From the NCBI GenBank assembly GCA_035574275.1, contig DATLYY010000070.1, positions 1 through 49,477 on the forward strand: a DNA stretch of 49,477 nucleotides. Reading direction: 5' to 3'. The stretch is from Verrucomicrobiia bacterium (GTDB lineage Bacteria; Zixibacteria; MSB-5A5; DSPP01). Every line of letters starts with the position of its first letter. Position 1 is the stretch's first letter. The position numbers and the translations under genes were made by a program. Below the pieces are notes generated by a model, which was not told where the DNA came from, searched no databases, and saw only the letters and a program-made list of their open reading frames with translations. Positions 1 through 49,477 of the stretch are shown piece by piece.

Positions 1-1578
1 AACGTTGGTGGAAGCGATGGAAACGGAGGCCGTTGTGGGTGCCGTGCCGGTATCCGGCGTAACGGCGAGCCAGCTCTGATTCCACGAGGCCGTCCAGTTC
101 AAACTTCCCCCCCCGTCGTTATAGACGTTCAAATTGCGCGCCGCCGGCGGCGTTCCCTTGTAAATGGCGTTGAAAATGAACCCGTTCTGCCCCAGCCGGA
201 TGTACGGGGAAGGATAAATCACCTGCAAATCGGCGCTCATCACCGAATCGGAGTTGGAAATGTTGCGGACCGCCACCTGCGTGGGACTTAAATTCCGGTT
301 GTTGCTGTTCGGGGAGGAAAACTCGTCAAACGTGCGGTTGTTCGTGCTCCCGGGATACGGGTCCGCCCCGTCCGACCCGCCAAAGCCGTTCTCCAGTTCA
401 AAAAGCCCGTCCGCCTGCTCCAGCGCCACTTTGTAGGTCTGTTCGTCGTCGTTGTCCGGCACGTCGTCGTTGATGTGCCAGATGAAAAGCCCCCCCGCCG
501 GAAGGAACGAGTCAAACCCCCGGCGGAAGCGGTTCTCCGCCAAAAAGTATTGATACCCCCCCGTCCCCTGCGTCCACAGCCGGTACACAGTCGGGGTGAA
601 CTGCACGGTGGGAAGGGAAACCCCCGTCTGGTTGGCGGTCGAATTGATGGGGGCCAGCCACCCCACCTCCTTTTTGCACCACGCGGAAGGATGCCCCGGC
701 GTCCGGCTGTTGTTCAAATAATTCCCGCCGGACATGATGCACCAGACCCCCAGCCCGGAGGAACTCCCGTCCGTGTCGTACAAATCCGGCAGCCCGAAGA
801 GGGAATGCCCCGCCTCGTGGCAGAACACGCCGATTTGAATCGGAATCGGCCCCGGCTGCTGCTCCGGCTGGATGGCGTAGCGGTTCATCGTTTTCCCGTC
901 CCGCGGCGGCGTCCCGAAAGTCCAGGCATGCGACCAAATGTCGTTCACGTTCCCCGTGTACTCCCCCCCCGGGCCGGAATGGATGACAAAAAGTCCGTCC
1001 ACCGCGCCGTCGGCGTCGGCATCGTATTGCGAAAAATCGACGAACGGATCCGCCGCCGCCACGGCATCCTCCGCGAACTTCTGGCCGTTGTTGGGATAGT
1101 TCCCCCGCCCGTAGTACCCCCCGGTATAATAGGCGTTCGTCTGCGGCAGCGTGTAAGGGCCGTACACGTCGCCGAGGATCACGGTCTGCCCGTAGGAAAC
1201 CTCCTTGAAATAATCGGTCATGTTTTTCGTGGGGTTGGCGCCGAACAAATTGGTCTGCAGTTGTGCCTGCGTGACGTTGAGGCCGTCCGCCGAGGTGGGC
1301 CGGTCGGAGGGGGCGGCATAGATGACCACCACCTTGAGCGTGTCGGGCAGCACCACCGCCGCTTTACCCATCGTGCCGGAGGGGGACGCCTTGGCCCGGT
1401 AGGGGTTCGGGTTGCGGTATCCCTCCTTTATTTTCCAGTTTTTTTGCTGGGCAACGAACTCCCCCCACTTCCCCTCCGCTTTCCACCGGGCTTCCAAATC
1501 GGGATGGGGGGGCGCGGCGTGAATGGAGAGGGCGGTTAAAAACAAAAAACAACTCCCCCAAAACGCTCTCATTTTCAT
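1..1578 (-). CDS. Secreted M6-family metalloprotease, C-terminus off the left edge
   Basis: The frame is open from an ATG at 1578 to the window edge (526 residues), so the protein is incomplete. A short signal peptide (basic start, then a hydrophobic run ending near SIHA) is followed by a catalytic domain. The zinc motif HEAGH lies at residues 254-258 (bases 805-819) and continues to LPD, the HExxH-x6-D pattern of M6 (immune inhibitor A type) peptidases. Residues of about 485-526 (SWLAVTPDTG) resemble a BACON-type beta-sandwich. A GAGGG lies 7 bases before ATG 1578; a second ATG at 1572 is possible. Family knowledge: M6 enzymes are extracellular endopeptidases. The true C-terminus, perhaps another dockerin, cannot be seen. 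Long frames on the opposite strand here are shadows. Confidence 0.85.
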   Translation of the reverse strand, partial: MKMRAFWGSCFLFLTALSIHAAPPHPDLEARWKAEGKWGEFVAQQKNWKIKEGYRNPNPYRAKASPSGTMGKAAVVLPDTLKVVVIYAAPSDRPTSADGLNVTQAQLQTNLFGANPTKNMTDYFKEVSYGQTVILGDVYGPYTLPQTNAYYTGGYYGRGNYPNNGQKFAEDAVAAADPFVDFSQYDADADGAVDGLFVIHSGPGGEYTGNVNDIWSHAWTFGTPPRDGKTMNRYAIQPEQQPGPIPIQIGVFCHEAGHSLFGLPDLYDTDGSSSGLGVWCIMSGGNYLNNSRTPGHPSAWCKKEVGWLAPINSTANQTGVSLPTVQFTPTVYRLWTQGTGGYQYFLAENRFRRGFDSFLPAGGLFIWHINDDVPDNDDEQTYKVALEQADGLFELENGFGGSDGADPYPGSTNNRTFDEFSSPNSNNRNLSPTQVAVRNISNSDSVMSADLQVIYPSPYIRLGQNGFIFNAIYKGTPPAARNLNVYNDGGGSLNWTASWNQSWLAVTPDTGTAPTTASVSIASTNV

Positions 1579-1786
1579 TTGAATTCCCTCGCCTGCATGC
1601 AGCCCAAGCCGCTCCTAAGTTTTTGTACCGGGCCCAACCTCCGGGCGGCTGTAGGAATATACGCCCAAAACCCCTTTCTGGATAGCCCTTTTTGGCCCTT
1701 TGCCCAACCCGGCCTCCCTCTTCCCTCTTCATCGGCCGCCAAGCCGTTAAAAATTGCCCCTTTTTTTGCCGATAATAAGAAGTGGA

Positions 1787-2755
1787 ATGAGACGTTTTCA
1801 ATCTATGGGAATTTCCCCATATTGGGGGAAGCCCTTAAAACGGAAAATTTCAGCCGGCCGGGAACTCCTTCTTTGCGGCCCTATTTTGGCGGCCCTGCTT
1901 TGGACCGCCGAGGCGAAAGCCCTCTCCCTGCGCGAAGGGCTTGCCGGCCGCACCGGCTTGGCTTTTGAATCGGGCTTGGCCAAACCGACCTTGACCGAAA
2001 AGGCGGACGCTTGGACCGTGAGCTTTCCCAAGGGGTTTTTGGTCAAGCGGGACGTTTATAATCAGATTCTCGCCTTCCATTACTTCCGTTCCGAGTCCCG
2101 CTGGGCCGAAACGGACGGCCCGAACGACGGCGCCGGTTTCACTTTCGCGGCAAGGGAGGATGCCGACCGGCTCACCAACCATTTCTTCGTTCTGTCCATG
2201 GAGCATCCGGTCAAATCCTTCTGGAAGTTCGACAATTATTTGACCTTCGGGCTGGGGTTGAACAGTTGGAAGATGACGGATGCAAACGGGAATTTGAAGC
2301 AGCTGGAGGACTTGAACGGCCGGATGTTCGACGCCAAGGACGACCGCATCATCCTCGCCGTCGGCGCCGGCGGCGAAATCTTCTTCTCCGATTACATCGC
2401 GCTGGATGTCGGCGGCGATTTGTACTACAACACCAAAATTCTTTCGCAATTTCAGGGCGACCGCAACATCAAAAACAAAAACAGCTACGGCCTTTTCAAC
2501 GCTTTAACCAGTCTGCACACCCGGCTGAATTTCTACTTCGGGCGCGAAAGGGACTCCGACCGCGACGGCGTGCCGGACAAGCGGGACGCCTGCGACAACA
2601 ACCGTCCGGGGGAAATTGTCGATTCCGACGGCTGCACGCTGGACAAGGACGCCGACGGCATTGTGGACTGGCTGGACTTGTGCGCCCAAACCCCCTACGG
2701 CACCCGTGTGGATGGCGACGGCTGCCCGCTCACCCACTCCTCCACCGAACCGTAA
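1787..2755 (+). CDS. Outer-membrane barrel-like protein with C-terminal thrombospondin type 3 repeats
   Basis: The protein has 322 residues from ATG 1787. A hydrophobic stretch (LLLCGPILAALLW) ending in AEAKA near residue 45 is a signal peptide with a long n-region. The middle is rich in alternating aromatic/polar beta-strand patterns (LTFGLGLNSW, IALDVGGDLYY) typical of a small outer-membrane barrel. The last ~65 residues hold calcium-binding type 3 repeats of the form DSDRDGVPD and DKDADGIVDW. These often link a barrel to an OmpA peptidoglycan-binding domain, but no OmpA domain follows here. A GATAAT box at 1771-1776 lies 10 bases before the ATG with no Shine-Dalgarno, so the transcript may be leaderless. 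Starts at 1754 or 1805 are possible. Confidence 0.75.
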   Translation: MRRFQSMGISPYWGKPLKRKISAGRELLLCGPILAALLWTAEAKALSLREGLAGRTGLAFESGLAKPTLTEKADAWTVSFPKGFLVKRDVYNQILAFHYFRSESRWAETDGPNDGAGFTFAAREDADRLTNHFFVLSMEHPVKSFWKFDNYLTFGLGLNSWKMTDANGNLKQLEDLNGRMFDAKDDRIILAVGAGGEIFFSDYIALDVGGDLYYNTKILSQFQGDRNIKNKNSYGLFNALTSLHTRLNFYFGRERDSDRDGVPDKRDACDNNRPGEIVDSDGCTLDKDADGIVDWLDLCAQTPYGTRVDGDGCPLTHSSTEP

Positions 2756-2845
2756 ATCGGATTAATTTTTCAAAAAACCATTTTCTTCGGCAGCGTTTTA
2801 ATGCTGCCTAACTGTTAACCATTCCAAACTCCTGCCGATAGAAAA

Positions 2846-2984
2846 ACTAAAGGCCTTTGCGGCCAAAGCATCGAGGGGGCTCGCCTGGGAAGGGGGAAAT
2901 TTGGGACGCTGTCCGGAGGAAACGCTCCGGCAAAAAAAGGAAACTCCCAAGCGAAGAATCGATGCGCCCCGCAAGGGCTTTTTT
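2846..2984 (+). ncRNA. Candidate structured RNA ending in an intrinsic terminator
   Basis: In the 304-base gap between two convergent genes the plus strand folds into nested helices. GCATCGA (2868-2874) pairs with TCGATGC (2959-2965). TCGCCTGGGA (2881-2890) pairs with TCCCAAGCGA (2945-2954) with one C/A mismatch. CCGGAG (2913-2918) pairs with CTCCGG (2925-2930) around a GAAACG loop. An upstream hairpin CTTTG/CAAAG lies at 2855-2868. GCCC-CGCAA-GGGC followed by six T (2966-2984) is a short terminator. I do not recognise a known riboswitch or housekeeping RNA. It could be a free small RNA or the 3' UTR of the upstream barrel gene. A weak promoter (TTAACC, then GATAGA near 2838) would fit independent transcription. 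Confidence 0.45.
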
Positions 2985-2993
2985 GTTTCTATT

Positions 2994-3052
2994 TTGTCAT
3001 TCTGAGCGAAAGCGAAGAATCTCGTTTTTCAACCACTAATAACTAATTACTG
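2994..3052. repeat. CATTCTGAGCG repeat followed by heptad array
   Basis: A dispersed element containing GTCATTCTGAGCG and AGCGAAGAATCT is followed by three near-heptads AACCACT, AATAACT, AATTACT (3031-3051). The same composite recurs at 16239-16314 and 19311-19387, with heptads alone at 27902, 28048 and 36260. Confidence 0.7.
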
Positions 3053-3059
3053 CCTTTCG

Positions 3060-4340
3060 TTAGCACGGAAACCCCTCCTGCAAAAACACCGCATTCAGCT
3101 CCAAAACAATATCCGCCGGCGTCCCCATCCCGTCACAATTCAAATCGCACGAGGAAACTCCCCCCGGCGGCGGCATCTGCAGCATCACGCAGTTCAAAAT
3201 CCAAACCACATCCGCCGGGGAAAGCGCCACATCCTGGTTCAAATCCCCCTTCGGATAAGCCACCGTTATGACGCTTTTGACAAAATTCGCCGGCCTATCC
3301 CGCGGTTCGGTATTGGTAAAAGTGTTTTGCAAACCTTGTATGGTGCAGGTATCCAGCTCAAACGTTCCCAGATTGTTCCAAACCGTGTCAAATTTGATTT
3401 GCCACACCGCCTTTCGCACGGCATTGGGTGGTTCTATTGTAATGGGGTCCGCCGGGTCAAACCCGCCCCCCACCAAAAAGGAATCCGGGCTCGTGCTGTT
3501 ATATCTAAAGAAATTAGAAGCTGCCCCATACCGCAAACCCGGCACCAACGAAGTTATCACCACACTAAAAGTTCGATTCCCATTGGAGTGCCGTGGCAAA
3601 ATGCCATACGCCCCGCCGGAAGTGGATTTCTCAACCAAGACCAGCGTCAAAAAAGAGAGCGAATCCTTGTTGGTTATATAAACGGTCACCGTCGTGTACG
3701 GATGCCCCGCCCCCGGCACCACCGTCTTCGACTCCAGAATCACCGAATCTCTCGGGTCCGGCGGCTGAACTACCCTTACCACGCTCTTCACAAAATTCAC
3801 CGGCCAATCGGTCGGGCCCGTGTCGGTGAAAGTGGGAGAAAGACCGAACAATGTAGCGGAGTCCAGCTCAAAGGTCCCCGGATTATTCCAAACCGAGTCG
3901 AATTTTATCTCCCAGATAGGCGTTCGGACGGGAAAAGGCGGTGCAATGTTGGAAGGATCGGCAGGGTCAAAGCCGGCGGCAATTAGGAAAGAGTCCGGAC
4001 TGGAATTGTTATACTTGCTTAAAGCAACCGCCATTTGCGCGCGAAAATACGGAGACAAAAAGTTGATTATCCCGGGAAGACTCCGGGGATAGCCCAGAAT
4101 GCCGTATGCCCCACCAGAGGTGGAAACCTCTTTCAAGGCCAAAGTAAGATAAGTAAGTGAATCCACGCTGGTGATGTACGTCTTCACGTACAGATAGGCC
4201 GCTGTATCGCTTCCGCTCCCCGGATAAAAACCGGGCGCCACCGTTTTTGATTCAAGGATAATCGAATCCCCCGGCCGGGCCTGCCCATAAGCCGTTGCTG
4301 CGGCAACTAAAGACAACAAAACCACAATCAAGATTTTCAC
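3060..4340 (-). CDS. Secreted protein: two cohesin-like modules plus dockerin
   Basis: The protein has 426 residues from a GTG at 4340 with GGAGGGG just upstream. A signal peptide ends near AYGQA (residues 1-20). Two homologous modules of ~170 residues follow (about 20-190 and 195-365). Each begins DSxILESKTVxPG and contains NKDSLxFLTL, SPDSFL, GFDPADP, WxIKFD and GTFELD, and ends NFVKSVxxV. The beta-sandwich pattern resembles cohesin/CBM folds; that assignment is inference. The C-terminus (about 368-426) is a dockerin with two calcium-loop repeats, GDLNQDVALSPADVV and CDLNCDGMGTPADIV, and the chain ends in FPC. It is a close paralogue of the 8551-9816 gene, the other two-module member of this five-gene cluster. 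A poly-G promoter lies at 4418-4446. Confidence 0.85.
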   Translation of the reverse strand: MKILIVVLLSLVAAATAYGQARPGDSIILESKTVAPGFYPGSGSDTAAYLYVKTYITSVDSLTYLTLALKEVSTSGGAYGILGYPRSLPGIINFLSPYFRAQMAVALSKYNNSSPDSFLIAAGFDPADPSNIAPPFPVRTPIWEIKFDSVWNNPGTFELDSATLFGLSPTFTDTGPTDWPVNFVKSVVRVVQPPDPRDSVILESKTVVPGAGHPYTTVTVYITNKDSLSFLTLVLVEKSTSGGAYGILPRHSNGNRTFSVVITSLVPGLRYGAASNFFRYNSTSPDSFLVGGGFDPADPITIEPPNAVRKAVWQIKFDTVWNNLGTFELDTCTIQGLQNTFTNTEPRDRPANFVKSVITVAYPKGDLNQDVALSPADVVWILNCVMLQMPPPGGVSSCDLNCDGMGTPADIVLELNAVFLQEGFPC

Positions 4341-4417
4341 GCGCCCCTCCTTTGGAAGGTTGCAAAATCCGACCGGCGAACCTGCCCGTTCATTTTTTAA
4401 CTTTTCCTTTCCGGTTA

Positions 4418-4446
4418 AAGCTAACCCCCCCCTTTTTTTTTGTCAA
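4418..4446 (-). promoter_or_regulatory. Promoter with A8G8 spacer
   Basis: On the minus strand TTGACA (4446-4441), a 17-base spacer made of eight A, eight G and one T, then TAGCTT (4423-4418). It lies ~75 bases before the GTG at 4340. The homopolymer spacer matches the promoters at 7638-7666, 9946-9974 and 22789-22817. Confidence 0.6.
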
Positions 4447-4452
4447 GCCCTT

Positions 4453-4480
4453 GTAGGGGCGAGGCCTGCCTCGCCCTTAC
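4453..4480. repeat. GTAGGGGC hairpin repeat
   Basis: GTAGGGGCGAGG and CCTCGCCC form a near-perfect stem between the stop of the sorbosone-dehydrogenase gene and the promoter at 4418-4446. It is one of over two dozen copies of a variable-stem hairpin family in the window. Confidence 0.8.
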
Positions 4481-4499
4481 ACCAAAAGTGCAAGGACTA

Positions 4500-5960
4500 C
4501 TAACACGGAAACGCCCCGCCGGAAAACGTCCGGTTTAAAAGAATCACCACGTCTGCCGGCGTGCTGGTCCCGCTGCAGTCAAAATCACAGGCCGAATCCC
4601 CCCCCGGCGGCGGCTCGGCGGAAAAAACGCATAAGAGATGCAGAACCACGTCCGCGGGCGTTACCGCCAAATCCAGATTCAAATCCCCCTTCAAATACGC
4701 AATTCGCCGCAATTGCCCGCTGTTGGGGGCAAAATTGACGAACTGCAAAAGGTAATACAAAGCCCCGTCCCGCCCCACTTGGAAATCGGAGCCGGATACA
4801 AAACCAACCCCCCAGTTCGCCGTGTCCGGCTGCCCCGGCACATCCGGTGCCCCGCTCCAGATGCCTCCGGTTTTCTTGATACGCCGCAAAAATCCCTCAT
4901 AGTAGTCGATGAAAAAGAAGTCCCCGTCATATTCGGGGGGAAAATTGTAAAAATTCGGCCCGCTTGCCGGACGATACAAGCCGGCGGAGATGATGGAGGC
5001 GGTGAAGCCGGAGCGGTTGTAATAGGCGATGGGCGCGTCAAAACTGCCGTTTCCGAACCCTCCCGGCTCGTTGCATCCGGCAATCACGCGGGAGGCCGGC
5101 CCTTCCCGGAACGGCCAGCCAAAATTCTCCCCCCCCGCGCACTCGCTCACTTCCTCCCACGTCCCCTGCCCCACGTCCGCGATATACAAATTTCCCGTCT
5201 GCGCATCGATGTTGAACCGGAACGGATTGCGCAGCCCATACGCCCACACCAGCCGCGCGTTGGCATCCGGGCCGGGAAAAGGATTGCCCGGCGCGATTAA
5301 AGCCGACTTGGAGGCCGGGCCCGAACCGCCCCCCGGCAAACTGTCAACGGAAAGCCGCAAAATGACTCCCTTGAAGGTTGTGGAATCCTGCGCGGCGCAG
5401 GGGTCGGCATCCTCGCCAAGCGAAGCATATAGCATCCCGTCCGGCCCGAACCGTATCGTCCCGCCGTTGTGGTTGTCCGCATTGTCCGGAATGTCGGTGA
5501 TGATGTTGTAGCGGCTCCCCAGCGCCAGATTATGGCTCGAAGAATTGCTCAAATCCCCCGTCGCCGTGAACATCGCAAGATAAATGACGGAACCCGGCGT
5601 CCGGTCGAAGTAAACATAGACGTACGGACGACTCGGCCACCCCGGGTCGATGGCAATTCCCAAAAGCCCCTGCTCGTTCCCGGCCGTGTTCACGTCCGCA
5701 ATGGTTGCAATCGGGTCGGTGGTGGAAATCGCTCCGTTGACAATCATCCGGATTCTCCGCGTCTTCTGCTCGGCAAACAAAATCCTGCCATCCGGCAAAA
5801 AAGCAAAGGCCGAGGGCTGCGATAGTCCGGTTACAATCGGCTGGTCAACAAACCCCGTCGGCACCGTCCCCCCGCTCGCCGGGGTATGGGGGAAAAAAAC
5901 AGGGACGGCCGCCCATAAACAGGCCAAAGCCGTCCCGAACAACGTCCTACATCTCCTCAC
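4500..5960 (-). CDS. Secreted glucose/sorbosone dehydrogenase-like propeller with dockerin
   Basis: The protein has 486 residues from GTG 5960. [15 protein letters not shown] is a signal peptide. The body matches the GSDH (PQQ-dependent soluble aldose dehydrogenase type) six-bladed propeller: GRILFAEQ, a repeated [14 protein letters not shown]-type blade, then [22 protein letters not shown] and FGWPFREGP. The last ~60 residues are a dockerin with [15 protein letters not shown] and [15 protein letters not shown], ending AFPC. Start choice: TATAAA at 5972-5967 ends six bases before GTG 5960, fitting a leaderless message, while ATG 5987 would add nine residues and has no Shine-Dalgarno. This is the only enzyme-like member of the dockerin cluster. 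The substrate is unknown; some members of the family are catalytically uncharacterised. Confidence 0.85.
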
Positions 5961-6007
5961 TGTATGTTTATACGGCGGTCGGTGCATATTAGCTGAAAAG
6001 AAAAAAT

Positions 6008-6032
6008 GTAGGGGCGAGGCATGCCTCGCCCT
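6008..6032. repeat. GTAGGGGC hairpin repeat
   Basis: GTAGGGGCGAGGC and GCCTCGCCC arms around an AT centre, in the gap between two dockerin genes. The arm is the same word as in the 4453 copy. Confidence 0.8.
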
Positions 6033-6055
6033 CACGAAATGTCAGCAATCCCGGT

Positions 6056-7612
6056 CTAACACGGAAACGCCGCCCCCGAAAAAACGGCGTTCAAAAGCAA
6101 AACCGCGTCCGATTGCGTGTTGCTCCCGCTGCAGTTCAAATCGCACCCTTGAAAACCCACCGGCGGCGGGGTCAAGAGAAAAATACAGTTTAGGATATGT
6201 ATCAAATCCGCGGGTGTCAGCGAGCCGTCCGCGTTCATATCCCCCTTCCGGACGGACACGGAAAAATCGATTTGGCAATTGCTCGTTGCCCCGCATAAAT
6301 CCCGTACTTGCACGGTTGCAGAGCGCAAACCCCATTGCGACCCGCTTGGCGTCCATTGCACCAGCCCGGAGGGGGAAACCGTAAGCCCCGCCGGCCCGGA
6401 AACGAGCGAGAATTGCAAATTTCCATTATCCACCGGGTCGATATCCGCACCGGAAAGTTGTAACGAAAACGCCGCCCCCGTATCCCCCTTCACCACATCC
6501 ATAGGACAATTGTTGATAGTCGGCGCGGCGTTCGTTACCACCAGCGCAAAAAGACAGCTCGTGGACTCCGGCCCCGGCCAGCAGCCCCCAAAACTGTCAA
6601 TCGCAAGCGCGTGCACGAATTGCGGCGAAAAACCGACGTCGGAGCAGGAGGTTTGATACGACCACGTTCCATTAGAGCCAACCGTCCCCGGCCCGCTTAA
6701 CTTGGAAAACGACAACAAATCCCCCGCATCCGGGTCCGAGCCGTTGAACTGGTTGGTTGCCATCTCCCCGTGCGAAACCGTAACCGTGCTTTGTGCGGGA
6801 GAGCAAGAAGGCGCATTGTCAATGACGTTAAGCGTAAAACTACATTGGTTAACGGTACCCGATTGACTCACACCGCGAACCGTCACCGGAATAGCTCCAA
6901 GCGGGCACCGTCCGGAAAATGTATAGACCCCGCTGGAGTTGATGGAACCCGGGCCGCTGGTCACCGACCAAGTCACCGATGCATCGGCATCAAAATCATA
7001 ATTGTAAGGTCGGCCATACAAAACGTTGCCTCCCGCGCCTGCACAATTCAAAATACCCCAATCGTCACTCATGAAAATTCCGCCCCAAACGAAGTTGACA
7101 CCAATTGAAGTTCCGCCAATACTTACGAAACCGACCCGGTTGTCAAAAATTACCGCCGAATCGATTGCTGCCTGGCCGGCTCCCTTTGTCGAATCAAATC
7201 GCATCTCCCAGAATACCTTTCGAGTCGAATTGGGCAGCTCTGCTGTGGCCGTATCGCTCGGGTCCCAAAAAGCCGACCAAATCGCTGAATCCGGACTGGC
7301 GTTGTTTAGGAAAGGAGAAAAGGTCAGATTGTTTCCCAAAGTGGAAGTCAGCCGGTTCATCGTCCCGGCAAACGTGCGTGGATAGCCGAGGACGACAAAC
7401 GCTGTGCCGGAAAGAGTGCGTATCTCCACCGGCAAGGTAAAATTTGCCAGTGTATCTTTGTTTGTGATGTCGACCCTGATTAAAAGAGCCCCGGAACCGG
7501 CCAGCCCGGTTGCGGCGGTCTTTGATTCGATAATCACCGAATCCCGCGCATCCGGCTGGGCAAAAACGTTGGAAGCGGTTAATAGCAGAATTGCGGCAAC
7601 AAGCCCTTTCAT
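6056..7612 (-). CDS. Secreted protein: cohesin-like module, Ig-like repeats, dockerin
   Basis: The protein has 518 residues from ATG 7612. The signal peptide ends at VFAQ. Residues ~22-190 are a divergent copy of the cluster's module (DSVIIESKTAATG, NKDTLANFTL, SPDSAIWSAFWDPSD, VFWEMRFDS). Residues ~200-450 hold putative Ig/cadherin-like repeats: VTWSVTSGPGSI, DPDAGDLLSFSKLSGPGTV and APTINNCPMDV, the last like the 'putative Ig' repeats that precede GLTVSPSGLVQWTP. The dockerin (about 457-518) has GDMNADGSLTPADLI and CDLNCSGSNTQSDAV and ends AFPC. There is no strong Shine-Dalgarno; GGAAAGG is 13 bases away. It is probably a cell-surface or matrix protein. Confidence 0.82.
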   Translation of the reverse strand: MKGLVAAILLLTASNVFAQPDARDSVIIESKTAATGLAGSGALLIRVDITNKDTLANFTLPVEIRTLSGTAFVVLGYPRTFAGTMNRLTSTLGNNLTFSPFLNNASPDSAIWSAFWDPSDTATAELPNSTRKVFWEMRFDSTKGAGQAAIDSAVIFDNRVGFVSIGGTSIGVNFVWGGIFMSDDWGILNCAGAGGNVLYGRPYNYDFDADASVTWSVTSGPGSINSSGVYTFSGRCPLGAIPVTVRGVSQSGTVNQCSFTLNVIDNAPSCSPAQSTVTVSHGEMATNQFNGSDPDAGDLLSFSKLSGPGTVGSNGTWSYQTSCSDVGFSPQFVHALAIDSFGGCWPGPESTSCLFALVVTNAAPTINNCPMDVVKGDTGAAFSLQLSGADIDPVDNGNLQFSLVSGPAGLTVSPSGLVQWTPSGSQWGLRSATVQVRDLCGATSNCQIDFSVSVRKGDMNADGSLTPADLIHILNCIFLLTPPPVGFQGCDLNCSGSNTQSDAVLLLNAVFSGAAFPC

Positions 7613-7637
7613 TCTTCTGTAGTTTTCCTTTCCGGTA

Positions 7638-7666
7638 AAAGTTAACTAATTCCCACCCCCCGTCAA
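7638..7666 (-). promoter_or_regulatory. Promoter with G-rich spacer
   Basis: Minus strand TTGACG (7666-7661), a spacer starting GGGGGTGGGA, then TAACTT or AACTTT (16 or 17 bases), ~28 bases before ATG 7612. The sequence after the -10 (TTTTACCGG) resembles that after the 4418 promoter. Confidence 0.5.
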
Positions 7667-7697
7667 CGAAAAAAAACACCCCTTGAGAATTCCCCCG

Positions 7698-7719
7698 GTA
7701 GCCGACACGTTAGTGTCGG
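7698..7719. repeat. GTAGCCGACAC hairpin repeat
   Basis: CCGACACGTTAGTGTCGG is a short hairpin, repeated with a changed loop at 24421-24443. It sits between the stop at 7727 and the promoter at 7638-7666. Confidence 0.7.
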
Positions 7720-7726
7720 GTATTGC

Positions 7727-8497
7727 CTAACACGGAAACCCCTCCCCCCCAAACACGGCGTTCATCAATAGCATCACGTCCGCTAAGGTCCGCTCCCCGT
7801 CGCAGTTCAAATCGCACGCCCCAAACCCCGCCGGCGGCGGCAGGTTCTGCATCACGGCGTATAGAATCAAAACCGCGTCCGCCGGCGTCAAAACCGTACT
7901 CATATCCAAATCCCCCCTGTACGCAAGCGTGAGGATGGCGGGTAAAAAGTTGACCGGCGCATCCACCGGCGCCGTGTTGGTGAAAAGGGAAACAAGACCG
8001 GCAATGGTGCTGTTTTCCAGTATCACCTGCCCCGCAGAGTCGGAACTGTGCCTGAACTTCAATTCCCAAATCGGCTTGCGGGCCGCGTTGGGCGGCTCAA
8101 TCGTCTCCGGAGTGCTCCCGTCAAAACCCGCCGCAATCAGGAACCGGTCGGGGCTGTGGTCGTTGTAAGAAGAGACGCTGATGTTAGCAAAATAACGCAG
8201 CGTATTGGTCAAGGGAGTCACAACGCTCCCAAACGTGAGCGCTCCGCCCGGGCTTCGGTTCAACAAAACATACGCCGAGCCAACCAGGGAAGATTCCCGG
8301 CAGACAAAGGTCAAAAAAGTTATAGAATCCTTGTTGGTGATGGAAAGTTTTATGGTGAAAGCCGGGTTGCCCGTCAGGCCGGGCGCCAGGGTCTTCGATT
8401 CAAGTATGATGGAATCCCACGGGTCGGGCACTTGGGCCAACGCCGTCGCCGCCGTTAGCATCGAAAAAATCAGGAGAACTCCCCACTTTTTCAGCAC
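7727..8497 (-). CDS. Secreted protein: one cohesin-like module plus dockerin
   Basis: The protein has 256 residues from GTG 8497, preceded by GGGAGGG about ten bases upstream; upstream in-frame codons fall inside a dispersed repeat and are not counted. The signal peptide ends TALAQ. One module (about 22-190) carries DSIILESKTLAPG, NKDSITFLTF, SPDRFLIAAGFDGS and IWELKFRHS. The dockerin has GDLDMSTVLTPADAV and CDLNCDGERTLADVM and ends GFPC. The first dockerin repeat has Ala where the other members have Cys (LYAVM versus LNCVF). It lies 53 bases downstream of the 8551-9816 gene, so the two are probably cotranscribed. Confidence 0.82.
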   Translation of the reverse strand: MLKKWGVLLIFSMLTAATALAQVPDPWDSIILESKTLAPGLTGNPAFTIKLSITNKDSITFLTFVCRESSLVGSAYVLLNRSPGGALTFGSVVTPLTNTLRYFANISVSSYNDHSPDRFLIAAGFDGSTPETIEPPNAARKPIWELKFRHSSDSAGQVILENSTIAGLVSLFTNTAPVDAPVNFLPAILTLAYRGDLDMSTVLTPADAVLILYAVMQNLPPPAGFGACDLNCDGERTLADVMLLMNAVFGGEGFPC

Positions 8498-8506
8498 GGA
8501 ATTTTT

Positions 8507-8552
8507 TCCCTCCCCCTCTCTGTGTCGGAGAGGGGATAAAGGGGTGAGGTCT
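8507..8552. repeat. CCCTCTC...GGAGAGGGG repeat
   Basis: A hairpin of the form CCCCTCTCtgtgtcGGAGAGGGG followed by GGGGTGAGGT. It fills the short gap between two dockerin genes and overlaps the last stop codon. The same family is at 13428, 17790, 17937, 18543, 19543, 20484, 26152, 28300, 31500, 32222, 36178 and 36442. Confidence 0.75.
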
Positions 8553-9816
8553 AACAAGGAAACCCCCGCCCCATAAACACCGCCATAAGCTCCAAAATCA
8601 CATCCGCCGGGCTCCGCTTGTTGTCGCAGTTCAAATCGCAGGGATACGCCCCGCCACCCGGCATTCCCATATCAAAAACGCAGTTCAAAAGCTCCACCAC
8701 GTCCGCCCCGCTCAAACTCCCGTCCAAATTGAAATCCCCTTTCGGCCGCACGGTGATGACCGACTTGACGAAATTCACCGGTAGTTCACGAGGTTCCGTG
8801 GTCGTGAATGTGGTAGGCAAATTTTGAACATGGGTCGAATCGATCTCAAAGGTACCGGAATCCAGAAAGACGGAATCAAATGTTATCTCCCAAATCGCCT
8901 TCCGGGTCACATTGGGCGGCTCAATCGTTGTTGGGTCGGCAGGGTCAAAACCACCGGATATCAAAAACTTATCTGGACTTTCTCCCTCGTATGGAAAGGG
9001 ACAGACATCTATCGTTTTATTCAACGTATTGGTCAAAAACCTCATAAAATTCCGGGGCGGGCACCAGGGCCCGGAAAGCTGGGCATACGCCCCATTGGTA
9101 AGCGTGCTTTCTTTTAAAGCTAGTGTAAGAAAAGTCAACGAATCCTTGTTGGTAATGTAAACCTTCATCGTAAAAGCCGGGTCGCCTACACCGGGCAAGA
9201 CAACTTTCGATTCCAGAATCACCGAATCCCGCGGGTCGGCCTGCGGGCGAACCGTAATGATGCCTTTCACGAAATTCACCGGCAAATCCTGCGGCCCTGT
9301 ATTGGTGAAGGTGGGTTTAAGCCCCATAACTGTGGCGGAATCCAGCTCAAACGTGCCCGCATTCGGTCGGACGGAGTCAAATTTTATCTCCCAGATGGGC
9401 GTTCGGACGTTAAAGGGCGGCGCAATGGTGGAGGGATCAGCCGGGTCAAAACCGGCAGCCAAGAGAAGAGTGTCCGGGCTGCTGTTGTCGTACCATAAAG
9501 TGAAGGCGGGTGGGTTCCGAAAGTAGTTGCTCAAGGGTGATAGTATGCCAAAGAATGTACGGGGATACCCCAAGACGCCGTAGGCCCCGCCGGACGTTGA
9601 AACCTCCTTTAACGGCAAAGTCAAAAAAGTGAGCGAATCCTGGCTGGTGAGGTACATTTTCACGTACAGATATGCCGCCGTGTCTGAAGTGCTCCCCGGA
9701 TAAAACCCGGGCGCCACCGTTTTTGACTCGAAGATAATCGAATCCCCCGGACGGGCCTGCCCAAAAGCCCCAGCCGAAGCTACCAGCAAAAGCGCAAGCG
9801 CCAATAATCTTTTCAT
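8551..9816 (-). CDS. Secreted protein: two cohesin-like modules plus dockerin
   Basis: The protein has 421 residues from ATG 9816, with GGGAGGG seven bases upstream. The signal peptide ends GAFGQ. Its two modules align closely with those of the 3060-4340 protein: SDTAAYLYVKMYLTS, STSGGAYGVLGYPR, GFDPADPSTIAPP, WEIKFDSV, GTFELDSATVMGL. The dockerin has GDFNLDGSLSGADVV and CDLNCDNKRSPADVI and ends GFPC. A poly-G promoter lies at 9946-9974. It is the first gene of the minus-strand cluster, and the 3060 and 8551 genes look like products of duplication. Confidence 0.85.
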   Translation of the reverse strand: MKRLLALALLLVASAGAFGQARPGDSIIFESKTVAPGFYPGSTSDTAAYLYVKMYLTSQDSLTFLTLPLKEVSTSGGAYGVLGYPRTFFGILSPLSNYFRNPPAFTLWYDNSSPDTLLLAAGFDPADPSTIAPPFNVRTPIWEIKFDSVRPNAGTFELDSATVMGLKPTFTNTGPQDLPVNFVKGIITVRPQADPRDSVILESKVVLPGVGDPAFTMKVYITNKDSLTFLTLALKESTLTNGAYAQLSGPWCPPRNFMRFLTNTLNKTIDVCPFPYEGESPDKFLISGGFDPADPTTIEPPNVTRKAIWEITFDSVFLDSGTFEIDSTHVQNLPTTFTTTEPRELPVNFVKSVITVRPKGDFNLDGSLSGADVVELLNCVFDMGMPGGGAYPCDLNCDNKRSPADVILELMAVFMGRGFPC

Positions 9817-9945
9817 AATACCCTCCCTTTGCATTGAAGCTGGTTGGAAGAAAAACAACCCCAAAAATGAATAAAGCCCCCTCCCAAGCTTGGAAACACT
9901 CGGCAGGCGGCCTCTGTTTTCATCGCACCACTATCCTATCTGTTT

Positions 9946-9974
9946 AAAGTTACCCCCCCCTCGATTCTTGTCAA
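9946..9974 (-). promoter_or_regulatory. Promoter with G8 spacer
   Basis: Minus strand TTGACA (9974-9969), spacer AGAATCGA plus eight G, then TAACTT/AACTTT. It leads into the 9816 gene after a ~130-base leader. Confidence 0.6.
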
Positions 9975-10032
9975 GAGATATGACCCCCGTCAGCGACATT
10001 TTTTTCCGAATTGCCGATACTTTTAGTCGGAT

Positions 10033-10272
10033 ATGAGTCTGCTCTTCAAAAACAATCTGCCCAAGGCGCGGAAGTTTTTCATCAGTTCGACTCTTTTCTT
10101 CTCCGGCTGGACCGCCTTGAACTTCGCCTCCGCGCACGAACTGAACCCCCTTTGGGATTTCCACGGCTTGACGGCGCTCGCCGTCCTCGGCAAAACCTGC
10201 GGCTCCGGCTTCTGCTGGTGGCTGACGGAAAAACGGATAAAAAAACAAACCCTCGCACAACCTTCCATTTAA
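10033..10272 (+). CDS. Small hypothetical protein with one or two hydrophobic segments
   Basis: The protein has 79 residues with a basic N-terminus (NNLPKARKFF), a hydrophobic stretch (ISSTLFFSGWTALNFA), a second around HGLTALAVLG, and a basic tail. I do not recognise it. GCGACA (9993-9998), 17 bases, GATACT (10016-10021) would be a promoter 11 bases before ATG 10033, without Shine-Dalgarno, like other short-leader genes here. Third codon positions are GC-rich as in neighbouring genes, but an overlapping open frame exists on the other strand, so coding is not certain. The size and hydrophobicity would also suit a holin beside the phage-like module, but nothing specific shows this. Confidence 0.4.
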   Translation: MSLLFKNNLPKARKFFISSTLFFSGWTALNFASAHELNPLWDFHGLTALAVLGKTCGSGFCWWLTEKRIKKQTLAQPSI

Positions 10273-10720
10273 CCCTCGAAACCGAACCGCTAAACGCTTA
10301 AAATCAAACTTCTTAGCCCGGCTTAATTGCAAAATGCAACACCAAGTATGAAGCGTTTTGCAACCTGCTCGACATCCATCCTTTTGTATAAAGTTGTGGA
10401 CAACTTCTTTTCGGCTTCTTTTTTTCGACCCCATCGAACCCTCCGCTTTTTCCTAATCTCTTCACATTTTTTTCTTTACAAATTTATTTTGGCTCATCAT
10501 ATTCCAGTCACAGTTCGGAATTAACTTCCATTGGAATGGAAAGAATTGGGTTAATTGATTGACGGCATAGGAATTGCTTCACTTACCCTTTTGCTTTAGC
10601 GGGTTTTACTGAAGAGTAGAATAAAAGTTTGGGTGAGTGGTGCCGCGCTGGAATTGTACCCCAGCCACCTGACGTTAGAGTCGGGCATCCCCCCTCCACC
10701 ACTCCCCAATTAAAATAGAA
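10273..10720. other. AT-rich intergenic region with inverted repeat
   Basis: These 448 bases lack a credible gene. They are clearly more AT-rich than the surroundings. AAGTTGTGGACAACTT (10391-10406) is a perfect 7+7 inverted repeat next to TATAAA (10386-10391). TTGCAAAATGC (10328-10338) is near-inverted to GCGTTTTGCAA (10353-10363). Around 10668-10682 there is a hairpin CCTGAC/GTCGGG like the GTAGCCGACAC repeat. The region marks the border between the dockerin cluster and the capsid module and could hold an untranslated RNA ending at the terminator at 10721. Confidence 0.5.
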
Positions 10721-10750
10721 CCCCCCGCAATTTGGCGGGGGGTTTTTTTT
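10721..10750. terminator. Strong intrinsic terminator
   Basis: CCCCCCGC (10721-10728), loop AATTTG, GCGGGGGG (10735-10742), then eight T. Oriented for plus-strand transcripts. It also abuts the stop codon of the minus-strand M15 gene and is followed on that strand by a T-rich stretch, so it may act in both directions. Confidence 0.85.
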
Positions 10751-11153
10751 ATTCCCTTCTCTTCCCTACTTGAATGTGAATATGCGGGGAAGCGGTCCCC
10801 CGGTCATTGACCAGAATCACCCACCCCGGCAGCTCCTCCCACCAGGTTGCAAAGTACTCCCGCAGCGCCTGTACTTCCTCCGCCGACAAATCCCGCGAGC
10901 GGATATCGACCGCCCGGCAGGGGAAATCCAAATGCGGGCTGGGACGGACTCTTCCAACCCGCGCAAAAAATTCAGGATAAAGTTCCCTCTGCTCCACCTC
11001 CGTCCGGCCGACGGAAGTAACCACCAGCTCCCGCCCGAATTTTTTCTGAAAAAAGAAATCTAGTTCGACCGCAACCGCCCGCACCCGCGGGTCAATCGCT
11101 TCCAAATCATAAAACTGCCGCCGCAGGTTCTCCTGCTTGAATTGCATATCCAT
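10749..11153 (-). CDS. M15-like D,D-carboxypeptidase / endolysin
   Basis: The protein has 134 residues from ATG 11153. The Shine-Dalgarno AAGGAGG is eight bases upstream and is part of the dispersed repeat at 11158-11195. Motifs: VTSVGRT, then SPHLDFPCRAVD (H74, D83) and PHIHIQ (H124, H126), the zinc-ligand pattern of M15/VanY-type peptidases and phage endolysins, with a two-residue longer H-D spacing than usual. It has no signal peptide. It would cut peptide cross-links in peptidoglycan. Last gene of the minus-strand capsid module, the place where phages and gene transfer agents carry lysis or cell-wall entry enzymes. A longer frame to 11288 runs through repeats and is rejected. Confidence 0.8.
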   Translation of the reverse strand: MDMQFKQENLRRQFYDLEAIDPRVRAVAVELDFFFQKKFGRELVVTSVGRTEVEQRELYPEFFARVGRVRPSPHLDFPCRAVDIRSRDLSAEEVQALREYFATWWEELPGWVILVNDRGTASPHIHIQVGKRRE

Positions 11154-11157
11154 TCTT

Positions 11158-11227
11158 GTCCCCTCCTTACGAAGGAGGGGATTAAGGGGAGGTTGTCTTT
11201 GTAGGGGCGGTTCGTGAACCGCCCCCT
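11158..11227. repeat. CCCTCCTTACGAAGGAGGGG repeat and GTAGGGGC hairpin
   Basis: CCCTCC and GGAGGG arms around TTACGAA, then ATTAAGGGGAGGTT, followed by a GTAGGGGCGGTTC/GAACCGCCCC hairpin (11203-11227). On the minus strand the first element provides the ribosome-binding site of the M15 gene. Confidence 0.8.
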
Positions 11228-11232
11228 GCAAA

Positions 11233-12264
11233 TCACCACGTAAACTGCCAGCTTGCCTGATTGGGAACAACCACCGTCCGCTTGGCAATCGGCGCGGAGT
11301 TCAGATAAACCGTGAACTCATATTTTGTTGTCGAGGGCGTCAAACTAAGATTCGGATACAAATCCAAAAACCAGTAACCGGCAGAATTGGTCGTCGCCGC
11401 TCTGAAATACGGCGAAACGACGATTAACCCCGCCTTGAGCGGCGCTGTTTTTATCTCCGCCGTGACGGTCACCCCCGCCAAGGAATCGGCGGAAAGCCCA
11501 AACACCCACCCATAAACCCGGCACAAAGAGGGGCTCGCCGGCGCCCCGGGGTCAAAAAGCGTCCCGGCGTAATTTTTGACCGTAGCGCCCGAAACGACCA
11601 GCGTCTCCGGCGCGGCAAACAAATATCCCGGTTTGAACAGCCGGACAAAATAAAATCCGGCGTTCAGATTGAACCGGATGACCCCGTTCGCGTCCGTATT
11701 CCCCATCCCCTGCGTCGCCAGTTGCGTCAAGGAATCGACCACTTGCACCTGCACCCCCGCAATCGGGAGAGCCCCCTGCTTCACGCTCACCGTCACCGGA
11801 TTCGAACCTGCGCCAAGAGCCGACACTTGCGCAATCGTATCCGCCGAGACAATATTCACTTCGGGAAAGGCGGAGGTAACCGTGTAGGTGAACCATCCCC
11901 CTTCGTCAAAGTTATGGGAAATTCTCCCCCCGTTTTTCCAAACCAAAACCCGCACCGCATAAGCGCCCGTCGAGCCGTCCGACTTGGAGGCCCGAAAGGC
12001 CCGCCTAAAATTCCCCGTCCAGATTTTATCGGTGGCAAAAGCGACAAACGTGGATTCAAAAAGCGTCCCCTGATAATACCGCCAGTAGCCGATGGAATCC
12101 CCGTCCTGCTCCTTCAGCCCCAGCGAATCATGAAAATTGCCGGACAAATACAGCGTGTCCCACTTCGCCCCGCTTGAATTCCGAAACTCCCCCCACAAAT
12201 CCGCCCGGGCGATTTCGATAGACAAAGCCGGCAACGCAACGGCTAATAGAAATGTTTTGATCAC
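11233..12264 (-). CDS. Secreted protein with carboxypeptidase-regulatory-like domains
   Basis: The protein has 343 residues from GTG 12264, preceded by AGGAG six bases upstream; an upstream in-frame ATG at 12324 would read through a repeat. The signal peptide is FLLAVALPALSIEIARA. An N-terminal domain (DLWGEFRNSSG to FTYTVTS, about 23-150) is followed by two transthyretin/CarboxypepD_reg-like beta-sandwiches: PIAGVQVQVVD with NTDANGVIRFNL and AGFYFVRLFKPGY, then ADSLAGVTVTAE with TTNSAGYWFLDL. The chain ends in Trp. It is part of the minus-strand module; it could be a virion-associated protein or a host surface protein next to it. Confidence 0.65.
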   Translation of the reverse strand: MIKTFLLAVALPALSIEIARADLWGEFRNSSGAKWDTLYLSGNFHDSLGLKEQDGDSIGYWRYYQGTLFESTFVAFATDKIWTGNFRRAFRASKSDGSTGAYAVRVLVWKNGGRISHNFDEGGWFTYTVTSAFPEVNIVSADTIAQVSALGAGSNPVTVSVKQGALPIAGVQVQVVDSLTQLATQGMGNTDANGVIRFNLNAGFYFVRLFKPGYLFAAPETLVVSGATVKNYAGTLFDPGAPASPSLCRVYGWVFGLSADSLAGVTVTAEIKTAPLKAGLIVVSPYFRAATTNSAGYWFLDLYPNLSLTPSTTKYEFTVYLNSAPIAKRTVVVPNQASWQFTW

Positions 12265-12308
12265 AGTTCTCCTTTTAGTTAGGTGCGAATCCGATGATTT
12301 CGTTTTTT

Positions 12309-12360
12309 TTGTCCCCCTTACCAAGGGGGACGAGGCCCGAAGGGCCGGAGGGGGTGTCTA
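12309..12360. repeat. GTCCCCC...GGGGGACGAGGCC repeat
   Basis: GTCCCCCTTACCAAGGGGGAC hairpin followed by GAGGCCCGAAGGGCCGGAGG and GGGGTGT. Related copies are at 17683, 17857, 19600, 20427, 27943, 31441, 32144, 32971, 33169 and 35988. Confidence 0.8.
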
Positions 12361-12387
12361 AGTCCGGACGATTCTCCGCTTTCACTT

Positions 12388-12978
12388 TTACGGTTTCTTG
12401 ATCAGCCGCTTCCGCCTCGGCGAACCGCCCCCGGATGCCGGCGTGTAAAAAATCTTGGCCCGCACGTGGTCAATCTCAATCTGGTTCTGCGCTATATCCT
12501 CCCGGCTGTATTTCAAAGACACGCGGAAATTGGAATTATTGGTCTCCGTAACCGTCCACACCCTCCCCCACAAATCCGCCGCCCCGCCAAACGCGTGATA
12601 AAACTCCCCCTCCCCTTCCGTATAAACCTCGGTTTTGGCCGCTGTCCAACTCGTCCCCCCGTTCCACGAAAGCCGTATCTGCAAATCCCCGGTGGACCCG
12701 CCCCCCTGCGGCGGGCTTTCCAAAAGCCGCCCCTCCGCTTCAATCTGAAGGCCGTTGATACTTTGGGCATCGGCGGGGACGTTGAACGAAAAATCCCAGC
12801 ACCCCATCGTGTCATTGACCGCCCCCTCGATCGCCCGCGCATCGTTCGAGCTTACCGCGTTCCCCGGATTGGCAAACTGCCCCGCCGTGGAACCCGGGCT
12901 TTTGTATCCCGTATCATCGGCAAAGGCCGCCGCGGCGCCGAACGCCAAACCGGCAATCACCCGCCATTTATTTTTCAT
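12388..12978 (-). CDS. Secreted beta-sandwich protein, virion- or surface-associated
   Basis: The protein has 196 residues from ATG 12978 with GAGAGGA about nine bases upstream. The signal peptide is VIAGLAFGAAAAFA. The remaining ~160 residues follow a recurrent jelly-roll-like pattern seen in metagenomic structural proteins: FSFNVPADAQSINGLQIEAEG, IRLSWNGGTSWT, DLWGRVWTVTE, NSNFRVSLKYS and IEIDHVRAKIFYT. The tail is basic (SPRRKRLIKKP). It is divergently arranged with the DUF559 gene, sharing a 70-base gap with AT-rich -10-like boxes for both strands. Function unknown. Confidence 0.65.
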   Translation of the reverse strand: MKNKWRVIAGLAFGAAAAFADDTGYKSPGSTAGQFANPGNAVSSNDARAIEGAVNDTMGCWDFSFNVPADAQSINGLQIEAEGRLLESPPQGGGSTGDLQIRLSWNGGTSWTAAKTEVYTEGEGEFYHAFGGAADLWGRVWTVTETNNSNFRVSLKYSREDIAQNQIEIDHVRAKIFYTPASGGGSPRRKRLIKKP

Positions 12979-13048
12979 CGTTTCTATCCTCTCTTTTTCG
13001 CTTTATATTTTGTCCCTTATTTTTCCGGAGGGGATTGGAAGGGACTGA

Positions 13049-13420
13049 ATGCCCGAAAAGAAGAACTATCTCGCTTACTCCAAAACCGGTGTCAACCGGG
13101 CGCGTCAACTGCGCAGGCAAATGACCGCCGTCGAAAAACTGCTGTGGGGGCGTCTGCGTTCGAATCGAATAGGAGCGCATTTTCGTCGTCAGGTTCCCTT
13201 TGGTCCTTACGTTGTTGATTTTCTCTGCGTAAAAGCGAAACTGTTCGTCGAACTGGATGGCGGTCAGCATTTTCAGAAAAAGGAAAAAACCGAAGACAGG
13301 AAACGCGACGCATTCTTTGGGAAATACGGCTTTACTGTTTTGCGATTTTCCGGTCATGAATTTCTCACGAACCTGCAGGGAGTATTGGACAAAATCTCTG
13401 ATCATATCAAAAAGCAATGA
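13049..13420 (+). CDS. DUF559 endonuclease-like protein
   Basis: The protein has 123 residues from ATG 13049 with GGAAGGG about six bases upstream. It matches the DUF559 family: RQLRRQMTAVEKLLWGRLR, FRRQVPFGPYVVDFLC, KLFVELDGGQH, DRKRDAFFGKYGFTVLRF. These proteins share the restriction-endonuclease/Vsr fold, and the D and E/D-x-G-Q residues visible here are the expected metal site. The biological role of the family is unsettled. The gene lies on the strand opposite to the capsid genes that flank it and is bordered downstream by a dispersed repeat, suggesting later insertion. Confidence 0.88.
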   Translation: MPEKKNYLAYSKTGVNRARQLRRQMTAVEKLLWGRLRSNRIGAHFRRQVPFGPYVVDFLCVKAKLFVELDGGQHFQKKEKTEDRKRDAFFGKYGFTVLRFSGHEFLTNLQGVLDKISDHIKKQ

Positions 13421-13427
13421 TTACTTG

Positions 13428-13466
13428 TCCCCTCTCCTTTTAGGAGAGGGTTAGGGAGAGGTTGCC
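13428..13466. repeat. CCCCTCTCC...GGAGAGGG repeat
   Basis: CCCCTCTCCttttaGGAGAGGG followed by TTAGGGAGAGGTT, filling the gap between the DUF559 gene and the 122-residue gene. Confidence 0.8.
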
Positions 13467-13472
13467 TTTCCG

Positions 13473-13841
13473 TCACCCCATTTCGATTATGAGCAAATCC
13501 ACCACCGCATTCTCCGCACCGGCAACCTTCGCCAGCCGGAAAACCTCCTCCCCCTCGCTCCCGACCACAACCGCAAAAACCGCCGACTTTTGCAAAACCG
13601 CCACCTTCGGATTTTTCAATCGCTGCGGCAGTTGGTTCCCCCGAAAATCCACCAGGTCTTTGTAAAACAAAACCTGCTCCATCCCTCCCAGAACCGCCGT
13701 CTCAAAAATTATCCGCTTCGCGCTCGGCGTGATTTCCGTCCGGAGCAATAGCAGTTCCGCTGCCCCCAAAGTGCCGTAAACGGAAACCCCCGGCACCGCC
13801 CAAATGCGTTTCGATTTGAGATAGTTTAAGGTTTGCGTCAT
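13473..13841 (-). CDS. Small phage-type structural protein (hypothetical)
   Basis: The protein has 122 residues beginning MTQTLNYLKSKRIW. The ATG at 13841 overlaps the stop of the upstream gene as ATGA, so translation is coupled; this decides the start against a longer frame from 13946. No family is recognised. The size, the position after a connector-like gene and the compact beta-rich sequence (SAVFAVVVGSEGEEVF) are compatible with a minor head or tail-completion protein. Confidence 0.65.
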   Translation of the reverse strand: MTQTLNYLKSKRIWAVPGVSVYGTLGAAELLLLRTEITPSAKRIIFETAVLGGMEQVLFYKDLVDFRGNQLPQRLKNPKVAVLQKSAVFAVVVGSEGEEVFRLAKVAGAENAVVDLLIIEMG

Positions 13842-14659
13842 ACCTTCCCCGGAATCGTCATCGGTTTCAACCCTCCCGCCTTTTTCGCAAAAGGCGCCAA
13901 AAATTCCTGCGCCCGCCTCCGGTAAAAGTTGGACATAATCGCCCACGACCGCGAAAGCTGGTGCGATGGAACGTTTGCCTGCATCGACTCGAGCGATTTG
14001 ATGTGCGCCAGAATGGAAACCGCCAGATAAGTCGCCCCCGCCGCAAGCCCCGCATCGGACGAATCCAGATACGCCGCGTCGATTCGGGAGACAACCTGCG
14101 CCTCCGCCTCTGCTACCGCATTCTCGATTATCTCTTCCCCCAAAAACGCAAAATCCAGCTTGAAATCGGCATAAACCGTCTGCCCGTCCTCGATGACCCC
14201 GGTTGCCAAACGTGAGAGCTCCCCCCTGCCGTAGTCGATTTTGTAATCCGTACTCCGCGTGTAAATTCTAAACGGCACATACCAAACGGTGACGGTGGCG
14301 TCGGAAGCGAGCGCCCCGCCCGCCAGTCGGCGCACCTTTCCCGCCGGATAATCCACGGCAAAATCCACCTGCTCGATATAGACCGTCCCCAGCGACGAAT
14401 CGGACGCCGCGACCACCGACTCCGGTATCAAATCGGTCGACTGCAGTTGCACCCCCGCCGGCGTAAGCAGAACCGTTTCCTGCTTGGGAGTTTGCTCCTC
14501 CTTCCCTTTGACTTTTTCCGAGCTTGCCAAAACCGGCGCTCCCGGCAGTTTCACCGGGGAAGTTCCGCTCAATTTCAGAGCGAAATTCTCCACCGCCTGT
14601 CCCGCGGCCGAATGTTCAATCAAATGTTTCCGCACCAGTTGCGCATTGGTAAAAGGCAT
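13838..14659 (-). CDS. Phage connector/neck-like structural protein
   Basis: The protein has 273 residues from ATG 14659, one base after the stop of the propeller gene, with GGAG just upstream. The N-terminus is helical (NAQLVRKHLIEHS). The middle contains two similar beta segments, DFAVDYPAGKVRRLAGG and TDYKIDYGRGELSRLATG, each followed by a TV-x-V/A-(W/D)Y-type strand, a pattern common in phage neck and baseplate proteins. The C-terminal third is helical (ENAVAEAEAQVVSRID). No specific family is assigned. It is cotranscribed and coupled with the genes on both sides. Confidence 0.65.
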   Translation of the reverse strand: MPFTNAQLVRKHLIEHSAAGQAVENFALKLSGTSPVKLPGAPVLASSEKVKGKEEQTPKQETVLLTPAGVQLQSTDLIPESVVAASDSSLGTVYIEQVDFAVDYPAGKVRRLAGGALASDATVTVWYVPFRIYTRSTDYKIDYGRGELSRLATGVIEDGQTVYADFKLDFAFLGEEIIENAVAEAEAQVVSRIDAAYLDSSDAGLAAGATYLAVSILAHIKSLESMQANVPSHQLSRSWAIMSNFYRRRAQEFLAPFAKKAGGLKPMTIPGKV

Positions 14660-14660
14660 A

Positions 14661-16085
14661 TCACTCCGTCACGTTTGGATAAATGGTTTCCGGAAGGGCC
14701 GAAAGCTGCGTTCCGACCGGGCCCGTGGAAAAAGCCGTGGCGACTTCAATCTTCAGCCAGTATTTGACCGTGCCGTTGACGCTCGCGCGTTTCCACTCCG
14801 CCGGTATTTGCGATTTGTCACTCCACAGATAGACCCCCGCCCCGCTGTCGGTAAAGTTGTAATTGCCGGAATCGGGAACGAACGCCGTCCACTCCGACCC
14901 GTTCCAGTAGGCATAGGTGACGACTCCGCCCACACCGGCAACCGAAAAGAGAACGCGGAAGAAATGAAACGCCTCCTCCATTCCCAAATACAAGGCATCC
15001 CCAACATCTTTGAGCATCGCCGCGGAAGTGGAATGCAAAACATCCCCCGCCGTTGCGGAAGCCCCCTCCGCCGTCTTGTCCTGGAATTTCGTGGTTGCCG
15101 AAGCGTCGTAAACAAAAACTTTCGCAAACGCCGCCTCTCCCGCAAAAAGCGGCACGGCGCTTCCAAACCCGCTCTCCCCTTTTTGCGCCAAAACAAGCTG
15201 GTTCTGCAAACTGCCGAAGCTTTTCAGATATAGTACCGTCGGTTTCCCGTTGGGAAAAACGACCAACGGAGCTGCACCGGTTGTATCGATTTGCAAAGCC
15301 CCGCCCCAAACCGTCCCGTCATTTTCCCGGTAGAAAAGCCCGGAGGAACTGGCATAAGCAACCCCCAATTTCCCGTCCGCCGAACTCTTGACGGCGAAGT
15401 TGGCATCAAACCCCGTCCCGCTCGCCAGAATCTCCTCCGCCCCCCAGAGCGACCCGCTGATCGGAAAATATCTTGCGGCCAACTTCGCTCCCCCCTCCGT
15501 GTAAACCGCATACACCCGGTCATTGAAAATCTCCACTTGGCCGTAAACCGCCGAAGCAACTCCGGACGTGAGCGTGGTTCCAACATCTGTCCCCCCGCTT
15601 CCCCACGTCGCCCCGTCGTTGATGGAGCTTTTTGCCGAGAGATAATATTTGCCTTCGGCGGAAACAAAACGCGTCCAGACCGCCCAGAGCCGGTCCGTGC
15701 GGTCCTTGACGATGACCGGGTAGTAATTCGAATCCACAGTCAAAACCTGCCGCACCGTGCCGACGCTCCAACTTCCGTTGGCAAACGACAGCTTCACCAT
15801 CAGTAAAGCGAGCGTGGTCGCTTGCGTATAGATGACGTAGATGTTCCCGTCCTTGTCCATCGTGGCCGAAAAAGGCAAATCCGCCGAATCCGTGGCGACG
15901 TTTTGTGCCGCCGACCAATTGACGAACGGCGGATCGGCGAAAACCAGAACAATCGTCCCCGCCGTTTTCTGGTAAAGCGCCGCCCCTCTTCCCGCATACA
16001 CGCCCGAAGGCGCTCTGAAAATCTTCCGTTGCGTCGAAAGCCCCGTCGGATTAAGCGCGGATGATGTGTCCAATAGTTTTTGCAT
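14661..16085 (-). CDS. Sialidase-like beta-propeller protein in capsid module
   Basis: The protein has 474 residues from ATG 16085 with AAGGATTGAAGG upstream. There is no signal peptide, unlike most beta-rich proteins here. Repeated Asp-box-like strands (MDKDGNIYVIYTQ, KDRTDRLWAVWTRF, NDGATWGSGG, FNDRVYAVYTEGG, SSADGKLGVAYAS) indicate a sialidase/exo-alpha type propeller over residues ~25-300. A C-terminal domain (about 300-474) has YAYWNGSEWTAF and VKYWLKIEV, typical of appended beta-sandwiches in phage fibres. It is likely a cytoplasmically made virion protein such as a fibre or spike, given the ATGA-coupled genes below it. A glycosidase activity is not shown. Confidence 0.7.
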   Translation of the reverse strand: MQKLLDTSSALNPTGLSTQRKIFRAPSGVYAGRGAALYQKTAGTIVLVFADPPFVNWSAAQNVATDSADLPFSATMDKDGNIYVIYTQATTLALLMVKLSFANGSWSVGTVRQVLTVDSNYYPVIVKDRTDRLWAVWTRFVSAEGKYYLSAKSSINDGATWGSGGTDVGTTLTSGVASAVYGQVEIFNDRVYAVYTEGGAKLAARYFPISGSLWGAEEILASGTGFDANFAVKSSADGKLGVAYASSSGLFYRENDGTVWGGALQIDTTGAAPLVVFPNGKPTVLYLKSFGSLQNQLVLAQKGESGFGSAVPLFAGEAAFAKVFVYDASATTKFQDKTAEGASATAGDVLHSTSAAMLKDVGDALYLGMEEAFHFFRVLFSVAGVGGVVTYAYWNGSEWTAFVPDSGNYNFTDSGAGVYLWSDKSQIPAEWKRASVNGTVKYWLKIEVATAFSTGPVGTQLSALPETIYPNVTE

Positions 16086-16525
16086 CCTTCAATCCTTTTT
16101 TTGTAGTGGCGAATCCCTGGCCGGGCAGGCTTCAGATTCGCCCCTGCGAACCGAAGGTTCGCTCCAACCGTTTCTCTTGTAGGGGCGGTTCGTGAACCGC
16201 CCCCTGTGAAATTGCCTCAGAATTTCTCCCTCTTCTTGTCATTCTGAGCGCAGCGAAGAATCTGGGCGGTGCGGGGCGGACGAATCACTAATCCCCAATC
16301 CCTGATCCCTGTCTTTACAGGGGTGGGGACATCCTTTCTTCTTTCATTTTCCGGTGGCGCCGATTGGTTTTCGTAATCGGCGCTCCCGGCGATTGAACTT
16401 TTGCAGGGGGACGGCGCGCCGTCCCCCTGCCGGGTATGTCTTCCTGCTCACCCGGCCGGCAGACCAGCCGGCGGGGGCGGCCCCTCCGCTGGCGCGGAAT
16501 CGGGCGGGGCCGGGAAAAGACATCC
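16086..16525. repeat. Repeat-filled gap downstream of capsid gene
   Basis: No gene is seen in these 440 bases. They contain a GTAGTGGCGAATC/GATTCGCC hairpin with an enlarged loop (16093-16136), a GTAGGGGCGGTTC hairpin (16172-16203), a CATTCTGAGCG element (16239-16265) with heptads AATCACT, AATCCCC, AATCCCT, GATCCCT (16283-16310), a hairpin CGCCGATT/AATCGGCG (16356-16383), and the 28-base perfect palindrome at 16403-16430. Confidence 0.8.
16403..16430. repeat. 28-base perfect palindrome
   Basis: GCAGGGGGACGGCG followed by its exact reverse complement. No T-run follows on either strand, so it is not a standard terminator. It lies ~100 bases beyond the stop of the capsid gene. Confidence 0.9.
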
Positions 16526-17623
16526 CTACCACGAAACGTCCAAAACCAGACTCGCTTCCTTGACGACCTTGGCATACGCCACCGCTTCCGAAACGACCGC
16601 CTCCTCCAGCCGCTGCTCGATGACCTTGTCAAACTCCACCATCAACGGTTGCGACACCGCCTCCTCGATGGCAAACCGGTTGTCCAGCCCGATGAGCAAA
16701 TCCGCCGGCGCATCATCCGACCGGATGAGCTTCGTGCCCAAAGGCGTCACCAGCTCCCCGGTCTTCTGGAAGCGGAACCCCACCATCGGGTCTTTGAATT
16801 CGGAAAGCGTCAGAACCGTTTTCAATTTGTCCTTCGCCACCACCAAGGTGTTCATCTCGAACGGATAAAACTCGTTCCAAAAGCTCACCAAATCGGTGTA
16901 AGCCAGCGTGCCGGTGACCGCCGTGTTGATGACCGTCGCCGGGTTTGAATTCCCGTCCCCGTTGATGATGGTGTTGACGAGCAAACCGATTTTATCCGCC
17001 GAAAGCCGGAACCCCACGTACCACAAGAGCACTTTGAACTGCGCCATCGACCGGTAGCGCAGGGCGCGATACGAAATCGCCAGCGCGAGTCCATACTCCG
17101 GCACGGTGATGGTATGCTGCTGCTCCGTGACCAGCATCTGCGGCACGGAAGCCCCCTCCCCGACCGGCTTGAGTGAAAGCTTGGTCTGCGCCGGGGATAC
17201 GTTGATGTAAAAAGGGGTGTAGCGGGACGCAAACACCGGCGTGGATGTCGCGACGAGCGTTTCGAGGCCGGGGCGCATCCGCTGGCCTGCCAGAATTTCC
17301 CGCCGGATGAACTCCGGCATCAAAACCGGCGCCGCGGCAAAAAACTCCTCCACCGTGGAAGCGTTCTTCCCTTCGGTTTTCAACCCCCGCACGACCAACT
17401 GTCGCTCAAAGGCGTCCAATGCCGAACCCAAAGGCGACGGGTCATACGGTTCGGTTTCAAGCAATTCCGAAAGCGTCATCCCCGAATTCTGTGCCTCCAG
17501 ATAGGTTTCGCGCGAAATCTCCAGTTGCGCCGCCCGCGTCAAATCCGCCGCCCCTTTCCTCGGTTTCTCCGCCAGCGCGAGCGACATCCAGCTCGGCTCT
17601 TCCAAAAGTTTTTCCAGTTCCAT
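16526..17623 (-). CDS. Phage major capsid protein, HK97-fold type
   Basis: The protein has 365 residues from ATG 17623 with GAAAGGA upstream. The order of features fits HK97-type coat proteins: a helical N-terminal arm (about 1-120), then FASRYTPFYINVS and LSLKPVGEGASVPQM, a TITVPEYGLALAISY strand, the long helix region with LVNTIINGDGNSNPATVIN, VTGTLAYTDLVSFWNEF, KDPMVGFRFQKTGELVTPLGTKLI, SDDAPADLLIGLDNRFAIEE and a C-terminal strand KEASLVLDVSW. The decoration gene lies ~355 bases upstream in transcription order and the protease gene further upstream, as in phage head modules. Known role: forms the icosahedral shell. A self-contained encapsulin is less likely because protease and decoration genes are present. 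Confidence 0.85.
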   Translation of the reverse strand: MELEKLLEEPSWMSLALAEKPRKGAADLTRAAQLEISRETYLEAQNSGMTLSELLETEPYDPSPLGSALDAFERQLVVRGLKTEGKNASTVEEFFAAAPVLMPEFIRREILAGQRMRPGLETLVATSTPVFASRYTPFYINVSPAQTKLSLKPVGEGASVPQMLVTEQQHTITVPEYGLALAISYRALRYRSMAQFKVLLWYVGFRLSADKIGLLVNTIINGDGNSNPATVINTAVTGTLAYTDLVSFWNEFYPFEMNTLVVAKDKLKTVLTLSEFKDPMVGFRFQKTGELVTPLGTKLIRSDDAPADLLIGLDNRFAIEEAVSQPLMVEFDKVIEQRLEEAVVSEAVAYAKVVKEASLVLDVSW

Positions 17624-17977
17624 TCTTTTCCTTTCTTATTTTTTCTCCCTTGTCAAAAAGACCCCCTTTTTCCTGTCCCCCTTACGAAGGGGGACAAACC
17701 TAAAGGGCTTGTCCCTTTGGGTCAGGGGGTTTTCTCTTTCAATCGTCAATCACTCAATCTTCTTCCCATCCGGCAGACAAATCTGAAACTTGTCCCCTCT
17801 CCTTCAGGAGAGGGTTAGGGAGAGGTTTCCCTGCAATCTTCAAACCCCGTCTTTCTGTCCCCCTGTATTTAAGGGGGACGAGGCCGACTTGTCCCGAGCA
17901 CGGTCGAGGGAAGGCCGGAGGGGGTGTTTCTCTCTTGTCCCCTCTCCTTTTAGGGGAGGGTTAGGGAGGGGTTGCTC
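17624..17977. repeat. Repeat-filled gap between decoration and capsid genes
   Basis: 354 bases without a gene. They hold a GTCCCCCTTACGAAGGGGGAC hairpin (17675-17730), two CCCCTCTCC/GGAGAGGG elements (17789-17826, 17937-17973) and a GTCCCCC...GGGGGACGAGGCC element (17857-17930) whose loop is interrupted by CTTGTCCCGAGCACGGTCGA. Confidence 0.8.
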
Positions 17978-18400
17978 CTAATTCAAAACCACCGTGCAGT
18001 CCGTCGTGCCGTTGACGGCGATGACCGTCCCCCGGGCAACGTTCCCTCCCGCCGGGTCATTCCCCGCCAAGGCCGGCGCCTGCTTGACGGTCCCGGAAGC
18101 CCCGCCCACGACCCGGTTCCCGACCGCCGGCGCCGGCGTCGCGAGGTTGAGATTGACGATTCCCCCAATCTGCACCGTCGCCACTCTTTTCCCGTTGTCC
18201 GCGTCCGTGAGCGATAAATCAACCAATTTTCCCAAAAGCACCGACCCGTCCGTGGCCGGCCCCACCGTGTATCCCGCGGTGATGGTGACCGCCTTGCCGA
18301 TGTCCGCATCTTTGAGGTCATCCACCCCGGCGGTCTGTTTGATTAAGAACGTGCCGAACACCGCCCCCAGTCCCTCCAGCGCCAAATCCCGTACTCCCAT
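17978..18400 (-). CDS. Capsid decoration-like protein
   Basis: The protein has 140 residues from ATG 18400 with GGAG four bases upstream. The chain is small, Gly/Ala/Val-rich and beta-dominated: DIGKAVTITAGYTVGPA, NGKRVATVQIGGIVNLNL, AVGNRVVGGASGTVKQA, GTVIAVNGTTDCTVVLN. This is the profile of DUF2190/head-decoration proteins encoded next to phage major capsid genes. The neighbourhood (protease before, capsid after) supports the call. Confidence 0.7.
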   Translation of the reverse strand: MGVRDLALEGLGAVFGTFLIKQTAGVDDLKDADIGKAVTITAGYTVGPATDGSVLLGKLVDLSLTDADNGKRVATVQIGGIVNLNLATPAPAVGNRVVGGASGTVKQAPALAGNDPAGGNVARGTVIAVNGTTDCTVVLN

Positions 18401-18438
18401 TTATTCTCCTTTCGTTTCGTTTCAATTTTTTGCATTTC

Positions 18439-18580
18439 CCGTAGGGGCGGTTCGTGAACCGCCCCCTCCTTCTTTCGTTTGCTGCTTCAACGTAGGGGCG
18501 AATCTCTGGATTCGCCCGGGTGAACCGAAAGGTTCACCCTCTTGTCCCCTCTCCTTTAGGAGAGGGTTGGGGAGAGGTTG
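18439..18580. repeat. Three consecutive hairpin repeats
   Basis: GTAGGGGCGGTTC/GAACCGCCCC (18439-18465); GTAGGGGCGAATC/GATTCGCCC followed by GGTGAACC/GGTTCACC (18491-18540); CCCCTCTCC/GGAGAGGG (18544-18577). The last two recur as a nearly identical ~85-base block at 19495-19583. Confidence 0.8.
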
Positions 18581-18873
18581 CTTTTCCCTGGCCCCTTGCT
18601 CAAAATTCGCTTGGGTAGCCCCGGAGCTCCCGCTCCGGGGACTTTAAACCGCACGTCCGCGCTTGGCTCCGCAGCCAAAGCCGCGTCTAACTTCTGTTTC
18701 AACTTTTTCTTGAGCTCAACGAGCTTTTCCGCCGAAAGATTTTCCACCTCGCCGGAAACCTCCGCCCCCTGCCCCGTGGTCAAAACAACCAGCGTGGCAT
18801 AAAGCCCCTTCACTTCTCGGATCAGCTCCGCCTTCAAAACGGAATGCTCCCTTTCGATTTGCTTTTCCGTCAT
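18556..18873 (-). CDS. Small helical protein, possible scaffold, with repeat-encoded C-terminus
   Basis: The protein has 105 residues. The ATG at 18873 overlaps the stop of the preceding gene (ATGA), so translation is coupled. The sequence is helical and charged (EREHSVLKAELIREVKGLYA, SAEKLVELKKKLKQKLDAAL), suitable for a scaffolding or assembly protein; no family is recognised. The last residues (NLSPTLS and the stop) are encoded by the CCCCTCTCC/GGAGAGGG dispersed repeat, so the original C-terminus may have been replaced. Confidence 0.6.
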   Translation of the reverse strand: MTEKQIEREHSVLKAELIREVKGLYATLVVLTTGQGAEVSGEVENLSAEKLVELKKKLKQKLDAALAAEPSADVRFKVPGAGAPGLPKRILSKGPGKSNLSPTLS

Positions 18874-19190
18874 CGTCTCTCCGAATTTTGCTCCAGCTTC
18901 GCCTCGATTTTGCCCAAGCGTTCCAGCATCTCGTCCCGCATCCGGTAAAAATCCTCCTTGGTCATGAACCGCTCCGCCAGTTGCACCTCGACTGCCGCTA
19001 CTTTCTTTTCCATTGAAACGACGGCCGCCCCGTCCGCCTTCCCCGCCAGCTCCAGCTTCAACCCGGAAACCGTGGTGTAATAGGCCGCCAAAATCCCGAA
19101 CGCCGTCATCCCGAACGAGAAGAGGAACTTCAAAAGCCCCTCCGCCGTCACCAAACTCAAAGGCCCGTTTGTTTTTCCTTTTTGCTTCAT
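18870..19190 (-). CDS. Membrane-anchored coiled-coil protein in capsid module
   Basis: The protein has 106 residues from ATG 19190 with AGGGAG close upstream. There is one predicted membrane helix (about residues 20-42, LLKFLFSFGMTAFGILAAYY) and then a long amphipathic helix (VSMEKKVAAVEVQLAERF to GKIEAKLEQ). This topology occurs in holin-like and phage accessory membrane proteins, but no specific family is assigned. It is coupled to the next gene by ATGA and preceded by a micro-ORF ending 10 bases upstream. Confidence 0.6.
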   Translation of the reverse strand: MKQKGKTNGPLSLVTAEGLLKFLFSFGMTAFGILAAYYTTVSGLKLELAGKADGAAVVSMEKKVAAVEVQLAERFMTKEDFYRMRDEMLERLGKIEAKLEQNSERR

Positions 19191-19199
19191 ACGCTCCCT

Positions 19200-19256
19200 T
19201 CACTTAAAGCCCCCTCCCGCCATTCCCTCCGATTTGATTGCGTTTTTGCCGTCCAT
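19200..19256 (-). CDS. Putative 18-residue leader peptide
   Basis: The frame reads MDGKNAIKSEGMAGGGFK and a stop, with AGAGGA four bases before ATG 19256. It ends 10 bases before the start of the membrane coiled-coil gene. The core KNAIKSEGMAGGG is repeated in the frame at 19375-19476, and a degenerate form is at 20368-20403. It may be a real short peptide, a translational leader or a decayed duplication. Confidence 0.35.
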   Translation of the reverse strand: MDGKNAIKSEGMAGGGFK

Positions 19257-19656
19257 CTTTTCCTCTGAATATTGCGTAGCGGAGGTCTTCAGACCTCCAT
19301 CCTTCCTTTTGTCATTCTGAGCAGAGCGAAGAATCTGGGCTGTGCCGGGCGGCCTAATCACTATTCACCAATCTCTAATCCCTGTCTCTATTGGGGGGTG
19401 ATTTTTCAGACCATCCCTCCACTATTGTCCCCCCTCCCGCCATTCCCTCCGATTTGATTGCGTTTTTGTTTTCCATATGAATTTGCCTTGAGCGTCGGGG
19501 CGAATCTTCAGATTCGCCCGGGTGAACCGAAAGGTTCACCCTCTTGTCCCCTCTCCTTTAGGAGAGGGTCAGAGAGAGGTTGCTTTCCCCGTTCCTTTTG
19601 TCCCCCTTGCCAAGGGGGACGAGGCCGTAAGGCCGGAGGGGGTGTCTTTTCCCCAT
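19257..19656. repeat. Repeat-rich gap between protease and membrane protein genes
   Basis: It contains a CATTCTGAGC element (19311-19336) with heptads AATCACT, ATTCACC, AATCTCT, AATCCCT (19356-19383), the second micro-ORF, a GTCGGGGCGAATC/GATTCGCCC hairpin with GGTGAACC/GGTTCACC (19495-19540), a CCCCTCTCC/GGAGAGGG element (19545-19580) and a GTCCCCC...GGGGGACGAGGCC element (19600-19647). Confidence 0.8.
19375..19476 (-). CDS. Putative 33-residue peptide sharing the KNAIKSEGMAGGG core
   Basis: It starts MENKNAIKSEGMAGGG and continues with an unrelated tail that runs into the heptad repeat. Only a weak Shine-Dalgarno precedes ATG 19476. About 40 bases are nearly identical to 19210-19250. It is probably a duplicated start of the same micro-gene. 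Confidence 0.25.
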   Translation of the reverse strand: MENKNAIKSEGMAGGGTIVEGWSEKSPPNRDRD

Positions 19657-20355
19657 CTACCGATAAATCCGAGGCAACCGTCTTCGACGACTCTGAACGG
19701 TTCTTCGTTCGACAACTTTCGTGGTAAAAACCTCCCCTTTTTGCGCCCCCATTGGAGCCGCAATCCCCGTCCCCGCCACCGCCCCGCGAAAAACGAGCGA
19801 CGCCTCCAAAAACTTGGAAACGTTCCGGTACCAGAAAAAAGCGGGCTTTAGTGAACCGTTCGGAACGGCATACCGCCGGAACGGAACATGCTCGCAGCTT
19901 CGGATGTTCCCCCCGCAGACCGAGCACTCCGGCGTCTCAAAGAGAAACGCCGCCGAAACTTCCTTATAGATGCCGCCGTCGATGTTTTTTGCCAAATTCT
20001 CCGCCCCGGCTGCCTCCGCCAGCCAGTAAAAATGCGCCGCGAGCCACGCCGCCCCGTTTCTTTCCACGATTTCCGCCGAAAAACTCCTTCCAATCGGCAA
20101 TTTTTGGTGATTATGCCCGACCAGAACGGGGGCGTCGATGACCAGCTCCGCCATTTTCAAAAGCTCTTTCCGGTCGAACCGGCCGCCGAACGAATTGATT
20201 TGGTCGGAAACCAAAAACATCTTCCGGATGAATACCTCCTTCCCTTCCAACGGTTTGTTGGGCTTTACTTTTTGGTTGATGAGCTCAACCAGTTCCGCTT
20301 CCGCGTTGCTTTCCGGCGCCAAAAGCGCCGTTTCGTTCTTCATTTCTGTTATCAT
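19657..20355 (-). CDS. Phage prohead (capsid maturation) protease-like protein
   Basis: The protein has 232 residues from ATG 20355 with AGAGAGGGA upstream; ATG 20343 is an alternative. The pattern fits the herpesvirus-fold prohead proteases: INSFGGRFDRKEL, LVGHNH (H81, H83), then GGIYKEVSAAFLFE, where S134 takes the place of the catalytic Ser, and a Cys/His cluster CSVCGGNIRSCEH (C144, C147, C154, H156) seen in several phage maturation proteases. Known role: cleaves scaffold and capsid arm during head maturation. It is the first recognisable gene of the minus-strand module; no portal or terminase gene lies upstream of it. The basic tail (RRRRLPRIYR) abuts a repeat. Confidence 0.78.
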   Translation of the reverse strand: MITEMKNETALLAPESNAEAELVELINQKVKPNKPLEGKEVFIRKMFLVSDQINSFGGRFDRKELLKMAELVIDAPVLVGHNHQKLPIGRSFSAEIVERNGAAWLAAHFYWLAEAAGAENLAKNIDGGIYKEVSAAFLFETPECSVCGGNIRSCEHVPFRRYAVPNGSLKPAFFWYRNVSKFLEASLVFRGAVAGTGIAAPMGAQKGEVFTTKVVERRTVQSRRRRLPRIYR

Positions 20356-20712
20356 GGTCCCTCTCTGCTAACGGCCCCCTTGCGCCCTTCCCTTCGATTT
20401 CATTGTGTTTTTGCTGCCCCTTTCTGTCCCCCTGTATTTTAAGGGGGACGAGGCCCGCAGGGCCGGAGGGGGTGTTTCTCTCTTGTCTCTCTCCTTTAGG
20501 AGAGGGACAACGAGAGGTTTCCGTGCAATCTGCAATCCCTCTGCTCAATGCCCCCGCCCGTTTTTCACTCCGTTCTTGTTCCGTTTTTGTTAAAAGGAAG
20601 TTGTAGGCGGCCGCTTCCTGGCCCGCATCCGGGCAAAAAAACTTTCCCGCCCCCTCTTTTTTCGGGAACCCGGCCCCCCTTCCCGGTTTATGAAGGAAAG
20701 GCATGCTGTAAC
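20356..20712. repeat. Gap with GTCCCCC and CCTCTCC repeats
   Basis: Nothing larger than a 11-residue frame (20368-20403, MKSKGRAQGGR) is credible. A GTCCCCC...GGGGGACGAGGCC element is at 20427-20476 and a CTCTCC/GGAGAGG element at 20484-20520. The divergent promoters of the protease gene and the small plus-strand gene must lie here, but no strong match is seen. Confidence 0.65.
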
Positions 20713-20747
20713 CGGTTTCCGCCGAAACCGCACGTCAAAGGAGGTGA
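20713..20747 (+). promoter_or_regulatory. Leader hairpin plus perfect Shine-Dalgarno
   Basis: CGGTTTC (20713-20719), loop CGCC, GAAACCG (20724-20730), then AAAGGAGGTGA (20737-20747), a full anti-SD match, five bases before ATG 20753. The same arrangement precedes the paralogue at 22227. Confidence 0.7.
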
Positions 20748-20752
20748 ATCGG

Positions 20753-21025
20753 ATGAAGGAAGAAAGACCCGCTCCGAACGCCGACCGTCTGGCCGAGCAG
20801 GGGATTATCCTTTGCAACTGGAACGACATTCACGAACCGGGAGTGTACGTGGATACCGAATACCCCCGCTATTTCCGTGTGAGCCGGGATGCGATTATCC
20901 CGGACGGCAGCCCGGTGATTCACGGCTCGGAATTCATCGTCGCCCGGATCTCGCCGGATGTCTCGCTGGAACTCGCCAAAATCCAGGATATGTGCGACGA
21001 TCACAACCTGCCGATTCCGGACTGA
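20753..21025 (+). CDS. Small conserved-type protein, paralogue 1
   Basis: The protein has 90 residues from ATG 20753; the ribosome-binding site rules out the in-frame ATG at 20690. It aligns end to end with the 94-residue protein at 22227-22511: W-x-x-I-x-E-x-GVYV, FR, AI, GSP, H, SPD, LE, I, C-x-D-x-N. It is acidic, soluble and without signal peptide or membrane segment. The family is not recognised. A perfect Shine-Dalgarno, a leader hairpin and a strong terminator immediately downstream suggest a well-expressed single-gene transcript. Confidence 0.75.
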   Translation: MKEERPAPNADRLAEQGIILCNWNDIHEPGVYVDTEYPRYFRVSRDAIIPDGSPVIHGSEFIVARISPDVSLELAKIQDMCDDHNLPIPD

Positions 21026-21052
21026 ACGATTCTAAAAAAGGGGACTTTAGCT

Positions 21053-21093
21053 AACCCCCGCTTCCGCCAAATTGGAAGCGGGGGTTTTGTTTT
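21053..21093 (+). terminator. Intrinsic terminator of small-protein gene
   Basis: AACCCCCGCTTCC (21053-21065) pairs with GGAAGCGGGGGTT (21074-21086), followed by TTGTTTT. Confidence 0.9.
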
Positions 21094-21274
21094 GGTTAAA
21101 AATTTCTTTTTTAATTGCCGCAATCAAGCCGCTCCGTTCCATTTTGTAAGCGCTTGTGTGCGAACGGGCTTCCGCCAAAAAAAACTCCGCAATGGACAGG
21201 ATTGTATAAGTAATCAGCGCGTACTTCCGAAGTGGTCTTGCGCACGGAGCGCAAGGCAAAACAAAGGAGGTAAC

Positions 21275-21808
21275 ATGAAACGGACCATGGTGGGGGGGTT
21301 GGTTTTGCTGCTGACCGCCGCCCTGGCCTCAAGCGGGTGCGGCGGGTACCACGGCACGAGCGTGGAAGCACGCTATTCCAGCGGCTATCACGACGCCGGT
21401 TGGTACTACCGGGACGGTTTGCGCCTGTATCGTTTGGGCTACTACGACCGCGCCATCGTGCAGTTCCGGTTGGCGATTGACCTGGAGCCGGACTACTGGC
21501 AGGCCCACTACTACCTCGGGGACTGCTACTACAACCTCGGGTATTACGACCGCGCCATCACTTACTACGACCGCGTGCTGGTGATTCACACAGACCCCGT
21601 CTGGGTCTCGAAGGTGAACTACAACATCGGCCTGGTGTACGAAAAAACCGGCAAGCCCGACCGCGCCGTCGAGCGCTACGACCGCGCCCTGAAGGTCAAG
21701 CCGGGCTACGGTCCGGCCAAACAGGCCAAAACCCGCTTGCTTAAAGCGAAGGTGAAGGATGCCGAAAAACGCGGCCGGTATCGGGATGGGAACAGAAGAA
21801 GGGACTGA
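21275..21808 (+). CDS. TPR lipoprotein
   Basis: The protein has 177 residues from ATG 21275 with AAAGGAGG five bases upstream. The lipobox is ASSGC (Cys at about residue 22), so the protein is exported and lipidated. Three tetratricopeptide repeats follow, with YYRDGLRLYRLGYYDRAIVQF, AHYYLGDCYYNLGYYDRAITYY and VNYNIGLVYEKTGKPDRAVERY, rich in Tyr. The tail is basic (KVKDAEKRGRYRDGNRRRD). Likely a periplasmic-face scaffold or assembly factor. It stands alone between terminators, between the two small paralogues. Confidence 0.88.
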   Translation: MKRTMVGGLVLLLTAALASSGCGGYHGTSVEARYSSGYHDAGWYYRDGLRLYRLGYYDRAIVQFRLAIDLEPDYWQAHYYLGDCYYNLGYYDRAITYYDRVLVIHTDPVWVSKVNYNIGLVYEKTGKPDRAVERYDRALKVKPGYGPAKQAKTRLLKAKVKDAEKRGRYRDGNRRRD

Positions 21809-22179
21809 AGCCCGGCAAGTCGGCTTCAAACCCCTGCACCACGACCGAAAGATGGCTGACGCGTTAATTCAGCAACCTGTACAAACCCCGCCGTTTGAGG
21901 CGGGGTTTTTGTTTCGCCGCGCCAATTTTGTGCCTTTGGAAATGGGGGGCGAACCAAAACCCGTTGATTTCGGTAATTTTTTAACTGGTTGAATTTCAAC
22001 CGCCGGGAAACAGAAAAACTCCTGAAAAATCGGTTTCATAACCCGTTGACAATCAAAAAAATCCTATTGTCCCCGTTTTATTATTCAAGAACGAAAAAAG
22101 TAAAGGAAAAAATTCGCGCCCGTGGGAACTTTTTGGCCGGAAAAAAATAAAATATTTTTTGGAAACAAGAAATAAAGGC
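21809..22179. other. AT-rich intergenic region after TPR gene
   Basis: Apart from the terminator at 21883-21914 no gene is seen. The right half is AT-rich, with TTGACAATC at 22045 and TTTTATTATTC at 22075, and is the likely promoter region of the 22227 gene; box spacing is not standard, so I do not call an exact promoter. Confidence 0.5.
21883..21914 (+). terminator. Intrinsic terminator of TPR gene
   Basis: AACCCCGCC (21884-21892), loop GTTTGA, GGCGGGGTT (21899-21907), followed by a T-rich run. Confidence 0.9.
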
Positions 22180-22220
22180 CGGTTTCACAACGAAACCGAG
22201 CCCGGCAGGAAAGGAGGTGA
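22180..22220 (+). promoter_or_regulatory. Leader hairpin plus perfect Shine-Dalgarno
   Basis: CGGTTTC (22180-22186), loop ACAAC, GAAACCG (22192-22198), then AAAGGAGGTGA (22210-22220) six bases before ATG 22227. The stem is identical to that at 20713-20730 while the loop and linker differ. Confidence 0.7.
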
Positions 22221-22226
22221 AAGTCA

Positions 22227-22511
22227 ATGTTCGAAAAAACGGCTGCGGTGGGAGTCGCTACCGCCGAAACCCTGGTGGGAGGAAATCTTCCTCGCTTGCG
22301 CTGGAGCCAAATAAAAGAACAGGGGGTTTACGTTAACCCGCGCACGGGCGAGGCCTTCCGTTTCTACGAGGGCGCCATTGTCAAAGGCGGCAGCCCCGGC
22401 ACCCATCAGTTGGGGGATCCCATCATATTTCAGGTCAGCCCCGACCCGGATGAACTCGAAATGAACATCCGCCGGATTTGTGCTGACAACAACATCAAAC
22501 TCACCCTCTAA
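22227..22511 (+). CDS. Small conserved-type protein, paralogue 2
   Basis: The protein has 94 residues with a Shine-Dalgarno fully complementary to 16S rRNA. Motifs shared with the 20753 protein: RWSQIKEQGVYV, FRFYEGAIVKGGSPGTH, FQVSPDPDELE, IRRICADNNI. No signal peptide or membrane helix is present; the fold is probably a small alpha/beta domain. Function unknown. A terminator follows at 22534-22565, so it is also monocistronic. Confidence 0.78.
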   Translation: MFEKTAAVGVATAETLVGGNLPRLRWSQIKEQGVYVNPRTGEAFRFYEGAIVKGGSPGTHQLGDPIIFQVSPDPDELEMNIRRICADNNIKLTL

Positions 22512-22533
22512 AACACGATGGGCTGTCCCCATC

Positions 22534-22565
22534 CCCCGGCTTTTCATCACAAGCCGGGGTTTTTT
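22534..22565 (+). terminator. Intrinsic terminator
   Basis: CCCCGGCTT (22534-22542), loop TTCATCAC, AAGCCGGGG (22551-22559), then six T. Confidence 0.9.
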
Positions 22566-22588
22566 ATCGGTTCCGAAGCATGTAAAAA

Positions 22589-22654
22589 CTAAAAAACAAC
22601 GCTTTTTTTCAGAAAAGCGGTCAAAACGGCGGCCAAAAGAATTGATTTTTTCAT
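22589..22654 (-). CDS. 21-residue hydrophobic peptide or truncated secretion signal
   Basis: ATG 22654 is preceded by GGGAGG four bases upstream and, ~135 bases further up, by a poly-G promoter (22789-22817) like those of the dockerin genes. The frame MKKSILLAAVLTAFLKK then ends within a few codons. It looks like the signal peptide of a lost secreted-protein gene, or a small membrane peptide. The rest of 22566-22788 holds no gene. Confidence 0.35.
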   Translation of the reverse strand: MKKSILLAAVLTAFLKKSVVF

Positions 22655-22788
22655 AACGCCTCCCGGTCGGGGGTCTGCTTTTGAAATGCGCGGTTTCCGA
22701 TTCTCCCCCGGCCCGCCCGTTGGACCCTTCCCCTCGAAAAGCCCACCCGGCTCCCCGGCTTGGTAAGAAACTCCTTTTGCCTGCCGGA

Positions 22789-22817
22789 AAGATGAACCCC
22801 CCCCCTTTCCTTGTCAA
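22789..22817 (-). promoter_or_regulatory. Promoter-like site with G9 spacer
   Basis: Minus strand TTGACA (22817-22812), spacer AGGAAA plus nine G plus TT, then CATCTT (22794-22789). It is the longest G run of the four such sites and stands before the 22654 micro-ORF. Confidence 0.45.
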
Positions 22818-22843
22818 GCGCCGGTGAATGAAAAATTTTTGGC

Positions 22844-22872
22844 TTGACGGGAAAATTGTCGTGCAAGTTATT
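22844..22872 (+). promoter_or_regulatory. Promoter of GT-C gene, near-leaderless
   Basis: TTGACG (22844-22849), 17 bases, GTTATT (22867-22872); the start codon follows 10 bases later and no Shine-Dalgarno is present. Confidence 0.65.
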
Positions 22873-22882
22873 GCGCTTCTCA

Positions 22883-24400
22883 ATGGTGGAAAAATCCGAA
22901 ACTCGTAATCGAAGCGGTTGGTTTTATGTTTTGATTGCTTTGACCCTCCTGGCCGCCGTTTTTTTCTTTTCGTCGCGCGAGCGGCTGGTGGACCCCGACG
23001 AGGGGGCCTACCTTCTGGCCGCCAAGCTGGTGATGGAAGGCCAATCGCTCTATACCGATTTCTTCTGGCCCCAAATGCCCCTTTTGCCCTATGCCTACGG
23101 GGCTTGGATGAAAATTTTCGGGATGAACTGGTATTCCGCCCGCGCCCTCTCCGGCTTCTTGGGCGTTTTGATGGGCCTTCTCCTCTTCCTCCACGTCAGA
23201 AATCTTACGGGTAAACAATCCTGGGCACTTTTAGCTGTAATCCTTTTTGCCGCCAGCAGCTTCTCCATCGGCTGGTTCGCCACCACGAAAACCTACGCGC
23301 TCTCGACTTTTCTCCTTTTCGCCGCCTACCTCTCCCTCTATGCCGACCGCTGGAAGGATTGGAAATATCTTCTGGCCGGAGTTTTTCTCGGATTGGCGAT
23401 AAGCACCCGCCTCTATTTCGTTGGGCTGGTTCCCGTTTTTTTCTATCTGATTTACCGGGACGGAAAAAAACTCCCCCCCCTTTGGAAGCATATAACCGGC
23501 CTTTTGCTCGGCTTGGCGCCGAGTTCTTACTTCCTCCTCAAAAACCCGGACAATTTCTACTTCAACAACATCGGCTACCACTTCTTGCGTTCCGATTTCG
23601 ACTTCGCCGGCTCCCTAACGCAGAAAATCCAGTCCATCCCCCGCCTCTTGGGCTGGGGCTTGACGGAGGGGTTCATCGGTCTGCAGTTCGCGCTTCTCCT
23701 TTTGGCAGGCGCTTACCTGCTCTACATTTCGATTCGCGCCGGACAAAAACTTCCCTCCCTTCTGGTGGTGACTTTCGTTCTGCCGTTCATGCTGTTTATC
23801 CCCACCCCCACGCACATTCAATACTTCTCCTCGATGATTCCGTTTCTGATAATCGCCCTGATTCTGCTTGCTTCGAAACTGATGCAATCCCCCGGCCGCT
23901 GGCGAACTCTTTCCATTATTGCTTTGACGGCTTACGTCCTCGCCTGGCCGTTCGATTACCACCGCTACACCGCCCTTGGAACAGCCGTGCCCGGCGTCGG
24001 CGGCGGGCGCGAGAATGCCATAAACTGGAAAATCGAAACGCTCGAATCGGTCGCCCGCACGCTGGATTCAAACATAGAAACCGAAGGCGAGCCGGTTTTG
24101 GCCTTCTGGCCCGGCTATCTGTTAAGCTCCAAGGCGGCTGTCCTGCCGAAAATAGAAAACCACTCCGGCGTGGTTATCTCCTCCCGGCTGCATGACGCCC
24201 AACGGGAAAAATACCGCATCCTCTCCGTAACCGAACTGGCCGACGCCATCGCTGCGCGCAAAACCCGCCTGATTATCTTCGAAATCTGGATTCGCGAACC
24301 GCTACGTTCGCAGTTGTTGGAGCTGATGCGCCAAAGCGGCTACGAACGCATTCTGCAAATCGGAGACAGAGAGATATACAAATGGAACGGAAAAACGTAG
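22883..24400 (+). CDS. GT-C membrane glycosyltransferase (GT39/ArnT-like)
   Basis: The protein has 505 residues from ATG 22883, the start closest to the promoter at 22844-22872. About ten to twelve membrane helices cover residues ~10-375, followed by a soluble periplasmic C-terminal domain. The first periplasmic loop carries DPDEGAYLLAAKLVMEGQ with the acidic pair typical of polyprenyl-phosphate-dependent GT39/GT83 enzymes. It would transfer a sugar from a lipid-phosphate donor to a protein or lipid on the outer face of the inner membrane; donor and acceptor are not evident. Three further GT-C genes lie at 38-43 kb. Confidence 0.85.
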   Translation: MVEKSETRNRSGWFYVLIALTLLAAVFFFSSRERLVDPDEGAYLLAAKLVMEGQSLYTDFFWPQMPLLPYAYGAWMKIFGMNWYSARALSGFLGVLMGLLLFLHVRNLTGKQSWALLAVILFAASSFSIGWFATTKTYALSTFLLFAAYLSLYADRWKDWKYLLAGVFLGLAISTRLYFVGLVPVFFYLIYRDGKKLPPLWKHITGLLLGLAPSSYFLLKNPDNFYFNNIGYHFLRSDFDFAGSLTQKIQSIPRLLGWGLTEGFIGLQFALLLLAGAYLLYISIRAGQKLPSLLVVTFVLPFMLFIPTPTHIQYFSSMIPFLIIALILLASKLMQSPGRWRTLSIIALTAYVLAWPFDYHRYTALGTAVPGVGGGRENAINWKIETLESVARTLDSNIETEGEPVLAFWPGYLLSSKAAVLPKIENHSGVVISSRLHDAQREKYRILSVTELADAIAARKTRLIIFEIWIREPLRSQLLELMRQSGYERILQIGDREIYKWNGKT

Positions 24401-24420
24401 GAACGAACTCTTTTCCTTAA

Positions 24421-24477
24421 GGTAGCCGACACCTCAGTGTCGGATTTGCCCCCGTAGGCCGGGTTTCAACCCGGCGC
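24421..24477. repeat. Two short hairpin repeats
   Basis: GTAGCCGACAC-CTCA-GTGTCGG (24422-24443), a second copy of the element at 7698, then GTAGGCCGGGTTTCAACCCGGC (24455-24476), whose arms pair fully. Confidence 0.7.
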
Positions 24478-24571
24478 TCCGTTGCGCTTGACAGGCGCAA
24501 ACCCGCCCCCTTTCTTTCCGTCGCAACGGGCGGGCTTCATCAGCGAATGCACCTTTATAACGGGAGGTACT

Positions 24572-25456
24572 ATGACCAAACGTAACCGGCTCCAAACCCC
24601 GCTCGGTTTCCTTCTTTTTCTGTTTCTAACCCCCGGCGCCTTCCCCCAGTCCCCCTGGCTGGACCAAACCGCCGACCGCGCCATCTTTCTGGAAATCCAG
24701 AAGCCGAATTTTACGGATGAGTATCTTGGCGGCGGGTTCCTGACCCCGCCTCTCAAAACCACCTTCTCCACCGCCACCTTCTTTCTTTCCGGCCGCTTCC
24801 GGCTGGGCCGCCTTTTGACCCTCAAGGCCGAGCTCCCCTTCACGAACGCCGGGCTGAAGGACTACACCTTCATCGATTTTTTTGGCGACACGGTCAGCGT
24901 GGAGGGCTACTCCGAAAACCAGCTCGGTAATCCGCAGATTGGCGTGGAAATCGCCCCCCCCGGCTCCCGCTTTGCCGCCGATTTCGCCGTCCGTTTTCCA
25001 ATCGTGGACGACGAGCATCTCCTCGCCTCCGAATTTGCCTTCTTCACGGACTACGACCGCTTCGAGGCCTTCTTCCCGGACGTCATGACCTTCACCGCCG
25101 GCGCCAACTACCGCTACACGGGGCCGACGGGACTTTTGATCAATCTCCGAGCCGGCCCCGCCTTCATGGTCGTCACCGAGGGGGGCGGCGATGCGCAGCT
25201 CTTCGGCGACTACGGCGCCCAAGTCGGCTTCCGGAGCGGTCGCGTCACCCTCTTGGGCGGCTTCACCGGCCGGGCCCTTATCACTGAGGGGGATTTGAGC
25301 TTCAACGAGCGCACCATCCAGCAGCTGGGCCTCTCCGGCAGCTACGCCTTCGGCAACTTTATCCCCGGCCTCCTCTTCCGCGTCCCGATGGACGATGACT
25401 TGGGGGACATTTTGGACTTCGTCTTCGGCGTAAGCGTCGGCTACCGCCTGCCGTGA
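24572..25456 (+). CDS. Outer-membrane beta-barrel protein (transporter-like)
   Basis: The protein has 294 residues from ATG 24572 with GGGAGGT four bases upstream. The signal peptide is LLFLFLTPGAFPQS. The mature part is made of amphipathic beta-strands: FFLSGRFRLGRLLTLKAELPF, NPQIGVEIAPPGSRFAADFAVRF, TAGANYRYTGPTGLLINLRAG, AQVGFRSGRVTLLGGFTGRA and VSVGYRLP at the C-terminus. The length and strand content suit a 10-12-stranded barrel of unknown cargo. TATAAC occurs just before the Shine-Dalgarno. It lies 64 bases before the next gene on the same strand, probably an operon. Confidence 0.7.
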   Translation: MTKRNRLQTPLGFLLFLFLTPGAFPQSPWLDQTADRAIFLEIQKPNFTDEYLGGGFLTPPLKTTFSTATFFLSGRFRLGRLLTLKAELPFTNAGLKDYTFIDFFGDTVSVEGYSENQLGNPQIGVEIAPPGSRFAADFAVRFPIVDDEHLLASEFAFFTDYDRFEAFFPDVMTFTAGANYRYTGPTGLLINLRAGPAFMVVTEGGGDAQLFGDYGAQVGFRSGRVTLLGGFTGRALITEGDLSFNERTIQQLGLSGSYAFGNFIPGLLFRVPMDDDLGDILDFVFGVSVGYRLP

Positions 25457-25520
25457 AGGCAAACGGCCTTGCAGGCGAAACAAAGCGAAAACAAAAACCG
25501 CCCGGAAAAAAGGAGGGCCG

Positions 25521-26069
25521 ATGAATAAGTTCCTGTTTTGTGCAGCGCGGCTCCTTGTTCTTTGCGTTTTACCGAAACTCGCTTTTGCGGACACCACGGA
25601 TGTTCAACCCCAACTCAAATCCCCCGGCAGGGCGCTCGCCTGGTCGCTTTGTGCGACGATACTGCCGAATATTATCGGGATTTCCATGGATGCGGCTTCG
25701 GACAAGGAGGATGTGGAAATGGCCGCCGCCGTGGTGGCCAACACCGGAACCGTGCTCGGCCCCTCGGTGGGTTATTTTTACGGAGGGGTTCACAAAAGGG
25801 GCTGGACGGGCGGCGCCATCCGGGGCGTGTTTACCGGATTTTTCCTGTTGGCCGCCAATGAGGCCGAGAACAGCCGGGGGGACGGCGAGGAACTTGTTGC
25901 CAGCGCAATCGCCACGTTCATCATCGTCCACGCCATCGTGGATATCGCCCAGGTGGACGGCGCCGTGCGCAAACGAAACCAGGAAATGGCGCAAACCGGC
26001 TGGCAGCTCGCCCCAAAGTATTTTGCCAAAAGCAAAACCCCCGGCCTGCAGTTGCAAATAACTTTTTAA
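25521..26069 (+). CDS. Small exported membrane-associated protein, unknown function
   Basis: The protein has 182 residues from ATG 25521 with GGAGGG three bases upstream. The signal peptide ends KLAFAD. The sequence has Gly-rich hydrophobic helices (ALAWSLCATILPNIIGI, VVANTGTVLGPSVGYFYGG, GVFTGFFLLAA, SAIATFIIVHAIVDIAQVD) and a C-terminal strand-like end GLQLQITF, ending in Phe as in outer-membrane proteins. It resembles small exported proteins of unknown function with PxLS/GxxYxG-type loops; no firm family. It is cotranscribed with the barrel gene and ends in a bidirectional terminator. Confidence 0.7.
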   Translation: MNKFLFCAARLLVLCVLPKLAFADTTDVQPQLKSPGRALAWSLCATILPNIIGISMDAASDKEDVEMAAAVVANTGTVLGPSVGYFYGGVHKRGWTGGAIRGVFTGFFLLAANEAENSRGDGEELVASAIATFIIVHAIVDIAQVDGAVRKRNQEMAQTGWQLAPKYFAKSKTPGLQLQITF

Positions 26070-26083
26070 CCCCCCTCTCGCGC

Positions 26084-26195
26084 AAAAAAAAGGGGCGGGC
26101 TGCCGCCCGCCCGTTTTTGTCTTTGTAGGGGCGATTCGCGAATCGCCCCTTCCCCCTCTCCGTGTCGGAGAGGGGGCCAGGGGGTGAGGTCTATC
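26084..26195. terminator. Bidirectional terminator fused to two hairpin repeats
   Basis: A run of eight A, GGGGCGGGC-TGCC-GCCCGCCC, then TTTTT (26084-26117) ends both convergent genes. It is followed by GTAGGGGCGATTCGC/GAATCGCCCC (26125-26149) and CCCTCTCCGTGTCGGAGAGG (26151-26193). The same ~110-base composite recurs at 28223-28335. Confidence 0.85.
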
Positions 26196-27866
26196 CTACC
26201 GCACCTCCGCCTGCGGCTTTTCGGCCTGAAGTTCCTTCAGTTTTTTCTCAAGCTGTTCCATCCGGGATTTGAGCTCGGCATTCTCGTCCCCCAAGGCCTG
26301 CACCGCCGCCATCAAAATTCCGGCGACGTCCCCGGAGTTCAAGGTCGTCTCCGTCCCAATCTTCCCCACCCCGTCATCCCCGAAAGCGGCAAAGAAATCC
26401 TGCGCCATCGGGCCATAGTGCCGGAACTGCTTCGGGTCATGCCCCTTGTAGTTCCAGCTCGAAAGCTCAAGTTTGCGAAGTTTCTCAAGCACTTCCTCCC
26501 CATCCACCGGCCGGAAGTTTTCCTTTTCGTTTTTGTCGGAGACGACCGTCAGCCCCACCTGGCATTCGAGAACCGTGACAGCGCTGTTCCCCAGTCGAAT
26601 CTTGTCGCTGGCATCCACTATGGCGTTGGCGCCGATGGCCGTGGCGTTGGTCATGGTGCTGATAGCCACATTCGCCCCGTAACCTATCGCCGTGTTGAGA
26701 TTGCCGGTGGCGTTACCGGAGAGCGCACCGTACCCGAGGGCTGTGTTGCCGCCGCCGCCGGTGTTGCCCGAGAGCGCACTGAACCCGCTGGCGATGTTGT
26801 AGGAGCCGGTGGTGTTGTTTCCGAGCGCCAGATACCCGCTGGCGGTGTTGTCGATGCCGGTGGTGTTGCTGTAGAGCGCACTGGCCCCGCTGGCGGTGTT
26901 GTGGTTGCCGATGGTGTTGTTGAAGAGCGCCTCCTTCCCGCTGGCGGTGTTGGCGCCGCCGGTGGTGTTGCTGTTAAGCGCTGCTACCCCGTAGGCGGTG
27001 TTGCCGTTGCCGCCGGTGTTTCTCGAGAGCGCATCGTCACCACTGGCGGTATTGTCGATGCCAGTGGTGTTGCTGTAGAGCGCTCCACTCCCGTTGGCGG
27101 TGTTAGAGTAGCCGGTGGTGTTACTGAAGAGCGCCCCTACCCCGCTGGCGGTGTTGTCGGAGCCGGTGGTGTTGTTGTAAAGCGCTCGGTATCCGCTGGC
27201 GGTGTTATAGAAGCCGCTGGTGTTATTGGCGAGCGCCTCTGCCCCGCTGGCTGTATTATTGTAGCCGGAAATGTTGTACGCGAGCGCACTGTACCCGCAG
27301 GCGGTGTTGGAGGAGCCGGCGTTGTTGTTTAAGAGCGCAAATGTCCCGTTGGCGGTGTTTTCGGAGCCGGTGTTGTTGCGAACGAGCGCACCGATCCCGC
27401 TGCCGGTGTTATTGCGCCCGGCCATCCCCAAGTTGCCGGCATACTGACCGATGAAGGTGTTGTTAATACCATAATTGGGGATGAAATGGGCGACTCGGAA
27501 CGAATAGGCCGTCGAAACGATTTGCTGTCGCGGCGTCATCTCCGGGTCCGCCCCGACTTGGACCCCGAGATAGCGAACGGAATCGTTAAAAGCGGAATCC
27601 GGAACCGGGTTGGCGCTCCCCAAAAGCACGGCGAAAAGCCCGTTGGCAGTGGTCACGCTCTGGGTTTCGGTCCAAAGGTTGGTTCCCCCGCTGGCAGCAT
27701 TGTAGATGGTGAACGTGACCGAATATGTGCTGTCCGCCACCGGGATCCCGCTCCCATCCCGCAGGATGCTTTGAAAATTGATCAACTGCGGCACCGCCGC
27801 AAAAACCGCCATCGTCCACAGTGCCGCAAGCGCCGTCAGCATGGATACTGTAAGGATGCGTTTCAT
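26196..27866 (-). CDS. Trimeric fibre-like protein with 16 x 17-residue repeats and peptidase S74 chaperone
   Basis: The protein has 556 residues from ATG 27866 with AGGAGG upstream. Signal peptide 1-23. An N-terminal beta domain (24-130) contains LINFQSILRDGSGIPVADS. Residues 136-407 are sixteen consecutive 17-residue repeats, consensus NTASGxxALxxNTTGxx, like YadA-type or fibre head coils. ATAIGANAIVDASDKIRLGN leads to an intramolecular chaperone (about 440-530) starting SDKNEKENF, with S443 and K448 in the Ser-Lys positions of S74 self-cleaving chaperones, then WNYKGHDPKQFRHYGPMAQDF. A coiled coil ends the chain (ENAELKSRMEQLEKKLKEL). Known role of S74: trimerises fibres and cuts itself off. 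Probably a surface fibre of the cell, since a signal peptide is present. Confidence 0.88.
   Translation of the reverse strand: MKRILTVSMLTALAALWTMAVFAAVPQLINFQSILRDGSGIPVADSTYSVTFTIYNAASGGTNLWTETQSVTTANGLFAVLLGSANPVPDSAFNDSVRYLGVQVGADPEMTPRQQIVSTAYSFRVAHFIPNYGINNTFIGQYAGNLGMAGRNNTGSGIGALVRNNTGSENTANGTFALLNNNAGSSNTACGYSALAYNISGYNNTASGAEALANNTSGFYNTASGYRALYNNTTGSDNTASGVGALFSNTTGYSNTANGSGALYSNTTGIDNTASGDDALSRNTGGNGNTAYGVAALNSNTTGGANTASGKEALFNNTIGNHNTASGASALYSNTTGIDNTASGYLALGNNTTGSYNIASGFSALSGNTGGGGNTALGYGALSGNATGNLNTAIGYGANVAISTMTNATAIGANAIVDASDKIRLGNSAVTVLECQVGLTVVSDKNEKENFRPVDGEEVLEKLRKLELSSWNYKGHDPKQFRHYGPMAQDFFAAFGDDGVGKIGTETTLNSGDVAGILMAAVQALGDENAELKSRMEQLEKKLKELQAEKPQAEVR
26646..27461 (-). 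repeat. Sixteen tandem 51-base coding repeats
   Basis: Encodes residues 136-407 of the fibre protein, exactly 16 units of 17 residues. Each unit contains a GCCGGTGGTGTTG-like stretch on the plus strand. Central units are most alike (NTTGID occurs twice), outer ones diverge. Confidence 0.92.
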
Positions 27867-28222
27867 CGCTCCTCCTTTTTTAGTATGGTTTTTGTTTCTT
27901 CATTTCTAATTTCTAATCTCCGGTCTCCAGTCTCTGCTTTCTTTGTCCCCCTTGCCAAGGGGGACGAGGCCCGCAGGGCCGGAGGGGGTGTTTTTGCAGG
28001 GGCACGTTGCACGTGCCCGCTCTTCGAGTCGGAGCCGGGAGTGGACGAATCTCTAATCTCCGGTCTCCAATCTCTGTCTTTCCTGTAGGGGCAGACCGGT
28101 CTGTCTGCCCGTTTTTTTTCCCGGACACAATTCAACCCTTTCGGCAAACTTCCCTCCCTCCATTCACCGCTTGACGTTATTTCTAATGCCTGAAAGATAA
28201 CCAGCCCGCCGGGCCGGTCAAG
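27867..28222. repeat. Repeat-filled gap upstream of fibre gene
   Basis: No gene. Contents: heptads (27902-27935), GTCCCCC...GGGGGACGAGGCC element (27943-27991), GCAGGGGCACGTTGCACGTGCCC hairpin (27996-28018), heptads AATCTCT, AATCTCC, GGTCTCC, AATCTCT (28048-28075), GTAGGGGCAGACC/GGTCTG hairpin (28085-28111). On the minus strand TTGACC near 28219 followed after 16-17 bases by TATCTT is a possible promoter for the fibre gene. Confidence 0.7.
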
Positions 28223-28335
28223 AAAAAAAGGGGCGGGCTTCCGCCCGCCCGTTTTTGCCTTTGTCTTTGTAGGGGCGATTCGCGAATCGCCCCTTCCCCC
28301 TCTCCGTGTCGGAGAGGGGGTCAGGGGTGAGTTTA
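28223..28335. terminator. Second copy of terminator-plus-repeats composite
   Basis: Seven A, GGGGCGGGC-TTCC-GCCCGCCC and TTTTT (28223-28256), then GTAGGGGCGATTCGC/GAATCGCCCC (28268-28293) and a CCCTCTCC/GGAGAGG element. It lies directly downstream of the M16 peptidase stop. Confidence 0.85.
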
Positions 28336-28336
28336 A

Positions 28337-31093
28337 CTACTCCTCCTCCATCTGGCTGATTTCCCCCAAATTCAGCTCCTTGACGATGGAGGCCAGCTTG
28401 GCCTTGTCGCCGACCACCACGGTGAGCGTCGCCTGCGGCCGGATGTATTTCTTCGCCATCTCCTGCGCCTCCTTGCCGTCCACGGCGGCCACGGAGGGAA
28501 CGTAGCGCGAAAACTCATCCTCCGAAAGCCCGAAGATCACCATCTCCGCCAGCTTCCCGGCGATGGCCCCCACCGTCTGGAACTCCTGCGAGTATCCCTT
28601 GATGAGATTGTCCTTGCTGTTTTTCAGCTCCTCCGCCGTGATGGGCTTCGTGCCGCAAATCCCGGAAAGTTCCTTTTTCATCTCCGTAAGCGCTTCCTTG
28701 GTGGATTTTTCCTGCACGGGCGCAAAGGCGATGAAAAGCCCCGTTCCCTTGGTCGGGATGCCGAACGAGTACGAGCCGTACGAATACCCCTTCTCCTCCC
28801 GCAAATTCATGTTCAGCCGGGCGGTGAACTGTCCGCCCAAAACGTTGTTCATCACCTGGAAGGGATAACGATCGGGGGAGCTCATCGCCATTCCATAACC
28901 TCCCATCACGATGACCGATTGCGCCGCCCCCGGCTTGTCCACGAGGACGACTTTGGAGCCCCGTATCGCCGGCCCGGGCGGAATCGTAATCGCCGGAACC
29001 TCTTTTTCCTCCCACCCGCCGAACGCCCTCTCCAGCTTGGGGAGCAGTTCCTCCATCGTGATGTCCCCCGCCGCCACAATCGCGGCGTTGTTCGGCGCGT
29101 AATAGGTCTCGTAGTAGCCGGCCAAATCCTCCCGTTGGAGCGACTTGACGGACGCCTCCGTCCCGCTGCCGGTGTACGGCTGGCTGTACGGATGGTCTTC
29201 GCCGAAAAGCGCCTTCTGGAACGCCTTGATGGCCGAAGCCACCGGCTCCTTCGATTCCTGCATGATGCGCCCCAGATAAATCTGCCTTTGCCGTTCCAGT
29301 TCCTCCGCGGGGAAGACCGGGTTTTGGATGATGTCGGAAAGCAAATCCAGCCCCCCGTCCAGATTCTTCTTCAAAACGTTGAGCGTCGCCGTCGAGCCGT
29401 CAAAGAAACTGCCGGTGGAAAGTTGCGCCCCCAAACTCTTCGCCTCGGAGGAAATTTCGAGCGCAGAGCGCGAGCGCGTCCCCTCATCCAGAAGCGCCGC
29501 GGTCAAAGCCGCTGCTCCCGGTTTCCCCTTCGGGTCCCCCGCCCAGCCGGACTTGACGACTACTTCCAGTTGCACGAGAGGAAGTTTATGTTCCTCCGCC
29601 AGCCACACCTCCATCCCGTTGGAAAGTTTTGCTCTTTGAACTTTGGGAGGATTGAATGTCGGCTCCTTCGCCGGGGAGGGCATTTTGCTGAAATCGACGG
29701 TCGATTTCTCCGCGCGAAAGTCCGGCTGCGGCACCACCCACGCCACGAGGCGGCGGGAAGGGTCCAGATACTTTTGCGCCGTCTCCTTGATGGCCCCCGC
29801 GGTCGTCCCCAAATACCGGTTCATATCCCAGGATAATTTGTCCGGGTCTCCCAGAAAAAAGTTGTATTGATTCAGCAAATCCGCCCGCCCCCCGAACCCG
29901 CCGACGTTCTGCAACTGGCGGACGAATATCGCCTCCCAGTTGTTCTGCGCCTGCAAAAGTTCCTGCGAGGAAACCCCCTTGGTGCGGATTTTTGCCAGCT
30001 CTTCATCCACCGCCCGCTCAATCTCCTCCATCGTAACCCCCGGTTTGGCGGTGACCATAATTCTGAACTCGCTCCCGATTTGGCGCGAGGCCTGAAAAGC
30101 GGAAACATCCTGCGCAATCTGCCGGTCATACACCAGCGACTTGTAGAGCCGCGAGGTTTTCCCGGAAGAAAGAATATTGGCGAGCAAATCCAGCTCCGCA
30201 TCCCCCGGCGCATAGAACGGGGGGGTGTGCCAGACGTAGTAGAGGCGCGGCAGCGATACCCGGTCGGGCACGGTCACCCGCTTCTCGCCGTCAAAACTCA
30301 CCGGCCAGTCCTTCAGCCGTTCCACCGTCGGCCCGGGGGGTATGCCCCCGAAATACTTTTTCACCAGTTCCTTCGCCTTGGCCGGCTCAAAATCCCCGGT
30401 GATGCACAAGCTCGCGTTGGAGGGCGTGTAATAGGTGCGGAAAAAATCTTTCACGTCCTCCAAGGATGCCGCCGTCAAATCCTCGTGGCTCCCGATGACC
30501 GGCCAGCTGTACGGATGCCCGGAGGGATAAAGCAGTTCCGGCATCAACGCCTCAATTTTTCCATACGGTTCATTCTCATACCCCTGCCGCCGTTCGTTTT
30601 TCACCACGTCCCTTTGGTTGTCCAGTTTTTTCAAATCCATCGCCGGCAGGAGATACGCCATCCTATCCGCCTCCAGCCAGAGCGCCAGTTCCAGATAATT
30701 GGAGGGCACATTCTCCCAATAATTCGTCCTATCCTCGTTGGTGGAGCCGTTCGCCGACCCGCCCACTTTTTCGAGAGGCGCAAAAAATTCCCCCGGCTGG
30801 TGCTCCGACCCCTGGAACATCATATGCTCGAACAGATGGGCGAACCCCGTCCGCCGCACCTTTTCATTTTTGGAACCGACGTGATACCACACGTTCACCG
30901 AAACAATCGGCACGGTATGGTCCTCGTGCAAAATTACTTGCAGCCCGTTCGGCAGAACGTATTTCTCATGCTTCAACTCCGGCAGGTCTTTGGTCTCCGC
31001 TTTCGCTGAACCCCTCCGCTTGGCCGAGGTGGAAACGGCCAAAAAAAGCCCCAAAAGCAAAAACACGCCGGTGGTAACCAGGCGTTTCTTCAT
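28337..31093 (-). CDS. Exported M16 (pitrilysin/insulinase family) zinc peptidase
   Basis: The protein has 918 residues from ATG 31093 with AGGAGGAG five bases upstream. The signal peptide is LVTTGVFLLLGLFLAVSTSA. Two M16 halves: the N-terminal half has the inverted zinc motif HLFEH (H86, E89, H90) and the third ligand E167 in NERRQGYENEPYG. The C-terminal half (from about residue 480, LSNGMEVWLAEEHKLPLVQL) lacks HxxEH (ALLDEGTRS), as usual for the inactive half, and keeps the conserved NLREEKGYSYGSYS. Full-length for the two-domain PqqL/YmxG-like class. It is expected to degrade peptides in the periplasm. Single gene with its own terminator. Confidence 0.92.
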   Translation of the reverse strand: MKKRLVTTGVFLLLGLFLAVSTSAKRRGSAKAETKDLPELKHEKYVLPNGLQVILHEDHTVPIVSVNVWYHVGSKNEKVRRTGFAHLFEHMMFQGSEHQPGEFFAPLEKVGGSANGSTNEDRTNYWENVPSNYLELALWLEADRMAYLLPAMDLKKLDNQRDVVKNERRQGYENEPYGKIEALMPELLYPSGHPYSWPVIGSHEDLTAASLEDVKDFFRTYYTPSNASLCITGDFEPAKAKELVKKYFGGIPPGPTVERLKDWPVSFDGEKRVTVPDRVSLPRLYYVWHTPPFYAPGDAELDLLANILSSGKTSRLYKSLVYDRQIAQDVSAFQASRQIGSEFRIMVTAKPGVTMEEIERAVDEELAKIRTKGVSSQELLQAQNNWEAIFVRQLQNVGGFGGRADLLNQYNFFLGDPDKLSWDMNRYLGTTAGAIKETAQKYLDPSRRLVAWVVPQPDFRAEKSTVDFSKMPSPAKEPTFNPPKVQRAKLSNGMEVWLAEEHKLPLVQLEVVVKSGWAGDPKGKPGAAALTAALLDEGTRSRSALEISSEAKSLGAQLSTGSFFDGSTATLNVLKKNLDGGLDLLSDIIQNPVFPAEELERQRQIYLGRIMQESKEPVASAIKAFQKALFGEDHPYSQPYTGSGTEASVKSLQREDLAGYYETYYAPNNAAIVAAGDITMEELLPKLERAFGGWEEKEVPAITIPPGPAIRGSKVVLVDKPGAAQSVIVMGGYGMAMSSPDRYPFQVMNNVLGGQFTARLNMNLREEKGYSYGSYSFGIPTKGTGLFIAFAPVQEKSTKEALTEMKKELSGICGTKPITAEELKNSKDNLIKGYSQEFQTVGAIAGKLAEMVIFGLSEDEFSRYVPSVAAVDGKEAQEMAKKYIRPQATLTVVVGDKAKLASIVKELNLGEISQMEEE

Positions 31094-31583
31094 ACTGCTC
31101 CTCCTTTCATTATGTTGTATCTTTACGGCCAATGGCCGCCAAGGTTGCGGGAATGATAGGAAAACCGTTTTGCGAAATCAACCGCCCCGTCTTTCGTAGG
31201 GGCAGACCCATGTGTCTGCCCGCTTTTGCCTTTGTCTTTGTAGGGGCAGGTCTTGTGCCTGCCCGTTTCTTTTCTCGCATTTGTAGGGGCGGTTCGCGAA
31301 CCGCCCGTCCGGTTTTTCGTAGGGGCAGGCCTCCGTGCCTGCCCGTTTTTTGGTTTTGTATTCGTAGGGGCAACTCCCCGTGGTTGCCCGCCTTTGCCTT
31401 TGATTTTGTAGGGGCAGGTCTTGTGCCTGCCCGTCTTTCTGTCCCCCTGTACTTAAGGGGGACGAGGCGCTCTGCGCCGGAGGGGGTGCTTCTGTCTTGC
31501 CCCCTCTCCTCAAGGAGAGGGTTAGGGTGAGGTTTATTGTTTTTGTCCCCTCCTTACGAAGGAGGGGATTAAGGGGAGGTTAA
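31094..31583. repeat. Hairpin repeat array between divergent genes
   Basis: From 31196 a series of six GTAGGGGC hairpins with different arm words follows at ~45-60-base intervals: GCAGACC, GCAGGTC, GCGGTTC, GCAGGCC, GCAACTC, GCAGGTC. Then a GTCCCCC...GGGGGACGAGGCGC element (31441-31490), a CCCCTCTCC/GGAGAGGG element (31500-31533) and the CCCTCCTTACGAAGGAGGGG repeat (31546-31582). The last one ends in GGGGAGGTTAA directly before ATG 31584. The promoter of the M16 gene must lie in 31094-31190. Confidence 0.85.
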
Positions 31584-32063
31584 ATGTCGCCAATCATAAA
31601 AACCCTGCTCTTCCTCCTCCTCGTCCCCGTCACCGGCGTGATTTTGATTCCCCGCTGGATTCTCCTTTCGGCTTGGAACCGCTCCTTCGAAATCGGCAAT
31701 TGGTATCTCGCGGGTATCCCCTTAATCGCCGCAGGCGCAATCTTCCTTTTGTGGTGCTTTTGGGATTTCGCAACCTTTGGCAAAGGCACCCCCGCCCCCA
31801 TCGACCCGCCCAAAGTTTTTGTGTCGCGCGGCCTCTACCGCTGGACGAGAAACCCAATGTACCTCGCCCTCGGTCTCATCATCATCGGCCAGGCAATCTT
31901 TTTCGAATCCTGGACGCTTTTCATCTTCGCCGCCTGCGTCTGGGCCATCCAGCACCTCTTCGTCATCCTCTACGAAGAACCCGCCTTAAAACAAAAATTC
32001 GGCGCGGAATACGAATCGTATCTGAAAGCTGTTCCACGCTGGCTCCCCAAAAAACCTAAATAA
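31584..32063 (+). CDS. Isoprenylcysteine carboxyl methyltransferase-like membrane protein
   Basis: The protein has 159 residues from ATG 31584; GGAGG four bases upstream comes from the dispersed repeat. Four to five membrane helices. The ICMT/PEMT signature is visible: PKVFVSRGLYRWTRNPMYL, then EEPALKQKFGAEYESYLKAVPRW. These motifs bind S-adenosylmethionine and the lipid substrate in the ICMT/phospholipid methyltransferase superfamily. The bacterial substrate is unknown. Confidence 0.88.
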   Translation: MSPIIKTLLFLLLVPVTGVILIPRWILLSAWNRSFEIGNWYLAGIPLIAAGAIFLLWCFWDFATFGKGTPAPIDPPKVFVSRGLYRWTRNPMYLALGLIIIGQAIFFESWTLFIFAACVWAIQHLFVILYEEPALKQKFGAEYESYLKAVPRWLPKKPK

Positions 32064-32284
32064 CTTTGCCTTGTCTTTGTAGGGGCAGGTCTTGTGCCTG
32101 CCCGTCTTTGTAGGGGCACGTTGCCACGTGCCCTGTCTTTTTTGTCCCCCTTGCCAAGGGGGACGAGGCCCGCAGGGCCGGAGGGGGTGTCTTTGCAGGG
32201 GCACTTCGCGAACCGCCCATCCCCCCTCTCCATGCCGGAGAGGGGGCCAGGGGGTGAGGTTGCCTTTCAACCTCCATTTTCTCC
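32064..32284. repeat. Cluster of hairpin repeats
   Basis: GTAGGGGCAGGTC hairpin (32080-32104), GTAGGGGCACGTTGCCACGTGCCC (32110-32133), GTCCCCC...GGGGGACGAGGCC element (32144-32192), GCAGGGGCACTTCGCGAACCGCCC (32196-32219), CCCTCTCCATGCCGGAGAGG element (32222-32262). Confidence 0.8.
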
Positions 32285-32313
32285 TTGACGCCCCCCCTCC
32301 ACCCCTCTTAATT
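32285..32313 (+). promoter_or_regulatory. Promoter of cation efflux gene, short leader
   Basis: TTGACG (32285-32290), 17 bases, TTAATT (32308-32313), 14 bases before ATG 32328, no Shine-Dalgarno. Confidence 0.65.
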
Positions 32314-32327
32314 CAAACCGCGCCCGT

Positions 32328-32954
32328 ATGAATTCCGAATCCCAGGCAAATTCTGCCCTGCACAAAAAAGCCCTCCGCCTCTCCTATTTCACCCTCGGCT
32401 ACAATTTGCTGGAAGGGCTCGTCTCCGTTTTCGCCGGCATTTTGGCCCAAAGCACCGCGCTGGTCGGCTTCGGGCTGGACAGCTTCGTCGAATCCCTCTC
32501 CGGGGGCGTCATGGTCTGGCGCTTCGGCAAAAAATGGGCGTCGAAGGAAGAGGAAATGAAGTCCGAGAAAAAAGCCGTCCACTTGGTCGCCGCCGCCTTC
32601 TTCATCCTCGGTGCCTACGTCCTTTTCGAATCCGCCCAAAAATTATACGAACGCCGGGGCGCCGAACCCTCCCTCCTCGGCATCGCCATCGCCATCGTCT
32701 CCTTAATCGTAATGCCCGTCCTCTTTTTGTTGAAATACCGCACCGGAAAAAAATTGGAAAGCAAGAGCTTGGTGGCCGACTCCAAGCAAACTTTGGCATG
32801 TATGTTCCTCTCCGCCGCCCTCTTGGCCGGACTTTGGCTGAACTACTCTTTCCAAATCTGGTGGGCCGACCCCGCCGCCGGCCTTTTGATTGCCGGCTAT
32901 CTTTTGTACGAAGGGTACGAAACCTGGCGCGAAGGCCGCCTCTGCGCCTGCTGA
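32328..32954 (+). CDS. Cation diffusion facilitator-type transporter, short form
   Basis: The protein has 208 residues with six predicted membrane helices. GFGLDSFVESLSGGVMVWRFG carries the D-x3-E metal site of helix II; SLVADSKQTLACM is the helix V region where CDF proteins have HxxxD, here as D with Ser/Lys neighbours, as in TMEM163-like/short CDF proteins. The cytoplasmic C-terminal domain of canonical CDF exporters is missing; the chain ends CAC. It probably moves divalent metal ions across the inner membrane. Confidence 0.8.
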   Translation: MNSESQANSALHKKALRLSYFTLGYNLLEGLVSVFAGILAQSTALVGFGLDSFVESLSGGVMVWRFGKKWASKEEEMKSEKKAVHLVAAAFFILGAYVLFESAQKLYERRGAEPSLLGIAIAIVSLIVMPVLFLLKYRTGKKLESKSLVADSKQTLACMFLSAALLAGLWLNYSFQIWWADPAAGLLIAGYLLYEGYETWREGRLCAC

Positions 32955-33243
32955 CCGGAACTTTCTCTTTCCCCCTGTATTTAAGAGGGACGGCGCCGCA
33001 GGCCGGAAAGGGTGTCTTTGCAGGGGCAACTCCCCGTGGTTGCCCCCTTTTGCGTTTGTCTCTGCAGGGGCAGACCGATGTGCTTGCCCGAACGTATTTG
33101 TCTTTAGGGTCTGCCCATTTTGTTTTGCATTTGTAGGGGCACGTTGCCACCTGCCCGTTTTTTTTGCCCCCCTTGCCAAGGGGGGACGAGGCCGGCTTGT
33201 CCCGAGCAAAATCGAGGGAAGGCCGAAGGGGGTGTCTTTCCGC
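32955..33243. repeat. Repeat-filled gap
   Basis: A degenerate GTCCCCC-type element (32971-33015), GCAGGGGCAACTCCCCGTGGTTGCCCC (33020-33046, here in two halves GCAGGGGCAAC and GTTGCCCC), GCAGGGGCAGACC hairpin (33064-33089), GTAGGGGCACGTTGCC hairpin (33133-33157), and a GTCCCCC-type element (33164-33236) whose loop holds CTTGTCCCGAGCAAAATCGA. Confidence 0.75.
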
Positions 33244-33272
33244 TTGACGCCCTCCCCTCCGTAATCTTATTT
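33244..33272 (+). promoter_or_regulatory. Promoter of MFS gene, leaderless
   Basis: TTGACG (33244-33249), 17 bases, TTATTT (33267-33272), eight bases before ATG 33281, so the transcript would begin at or next to the start codon. Confidence 0.7.
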
Positions 33273-33280
33273 CCCCTTCA

Positions 33281-34561
33281 ATGGGCGGGACTTCCACGAC
33301 TGCACCTCCGCAACTGCTGAACGAATACGAAAAACCGACCCGCTCCCATTACCAAATCCTGCTTTTAAGCTGGGCCGGCTGGGTTTTCGATTTTTACGAT
33401 TTGGTGCTCTACACTTTCCTTTTGATTCCCATCGGCAAGGAGCTGAATCTTTCCAACGTCGAGCTTTCGTACGTGCTCGGCGCGTCCTTGACCGCCACCG
33501 CCGTCGGCGGCGTGGTCTTTGGCATCCTGTCCGACCGCTTCGGCCGCAAGGCCGTTTTGCAGGGAACGATTCTGACCTACAGCGTCGGCACCTTCCTTTC
33601 CGGCTTCTCCGCCAACCTGCCGACACTGATTCTCTTTCGCGTCATCACCGGCTTGGGCGTCGGCGGCGAATGGGCCACCGGCCAGACCTATGTGGGGGAA
33701 ACGTTCCCGCCCAACGTGCGCGGCCGCTACGGCGCCTATATGCAAACCGGCGCCCCCATCGGCATCGCCTTGGCCTCGGTGGTCGGCGGATTCTTGGCTC
33801 CGGAAATCGGCTGGCGCGCCTGTTTTTTCCTTTCCGTTCTCCCCGCCCTTCTCGTGGTCGTGATTAGGCGCACGCTCCCCGAATCCGACCTCTGGCTGGA
33901 AAGAAAGAGACGGACTTCCGAAATGGCGGACGCTTCCAAAATCAAGGAAAAATCAAAATTTCTGCTTCTCTTCTCCCGCGAACACCGCAAATTTTTCATG
34001 CTCGCTTTGGTTCTGGCGATTTTCGACATGTCCGCCTATTGGTTCACCTACTCCTGGCTGCCGGGTTATCTGCATCAACAGCGCCAGTTTTCATTGGCCA
34101 AATCCGCCGCCTGGATTTTGGTCACCCAAACCGGCGGCTTTTTGGGCTATTTCACCTTCGGCTTCGTGGCCGACCGCTTGGGCCGCCGCCCGGCCTACAC
34201 CATTTACTCCTTCCTGATGGCCGGGGGACTGGTGATGATAACTTTGCTCTGGGAAACGATTGCCGTCTCCCCGCCGGTAATTCTCGGTTGTATGTTTTTG
34301 GTCGGCTTCGGCACCGGCATGTTCGGCGGCTACGGCCCGCTTTTCTCCGAACTGTTCCCGACCGATGTCCGCAACACCGCCATGGGCTCCGCCTTCAATC
34401 TGGCCCGCGGCGTGCAGTTTTTCACCCCGGTGATTATCGCCCATGTGGCGACCCGTTACGGCCTGGGCGGAGGAATTTCGATTGCCGCCTTCTTTGCCGT
34501 TCTGACCGGCCTCTGGATTTGGACCTTTCCCGAAACCAAAGGCAAAAAACTTTCGGTTTGA
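33281..34561 (+). CDS. Major facilitator superfamily transporter
   Basis: The protein has 426 residues and 12 membrane helices. MFS motif A appears twice: GILSDRFGRKAVL between helices 2 and 3 and ADRLGRRPAYT between 8 and 9. GGEWATGQTYVGETFPPNVRG is characteristic of the metabolite:H+ symporter/sugar-porter-like group. A cytoplasmic loop follows helix 6 (LPESDLWLERKRRTSE). Substrate likely a small organic acid or sugar, not determinable. The start is set by the leaderless promoter; there is no ribosome-binding site. Confidence 0.9.
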   Translation: MGGTSTTAPPQLLNEYEKPTRSHYQILLLSWAGWVFDFYDLVLYTFLLIPIGKELNLSNVELSYVLGASLTATAVGGVVFGILSDRFGRKAVLQGTILTYSVGTFLSGFSANLPTLILFRVITGLGVGGEWATGQTYVGETFPPNVRGRYGAYMQTGAPIGIALASVVGGFLAPEIGWRACFFLSVLPALLVVVIRRTLPESDLWLERKRRTSEMADASKIKEKSKFLLLFSREHRKFFMLALVLAIFDMSAYWFTYSWLPGYLHQQRQFSLAKSAAWILVTQTGGFLGYFTFGFVADRLGRRPAYTIYSFLMAGGLVMITLLWETIAVSPPVILGCMFLVGFGTGMFGGYGPLFSELFPTDVRNTAMGSAFNLARGVQFFTPVIIAHVATRYGLGGGISIAAFFAVLTGLWIWTFPETKGKKLSV

Positions 34562-34583
34562 CGGCTGACGCGCGGTAATCCTT

Positions 34584-34634
34584 ATCGTTGTGTCGGGAGT
34601 CATTTATGGTGAGCGAAGCCGAACCGCTCCCGAC
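34584..34634. repeat. GTGTCGGGAG hairpin with nested ATGGTGAGCG element
   Basis: GTCGGGAG and CTCCCGAC arms, as in the simple copy at 37141-37166, but the loop contains ATGGTGAGCGAAGCCGAACC. The same inserted element occurs in a different hairpin at 36303-36354. Confidence 0.8.
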
Positions 34635-34665
34635 CCATCCAAAACTTCCAACCCCTAAAAGGTTT

Positions 34666-35397
34666 CTATTCTATTTTGGAGGAATCGCTCGGCGCTTCCT
34701 CCGGCTTTTTGCTGGACATAAACGGAATTCTTCCGGAAAAAGCCCCCATCAAAGCCGCTTCCGGGTGTCCCTCCACGTCCAAAACCATTAAGCCGAAATT
34801 CGAAAAGGAAAACGGCTGATAAGCCGCGCCAAGATGGAACTCCTGCCCGTCATAAGCCGACATGGCGGCAATCCGGCTTCCGAAACCTATGGATGCGCCG
34901 AAAATTGCTTCTGCCGGCCGGCCGTCAAAGGGCTTGGCGGCCCCAAGGTATCCGTGCAGAAAATAGGACGAACCCAGGGGCGCTCCTTTGGCCAGCATTA
35001 CATAGCCGTTGGTTTCCAAGCCGGAGGGTTTTAGATTGCCGACACCGGCAAGCAAAGCGGGAGTAATTCTTTTTTCCGGCACCAATAGAACCCTCGTTTT
35101 TCCTCTCCAGTCCCAGCTGCCGAGACCAAGTGTAATTCCGGTTTCCAATCGGTTAAAAAGCCCCACGGAAAAAGTGGTGGACCCATTTTCCTCCTCGTCG
35201 TGTCCGGCGGGAACGTATATCGAAAACCAATTGAATCGGCCGGGGGGTATGATTCCTTGATAACCCTTTTGTTCCTGCGGATTTTTTAGCTCCCCCGTGC
35301 ACACCGGACAAACAGTTCCACACTGGTCCTGGGAGTGGGAAAGAGCGGGCAGAAAAAATATCAAGAGGGCGCACCCCATCACGACGGATTGTTTCAT
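34666..35397 (-). CDS. Outer-membrane barrel-like protein coupled to ArsR regulator
   Basis: The protein has 243 residues from ATG 35397. The signal peptide ends SHSQ. After it comes a cysteine cluster QCGTVCPVCTG (Cys-x3-Cys-x2-Cys), a possible metal or heme site. The rest is beta-barrel-like: STTFSVGLFNRLETGITLGLG, TPALLAGVGNLK, SSYFLHGYLGAAKPF, AEAIFGASIGFGSRIAAMSAYDG, FHLGAAYQPFSF. The style resembles YjbH/barrel proteins that follow regulators. Its ATG lies one base after the ArsR stop, and AAGGAG within the ArsR end serves as ribosome-binding site, so the two form an operon, possibly metal-responsive. Confidence 0.72.
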   Translation of the reverse strand: MKQSVVMGCALLIFFLPALSHSQDQCGTVCPVCTGELKNPQEQKGYQGIIPPGRFNWFSIYVPAGHDEEENGSTTFSVGLFNRLETGITLGLGSWDWRGKTRVLLVPEKRITPALLAGVGNLKPSGLETNGYVMLAKGAPLGSSYFLHGYLGAAKPFDGRPAEAIFGASIGFGSRIAAMSAYDGQEFHLGAAYQPFSFSNFGLMVLDVEGHPEAALMGAFSGRIPFMSSKKPEEAPSDSSKIE

Positions 35398-35398
35398 T

Positions 35399-35824
35399 TC
35401 ATGCTCCTTTGGGCAAAAGATTTTTGTTTTGGATTCCGAGAATGCACTTCCCCCCCGCCCGCAATTTCAGCCGTTTGGCGAAATTCTTTTGATCCTCCCG
35501 GGCGGAGTTCTCCGGCAGCGCCAGAACCGCCTGCAAAAGCTTTTTGTGAAAACCGCCCCCCGGCTTTTCGGCGGAATAATAGACCCACTTCCCCTCCCGC
35601 CGCGAGCGGACAAGCCCCTCTCGCTCCAGCTCCTTGACGTGCCGGGAGACGGCATACTGCGGCACGAGCAAAGAGTCCGCCAGCTCGCAAACGCAGATTT
35701 CCTTCCCGGCCGAAAGAAGCAGCCGCAGAATCCGAAGCCGCACCGGCTCCGCCAGAACCTTCAAGGTCTCGATTCCCTCTTGGAGCGCCGCCGCCCCCCT
35801 TGAGTTGTTCATATGCGCATTCAT
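35399..35824 (-). CDS. ArsR-family metal-responsive repressor
   Basis: The protein has 141 residues from ATG 35824. Winged helix: LKVLAEPVRLRILRLLLSAG, then KEICVCELAD with the C44-x-C46 metal motif of the ArsR/SmtB alpha-3 site, the recognition helix PQYAVSRHVKELEREGLV and the wing RREGKWVYYS. The C-terminal tail is longer than usual and contains one more Cys (GGKCILGIQ). TATAAC (35836-35831) ends six bases before the ATG, implying a leaderless transcript. It would repress the operon with the barrel gene until metal or arsenic binds. Confidence 0.9.
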   Translation of the reverse strand: MNAHMNNSRGAAALQEGIETLKVLAEPVRLRILRLLLSAGKEICVCELADSLLVPQYAVSRHVKELEREGLVRSRREGKWVYYSAEKPGGGFHKKLLQAVLALPENSAREDQKNFAKRLKLRAGGKCILGIQNKNLLPKGA

Positions 35825-35836
35825 ACATATGTTATA
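35809..35836 (-). promoter_or_regulatory. ArsR promoter and candidate operator
   Basis: The -10 TATAAC (35836-35831) overlaps two CATATG palindromes (35825-35830 and 35809-35814 by plus-strand position) spaced 10 bases apart, straddling the start codon. Such paired palindromes are typical ArsR operators. No good -35 is seen. Confidence 0.45.
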
Positions 35837-36606
35837 CGCCCGTTCAAGCCGTTCGTTGGCGCAATTTTTGCGCCTCCGTCCCCCCGTTGTGTGGGGAGCT
35901 ACTCCCGACACTTTCGTAGGGCGAACGGCGTTCGCCCATTCTTCTTGTTTTTGTAGGGGCACGTTGCCACCTGCCCTGTTTTTTTTGTCCCCCTTGCCAA
36001 GGGGGACGAGGCGGCAGGGCCGGAGGGGGTGTTTTGCAGGGGCACTTCGCGAATCGCCCGTCTGTTTTTTCGTAGGGGCAACCCTCCCTGCCTGCCCGCC
36101 CACTTTGTCCCCTCCTTACGAAGGAGGGGAATTGGGGAGGTTCAACGCTTGGCCTGACTAAAGACGGTGTCCCTGTCTTGTCCCCTCTCCTTGAGGAGAG
36201 GGTCAGGGAGAGGTTGCCTTTCCTGTCCCTCGTTTTACTTGGGTTGTGCCGGGCGGACGAATCCCTAATCACCAATCACTGTATTTGAAAGGGGGGTGTT
36301 TTGTAGGGGCAACTCCCCCGCTTGTGGTGAGCGTAGCCGAACCATGGTTGCCCGTCTTTGCGTTTGTTTTTGTAGGGGCAGGTCTTGTGCCTGCCCGTTT
36401 TTGCCTTTGTCTTTGCAGGGGCACTTCGCGAACCGCCCATCCCCCCTCTCCGTGTCGGAGAGGGGGCCAGGGGGTGAGGTCTGCAACGTGCCCCAAGACA
36501 ATCCCGTCCAAATTCCACCGCCCCCGGCAAAAATCCGCCAGCACCTTTGCCGGATGTGTTCGATTTCCATTTCCATCCCCTTGTCCGCCAACACCCCTTC
36601 TCGCAT
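35837..36606. repeat. Large repeat-only region
   Basis: About 770 bases without a gene. In order: degenerate GTGTCGGGAG hairpin (35888-35914), GTAGGGCGAACGGCGTTCGCCC (35917-35938), GTAGGGGCACGTTGCC hairpin (35954-35977), GTCCCCC-type element (35988-36031), GCAGGGGCACTTCGCG hairpin (36037-36060), GTAGGGGCAACC hairpin (36072-36099), CCCTCCTTACGAAGGAGGGG repeat (36106-36141), CCCCTCTCC element (36180-36216), heptads (36260-36280), GTAGGGGCAAC hairpin with nested element (36303-36354), GTAGGGGCAGGTC hairpin (36372-36396), GCAGGGGCACTTCGCG hairpin (36416-36439), CCCTCTCC element (36443-36480). Confidence 0.85.
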
Positions 36607-36635
36607 TTGCTTTTGGCACAATAATTGATGAATAT
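36607..36635 (+). promoter_or_regulatory. Promoter of lipoprotein gene, leaderless
   Basis: TTGCTT (36607-36612), 17 bases, GAATAT (36630-36635), eight bases before ATG 36644. Confidence 0.55.
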
Positions 36636-36643
36636 TCTCCCGT

Positions 36644-37111
36644 ATGGGCAGGCCAAAATCAAACCGGCGCACTTTGTTATTTCTACTTCCAACTTTGGTC
36701 GCATTCGGTTGTGGTGATACGACTCGGCCAAAATGCCCCAACCCTCCAGCTGGCACAATCTCCGGTTCCATCTCCGTGTTAACCGGTGGAAGACTTAGAG
36801 AACCGAAAAGCGGAGCATTCATCTACCTCGACTCTGGGTACTATAGTCAGGGCTTGGTATTGACAGTCGAATCTCTTCCCAATCGGGAAAGTGATGTAAA
36901 ATTTAAACCGGATTCAACCTTGCTTAATAGTCCTGCGACTTTTGCCATACCCCTCGGCTATTCGACCCGCTTCAGCCTGGAGTTCACCGTCCAATATGAT
37001 TCCTTTGGAGTTCAAAAAACTCTCACCGGCTTCACCACCGATGGAGGCAGGCACATACTTTTTCAGTCCTCGCTTATTACAAGGTATTCTGTCCCGGACC
37101 GTTGTATTTAA
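36644..37111 (+). CDS. Putative lipoprotein, unknown function
   Basis: The protein has 155 residues from ATG 36644, with no Shine-Dalgarno. A basic start (GRPKSNRRT) and a hydrophobic core end in the lipobox VAFGC (Cys ~23), followed by GDTTRPKCPNPPAG. The mature part is beta-rich (FIYLDSGYYSQGLVLTVES, FSLEFTVQYDSFG). It is more AT-rich in codon use than its neighbours and has no recognisable domain, so it may be a recent arrival. Confidence 0.65.
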   Translation: MGRPKSNRRTLLFLLPTLVAFGCGDTTRPKCPNPPAGTISGSISVLTGGRLREPKSGAFIYLDSGYYSQGLVLTVESLPNRESDVKFKPDSTLLNSPATFAIPLGYSTRFSLEFTVQYDSFGVQKTLTGFTTDGGRHILFQSSLITRYSVPDRCI

Positions 37112-37138
37112 AGACTCCTACCAAAATTCTTGTATTTA

Positions 37139-37234
37139 CCCGTTGTGTCGGGAGTTACTCCCGACACATCAATCAATTTCGAATTCCTATTTTTTTCTCC
37201 CCTCCTTACGAAGGAGGGGATTAAGGGGAGGTTA
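37139..37234. repeat. GTGTCGGGAG hairpin and CCCTCCTTACGAAGGAGGGG repeat
   Basis: GTGTCGGGAGTTACTCCCGACAC is the intact form of the hairpin (arms at 37144-37166). CCCTCCTTACGAAGGAGGGG with ATTAAGGGGAGGTTAAA spans 37198-37236. Here no start codon follows the GGAGGTTAA. Confidence 0.8.
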
Positions 37235-37276
37235 AACGTCCCAAAGTGCGCGAGGAGGGCTCTGCCGAACTTTTTC

Positions 37277-37305
37277 TTGACCGTCAATAAACTTCGGTTT
37301 TAATT
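37277..37305 (+). promoter_or_regulatory. Promoter of TlpA-like gene, leaderless
   Basis: TTGACC (37277-37282), 17 bases, TTAATT (37300-37305), six bases before GTG 37312. Confidence 0.7.
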
Positions 37306-37311
37306 CCTTCC

Positions 37312-37941
37312 GTGCCGCTTTTAACCGCCCTCACCCTCGCCGCCGGATTTTTGGCCGATTCCTTTCCCCCTCCCAAATTGGAACTCCAAACACTCAAAAA
37401 AGAATCCGCCAAGCTCTCCGACTACCGCGGCCAAATCGTCGTTTTGAACTTCTGGGCCACCTGGTGCGTCCCCTGCCGCAAGGAAATGCCCCTCTTCGTC
37501 GAATTGCAAAATGAATACAAAGCCAAAGGCGTCCGGTTCATCGCGGCCTCCACCGACCCCGCCAAGGACAAAAAGAAAGTGGAAAAATTCGCCAGGCAGT
37601 ACCAAATCAATTTCCCAATCTGGACGGGCGCCACCCCCGACGACCAGGACGGCCTGGAACTCGGCACGCTTTTGCCCGCCACGGCCATTTTCGACACAAA
37701 CGGCCAAAAAGTTTTCAGAATCATCGGCGAAGCCACCCGCGAAGTTTTGACTGAACGCCTCGATTATCTGCTTTCCGACCGCACGGACTCAATGCCGGTG
37801 GAACTCTCTTTGCCCCCCGGAATGACCGAGGAGCATTGGGAGGAACATCTCTTGGCGATGGAAGAAGGTGAAGGCGAGAGCGAAGATGAACACGCCCACG
37901 ACCAGCACGCCGCAGAGCCGGGCTCGGAGGTCCCCAGTTGA
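37312..37941 (+). CDS. TlpA/ResA-like thioredoxin-fold protein with His/Glu-rich tail
   Basis: The protein has 209 residues from GTG 37312, the start fixed by the leaderless promoter. A short hydrophobic N-terminus (LLTALTLAAGFLAD) is a signal peptide or anchor. The thioredoxin fold carries NFWATWCVPCRKEMP (C52, C55) and LLPATAIFDTNG with the cis-Pro; it would act as periplasmic thiol oxidoreductase, for example in cytochrome maturation. The C-terminal ~40 residues are unusual: EEHWEEHLLAMEEGEGESED, then EHAHDQHAAE, a possible metal-binding tail. The same frame reopens after two TGA codons nine bases apart (37939, 37948). Confidence 0.88.
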   Translation: MPLLTALTLAAGFLADSFPPPKLELQTLKKESAKLSDYRGQIVVLNFWATWCVPCRKEMPLFVELQNEYKAKGVRFIAASTDPAKDKKKVEKFARQYQINFPIWTGATPDDQDGLELGTLLPATAIFDTNGQKVFRIIGEATREVLTERLDYLLSDRTDSMPVELSLPPGMTEEHWEEHLLAMEEGEGESEDEHAHDQHAAEPGSEVPS

Positions 37942-38013
37942 CCCCTCTGACCCGGCGAGGGTCGGGCGGTCCGTGGGACTGCCGGGGAAAACGAGGGGCG
38001 GCTGATTGCCGCC

Positions 38014-38502
38014 GTGCGGGTGATTCCGGACGCAATCAAGCGCGCCCGCTGGCGCAACACGCTTGTGTTTAGGTTTCTGCCGACGTTTACCGCCGGAATT
38101 GAGATGAATTTTCTCTCGGAAGAGGAAAAAGTAAATCCGCTGGCGAACTGGCTGGCGGTGAAGGAGACGAAAGTTCGCCCCGCCCTGATTTTTGGCACCA
38201 GTTCCGATAGAATCGGCACCCCCACCGGACAATCCTTCTACGGCACCTTGAGCAAAGACCTGAAACCGCACACCAAAATCCCGATAGCCCCCTACGCCGG
38301 AGTTGCCTTTGGGACTTACGAGGACAAATTCCGCCCCATCGGCGGCGTCAATATCCGCTTTCCCAAAAATTTCTCCTCGCTGATTATCTACGACGGGGTC
38401 AAACTCCACCCCACCGCAAGCTGGTCGTATCGGAATTTCACCTTCATGTTCCTCCTCGCCTTTTCCAAACACCCTGGAGTTGGCCTAAGCGCGACCTTCT
38501 AA
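38014..38502 (+). CDS. Beta-barrel-like protein lacking a clear N-terminus
   Basis: The protein has 162 residues from GTG 38014; the same frame is open back to 37951 (CTG 38002 is possible), and no signal peptide is present. The beta-strand pattern (FLPTFTAGIEMNF, KVRPALIFGTSSDR, SFYGTLSKDL, APYAGVAFGTYEDKF, GGVNIRFPKNFSSLIIYDG, TASWSYRNFTFMF) is that of an outer-membrane barrel and resembles in style the 34666-35397 protein. It is in frame with the TlpA-like gene upstream. It may be a truncated gene or the remnant of one whose 5' part was replaced. Its TAA overlaps the TAG of the convergent 38499 gene. Confidence 0.5.
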   Translation: MRVIPDAIKRARWRNTLVFRFLPTFTAGIEMNFLSEEEKVNPLANWLAVKETKVRPALIFGTSSDRIGTPTGQSFYGTLSKDLKPHTKIPIAPYAGVAFGTYEDKFRPIGGVNIRFPKNFSSLIIYDGVKLHPTASWSYRNFTFMFLLAFSKHPGVGLSATF

Positions 38503-39914
38503 CTGGACGTGCGGCCTGAATTCTCTTCTTTGGGACGTGATAAAACGGTGAGTGCGGCAAAGTAGGCGAAAAAAGGAACGACCGGGTGGTGGTAGCGGCT
38601 GGCCCCGACAAAAAAGAAATGAACCGCGACCCAGTATAGAAGCGTCCAGAACGGCAGCCAGCTTCCCATTTCTGCCCGCTCTTGGCGGTTGAAAAGAACT
38701 CGTGCCCCTTTGACGGTCGCAAAAAAAAGAAGAATCCACCAGTAGGCCTGCCCAAAAATCCCCCAGACAAGCTGCCCGTGGGTGGGAAGTTCCCAGAGGT
38801 CGAAAACGAAGTTGTGCTCAAAACCGAAAACCATCGCTTCTTTGATGAGCCCGAGTCGGACATACTCCCAGGGATGGTTTTTGACAAACTCCCATCCCAG
38901 CCTCCAGGCGTTCCGGTCCATTTCCTTTTGGGTGGACGCGTCAAAGGGGTACTTCTCCAGCTCCGGGAAATAGCCCGAGCCGGTGGCCCCGGGATGGGCC
39001 CCCAGCCAGAAATTTATGCCCGCGTGTCCGGACAAACCCCAGATCCCGAATTTTTGGTGGTTTCGGTAAATCCAGGGGCCGAGGGCCGCGAATACACCCA
39101 AAACAAGGGCGAGGGCCGCCAGCCGCCGTTTCTTGAAAAGGTCGAATAGAACCGGCAGCCCAATCCAGAAAAGCACCACCGGACGCACCAGAGCCGCCAG
39201 CCCGAAAGCCGCCCCGGAAAGGAACGGTCGATATTTCTGCGTGCCGCCGGTTTCCCAAAAGTAAAGGCTGAGCACCCACAGAAACACGAAAAGCTGTTCG
39301 GCCAAAAGGTACTGGGTGGAATACAGCTCGGGGATGAAAAAAACGACGATGGCCAGGGCCTTCAACGCCGTGCGCTCATCCTTCCAGCGGGAAAAAAGCC
39401 GCCAAAGCAAAAGCCACGATAGAAAATCGAAAAACACGTTGGCCAGTTTGGGCAAAAAAAGGTGGTAACCGAAAACCTTGTAAATCCCCGCCAAAAAAGC
39501 CGGATATCCCACCGGCCGAAAGGCCGTGGAAACGCCGCCGTCTTGAAAACTCCCGGTTTGCGCCAGCTCCTGCGCCAATAAGTCGTATGCCTTGGCGTCG
39601 GAGGCCGGCGGGATGTCAATGAAAACCACCACCAAAAGCCGCAGGAGCGTCCCGAGGGTCAAAATCCAGAGGAGTTTCTTTTTCAAATCTCCGGTCGAAA
39701 ACCAGCCCCACTCCGACCGGTGGGCCCAGACCCCGAAATAAATTGCCCAGACAAAAGAAAGCATCCAAAATACGAGGTGGTACGTCCACCAATCGGAGGG
39801 CCGCGCGCCCGAAGGGGCGTAATTCCGAACGATTTCAGCCAGCGGTTCAAAAAGAAAGGGAGAGAGAAAAACCCCCGCCAGTCCGCCCATAAACGCTGCC
39901 TGCTTTTTGAACAC
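38499..39914 (-). CDS. GT-C membrane glycosyltransferase (GT39/ArnT-like)
   Basis: The protein has 471 residues from GTG 39914, a start supported by TTGCCC-N17-TATATT ending seven bases before it; ATG 39890 is an alternative and a TTG at 40019 is unlikely. About ten to twelve membrane helices. The periplasmic loop after the third helix has IPPASDAKAYDLLAQELAQTG, TAFRPVGYPAFLAGIYKVFG, the GT39-like acidic and aromatic pattern. A further loop HAGINFWLGAHPGATGSGYF and HHPVVPFFAYF resemble polyprenyl-phosphate sugar transferases. Sugar and acceptor unknown. It is divergent from the 40104 gene of the same fold. Confidence 0.85.
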   Translation of the reverse strand: MFKKQAAFMGGLAGVFLSPFLFEPLAEIVRNYAPSGARPSDWWTYHLVFWMLSFVWAIYFGVWAHRSEWGWFSTGDLKKKLLWILTLGTLLRLLVVVFIDIPPASDAKAYDLLAQELAQTGSFQDGGVSTAFRPVGYPAFLAGIYKVFGYHLFLPKLANVFFDFLSWLLLWRLFSRWKDERTALKALAIVVFFIPELYSTQYLLAEQLFVFLWVLSLYFWETGGTQKYRPFLSGAAFGLAALVRPVVLFWIGLPVLFDLFKKRRLAALALVLGVFAALGPWIYRNHQKFGIWGLSGHAGINFWLGAHPGATGSGYFPELEKYPFDASTQKEMDRNAWRLGWEFVKNHPWEYVRLGLIKEAMVFGFEHNFVFDLWELPTHGQLVWGIFGQAYWWILLFFATVKGARVLFNRQERAEMGSWLPFWTLLYWVAVHFFFVGASRYHHPVVPFFAYFAALTVLSRPKEENSGRTSS

Positions 39915-39921
39915 CGGGCCG

Positions 39922-39950
39922 AATATATGAACCGGGCTTTGAGCGGGCAA
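39922..39950 (-). promoter_or_regulatory. Promoter of GT-C gene, leaderless
   Basis: Minus strand TTGCCC (39950-39945), 17 bases, TATATT (39927-39922), seven bases before GTG 39914. Confidence 0.65.
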
Positions 39951-40033
39951 TTCGCGGAATTGCTGTTGCTGCCCCTCGAAGGCGAAAAGCCGGATGCCGC
40001 CGTCGAAGCCGGAAAACAAAGGGGGGTTTTGGC

Positions 40034-40062
40034 TTGACAGGCAGAACCCCCCGCCGGATATT
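40034..40062 (+). promoter_or_regulatory. Promoter of GT-C gene with 35-base leader
   Basis: TTGACA (40034-40039), 17 bases, GATATT (40057-40062). The leader to ATG 40104 contains a hairpin CCGTCCGC/GGCGGACGG. Confidence 0.55.
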
Positions 40063-40103
40063 CGCCCCGTCCGCGGTGGGAGCGGCGGACGGACTTTCCA
40101 ACG

Positions 40104-41630
40104 ATGGAAAACGAAAAAGCGCGCAGGATTTTACGGTTTGCCGCCGTTTCGGTTTTGGCCGCCGCCGCCCTGTGGTTTTCTTTTTTCGGCATCCACCGCT
40201 CCTTTTGGTTTGACGAATGCTGCAGCGTGGAGATTGCCAACACCAGTTGGTCGGGAATCATCCAGAACCTGAAAACCAACGCCCACACCCCCCCTTTATA
40301 CTATTTTTTGCTGAAGGTTTGGATGGCCCTCTTCGGCGCCGATGAGGCCGGCGCCCGTTCGCTCTCGGCCCTTTTCTATCTATTCAGCATCCCGGCGGTT
40401 TACTTTCTCGGAAAAACCCTTTTTGACCGGAAAACCGGCCTCCTCGCCGCCTTTCTTTTTCTGGCAAACCCGATGGCCGTCCAGTTCGCCCAGTTCGCCC
40501 GGATGTATTCTCTGTTGGGCTTGCTGGCCATCTTGTCTACACTTTTCTTTGTGCAGCAATTTTCTTCCGGACAAGCATCAAAAAAGAACTGGGCCGTCTA
40601 TGTGGCCGTTAACGTGGCCGGCACTTTCACCCACTACTGGTTTTTCTTCCTGCTTCTGGCGCAGGGAATCGTTTATCTGTGGCTCTTCTCCAAATCCTCC
40701 TTCAAGTCCTTCGCCCTGGCGATGCTGGCCTCGCTGGCCCCCTTTTTCCTGCTCTGGACGCCGGTGTTGTGGATGCAGGCCACCAACGGCGGCACCTCCG
40801 GAATCACCCGCCCCGGTGCGGGAGTCCTGGCCGAAACCCTGCTCATCTTTTGGGGCGGGGGGAAAAAAGCGGCCTTTCTATACGGCGCTTTTCTGGCGCT
40901 GCTCTTCATCCGTCTGGAAGGGGGGATGCTGAAATTCCGCCTCCCGGCCGGCTTCACGGAGTTCCTCCGGCGGAAGGAAATTCTGATTTTGCTTGCCGTT
41001 TTGACCGTTTCGCTGGGAACCCCCTGGCTGATCTCCCAGTTCAATCCAATCTATATAGCGACCAAGTACACGATGTTGGCCCTCTTTGCCGTTCTGCTTC
41101 TAATCGCCCCCTTCCTGGCCCGCTTCGGCGACCGGATTTTGCTCCCCGCCTTTTGCACCCTCTTGTTTATGGTCACAGTTGGAAACTTTACCGGCCGGCG
41201 CCTGCACCCCCCTCCCGATTCCATCCGCTCGTTGACCGAATTTCTGCTTGAAAAAAGCCGCCCCGGCGATCTCCTTTTGCTTCCCGCTTCGGCTTGGGGC
41301 GGAACGGAGTACTATCTCAAGCGGCTGGGTGAACAAAACCGCTTCATCCGTTTCCCCTTTCCCGCCGAGGTGGCTGCCCACCCCTGCTGGCCCGACTTGA
41401 ACCGCTGGACGGAGCCGTACTTGAAAAACGAGGCGGACGCCCTGTTGAACCGCGTCGAGGCGCAAATCGGAAAAGCCCCGGCACGAATCTGGCTTTTGAA
41501 CGGCAATTTGCCGAGGGTCGATGACGCAATTAAAGCCGGGCTGGACGCCCGCTTCAGGCCGCTGGACGAAAGCGAAATCGGGGCTTCCTATCTTCCGCTT
41601 CGCAACCTGGTTTTCGCCTACCAAAAATAA
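40104..41630 (+). CDS. GT-C membrane glycosyltransferase (GT39-like)
   Basis: The protein has 508 residues from ATG 40104. Ten or more membrane helices span residues ~10-370, with a soluble C-terminal domain of ~130 residues. The first loop has SFWFDECCSVEIANTSW with the D-E pair; THTPPLYYFLLKVWMALFG-like and FARMYSLLGLLAIL are characteristic of the ArnT/PMT-related family with the ARMY motif. Likely uses a polyprenyl-phosphate sugar donor in cell-envelope or protein glycosylation. The leader hairpin between promoter and ATG is unusual for this window. Confidence 0.86.
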   Translation: MENEKARRILRFAAVSVLAAAALWFSFFGIHRSFWFDECCSVEIANTSWSGIIQNLKTNAHTPPLYYFLLKVWMALFGADEAGARSLSALFYLFSIPAVYFLGKTLFDRKTGLLAAFLFLANPMAVQFAQFARMYSLLGLLAILSTLFFVQQFSSGQASKKNWAVYVAVNVAGTFTHYWFFFLLLAQGIVYLWLFSKSSFKSFALAMLASLAPFFLLWTPVLWMQATNGGTSGITRPGAGVLAETLLIFWGGGKKAAFLYGAFLALLFIRLEGGMLKFRLPAGFTEFLRRKEILILLAVLTVSLGTPWLISQFNPIYIATKYTMLALFAVLLLIAPFLARFGDRILLPAFCTLLFMVTVGNFTGRRLHPPPDSIRSLTEFLLEKSRPGDLLLLPASAWGGTEYYLKRLGEQNRFIRFPFPAEVAAHPCWPDLNRWTEPYLKNEADALLNRVEAQIGKAPARIWLLNGNLPRVDDAIKAGLDARFRPLDESEIGASYLPLRNLVFAYQK

Positions 41631-41667
41631 ATTCCCGGAGACGGCCGGACCCCGCCGGCCCTCGTTT

Positions 41668-43197
41668 TTACCGGCGGAAAATATCGTACAAATCGGCCCC
41701 CGGCGGCGGATGGGGGGATTGGATTTTGGCGGACAGTTCAAACTTTCCCGGAAAGACATCCACCACTTTGCCCGCCCAGGGATGATGGCTGTAGTCAATG
41801 ACGTAATCAACCCTCTTTCGTTCTAAAAACGCCAAAAGCGAATCCGGGTTGGAATTGGCCCCCTCTTTCATATACGGCCATACCTCCGGCTGCACCAATC
41901 CACCCAAATCGAGGATGAACCGTTCCGAATGATAGCCAACCGCCCCGATCGGCTCGAGGGCAATCCGCGCCTCCGCGGGCGTGTTTTCTTTCAGCCAAAC
42001 TCCAATTTCGCGGCGGATATCCTGCTGTTGCGTCGAAGCGGCGAATTTCCGCGCCGTCAGAAATCCCAAAACCGGAACGCTCAAGAAAAGAAATACCAGT
42101 CCGGCCCGCGCCCAGACCGGTCGGGCAAAAACCGGCCATCTTGTTCGGATGTCCAACCATAGATGATAACACCCCAAAACCGAGGCGAATATCAAAAAGG
42201 GATAGACGTGTATGAAATACCGCAGCTTGATTAGGGGAAAGAAAAACCCGAACATAAAAATTAACCCGAGGAAATACACGCTCCCCGCCAGCCAGAACCG
42301 CGTGAAAACGATGCGCCCCCGAAGAATAAAGTATCCGGTCAAAACCAAAAACGGCCCGAAGACCAAAAAATTCTTGGTCTTGAACAGAACCGCAACCGAC
42401 CGGAACGCGATTTCCAGCCGCTCCAAAAGCCCGAGCCGGACAAACTGTTCCAGCGTAACGCCGAACTGCCCCGGCAGAAAAAGCAGAAGCTTTCCCGTCC
42501 GCGTCGGCGGCAGAAAAAGCCCGGTCTGCGAATAAAGAAAAATCTGCCAGGGAAGCGCAACCGCCGCAAACCCCAAGAAAAGCCCCAAAATCTTTCTGCC
42601 CCGGCCTTCCGCTTCAAGAAAAGCCAAAAATCCCCAGACGGGCAGAAGAATCAAATTCTCCGGCCGCGTCAGAAACAAAAACCCGGCCAAAATCCCCCCG
42701 GCCCAATACTTTTTTTGCGGCGAAAGAAAAAAACTGGCCGAAAGAACGGTCAAAAGAAAAAAATTGAGAGCAATCTCCATCCCGGATACAGAGGAAAAAA
42801 CAAGCGGCGGGCAGGCAGCCGTAAGCAAACCGGCCCACCAAGCAAAAGTCGGATTTTGCGTGCGCTTTTGGACCAGTCCGGCAAAAATCCACACCCCGGC
42901 GGAAAACAACAAGGCGCAGAGGATTTTTGCCGCCGCCAGACTCTCCAGGCCGGTGGCCCAAGTAAAAACGCCGAGCAAAAGCGTCCACAAAACGCTGGTT
43001 ATCCCAAAGCTCGGCTCGCCGGAATTGAACGCCAGCCCCTCCCCGGCGGCAAAATTCCCGGCGTAGCGGAAAAAAATGTAGGCGTCATCCTCCCAGCTTC
43101 CCGGATGGGAAAAAGCCGTCCATAAGGCGAGAAGCAAAGCGGCCGAACCGGCCGCCGCGGAAATTTTCAAGTGCGGACTTTTTTCAATCCAATTCAA
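41668..43197 (-). CDS. GT-C membrane glycosyltransferase (DDAY-type)
   Basis: The protein has 509 residues from TTG 43197. The start is set by TTGCCG-N17-TATACT whose -10 ends six bases before it; a longer frame from ATG 43284 would run through the terminator of the upstream gene and lacks a promoter. Many membrane helices. The first loop has GSWEDDAYIFFRYAGNFAAG and GLAFNSGEPSFGITSVLW, the signature of a widespread GT-C family that includes arabinofuranosyl/mannosyl transferases. The C-terminal ~110 residues are periplasmic. Donor probably a polyprenyl-phosphate sugar. Confidence 0.87.
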   Translation of the reverse strand: MNWIEKSPHLKISAAAGSAALLLALWTAFSHPGSWEDDAYIFFRYAGNFAAGEGLAFNSGEPSFGITSVLWTLLLGVFTWATGLESLAAAKILCALLFSAGVWIFAGLVQKRTQNPTFAWWAGLLTAACPPLVFSSVSGMEIALNFFLLTVLSASFFLSPQKKYWAGGILAGFLFLTRPENLILLPVWGFLAFLEAEGRGRKILGLFLGFAAVALPWQIFLYSQTGLFLPPTRTGKLLLFLPGQFGVTLEQFVRLGLLERLEIAFRSVAVLFKTKNFLVFGPFLVLTGYFILRGRIVFTRFWLAGSVYFLGLIFMFGFFFPLIKLRYFIHVYPFLIFASVLGCYHLWLDIRTRWPVFARPVWARAGLVFLFLSVPVLGFLTARKFAASTQQQDIRREIGVWLKENTPAEARIALEPIGAVGYHSERFILDLGGLVQPEVWPYMKEGANSNPDSLLAFLERKRVDYVIDYSHHPWAGKVVDVFPGKFELSAKIQSPHPPPGADLYDIFRR

Positions 43198-43203
43198 GCC
43201 GGC

Positions 43204-43232
43204 AGTATAAAAAATCCGCCCTTGGACGGCAA
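43204..43232 (-). promoter_or_regulatory. Promoter of GT-C gene, leaderless TTG start
   Basis: Minus strand TTGCCG (43232-43227), 17 bases, TATACT (43209-43204), six bases before TTG 43197. Confidence 0.75.
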
Positions 43233-43249
43233 CGAAACAAAATGCCAAC

Positions 43250-43276
43250 AAAAAAGGCGGCTTCCGCCGCCTTTTC
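43250..43276 (-). terminator. Intrinsic terminator of zinc-ribbon/TPR gene
   Basis: On the minus strand AAAAGGCGGC-GGAA-GCCGCC followed by six T, 20 bases after the stop at 43295. Confidence 0.88.
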
Positions 43277-43294
43277 AAATTCAAGCGAAAATTT

Positions 43295-45373
43295 TCACTC
43301 CCGCACGGAAAGCTCCGCCAAAACCCGCGACCAGTCCCGGTGGTTTTTCAACGTGGAAAGCTCGGTTGGCGTCGCCAGTTTCATAAACGTGTCGTAGGAG
43401 GCCTGCGCCTTCCGTTTGTTGTTGGACTGGATGTGGCTCAAAATCAAGTATCCGTGAATCATCGCCGGCTTCGTGCTGGAGTCCAGCGCCTTCTCGAACG
43501 CCTTGGCGGCGTCTTTAAAGCGCCGCTCCTGGTATTCCAGTTTTCCGAGGGCGTAATAGCCGTCCGGCGTGTTGCCGAAGTTTTTGTTGTAAAGCTGATA
43601 GGTCTCCCGGGCCGCCTTCGTGTTCCCCATCCCCTCGTACAGGTTCCCCAGTTCCAAAAGCGGCGCAGCCAGGTTCGGGTCCGCGTCCAAAACCTTCAAG
43701 TAAAGCTCCTCCGCTTTGGGATACGAGCCCGCCTCGCGGTAAATCCGCGCGGCCTTGAGGAAATGGTTGTTCCCGCTCTTCACGTCCTGGCTCCCCCAGT
43801 ACGCCTCCCCGAGCAGGGTGTGCGCGGAAGCCGAGCCGGGGCGGATTTTCACCGCCTCGGAAAGGGCCTCCGCGGCCTTGGCGTATTCGTTTTTCCCCAG
43901 ATAATTCTGCCCCTCTTTGTAATACTCGTCGAACCCCTTCCGCTCCGGCTGCTGGGAGACGGCGGGGACGGTCTTGATGGGCACGAGGGAAACCCGCACC
44001 CGGTTCGGCCGTCCGGCCCTCAACTCCACTTGATTCTGCCAGTCCTGATACCCCTCCCGCTTGACGTTGAGCGTATGCTTTCCCGCCGGCAAATCCTTGA
44101 AAATCCCGCCGCTCCCCAAAGGCTGCCCGCTCAAAAACGCCTCCGCGTCCGGCGGATCGATGGTCAAAGTCAAACCGGCCAGCTTCTGTTCCGCCGCGGG
44201 CGCCTCCACCGGCGGCGGCTGCAAGGGGGGCGCTTCCACCACCGGAAGCTGGCTCAAAACCTCCTCCTGCGTGGGGGAAAGGGTGAGAATGATGGGGGCG
44301 ATTCCCCCTTCGGAAACTTCGACGATTGCCCGCCCCTCCACCCCCGGCCCCTCCGCCTGGAGATTGTAGCTCCCGGCCGTGACCTTGGGCAAAACGAAAA
44401 ATCCCGCCTCGTTGGCGACGGCGGTCTGCCCCTTTTCCAAAAGGCGGATTTTCGCCCCCGGCAGGGTGGAACGGGTCCGGCTGTCCAAGGCCAGCCCGGC
44501 GATGCCGCCCGGATTCGGGCGGGAAATCAAGTAGAGCAGGGCCCCGGCCATAAGCAAAAGAACCATCGGAAAAACGTACATCCAGCGCCCGCCTCCCGCC
44601 GATCCCGGTTTCTCCTTCAAAACGTAAACCCGGTCCTTGAAGACGAGCTCCTCGCCGGAGGCCAAATGCGCCCCGCCGACCAAATGAATATGCGTGCCGG
44701 AAAAATAGGCGATCCCCCGCGCCACCGCGGTGAGCGCCGGGCGCTCCATGCGGAGCGGCTCGGCGGCGCCGCCGGAAGGATGGGCTTCGCGGGCCGGTTT
44801 GGCGGCCTCCCCCCGCTTGAGGCTCAGCTTGGAAGGCAGGGCCGCCGGGGATTCCTTGACGGCCGCGCCGGACGCCTTGCGCGCCGCGCTCAAATCGGAA
44901 AGAAGCGCCTTCCGCTCCTCGGCGGAAAGATAGCTTTTCGGCCCGCTCTTTTCGATGGCGTCCGAAAGGGTGGCCGGCTCCTCCTTGGAAATTTCCCTGG
45001 ACGGCTCCCCCGGAGCTTCGGAAGCGCCATAGCCGGCGGAAAAAGGGGATTCAGAAAAGGAAAGCCGGTCATCCTCCTCGGCCGGTTTCACCGCCGGCGG
45101 GACGTCGCTCTTGTTTTCCCCCTCCGAAGACGCTTCCGCCTTGACCTTGTCCGTATCCTCTTCCTTGGACCCCGTCTCTTCCGGATTTTTGGAAAGTTTT
45201 ACAACCGAAACCCGCGCCGTGTCATCATCAAAACTCATTTCCCGTTTTTCGGACGAAGGCCCCTCCCCGGCCAGGCCGACTTCCTTGGCCTCCCGGGCGG
45301 AAACCTCGCACGCCGGGCAGAAACTTTTCCCCTCTTCGTGTATGGTGACGCCGCAGCTTTTGCAAATGTTCAT
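43295..45373 (-). CDS. Zinc-ribbon / transmembrane / PEGA / TPR protein
   Basis: The protein has 692 residues from ATG 45373 with GGGGGAGAG upstream. N-terminal zinc ribbon MNICKSCGVTIHEEGKSFCP (C4, C7, C19, C22); a long acidic, low-complexity linker (25-200); a small domain with YFSGTHIHLVGGAHLASGEE (~210-255); a membrane helix (265-283); a carboxypeptidase-regulatory beta-sandwich (290-365); a PEGA domain (400-465, EGYQDWQNQVELRAGRPNRV); and about five TPRs (483-690, YLGKNEYAKAAEALSEAVK). The topology puts the zinc ribbon in the cytoplasm and PEGA/TPR outside. Probably a scaffold that links an intracellular signal to the envelope. Divergent from the redoxin gene. Confidence 0.85.
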   Translation of the reverse strand: MNICKSCGVTIHEEGKSFCPACEVSAREAKEVGLAGEGPSSEKREMSFDDDTARVSVVKLSKNPEETGSKEEDTDKVKAEASSEGENKSDVPPAVKPAEEDDRLSFSESPFSAGYGASEAPGEPSREISKEEPATLSDAIEKSGPKSYLSAEERKALLSDLSAARKASGAAVKESPAALPSKLSLKRGEAAKPAREAHPSGGAAEPLRMERPALTAVARGIAYFSGTHIHLVGGAHLASGEELVFKDRVYVLKEKPGSAGGGRWMYVFPMVLLLMAGALLYLISRPNPGGIAGLALDSRTRSTLPGAKIRLLEKGQTAVANEAGFFVLPKVTAGSYNLQAEGPGVEGRAIVEVSEGGIAPIILTLSPTQEEVLSQLPVVEAPPLQPPPVEAPAAEQKLAGLTLTIDPPDAEAFLSGQPLGSGGIFKDLPAGKHTLNVKREGYQDWQNQVELRAGRPNRVRVSLVPIKTVPAVSQQPERKGFDEYYKEGQNYLGKNEYAKAAEALSEAVKIRPGSASAHTLLGEAYWGSQDVKSGNNHFLKAARIYREAGSYPKAEELYLKVLDADPNLAAPLLELGNLYEGMGNTKAARETYQLYNKNFGNTPDGYYALGKLEYQERRFKDAAKAFEKALDSSTKPAMIHGYLILSHIQSNNKRKAQASYDTFMKLATPTELSTLKNHRDWSRVLAELSVRE

Positions 45374-45392
45374 CTCTCCCCCACGGTTCCCT

Positions 45393-45421
45393 TTGAGTAT
45401 CGGAAAAAAAACCATTATCTT
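45393..45421 (+). promoter_or_regulatory. Promoter of redoxin gene, leaderless
   Basis: TTGAGT (45393-45398), 17 bases, TATCTT (45416-45421), eight bases before GTG 45430. Confidence 0.6.
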
Positions 45422-45429
45422 TACCCCCG

Positions 45430-45987
45430 GTGAAAACGTTGGTGCGCGCCGGGTTGTCCCTCCCGCTCCTTCTGCTTTTGGCCTGTGCCGGGGACAAGAA
45501 AGAAACGGCCCAAACGCCGCCGGTTCCGGTTGCCGGACAGGCTTCGCTCGAGCTGGAGGTCAAAAGCCGCCTGGCCCCCGGGCTGGAGTTCCCCCGCCTG
45601 ACGGTGGCCGACCACCTGGGGAACCGCTACGAGATTCGCGCCCTCCTTTCCAGGGAGAAAAACGTCGTTTTGCTTCTGGACGCCGCCTGCCCCGCCTGCG
45701 CGGAGGAGGCCCGGAAAATCCAGCGCTTCGCCCAGCTCCGCCCGGAGTTGAACGTTTTGGGGATTTCAAAGGATTCGGCATCGGCCGTTCTGGCCTTCAA
45801 AAAACGCCACGGCCTGATATTTCCGGTTCTGTTGGATGTGGAACAAAAACTGGTGCCGGACTACCGGCGGGTGACCTTCCCGACCTTGGTTCTGGTCGGC
45901 CCGGACAAAAAAATAACCAAGCTCTATGAGGGGGAAATCCCCCCGGCCGAGGCGGGTCCCCTTTTGCGGATGCTCACGGGACAGTAA
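45430..45987 (+). CDS. Redoxin/TlpA-like thioredoxin-fold lipoprotein
   Basis: The protein has 185 residues from GTG 45430. The lipobox LLAC (C19) is followed by AGDKKE. The AhpC-TSA/redoxin fold: PGLEFPRLTVADHLGNRYE, VVLLLDAACPACAEEARKIQ (C87-x-x-C90), LNVLGISKDSA, PVLLDVEQKLVPDYRRVTFPTLVLVGPD with the cis-Pro. An exported thiol-disulfide enzyme tethered to the membrane; its many cysteine-containing secreted clients could include the dockerin proteins (inference). The start follows the leaderless promoter. Confidence 0.85.
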   Translation: MKTLVRAGLSLPLLLLLACAGDKKETAQTPPVPVAGQASLELEVKSRLAPGLEFPRLTVADHLGNRYEIRALLSREKNVVLLLDAACPACAEEARKIQRFAQLRPELNVLGISKDSASAVLAFKKRHGLIFPVLLDVEQKLVPDYRRVTFPTLVLVGPDKKITKLYEGEIPPAEAGPLLRMLTGQ

Positions 45988-46021
45988 AGCCCGCCCGGCC
46001 TGCCCCGCACGGATAAAAACG

Positions 46022-46050
46022 AAAACGGCCCGTCATCGGGCCGTTTTTTG
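46022..46050. terminator. Bidirectional terminator
   Basis: ACGGCCCG-TCAT-CGGGCCGT flanked by A4 and T6, between the convergent redoxin gene and the 46099 gene. Confidence 0.88.
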
Positions 46051-46098
46051 TTGCTCGTCTGAAACGGATTTTCCAAGGCGGCCGGTGGCCGCCGAAAA

Positions 46099-46746
46099 CT
46101 ATCCCTTCTTATTCTTGACGGAACTGCCGGACGGTTTGGCCGGTTTGGTTGCCGGCGCGGCCGCTGCCGCTTCTCCTACGCGCACCACGGCCGGGTGGAT
46201 GGGCAGCCCCTTCGGGGTGACGAACTCCAGCCCCGGCGGCATGTTGAGGGGGGCTGCCGAGCGGATGGAAACCGGCCGCGCCGCAGGCGCCCGGAAAAAC
46301 ATTTTCATGATTAGCCCCCGCCCCGGTTCCAAGGGCGGCGCCTCGGGATTCAGGGCCGAAAAAAGCCCCACGGTCACCGTGTTCGGCACGTTTTGCGGCT
46401 TGTTCACCATCTTGGTCTGGAAAAAATCGATCCGCGTCCCCAAAAGGCTGATGGAATCGAAGGAAAGAAGCGAATCATGCCGGATCGGGAACGACAGGGC
46501 AAAAAGCGGCTCGTCGTTGAAAATGGAGCAGTGGAGCACCCACTCCCCCTCCTTGCCCCCTTTCTGCATCTCCATATAGAAGGTGTCCACCGCGCCGATG
46601 GTGTCGTTGATGCGGATGGGGACGTACGGCACCTCCCACGGCTTCAAACTCGTGAGGGGGGAAAGCGCCTCCTTCGTTTTCTCCTGCCCGAAGGCCGGGC
46701 CGAAACTCGCAACCAAAAAAGCCAATACTAATCCGAACCGCTTCAT
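46099..46746 (-). CDS. Secreted protein of unknown function, dockerin-cluster style
   Basis: The protein has 215 residues from ATG 46746 with GGGAGGT four bases upstream. The signal peptide ends PAFGQ. One beta-sandwich domain (about 40-185): VPIRINDTIGAVDTFYMEMQ, WVLHCSIFNDEPLFALSFPI, DSISLLGTRIDFFQTK, PNTVTVGLFSAL, GRGLIMKMFFRA. The order, with two short strands, a 'perceived change' strand and a final hydrophobic strand, is cohesin-like, but no dockerin follows; the tail is Ala/Pro/Lys-rich (APATKPAKPSGSSVKNKKG). It could be the binding partner of the dockerins, which is inference. Promoter at 46801-46828. Confidence 0.65.
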   Translation of the reverse strand: MKRFGLVLAFLVASFGPAFGQEKTKEALSPLTSLKPWEVPYVPIRINDTIGAVDTFYMEMQKGGKEGEWVLHCSIFNDEPLFALSFPIRHDSLLSFDSISLLGTRIDFFQTKMVNKPQNVPNTVTVGLFSALNPEAPPLEPGRGLIMKMFFRAPAARPVSIRSAAPLNMPPGLEFVTPKGLPIHPAVVRVGEAAAAAPATKPAKPSGSSVKNKKG

Positions 46747-46800
46747 TGTACCTCCCGATTCCTTTTCAACAATTTTTCAACCCTATTCTTATACCCGCCC

Positions 46801-46828
46801 AATATCGCCCCGATTCCCTGTTTGTCAA
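46801..46828 (-). promoter_or_regulatory. Promoter of 46099-46746 gene
   Basis: Minus strand TTGACA (46828-46823), 16 bases, GATATT (46806-46801), with a ~50-base leader and a Shine-Dalgarno. Confidence 0.6.
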
Positions 46829-46853
46829 GCCGAAATCCCCTTCCAAGTGTTTC

Positions 46854-46978
46854 TTGTAGGGGCGAACCTCCGTGTTCGCCCGTCTTTCCCCTTGGTTGCC
46901 GCAACTTCAGTTGCGGGCCTTTTTGTAGGGGCACAACGCTGTTGTGCCCTCCGCTTCCCGTGTCGGGAAGGGGTTAGG
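46854..46978. repeat. GTAGGGGC hairpins and related elements
   Basis: GTAGGGGCGAACC/GTTCGCCC (46856-46882), GCCGCAACTTCAGTTGCGGGC (46897-46917), GTAGGGGCACAACGCTGTTGTGCCC (46925-46949), and a partial CCGTGTCGGGAAGGGGTTAGG (46957-46977). Confidence 0.75.
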
Positions 46979-48925
46979 TTAACACCCCGCCCCCGCCCCC
47001 AAAAACACCATATTCAGCTCAATCACCACATCCGCCGGGGAGAGCCCCCCGGAACAATTCACGTCCGCAAAGCACAAATCACAGCTTCCCGTGCCCAGAA
47101 ACACACAATTGAGCATTAAAACGACGTCCGCCGGCGAAAGCCCCCCGCTAACATTCAAATCCCCCTTCTCCGCCGAACACGCGGCCAGGCATTTGCAGAA
47201 TTCCGAACTGTTCCCCGCCGAATCGCTGGCCGTGGCGGTGATGAATTTCCCCGCCGGAAGAGGAAGTGGAAAAGTAACGTGGATGGCCGCGTTTCCGCTT
47301 CCATCCGTTATGACCGTATCCGTCCCGATGTAGGTTTGCCCCTCCCCGTAGCCGGAAGTGTCGCAGGAGTCGTTGGAGAAAAACTCGATGCGGAAAGGCG
47401 CATTGGCATAGCTGTTGAGCGTTCCGATGACGGTTGTACTTCCCCCCCAGCCAAACGCCTCGCTCAAAACCGGATAGTTTTGCAGGTTGTTGCCTCCGGA
47501 ATCCGCATCGGCGGAATCATTCGCCGTCACGCCGTCGAAGCTTTCCGGCCGCAAATCAATCCCCAGCCCCCCGTTGGAATGAATGGAGCTCTGGACGAAG
47601 AAGTTGCCGGTGGCCGGAAATGAAATTGAGCCGGAAATCCGAACACCTTCATAGTTGTTGAAAGCGATGGTATTCGTATACTCGCCGGAATACCCCCCGA
47701 TGACATTGTTGGAGGAACTGGCAATAAGAATGCCATTGCCGTTACCCAGTGCCATTGTGCCGGAAGCGTCGGTGCCGATTAAGTTCCCCAGCATCTCGTT
47801 GCGCGTCGAGCCGGGGCTGGCGATAAAAATGCCGAAAACGTCATTCCCCGATATGACGTTGTAGAAAATATCGTTTATAGTCGAATTGTCGATTCGCACG
47901 CCGTTGGCGGTGTTACCCAAATCCGCCGTGCCGGAAACGTCCGTGCCGATGAAATTTCCCAAAATGTCGTTGTCGCCGCCCAAGGATAGGTAAACGCCCG
48001 TGTTGGTGTTCCCCGAAATGATGTTTCGCGCCCCGGCCGCCAATCCCCCAATCCGGTTGGAACTGCTGTTCAATAGACGAACTCCCAGATCATTCCCCAA
48101 AGCCACCGTGCCGCTCACGTCCGTCCCGATGAAATTGCCGGCGATGTCGTTGCTGGACGAGCTGTCCAAAAAAATGCCGTAAAAACGGTTGCCCGAGATA
48201 ACGTTGCGGGCGCCCGCCGCCGTTCCCCCAACCATATTGCCGTCCGAGCCGTCGATGATAACGCCATTCCGGTTGCTCAGGGCCGTTGTCCCGTTCACAT
48301 CCGTACCGATGAAGTTTCCTTCAATCCGGTTGCCGCCGTTGTTCTCAATCAGTATCCCGCTTGAAGAAAGGCTGCCGCCGTTAAATCGGTTGATAACCAA
48401 CCCCTTCACCGTGCTGTTCCCGGCAGTTATGTGCAAACCATTGGCGCTTATCCCTGCATTGGCGCCGTTCAACTCGATAATCGGCGTCCCGGAAAACCCC
48501 GGCTGGGTCGTGCCGTCGATAATCACCGGATCGGTTATGGTGGGCAAGGGACTGGCCGGGGCAATCATCTGCGGTCCGGAGCCGATGCCAAAGTTGATGA
48601 TGTCCAATCCCGGATTGGCGTTCGCCTCCTCAATCGCCGCCCGGAAGGAGCAGGGGACGAAAATCGGCGGGGAAATTTGAAATTTCCCGCAAAGCCCGTC
48701 CCCCGCGAGGTAATCCGAATTATCCCCCGTGGTGATGACCGTGAAGGCGGCCGCCGTTTTTTCAGGTGTGTTCCCTTGCGTCAAATTTACATGCTGTACA
48801 ATCCCGCTCGTCCCCCCAAATTGCTTCAGCACCGCGTCCGCTTGGACGCGGCCGCTGGTTCCCTCCTCCGCCTCGGCGCCTGCGACTCCCGCCACCGCCA
48901 GTAAAATCCCGAATCTCCTCAACAC
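46979..48925 (-). CDS. Secreted parallel beta-helix protein with dockerin
   Basis: The protein has 648 residues from GTG 48925, which overlaps the last Cys codon and stop of the upstream gene (TTG 48922 is the next option). The signal peptide is FGILLAVAGVAGAEA. SFRAAIEEANANPGLDIINF is the start motif of POMP-like/right-handed beta-helix proteins. The helix has repeated turns such as GNFIGTDVSGTVALGN (at least six), GARNVISGN and GVRIDNS; then a beta-sandwich (RIEFFSNDSCDTSGYG). The dockerin has GDLNVSGGLSPADVV and CFADVNCSGGLSPADVV and ends GAGAGC. Likely a cell-surface or secreted adhesin or carbohydrate-binding protein. Confidence 0.87.
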   Translation of the reverse strand: MLRRFGILLAVAGVAGAEAEEGTSGRVQADAVLKQFGGTSGIVQHVNLTQGNTPEKTAAAFTVITTGDNSDYLAGDGLCGKFQISPPIFVPCSFRAAIEEANANPGLDIINFGIGSGPQMIAPASPLPTITDPVIIDGTTQPGFSGTPIIELNGANAGISANGLHITAGNSTVKGLVINRFNGGSLSSSGILIENNGGNRIEGNFIGTDVNGTTALSNRNGVIIDGSDGNMVGGTAAGARNVISGNRFYGIFLDSSSSNDIAGNFIGTDVSGTVALGNDLGVRLLNSSSNRIGGLAAGARNIISGNTNTGVYLSLGGDNDILGNFIGTDVSGTADLGNTANGVRIDNSTINDIFYNVISGNDVFGIFIASPGSTRNEMLGNLIGTDASGTMALGNGNGILIASSSNNVIGGYSGEYTNTIAFNNYEGVRISGSISFPATGNFFVQSSIHSNGGLGIDLRPESFDGVTANDSADADSGGNNLQNYPVLSEAFGWGGSTTVIGTLNSYANAPFRIEFFSNDSCDTSGYGEGQTYIGTDTVITDGSGNAAIHVTFPLPLPAGKFITATASDSAGNSSEFCKCLAACSAEKGDLNVSGGLSPADVVLMLNCVFLGTGSCDLCFADVNCSGGLSPADVVIELNMVFLGAGAGC

Positions 48926-49477
48926 CCCGCCCCCGCCCCCAAAAACACCATGTTCAGCTCGATGACCACATCGGCGGGACTCAAGCCTCCGCTGCAATTC
49001 ACGTCCGCAAAACACAAATCACAGCTCCCGCTGGCCAGAAACACGCAGTTCAGCATCAGCACCACGTCCGCCGGCGACAACCCCCCGCTGGCGTTCATAT
49101 CCCCCTTCGCTCCCGCACAGCCCGAACCGACGGTGAAAAAAGCCGGCGAATACGTCTCCAATGAATCGACGGTCACCTTAATTCGCCCCGAAGAAGCGCC
49201 GGCGGGAACTTCAACCGTAAGTGAATCGGTGTTGGCGGAAAGAACAGCGGCCTGTCCCAAACCAAAGCAAACCTTGTTGTCAGCCGGTGTGGGGCCGAAA
49301 TTTGAACCTAAAATCGTAACCGTATCCCCCGCTTCTCCCGAATCCGGGCTGACCAAAGTGATGCTGGGGGTGGCCTCCGTTGCCGCTCCCACTATCGGGG
49401 CCGATATTCCCGGCGCACCCGAAACTCCGGGTGACGAACCTCCCGCGCCGCCTGCGCCGACGTTAAAAATATTGGTG
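48919..49477 (-). CDS. Secreted IPT/TIG-domain protein with dockerin, N-terminus off the right edge
   Basis: The frame is open through the window edge, so only the last 185 residues are seen and a GTG at 49392 is not the real start. A Gly/Pro/Ser-rich linker (VGAGGAGGSSPGVSGAPGI) precedes one IPT/TIG Ig-like domain (SITLVSPDSGEAGDTVTILG, NFGPTPADNKVCFG, LTVEVPAGASSGRIKVTV). The dockerin, GDMNASGGLSPADVV and CFADVNCSGGLSPADVV, ends GAGAGC and is nearly identical in DNA to that of the 46979 gene, a sign of recent duplication or gene conversion. Translation is coupled to the downstream gene. Confidence 0.85.
   Translation of the reverse strand, partial: TNIFNVGAGGAGGSSPGVSGAPGISAPIVGAATEATPSITLVSPDSGEAGDTVTILGSNFGPTPADNKVCFGLGQAAVLSANTDSLTVEVPAGASSGRIKVTVDSLETYSPAFFTVGSGCAGAKGDMNASGGLSPADVVLMLNCVFLASGSCDLCFADVNCSGGLSPADVVIELNMVFLGAGAGC

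Follow-up and report, generated by a model that had tools for sequence, protein, structure and literature searches.

Gene transfer agents (GTAs), in the definition used here (PMC9662315), have known gene sets in few groups, mainly the Alphaproteobacteria and Brachyspira (PMC9662315). The Rhodobacter-type agent RcGTA (Rhodogtaviriformidae) has a 49 nm tail and a proven capacity to transfer about 4 kb of DNA; its head and packaging genes derive from caudoviricetes, are endogenized, do not all lie in one locus, and have descended mostly vertically, co-diversifying with their hosts (PMC9662315). The BaGTA of Bartonella and the BhGTA of Brachyspira are likewise phage modules that were domesticated independently and have been inherited vertically (PMC9662315). 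The Zixibacteria system described below resembles RcGTA in the origin, arrangement and descent of its genes and the other two in domestication and vertical descent. Unlike RcGTA, however, it has no recognised long-tail genes, is known from genes alone, and its descent spans a whole phylum, whereas the host groups of BaGTA and BhGTA are narrower and their particles have been observed experimentally. Phage and PDB searches, in which the GTA proteins themselves were not directly compared, gave no sign of close kinship to BaGTA or BhGTA. A search of the literature on GTAs, capsids or prophages of Zixibacteria, with subscription journals mostly outside its coverage, found no report of the module. 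We interpret the head locus in the window (the window being the whole stretch of DNA analysed, the entire contig C70, 49,477 bp) as one half of a two-locus, phage-derived and vertically inherited particle system, most likely GTA-like, and assign this reading a probability of about 0.68. The particle was probably short-tailed.

The head module lies at 10749-20355 on the minus strand, where every gene named by the sequence-only reading was found (Table 1), and its description as a phage head gene set was borne out by PHROGs, by Pfam, by the model of PROP and by conservation in relatives. The capsid gene matched Pfam Phage_capsid_4 (PF25209) above the cut-off; PF05065, tried as the capsid family, gave no match in this genome because the capsid of the window falls in a different family. 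PDB sequence searches with profiles of the capsid, the portal and c6 gave no meaningful match. Encapsulins are phage-capsid-type shells retained as cellular genes. They have no portal or terminase, whereas the Zixibacteria system keeps portal, terminase, protease and scaffold; the assignment to phage head families in Pfam and PHROGs and the co-retained portal and terminase speak against an encapsulin nanocompartment.

Table 1. Features of the head locus in the window.
Feature	Position	Strand	Evidence
Prohead-protease-like protein, 232 aa	19657..20355	-	phrog_16951 (phage family, no function given), E 2e-16; alignment
c7, 106 aa, N-terminal membrane helix and coiled coil	18870..19190	-	same position in 31/41 loci
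c2b, scaffold-like helical protein, 105 aa	18556..18873	-	start at 18873; assigned by position and short motif
Decoration protein, 140 aa	17978..18400	-	phrog_4588, 1.8e-7 (virion structural/head); phrog_122, 0.015; in 39/41 loci
Major capsid protein, 365 aa	16526..17623	-	phrog_3922 (major head protein), E 1.7e-59
PROP, 474 aa, beta-propeller and C-terminal beta domain	14661..16085	-	AlphaFold model, pLDDT 94.8
ADAP, 273 aa, two Ig-like repeats and three-helix end	13838..14659	-	phrog_807, phrog_18315; model
c6, 122 aa	13473..13841	-	4-base overlap with ADAP; in 37/41 loci; alignment
Exported protein, variable, with signal-peptide-like start and PRRKRLIKKP at the C terminus	12388..12978	-	
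c5, exported protein, carboxypeptidase-regulatory-like domain	11233..12264	-	PF13620, 8.7e-5, below cut-off; in 37/41 loci
M15-type peptidase, 134 aa, His/Asp/His motifs	10749..11153	-	PF08291, 0.08; phrog_2649 (endolysin), 0.0084

The protease-like protein has a conserved His (PVLVGH), a conserved Ser (KEVS) and a Cys/His cluster, and is without the ligase-like extension that most relatives carry. Its gene position, its conserved residues and the fusion to a scaffold-like domain, of c2b type, in RBG-1 (a genome of the same order) suggest that it is a prohead protease; the c2b of the window is itself divergent. Start and stop codons overlap by 4 bases between c7 and c2b (18870-18873) and between ADAP and c6 (13838-13841). 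Relatives have conserved counterparts of the membrane/coiled-coil gene, the scaffold-like gene and the two coupled genes. In a fold search, the PROP model resembled a sialidase/PLL-lectin-type beta-propeller, with the portal-tail chain of phage LME-1 at rank 11; PROP is a putative spike or receptor-binding protein. ADAP, a putative neck/adaptor protein, gave a tail/Ig-like match in PHROGs (1.2e-5) and only weak neck, tail and baseplate matches in the fold search, and c6 is connector-like by position. The C-terminal part of c5 is conserved, and GTG at 12264 is its probable start. Possibly, c7 is spanin- or holin-like. The M15 peptidase, with relatives in the sister genome and in families f4 and f14, may be a lysin, and c12 may be holin-like, both weakly by score.

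Terminase, portal and tail genes were sought in the window and none was found, nor did any of ten window ORFs, flanking the module or inserted in it, match a phage family in Pfam or show up there as an integrase, replication or regulatory gene. The initial claim that such genes are missing thus holds for the window. It does not hold for the genome: the search for a separate locus found an intact portal and large terminase in the same assembly at C55:12022-14760, contrary to the description of the module as lacking packaging and portal genes. The portal matched phrog_3753 (3e-20), and the terminase matched phrog_2 (7e-35) and, above the cut-off, Pfam Terminase_6N; the closest solved terminases are the phage TerL chains 5tge, 5m1f and 4zni. 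Family matches of this kind establish, at the level of sequence, a phage origin of the head and packaging proteins. The two proteins are 85% (portal) and 68% (terminase) identical to those of the sister genome, in which portal and terminase lie 28.5 kb from the capsid gene on a contig collinear with the window. C70 and C55 were searched for overlapping nucleotide sequence, without a match, so that the evidence for placing them side by side is the collinearity with the sister. The window ends shortly before the likely position of the portal and terminase, and their absence from it is, as judged from these contigs, an edge effect. A terminase and portal just outside a conventional prophage border had been named as evidence against domestication. 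That arrangement is present literally, at 28.5 kb in the sister, and not in the sense intended, because there is no prophage border and beside the second locus lies n14, a host neighbour found in other families next to the unsplit cluster as well.

The gene set is found again, in unchanged order, in more than 100 loci; thus, the module is not a chance assembly. The capsid gene was detected in 111 of 132 Zixibacteria genomes (73 of the 78 good ones), nearly always in one copy, and the terminase in 115 of the 132; the portal was single-copy in 10/10 genomes. Capsids are 56-93% identical despite a local GC content of 38-68%. Most relatives have one cluster, and in others it is split: among 102 genomes with both capsid and terminase, the two lie less than 10 kb apart in 57, farther apart on one contig in 9 and on different contigs in 36, with distances of 28-91 kb in three genomes (G008, G128 and G114). 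Host neighbours such as lipA recur next to the cluster in many loci.

Both the capsid and the terminase tree required the minimum number of label changes on GTDB families (18 for 19 groups and 14 for 15 groups, respectively), indicating that inheritance was vertical. The capsid dN/dS, which the sequence-only reading had put forward as a check, was 0.013-0.077 (0.039 against the sister); values were 0.05-0.09 for the portal, 0.09-0.12 for the terminase, 0.09-0.19 for the propeller and 0.02-0.21 for the adaptor. All tested genes are under purifying selection. With regard to the GTA definition, the trees argue for mostly vertical descent and co-diversification with hosts, and the caudoviricete-derived proteins present are capsid, portal, terminase and decoration protein. 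The intergenic gaps do carry repeats common to other parts of the window, as first noted, and fit a long residence, although as an argument they are weak beside the comparative evidence. The proposal of a domesticated capsid or transfer-agent-like locus, and not a live prophage, is now well supported by the single copy, the phylum-wide occurrence, the host-congruent trees, purifying selection and a conserved cluster that has no integrase or replication genes.

Viral contigs scanned with a single protein gave no relatives; scanned with an alignment, they gave seven, one of which (L179) is probably a host contig. IMG/VR contig 3300031920_000406 (55 kb) encodes an end-to-end homologue of ADAP (hhalign E 2e-36), adjoining its terminase. 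Like the Zixibacteria system, it has homologues of the protease (with ligase), decoration protein, capsid, adaptor, terminase and portal, but it differs from the Zixibacteria loci in gene order and in having a RecE-like exonuclease, further phage genes and a tail-spike-like protein, and similarity between the two sets of proteins is distant only. Its propeller was considered as a PROP homologue and rejected, as profile comparison found no homology. In some Zixibacteria families, as in the related virus contig, protease and DNA ligase form a single fusion protein, and the ligase retains its catalytic motif in some families.

A conventional phage, temperate or integrated, that is common in the phylum and passes between hosts could account for head and packaging genes that are all phage-derived and for distant free relatives in virus collections. 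This is strongly disfavoured, and in our estimate very improbable, since the trees fit host families with the minimum of changes, each genome has one copy, host neighbours are conserved, loci are split, and the conserved cluster in more than 100 loci has no integrase, replication or regulatory genes. Decay of a prophage is barely credible: frames are open and dN/dS is far below 1 throughout a set retained across the phylum, so that the selection test refutes it for most lineages, even though the locus is split here, a few genomes are without capsid or terminase genes, and RBG-1 has a frameshifted propeller gene and no terminase match. Nor do we give more than slight credence to a tailocin or head-bearing bacteriocin, for which the spike-like propeller and the putative lysin would speak. 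Tape-measure, tube and sheath genes were not found in the conserved cluster, PhageMin_Tail (tape measure) matched none of 10 genomes in a search that matched 7 of 14 control genomes, and the retention of capsid, portal and terminase is the opposite of a tailocin.

A capsid domesticated for a use other than transfer, such as a storage compartment, protein cargo, a decoy or a surface structure, with portal and terminase as relics or for assembly only, is unlikely but deserves more weight. Walker B and the nuclease aspartates are kept in nearly all of 45 terminases, and Walker A reads GNRWGKS in other families but GNRWGKG in our terminase and that of the sister, on a long stem branch, a difference that could mean a change in packaging here. 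In RBG-1, capsid and portal are intact and a terminase search gave no match. Moreover, the cluster includes genes for two proteins that appear to be Sec-exported, a feature that cytoplasmic phage assembly does not explain, and tail genes were not recognised. Against this, most genomes keep portal and terminase under purifying selection and with their catalytic motifs, even far from the capsid genes. The conserved terminase motifs support packaging of DNA as the predicted function, and we infer transfer of DNA between cells.

Under the preferred GTA-like reading, the locus in the window would make the head (protease, scaffold, decoration protein, capsid, neck/adaptor and sugar-binding spike) together with the M15 lysin, and the second locus the portal and terminase motor. 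The capsid would assemble on portal and scaffold and be matured by the protease; the terminase would then fill the head with host DNA, headful-style, lysis would release the particles, and the propeller spike would bind the recipient. The system probably derives from a phage that had no long tail, was distantly akin to 3300031920_000406 and was captured before the phylum diversified. Tentatively, and with more doubt than confidence, we suggest that a gene-transfer particle lacking a long tail was fixed in the ancestor of the phylum and has been inherited since, and that its maturation protease originally included a LigD-type DNA ligase and a phosphoesterase-like domain; the ligase could enter the head and help to seal delivered DNA in the recipient.

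Virus collections can include host contigs, as is probable for L179, and counts of viruses in such phyla would then be too high. A single domestication that can be followed across an entire phylum of uncultured bacteria would rank with the broadest on record, and it would make the persistence of GTAs testable by comparison, through losses, split loci and altered terminases.

The minus-strand head genes predicted by the sequence-only reading are present, in the order given in the table, in the window, which is the entire contig C70 (49,477 bp) of an assembly of 2.5 Mb that is 99.9% complete. The major capsid gene is assigned with confidence (phrog_3922 at E 1.7e-59; above the cut-off of Pfam Phage_capsid_4), and the repeats between the module genes recur elsewhere in the window, as also claimed. 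A DUF559 endonuclease-like gene lies within the row, and tandem secreted proteins, relatives of which occur close to many of the compared clusters, adjoin it.

Coordinates of the features discussed
Feature	Location	Strand	Remarks
Head-gene row	window:20355 down to 10749	minus	prohead-protease-like, membrane/coiled-coil, scaffold-like, decoration, major capsid, beta-propeller, adaptor-like, small conserved, two exported-protein genes, M15-type peptidase
DUF559 endonuclease-like gene	window:13049-13420	plus	PF04480, E 1.1e-33
Related secreted proteins	window:3060-9864	minus	dockerin-like ends
Variable exported protein (slot between c8 and c5 in relatives)	window:12388-12978
Terminase	C55:12022-13413	minus	sole copy in genome
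Portal	C55:13468-14760	minus	sole copy in genome
GNRWGKG terminases	L159:11022-12392; L160	minus (L159)
RBG-1 locus	L198:5291-6619	minus
RBG-1 locus	L074:11205-12700
Protease-ligase-LigD-like fusions	L075:6455-8656; L072:6184-8433; L203:9532-13218	plus
Capsid gene pieces	G026:C1:1725325; 2322220
Terminase gene pieces	G078:C1:2126977; 2541965

That reading also had portal and terminase missing. Neither was found in the window, but the genome carries both on a second contig, C55. Gene content was compared at 41 loci around the capsid gene and then at 80 further loci from public genomes (genomes partly overlapping). The arrangement shared by many relatives starts with portal and terminase and, after a gap, continues with protease, c7 (membrane/coiled-coil), scaffold-like, decoration, capsid, propeller and adaptor, then c6 (small conserved), c8, a variable exported protein, c5 (exported) and the holin-like c12. 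Portal and terminase lie more than 10 kb off or on a separate contig in 45 of the 102 genomes with both genes, although some separate-contig cases may be broken assemblies. In the sister genome (Candidatus Zixiibacteriota PMV_8.32, contig JAKEHY010000025.1), protein matches are collinear with the window as far as its right end, and portal and terminase follow directly, 28.5 kb from the capsid gene. A separate portal-terminase locus, which the earlier reading had proposed seeking, exists in this genome and in a relative. The collinearity suggests that the order here is likely C70 followed by C55 reversed; nucleotide overlap between the two was sought and none was found, so we count the join as inferred. 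In G026 and G078, respectively, the capsid and terminase genes occur as two distant pieces with overlapping residues, through inversion or misassembly.

Among 132 genomes of this phylum, Zixibacteria, 111 have the capsid gene, almost always as a single copy, as do 73 of the 78 that are 90% or more complete and no more than 5% contaminated; the terminase was found in 115 of the 132. A few good genomes other than RBG-1 (discussed below) lack the genes, a further reason for caution. Label changes were at the minimum both in the maximum-likelihood capsid tree of 56 genomes (18 for 19 groups) and in the terminase tree (14 for 15), which speaks for vertical inheritance, with some deep forks poorly supported and a capsid-tree bootstrap that had not settled. 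Host genes, including lipA, adjoin the cluster in many loci. One contig filed as viral (IMGVR_UViG_3300027896_005586) has the same cluster, a capsid 55% identical and a dockerin-like host gene, and is probably a host contig.

The dN/dS of the capsid gene, a check put forward by the earlier reading, was 0.013-0.077 across pairs of relatives (NG86). By the same method, values were 0.05-0.09 for portal, 0.09-0.12 for terminase, 0.09-0.19 for propeller, 0.02-0.21 for adaptor and higher, up to 0.41, for exported proteins. Ratios between this genome and its sister are rough because dS exceeds 1; dS lies at 0.2-0.6 in several other pairs.

Nearly all of the 45 terminases compared conserve Walker B and the nuclease aspartates. 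Walker A reads GNRWGKG in this genome and its sister, whose terminases sit on a long stem branch of the terminase tree, but GNRWGKS in other families. In the single-contig genome of RBG-1, capsid and portal are present and a terminase was not detected; one frameshift is apparent in its propeller gene and may be a sequencing error. Because of the altered Walker A and the RBG-1 case, the packaging step may be being lost or changed in this order of the phylum. The terminase's nearest families are the T4-like Pfam Terminase_6N and, among PDB entries, TerL chains of phages, a kinship that would point to headful packaging.

In a fold search the propeller resembled lectin/sialidase propellers, and a portal-tail chain of a phage ranked 11th. 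An end-to-end homologue of the adaptor-like protein adjoins the terminase in a 55 kb virus contig (IMG/VR 3300031920_000406), in support of its acting in the neck. The ten genomes searched yielded no PhageMin_Tail domain, and c12, present in relatives and absent from the window, is weakly holin-like (phrog_6918 is matched by 9 of its 27 members, at E 0.0012 at best). Together with the terminase kinship, these features suggest a DNA-filled particle, short-tailed or tail-less and freed by lysis; it would package host DNA, be released and then transfer that DNA. Such a particle does not account for the exported proteins encoded within the cluster, which calls for caution. Across relatives, the slot between c8 and c5 holds largely unrelated signal-peptide-like proteins; an RRR-type basic C-terminal motif, a class picked after viewing the sequences, occurs in 34 of 54 slot proteins versus 5 of 106 controls.

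Proteases of families f13 and f14 carry two further regions: an ATP-dependent DNA ligase (PF01068 with E values down to 3.6e-30; motif KYDGxR) and, at the end, a region resembling the LigD 3'-phosphoesterase (PDB 3p4h at E 3e-9; PF13298, below its cut-off). The same protease-ligase fusion occurs in the 55 kb virus contig (PF01068, 3.5e-18). Most other long-protease families have an alignable ligase region that lacks the catalytic lysine, and in the window the region is absent, suggesting that the fusion may be ancestral and largely degenerated since.

A search of mostly open-access literature found no paper linking Zixibacteria with GTAs or capsids. Since packaging and delivery rest on inference, we do not claim GTA membership; judged from its genes, the cluster would be GTA-like in its working. 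Under a published definition (PMC9662315), it shares two defining features with GTAs, endogenization of its genes over loci and vertical co-diversification with its hosts.
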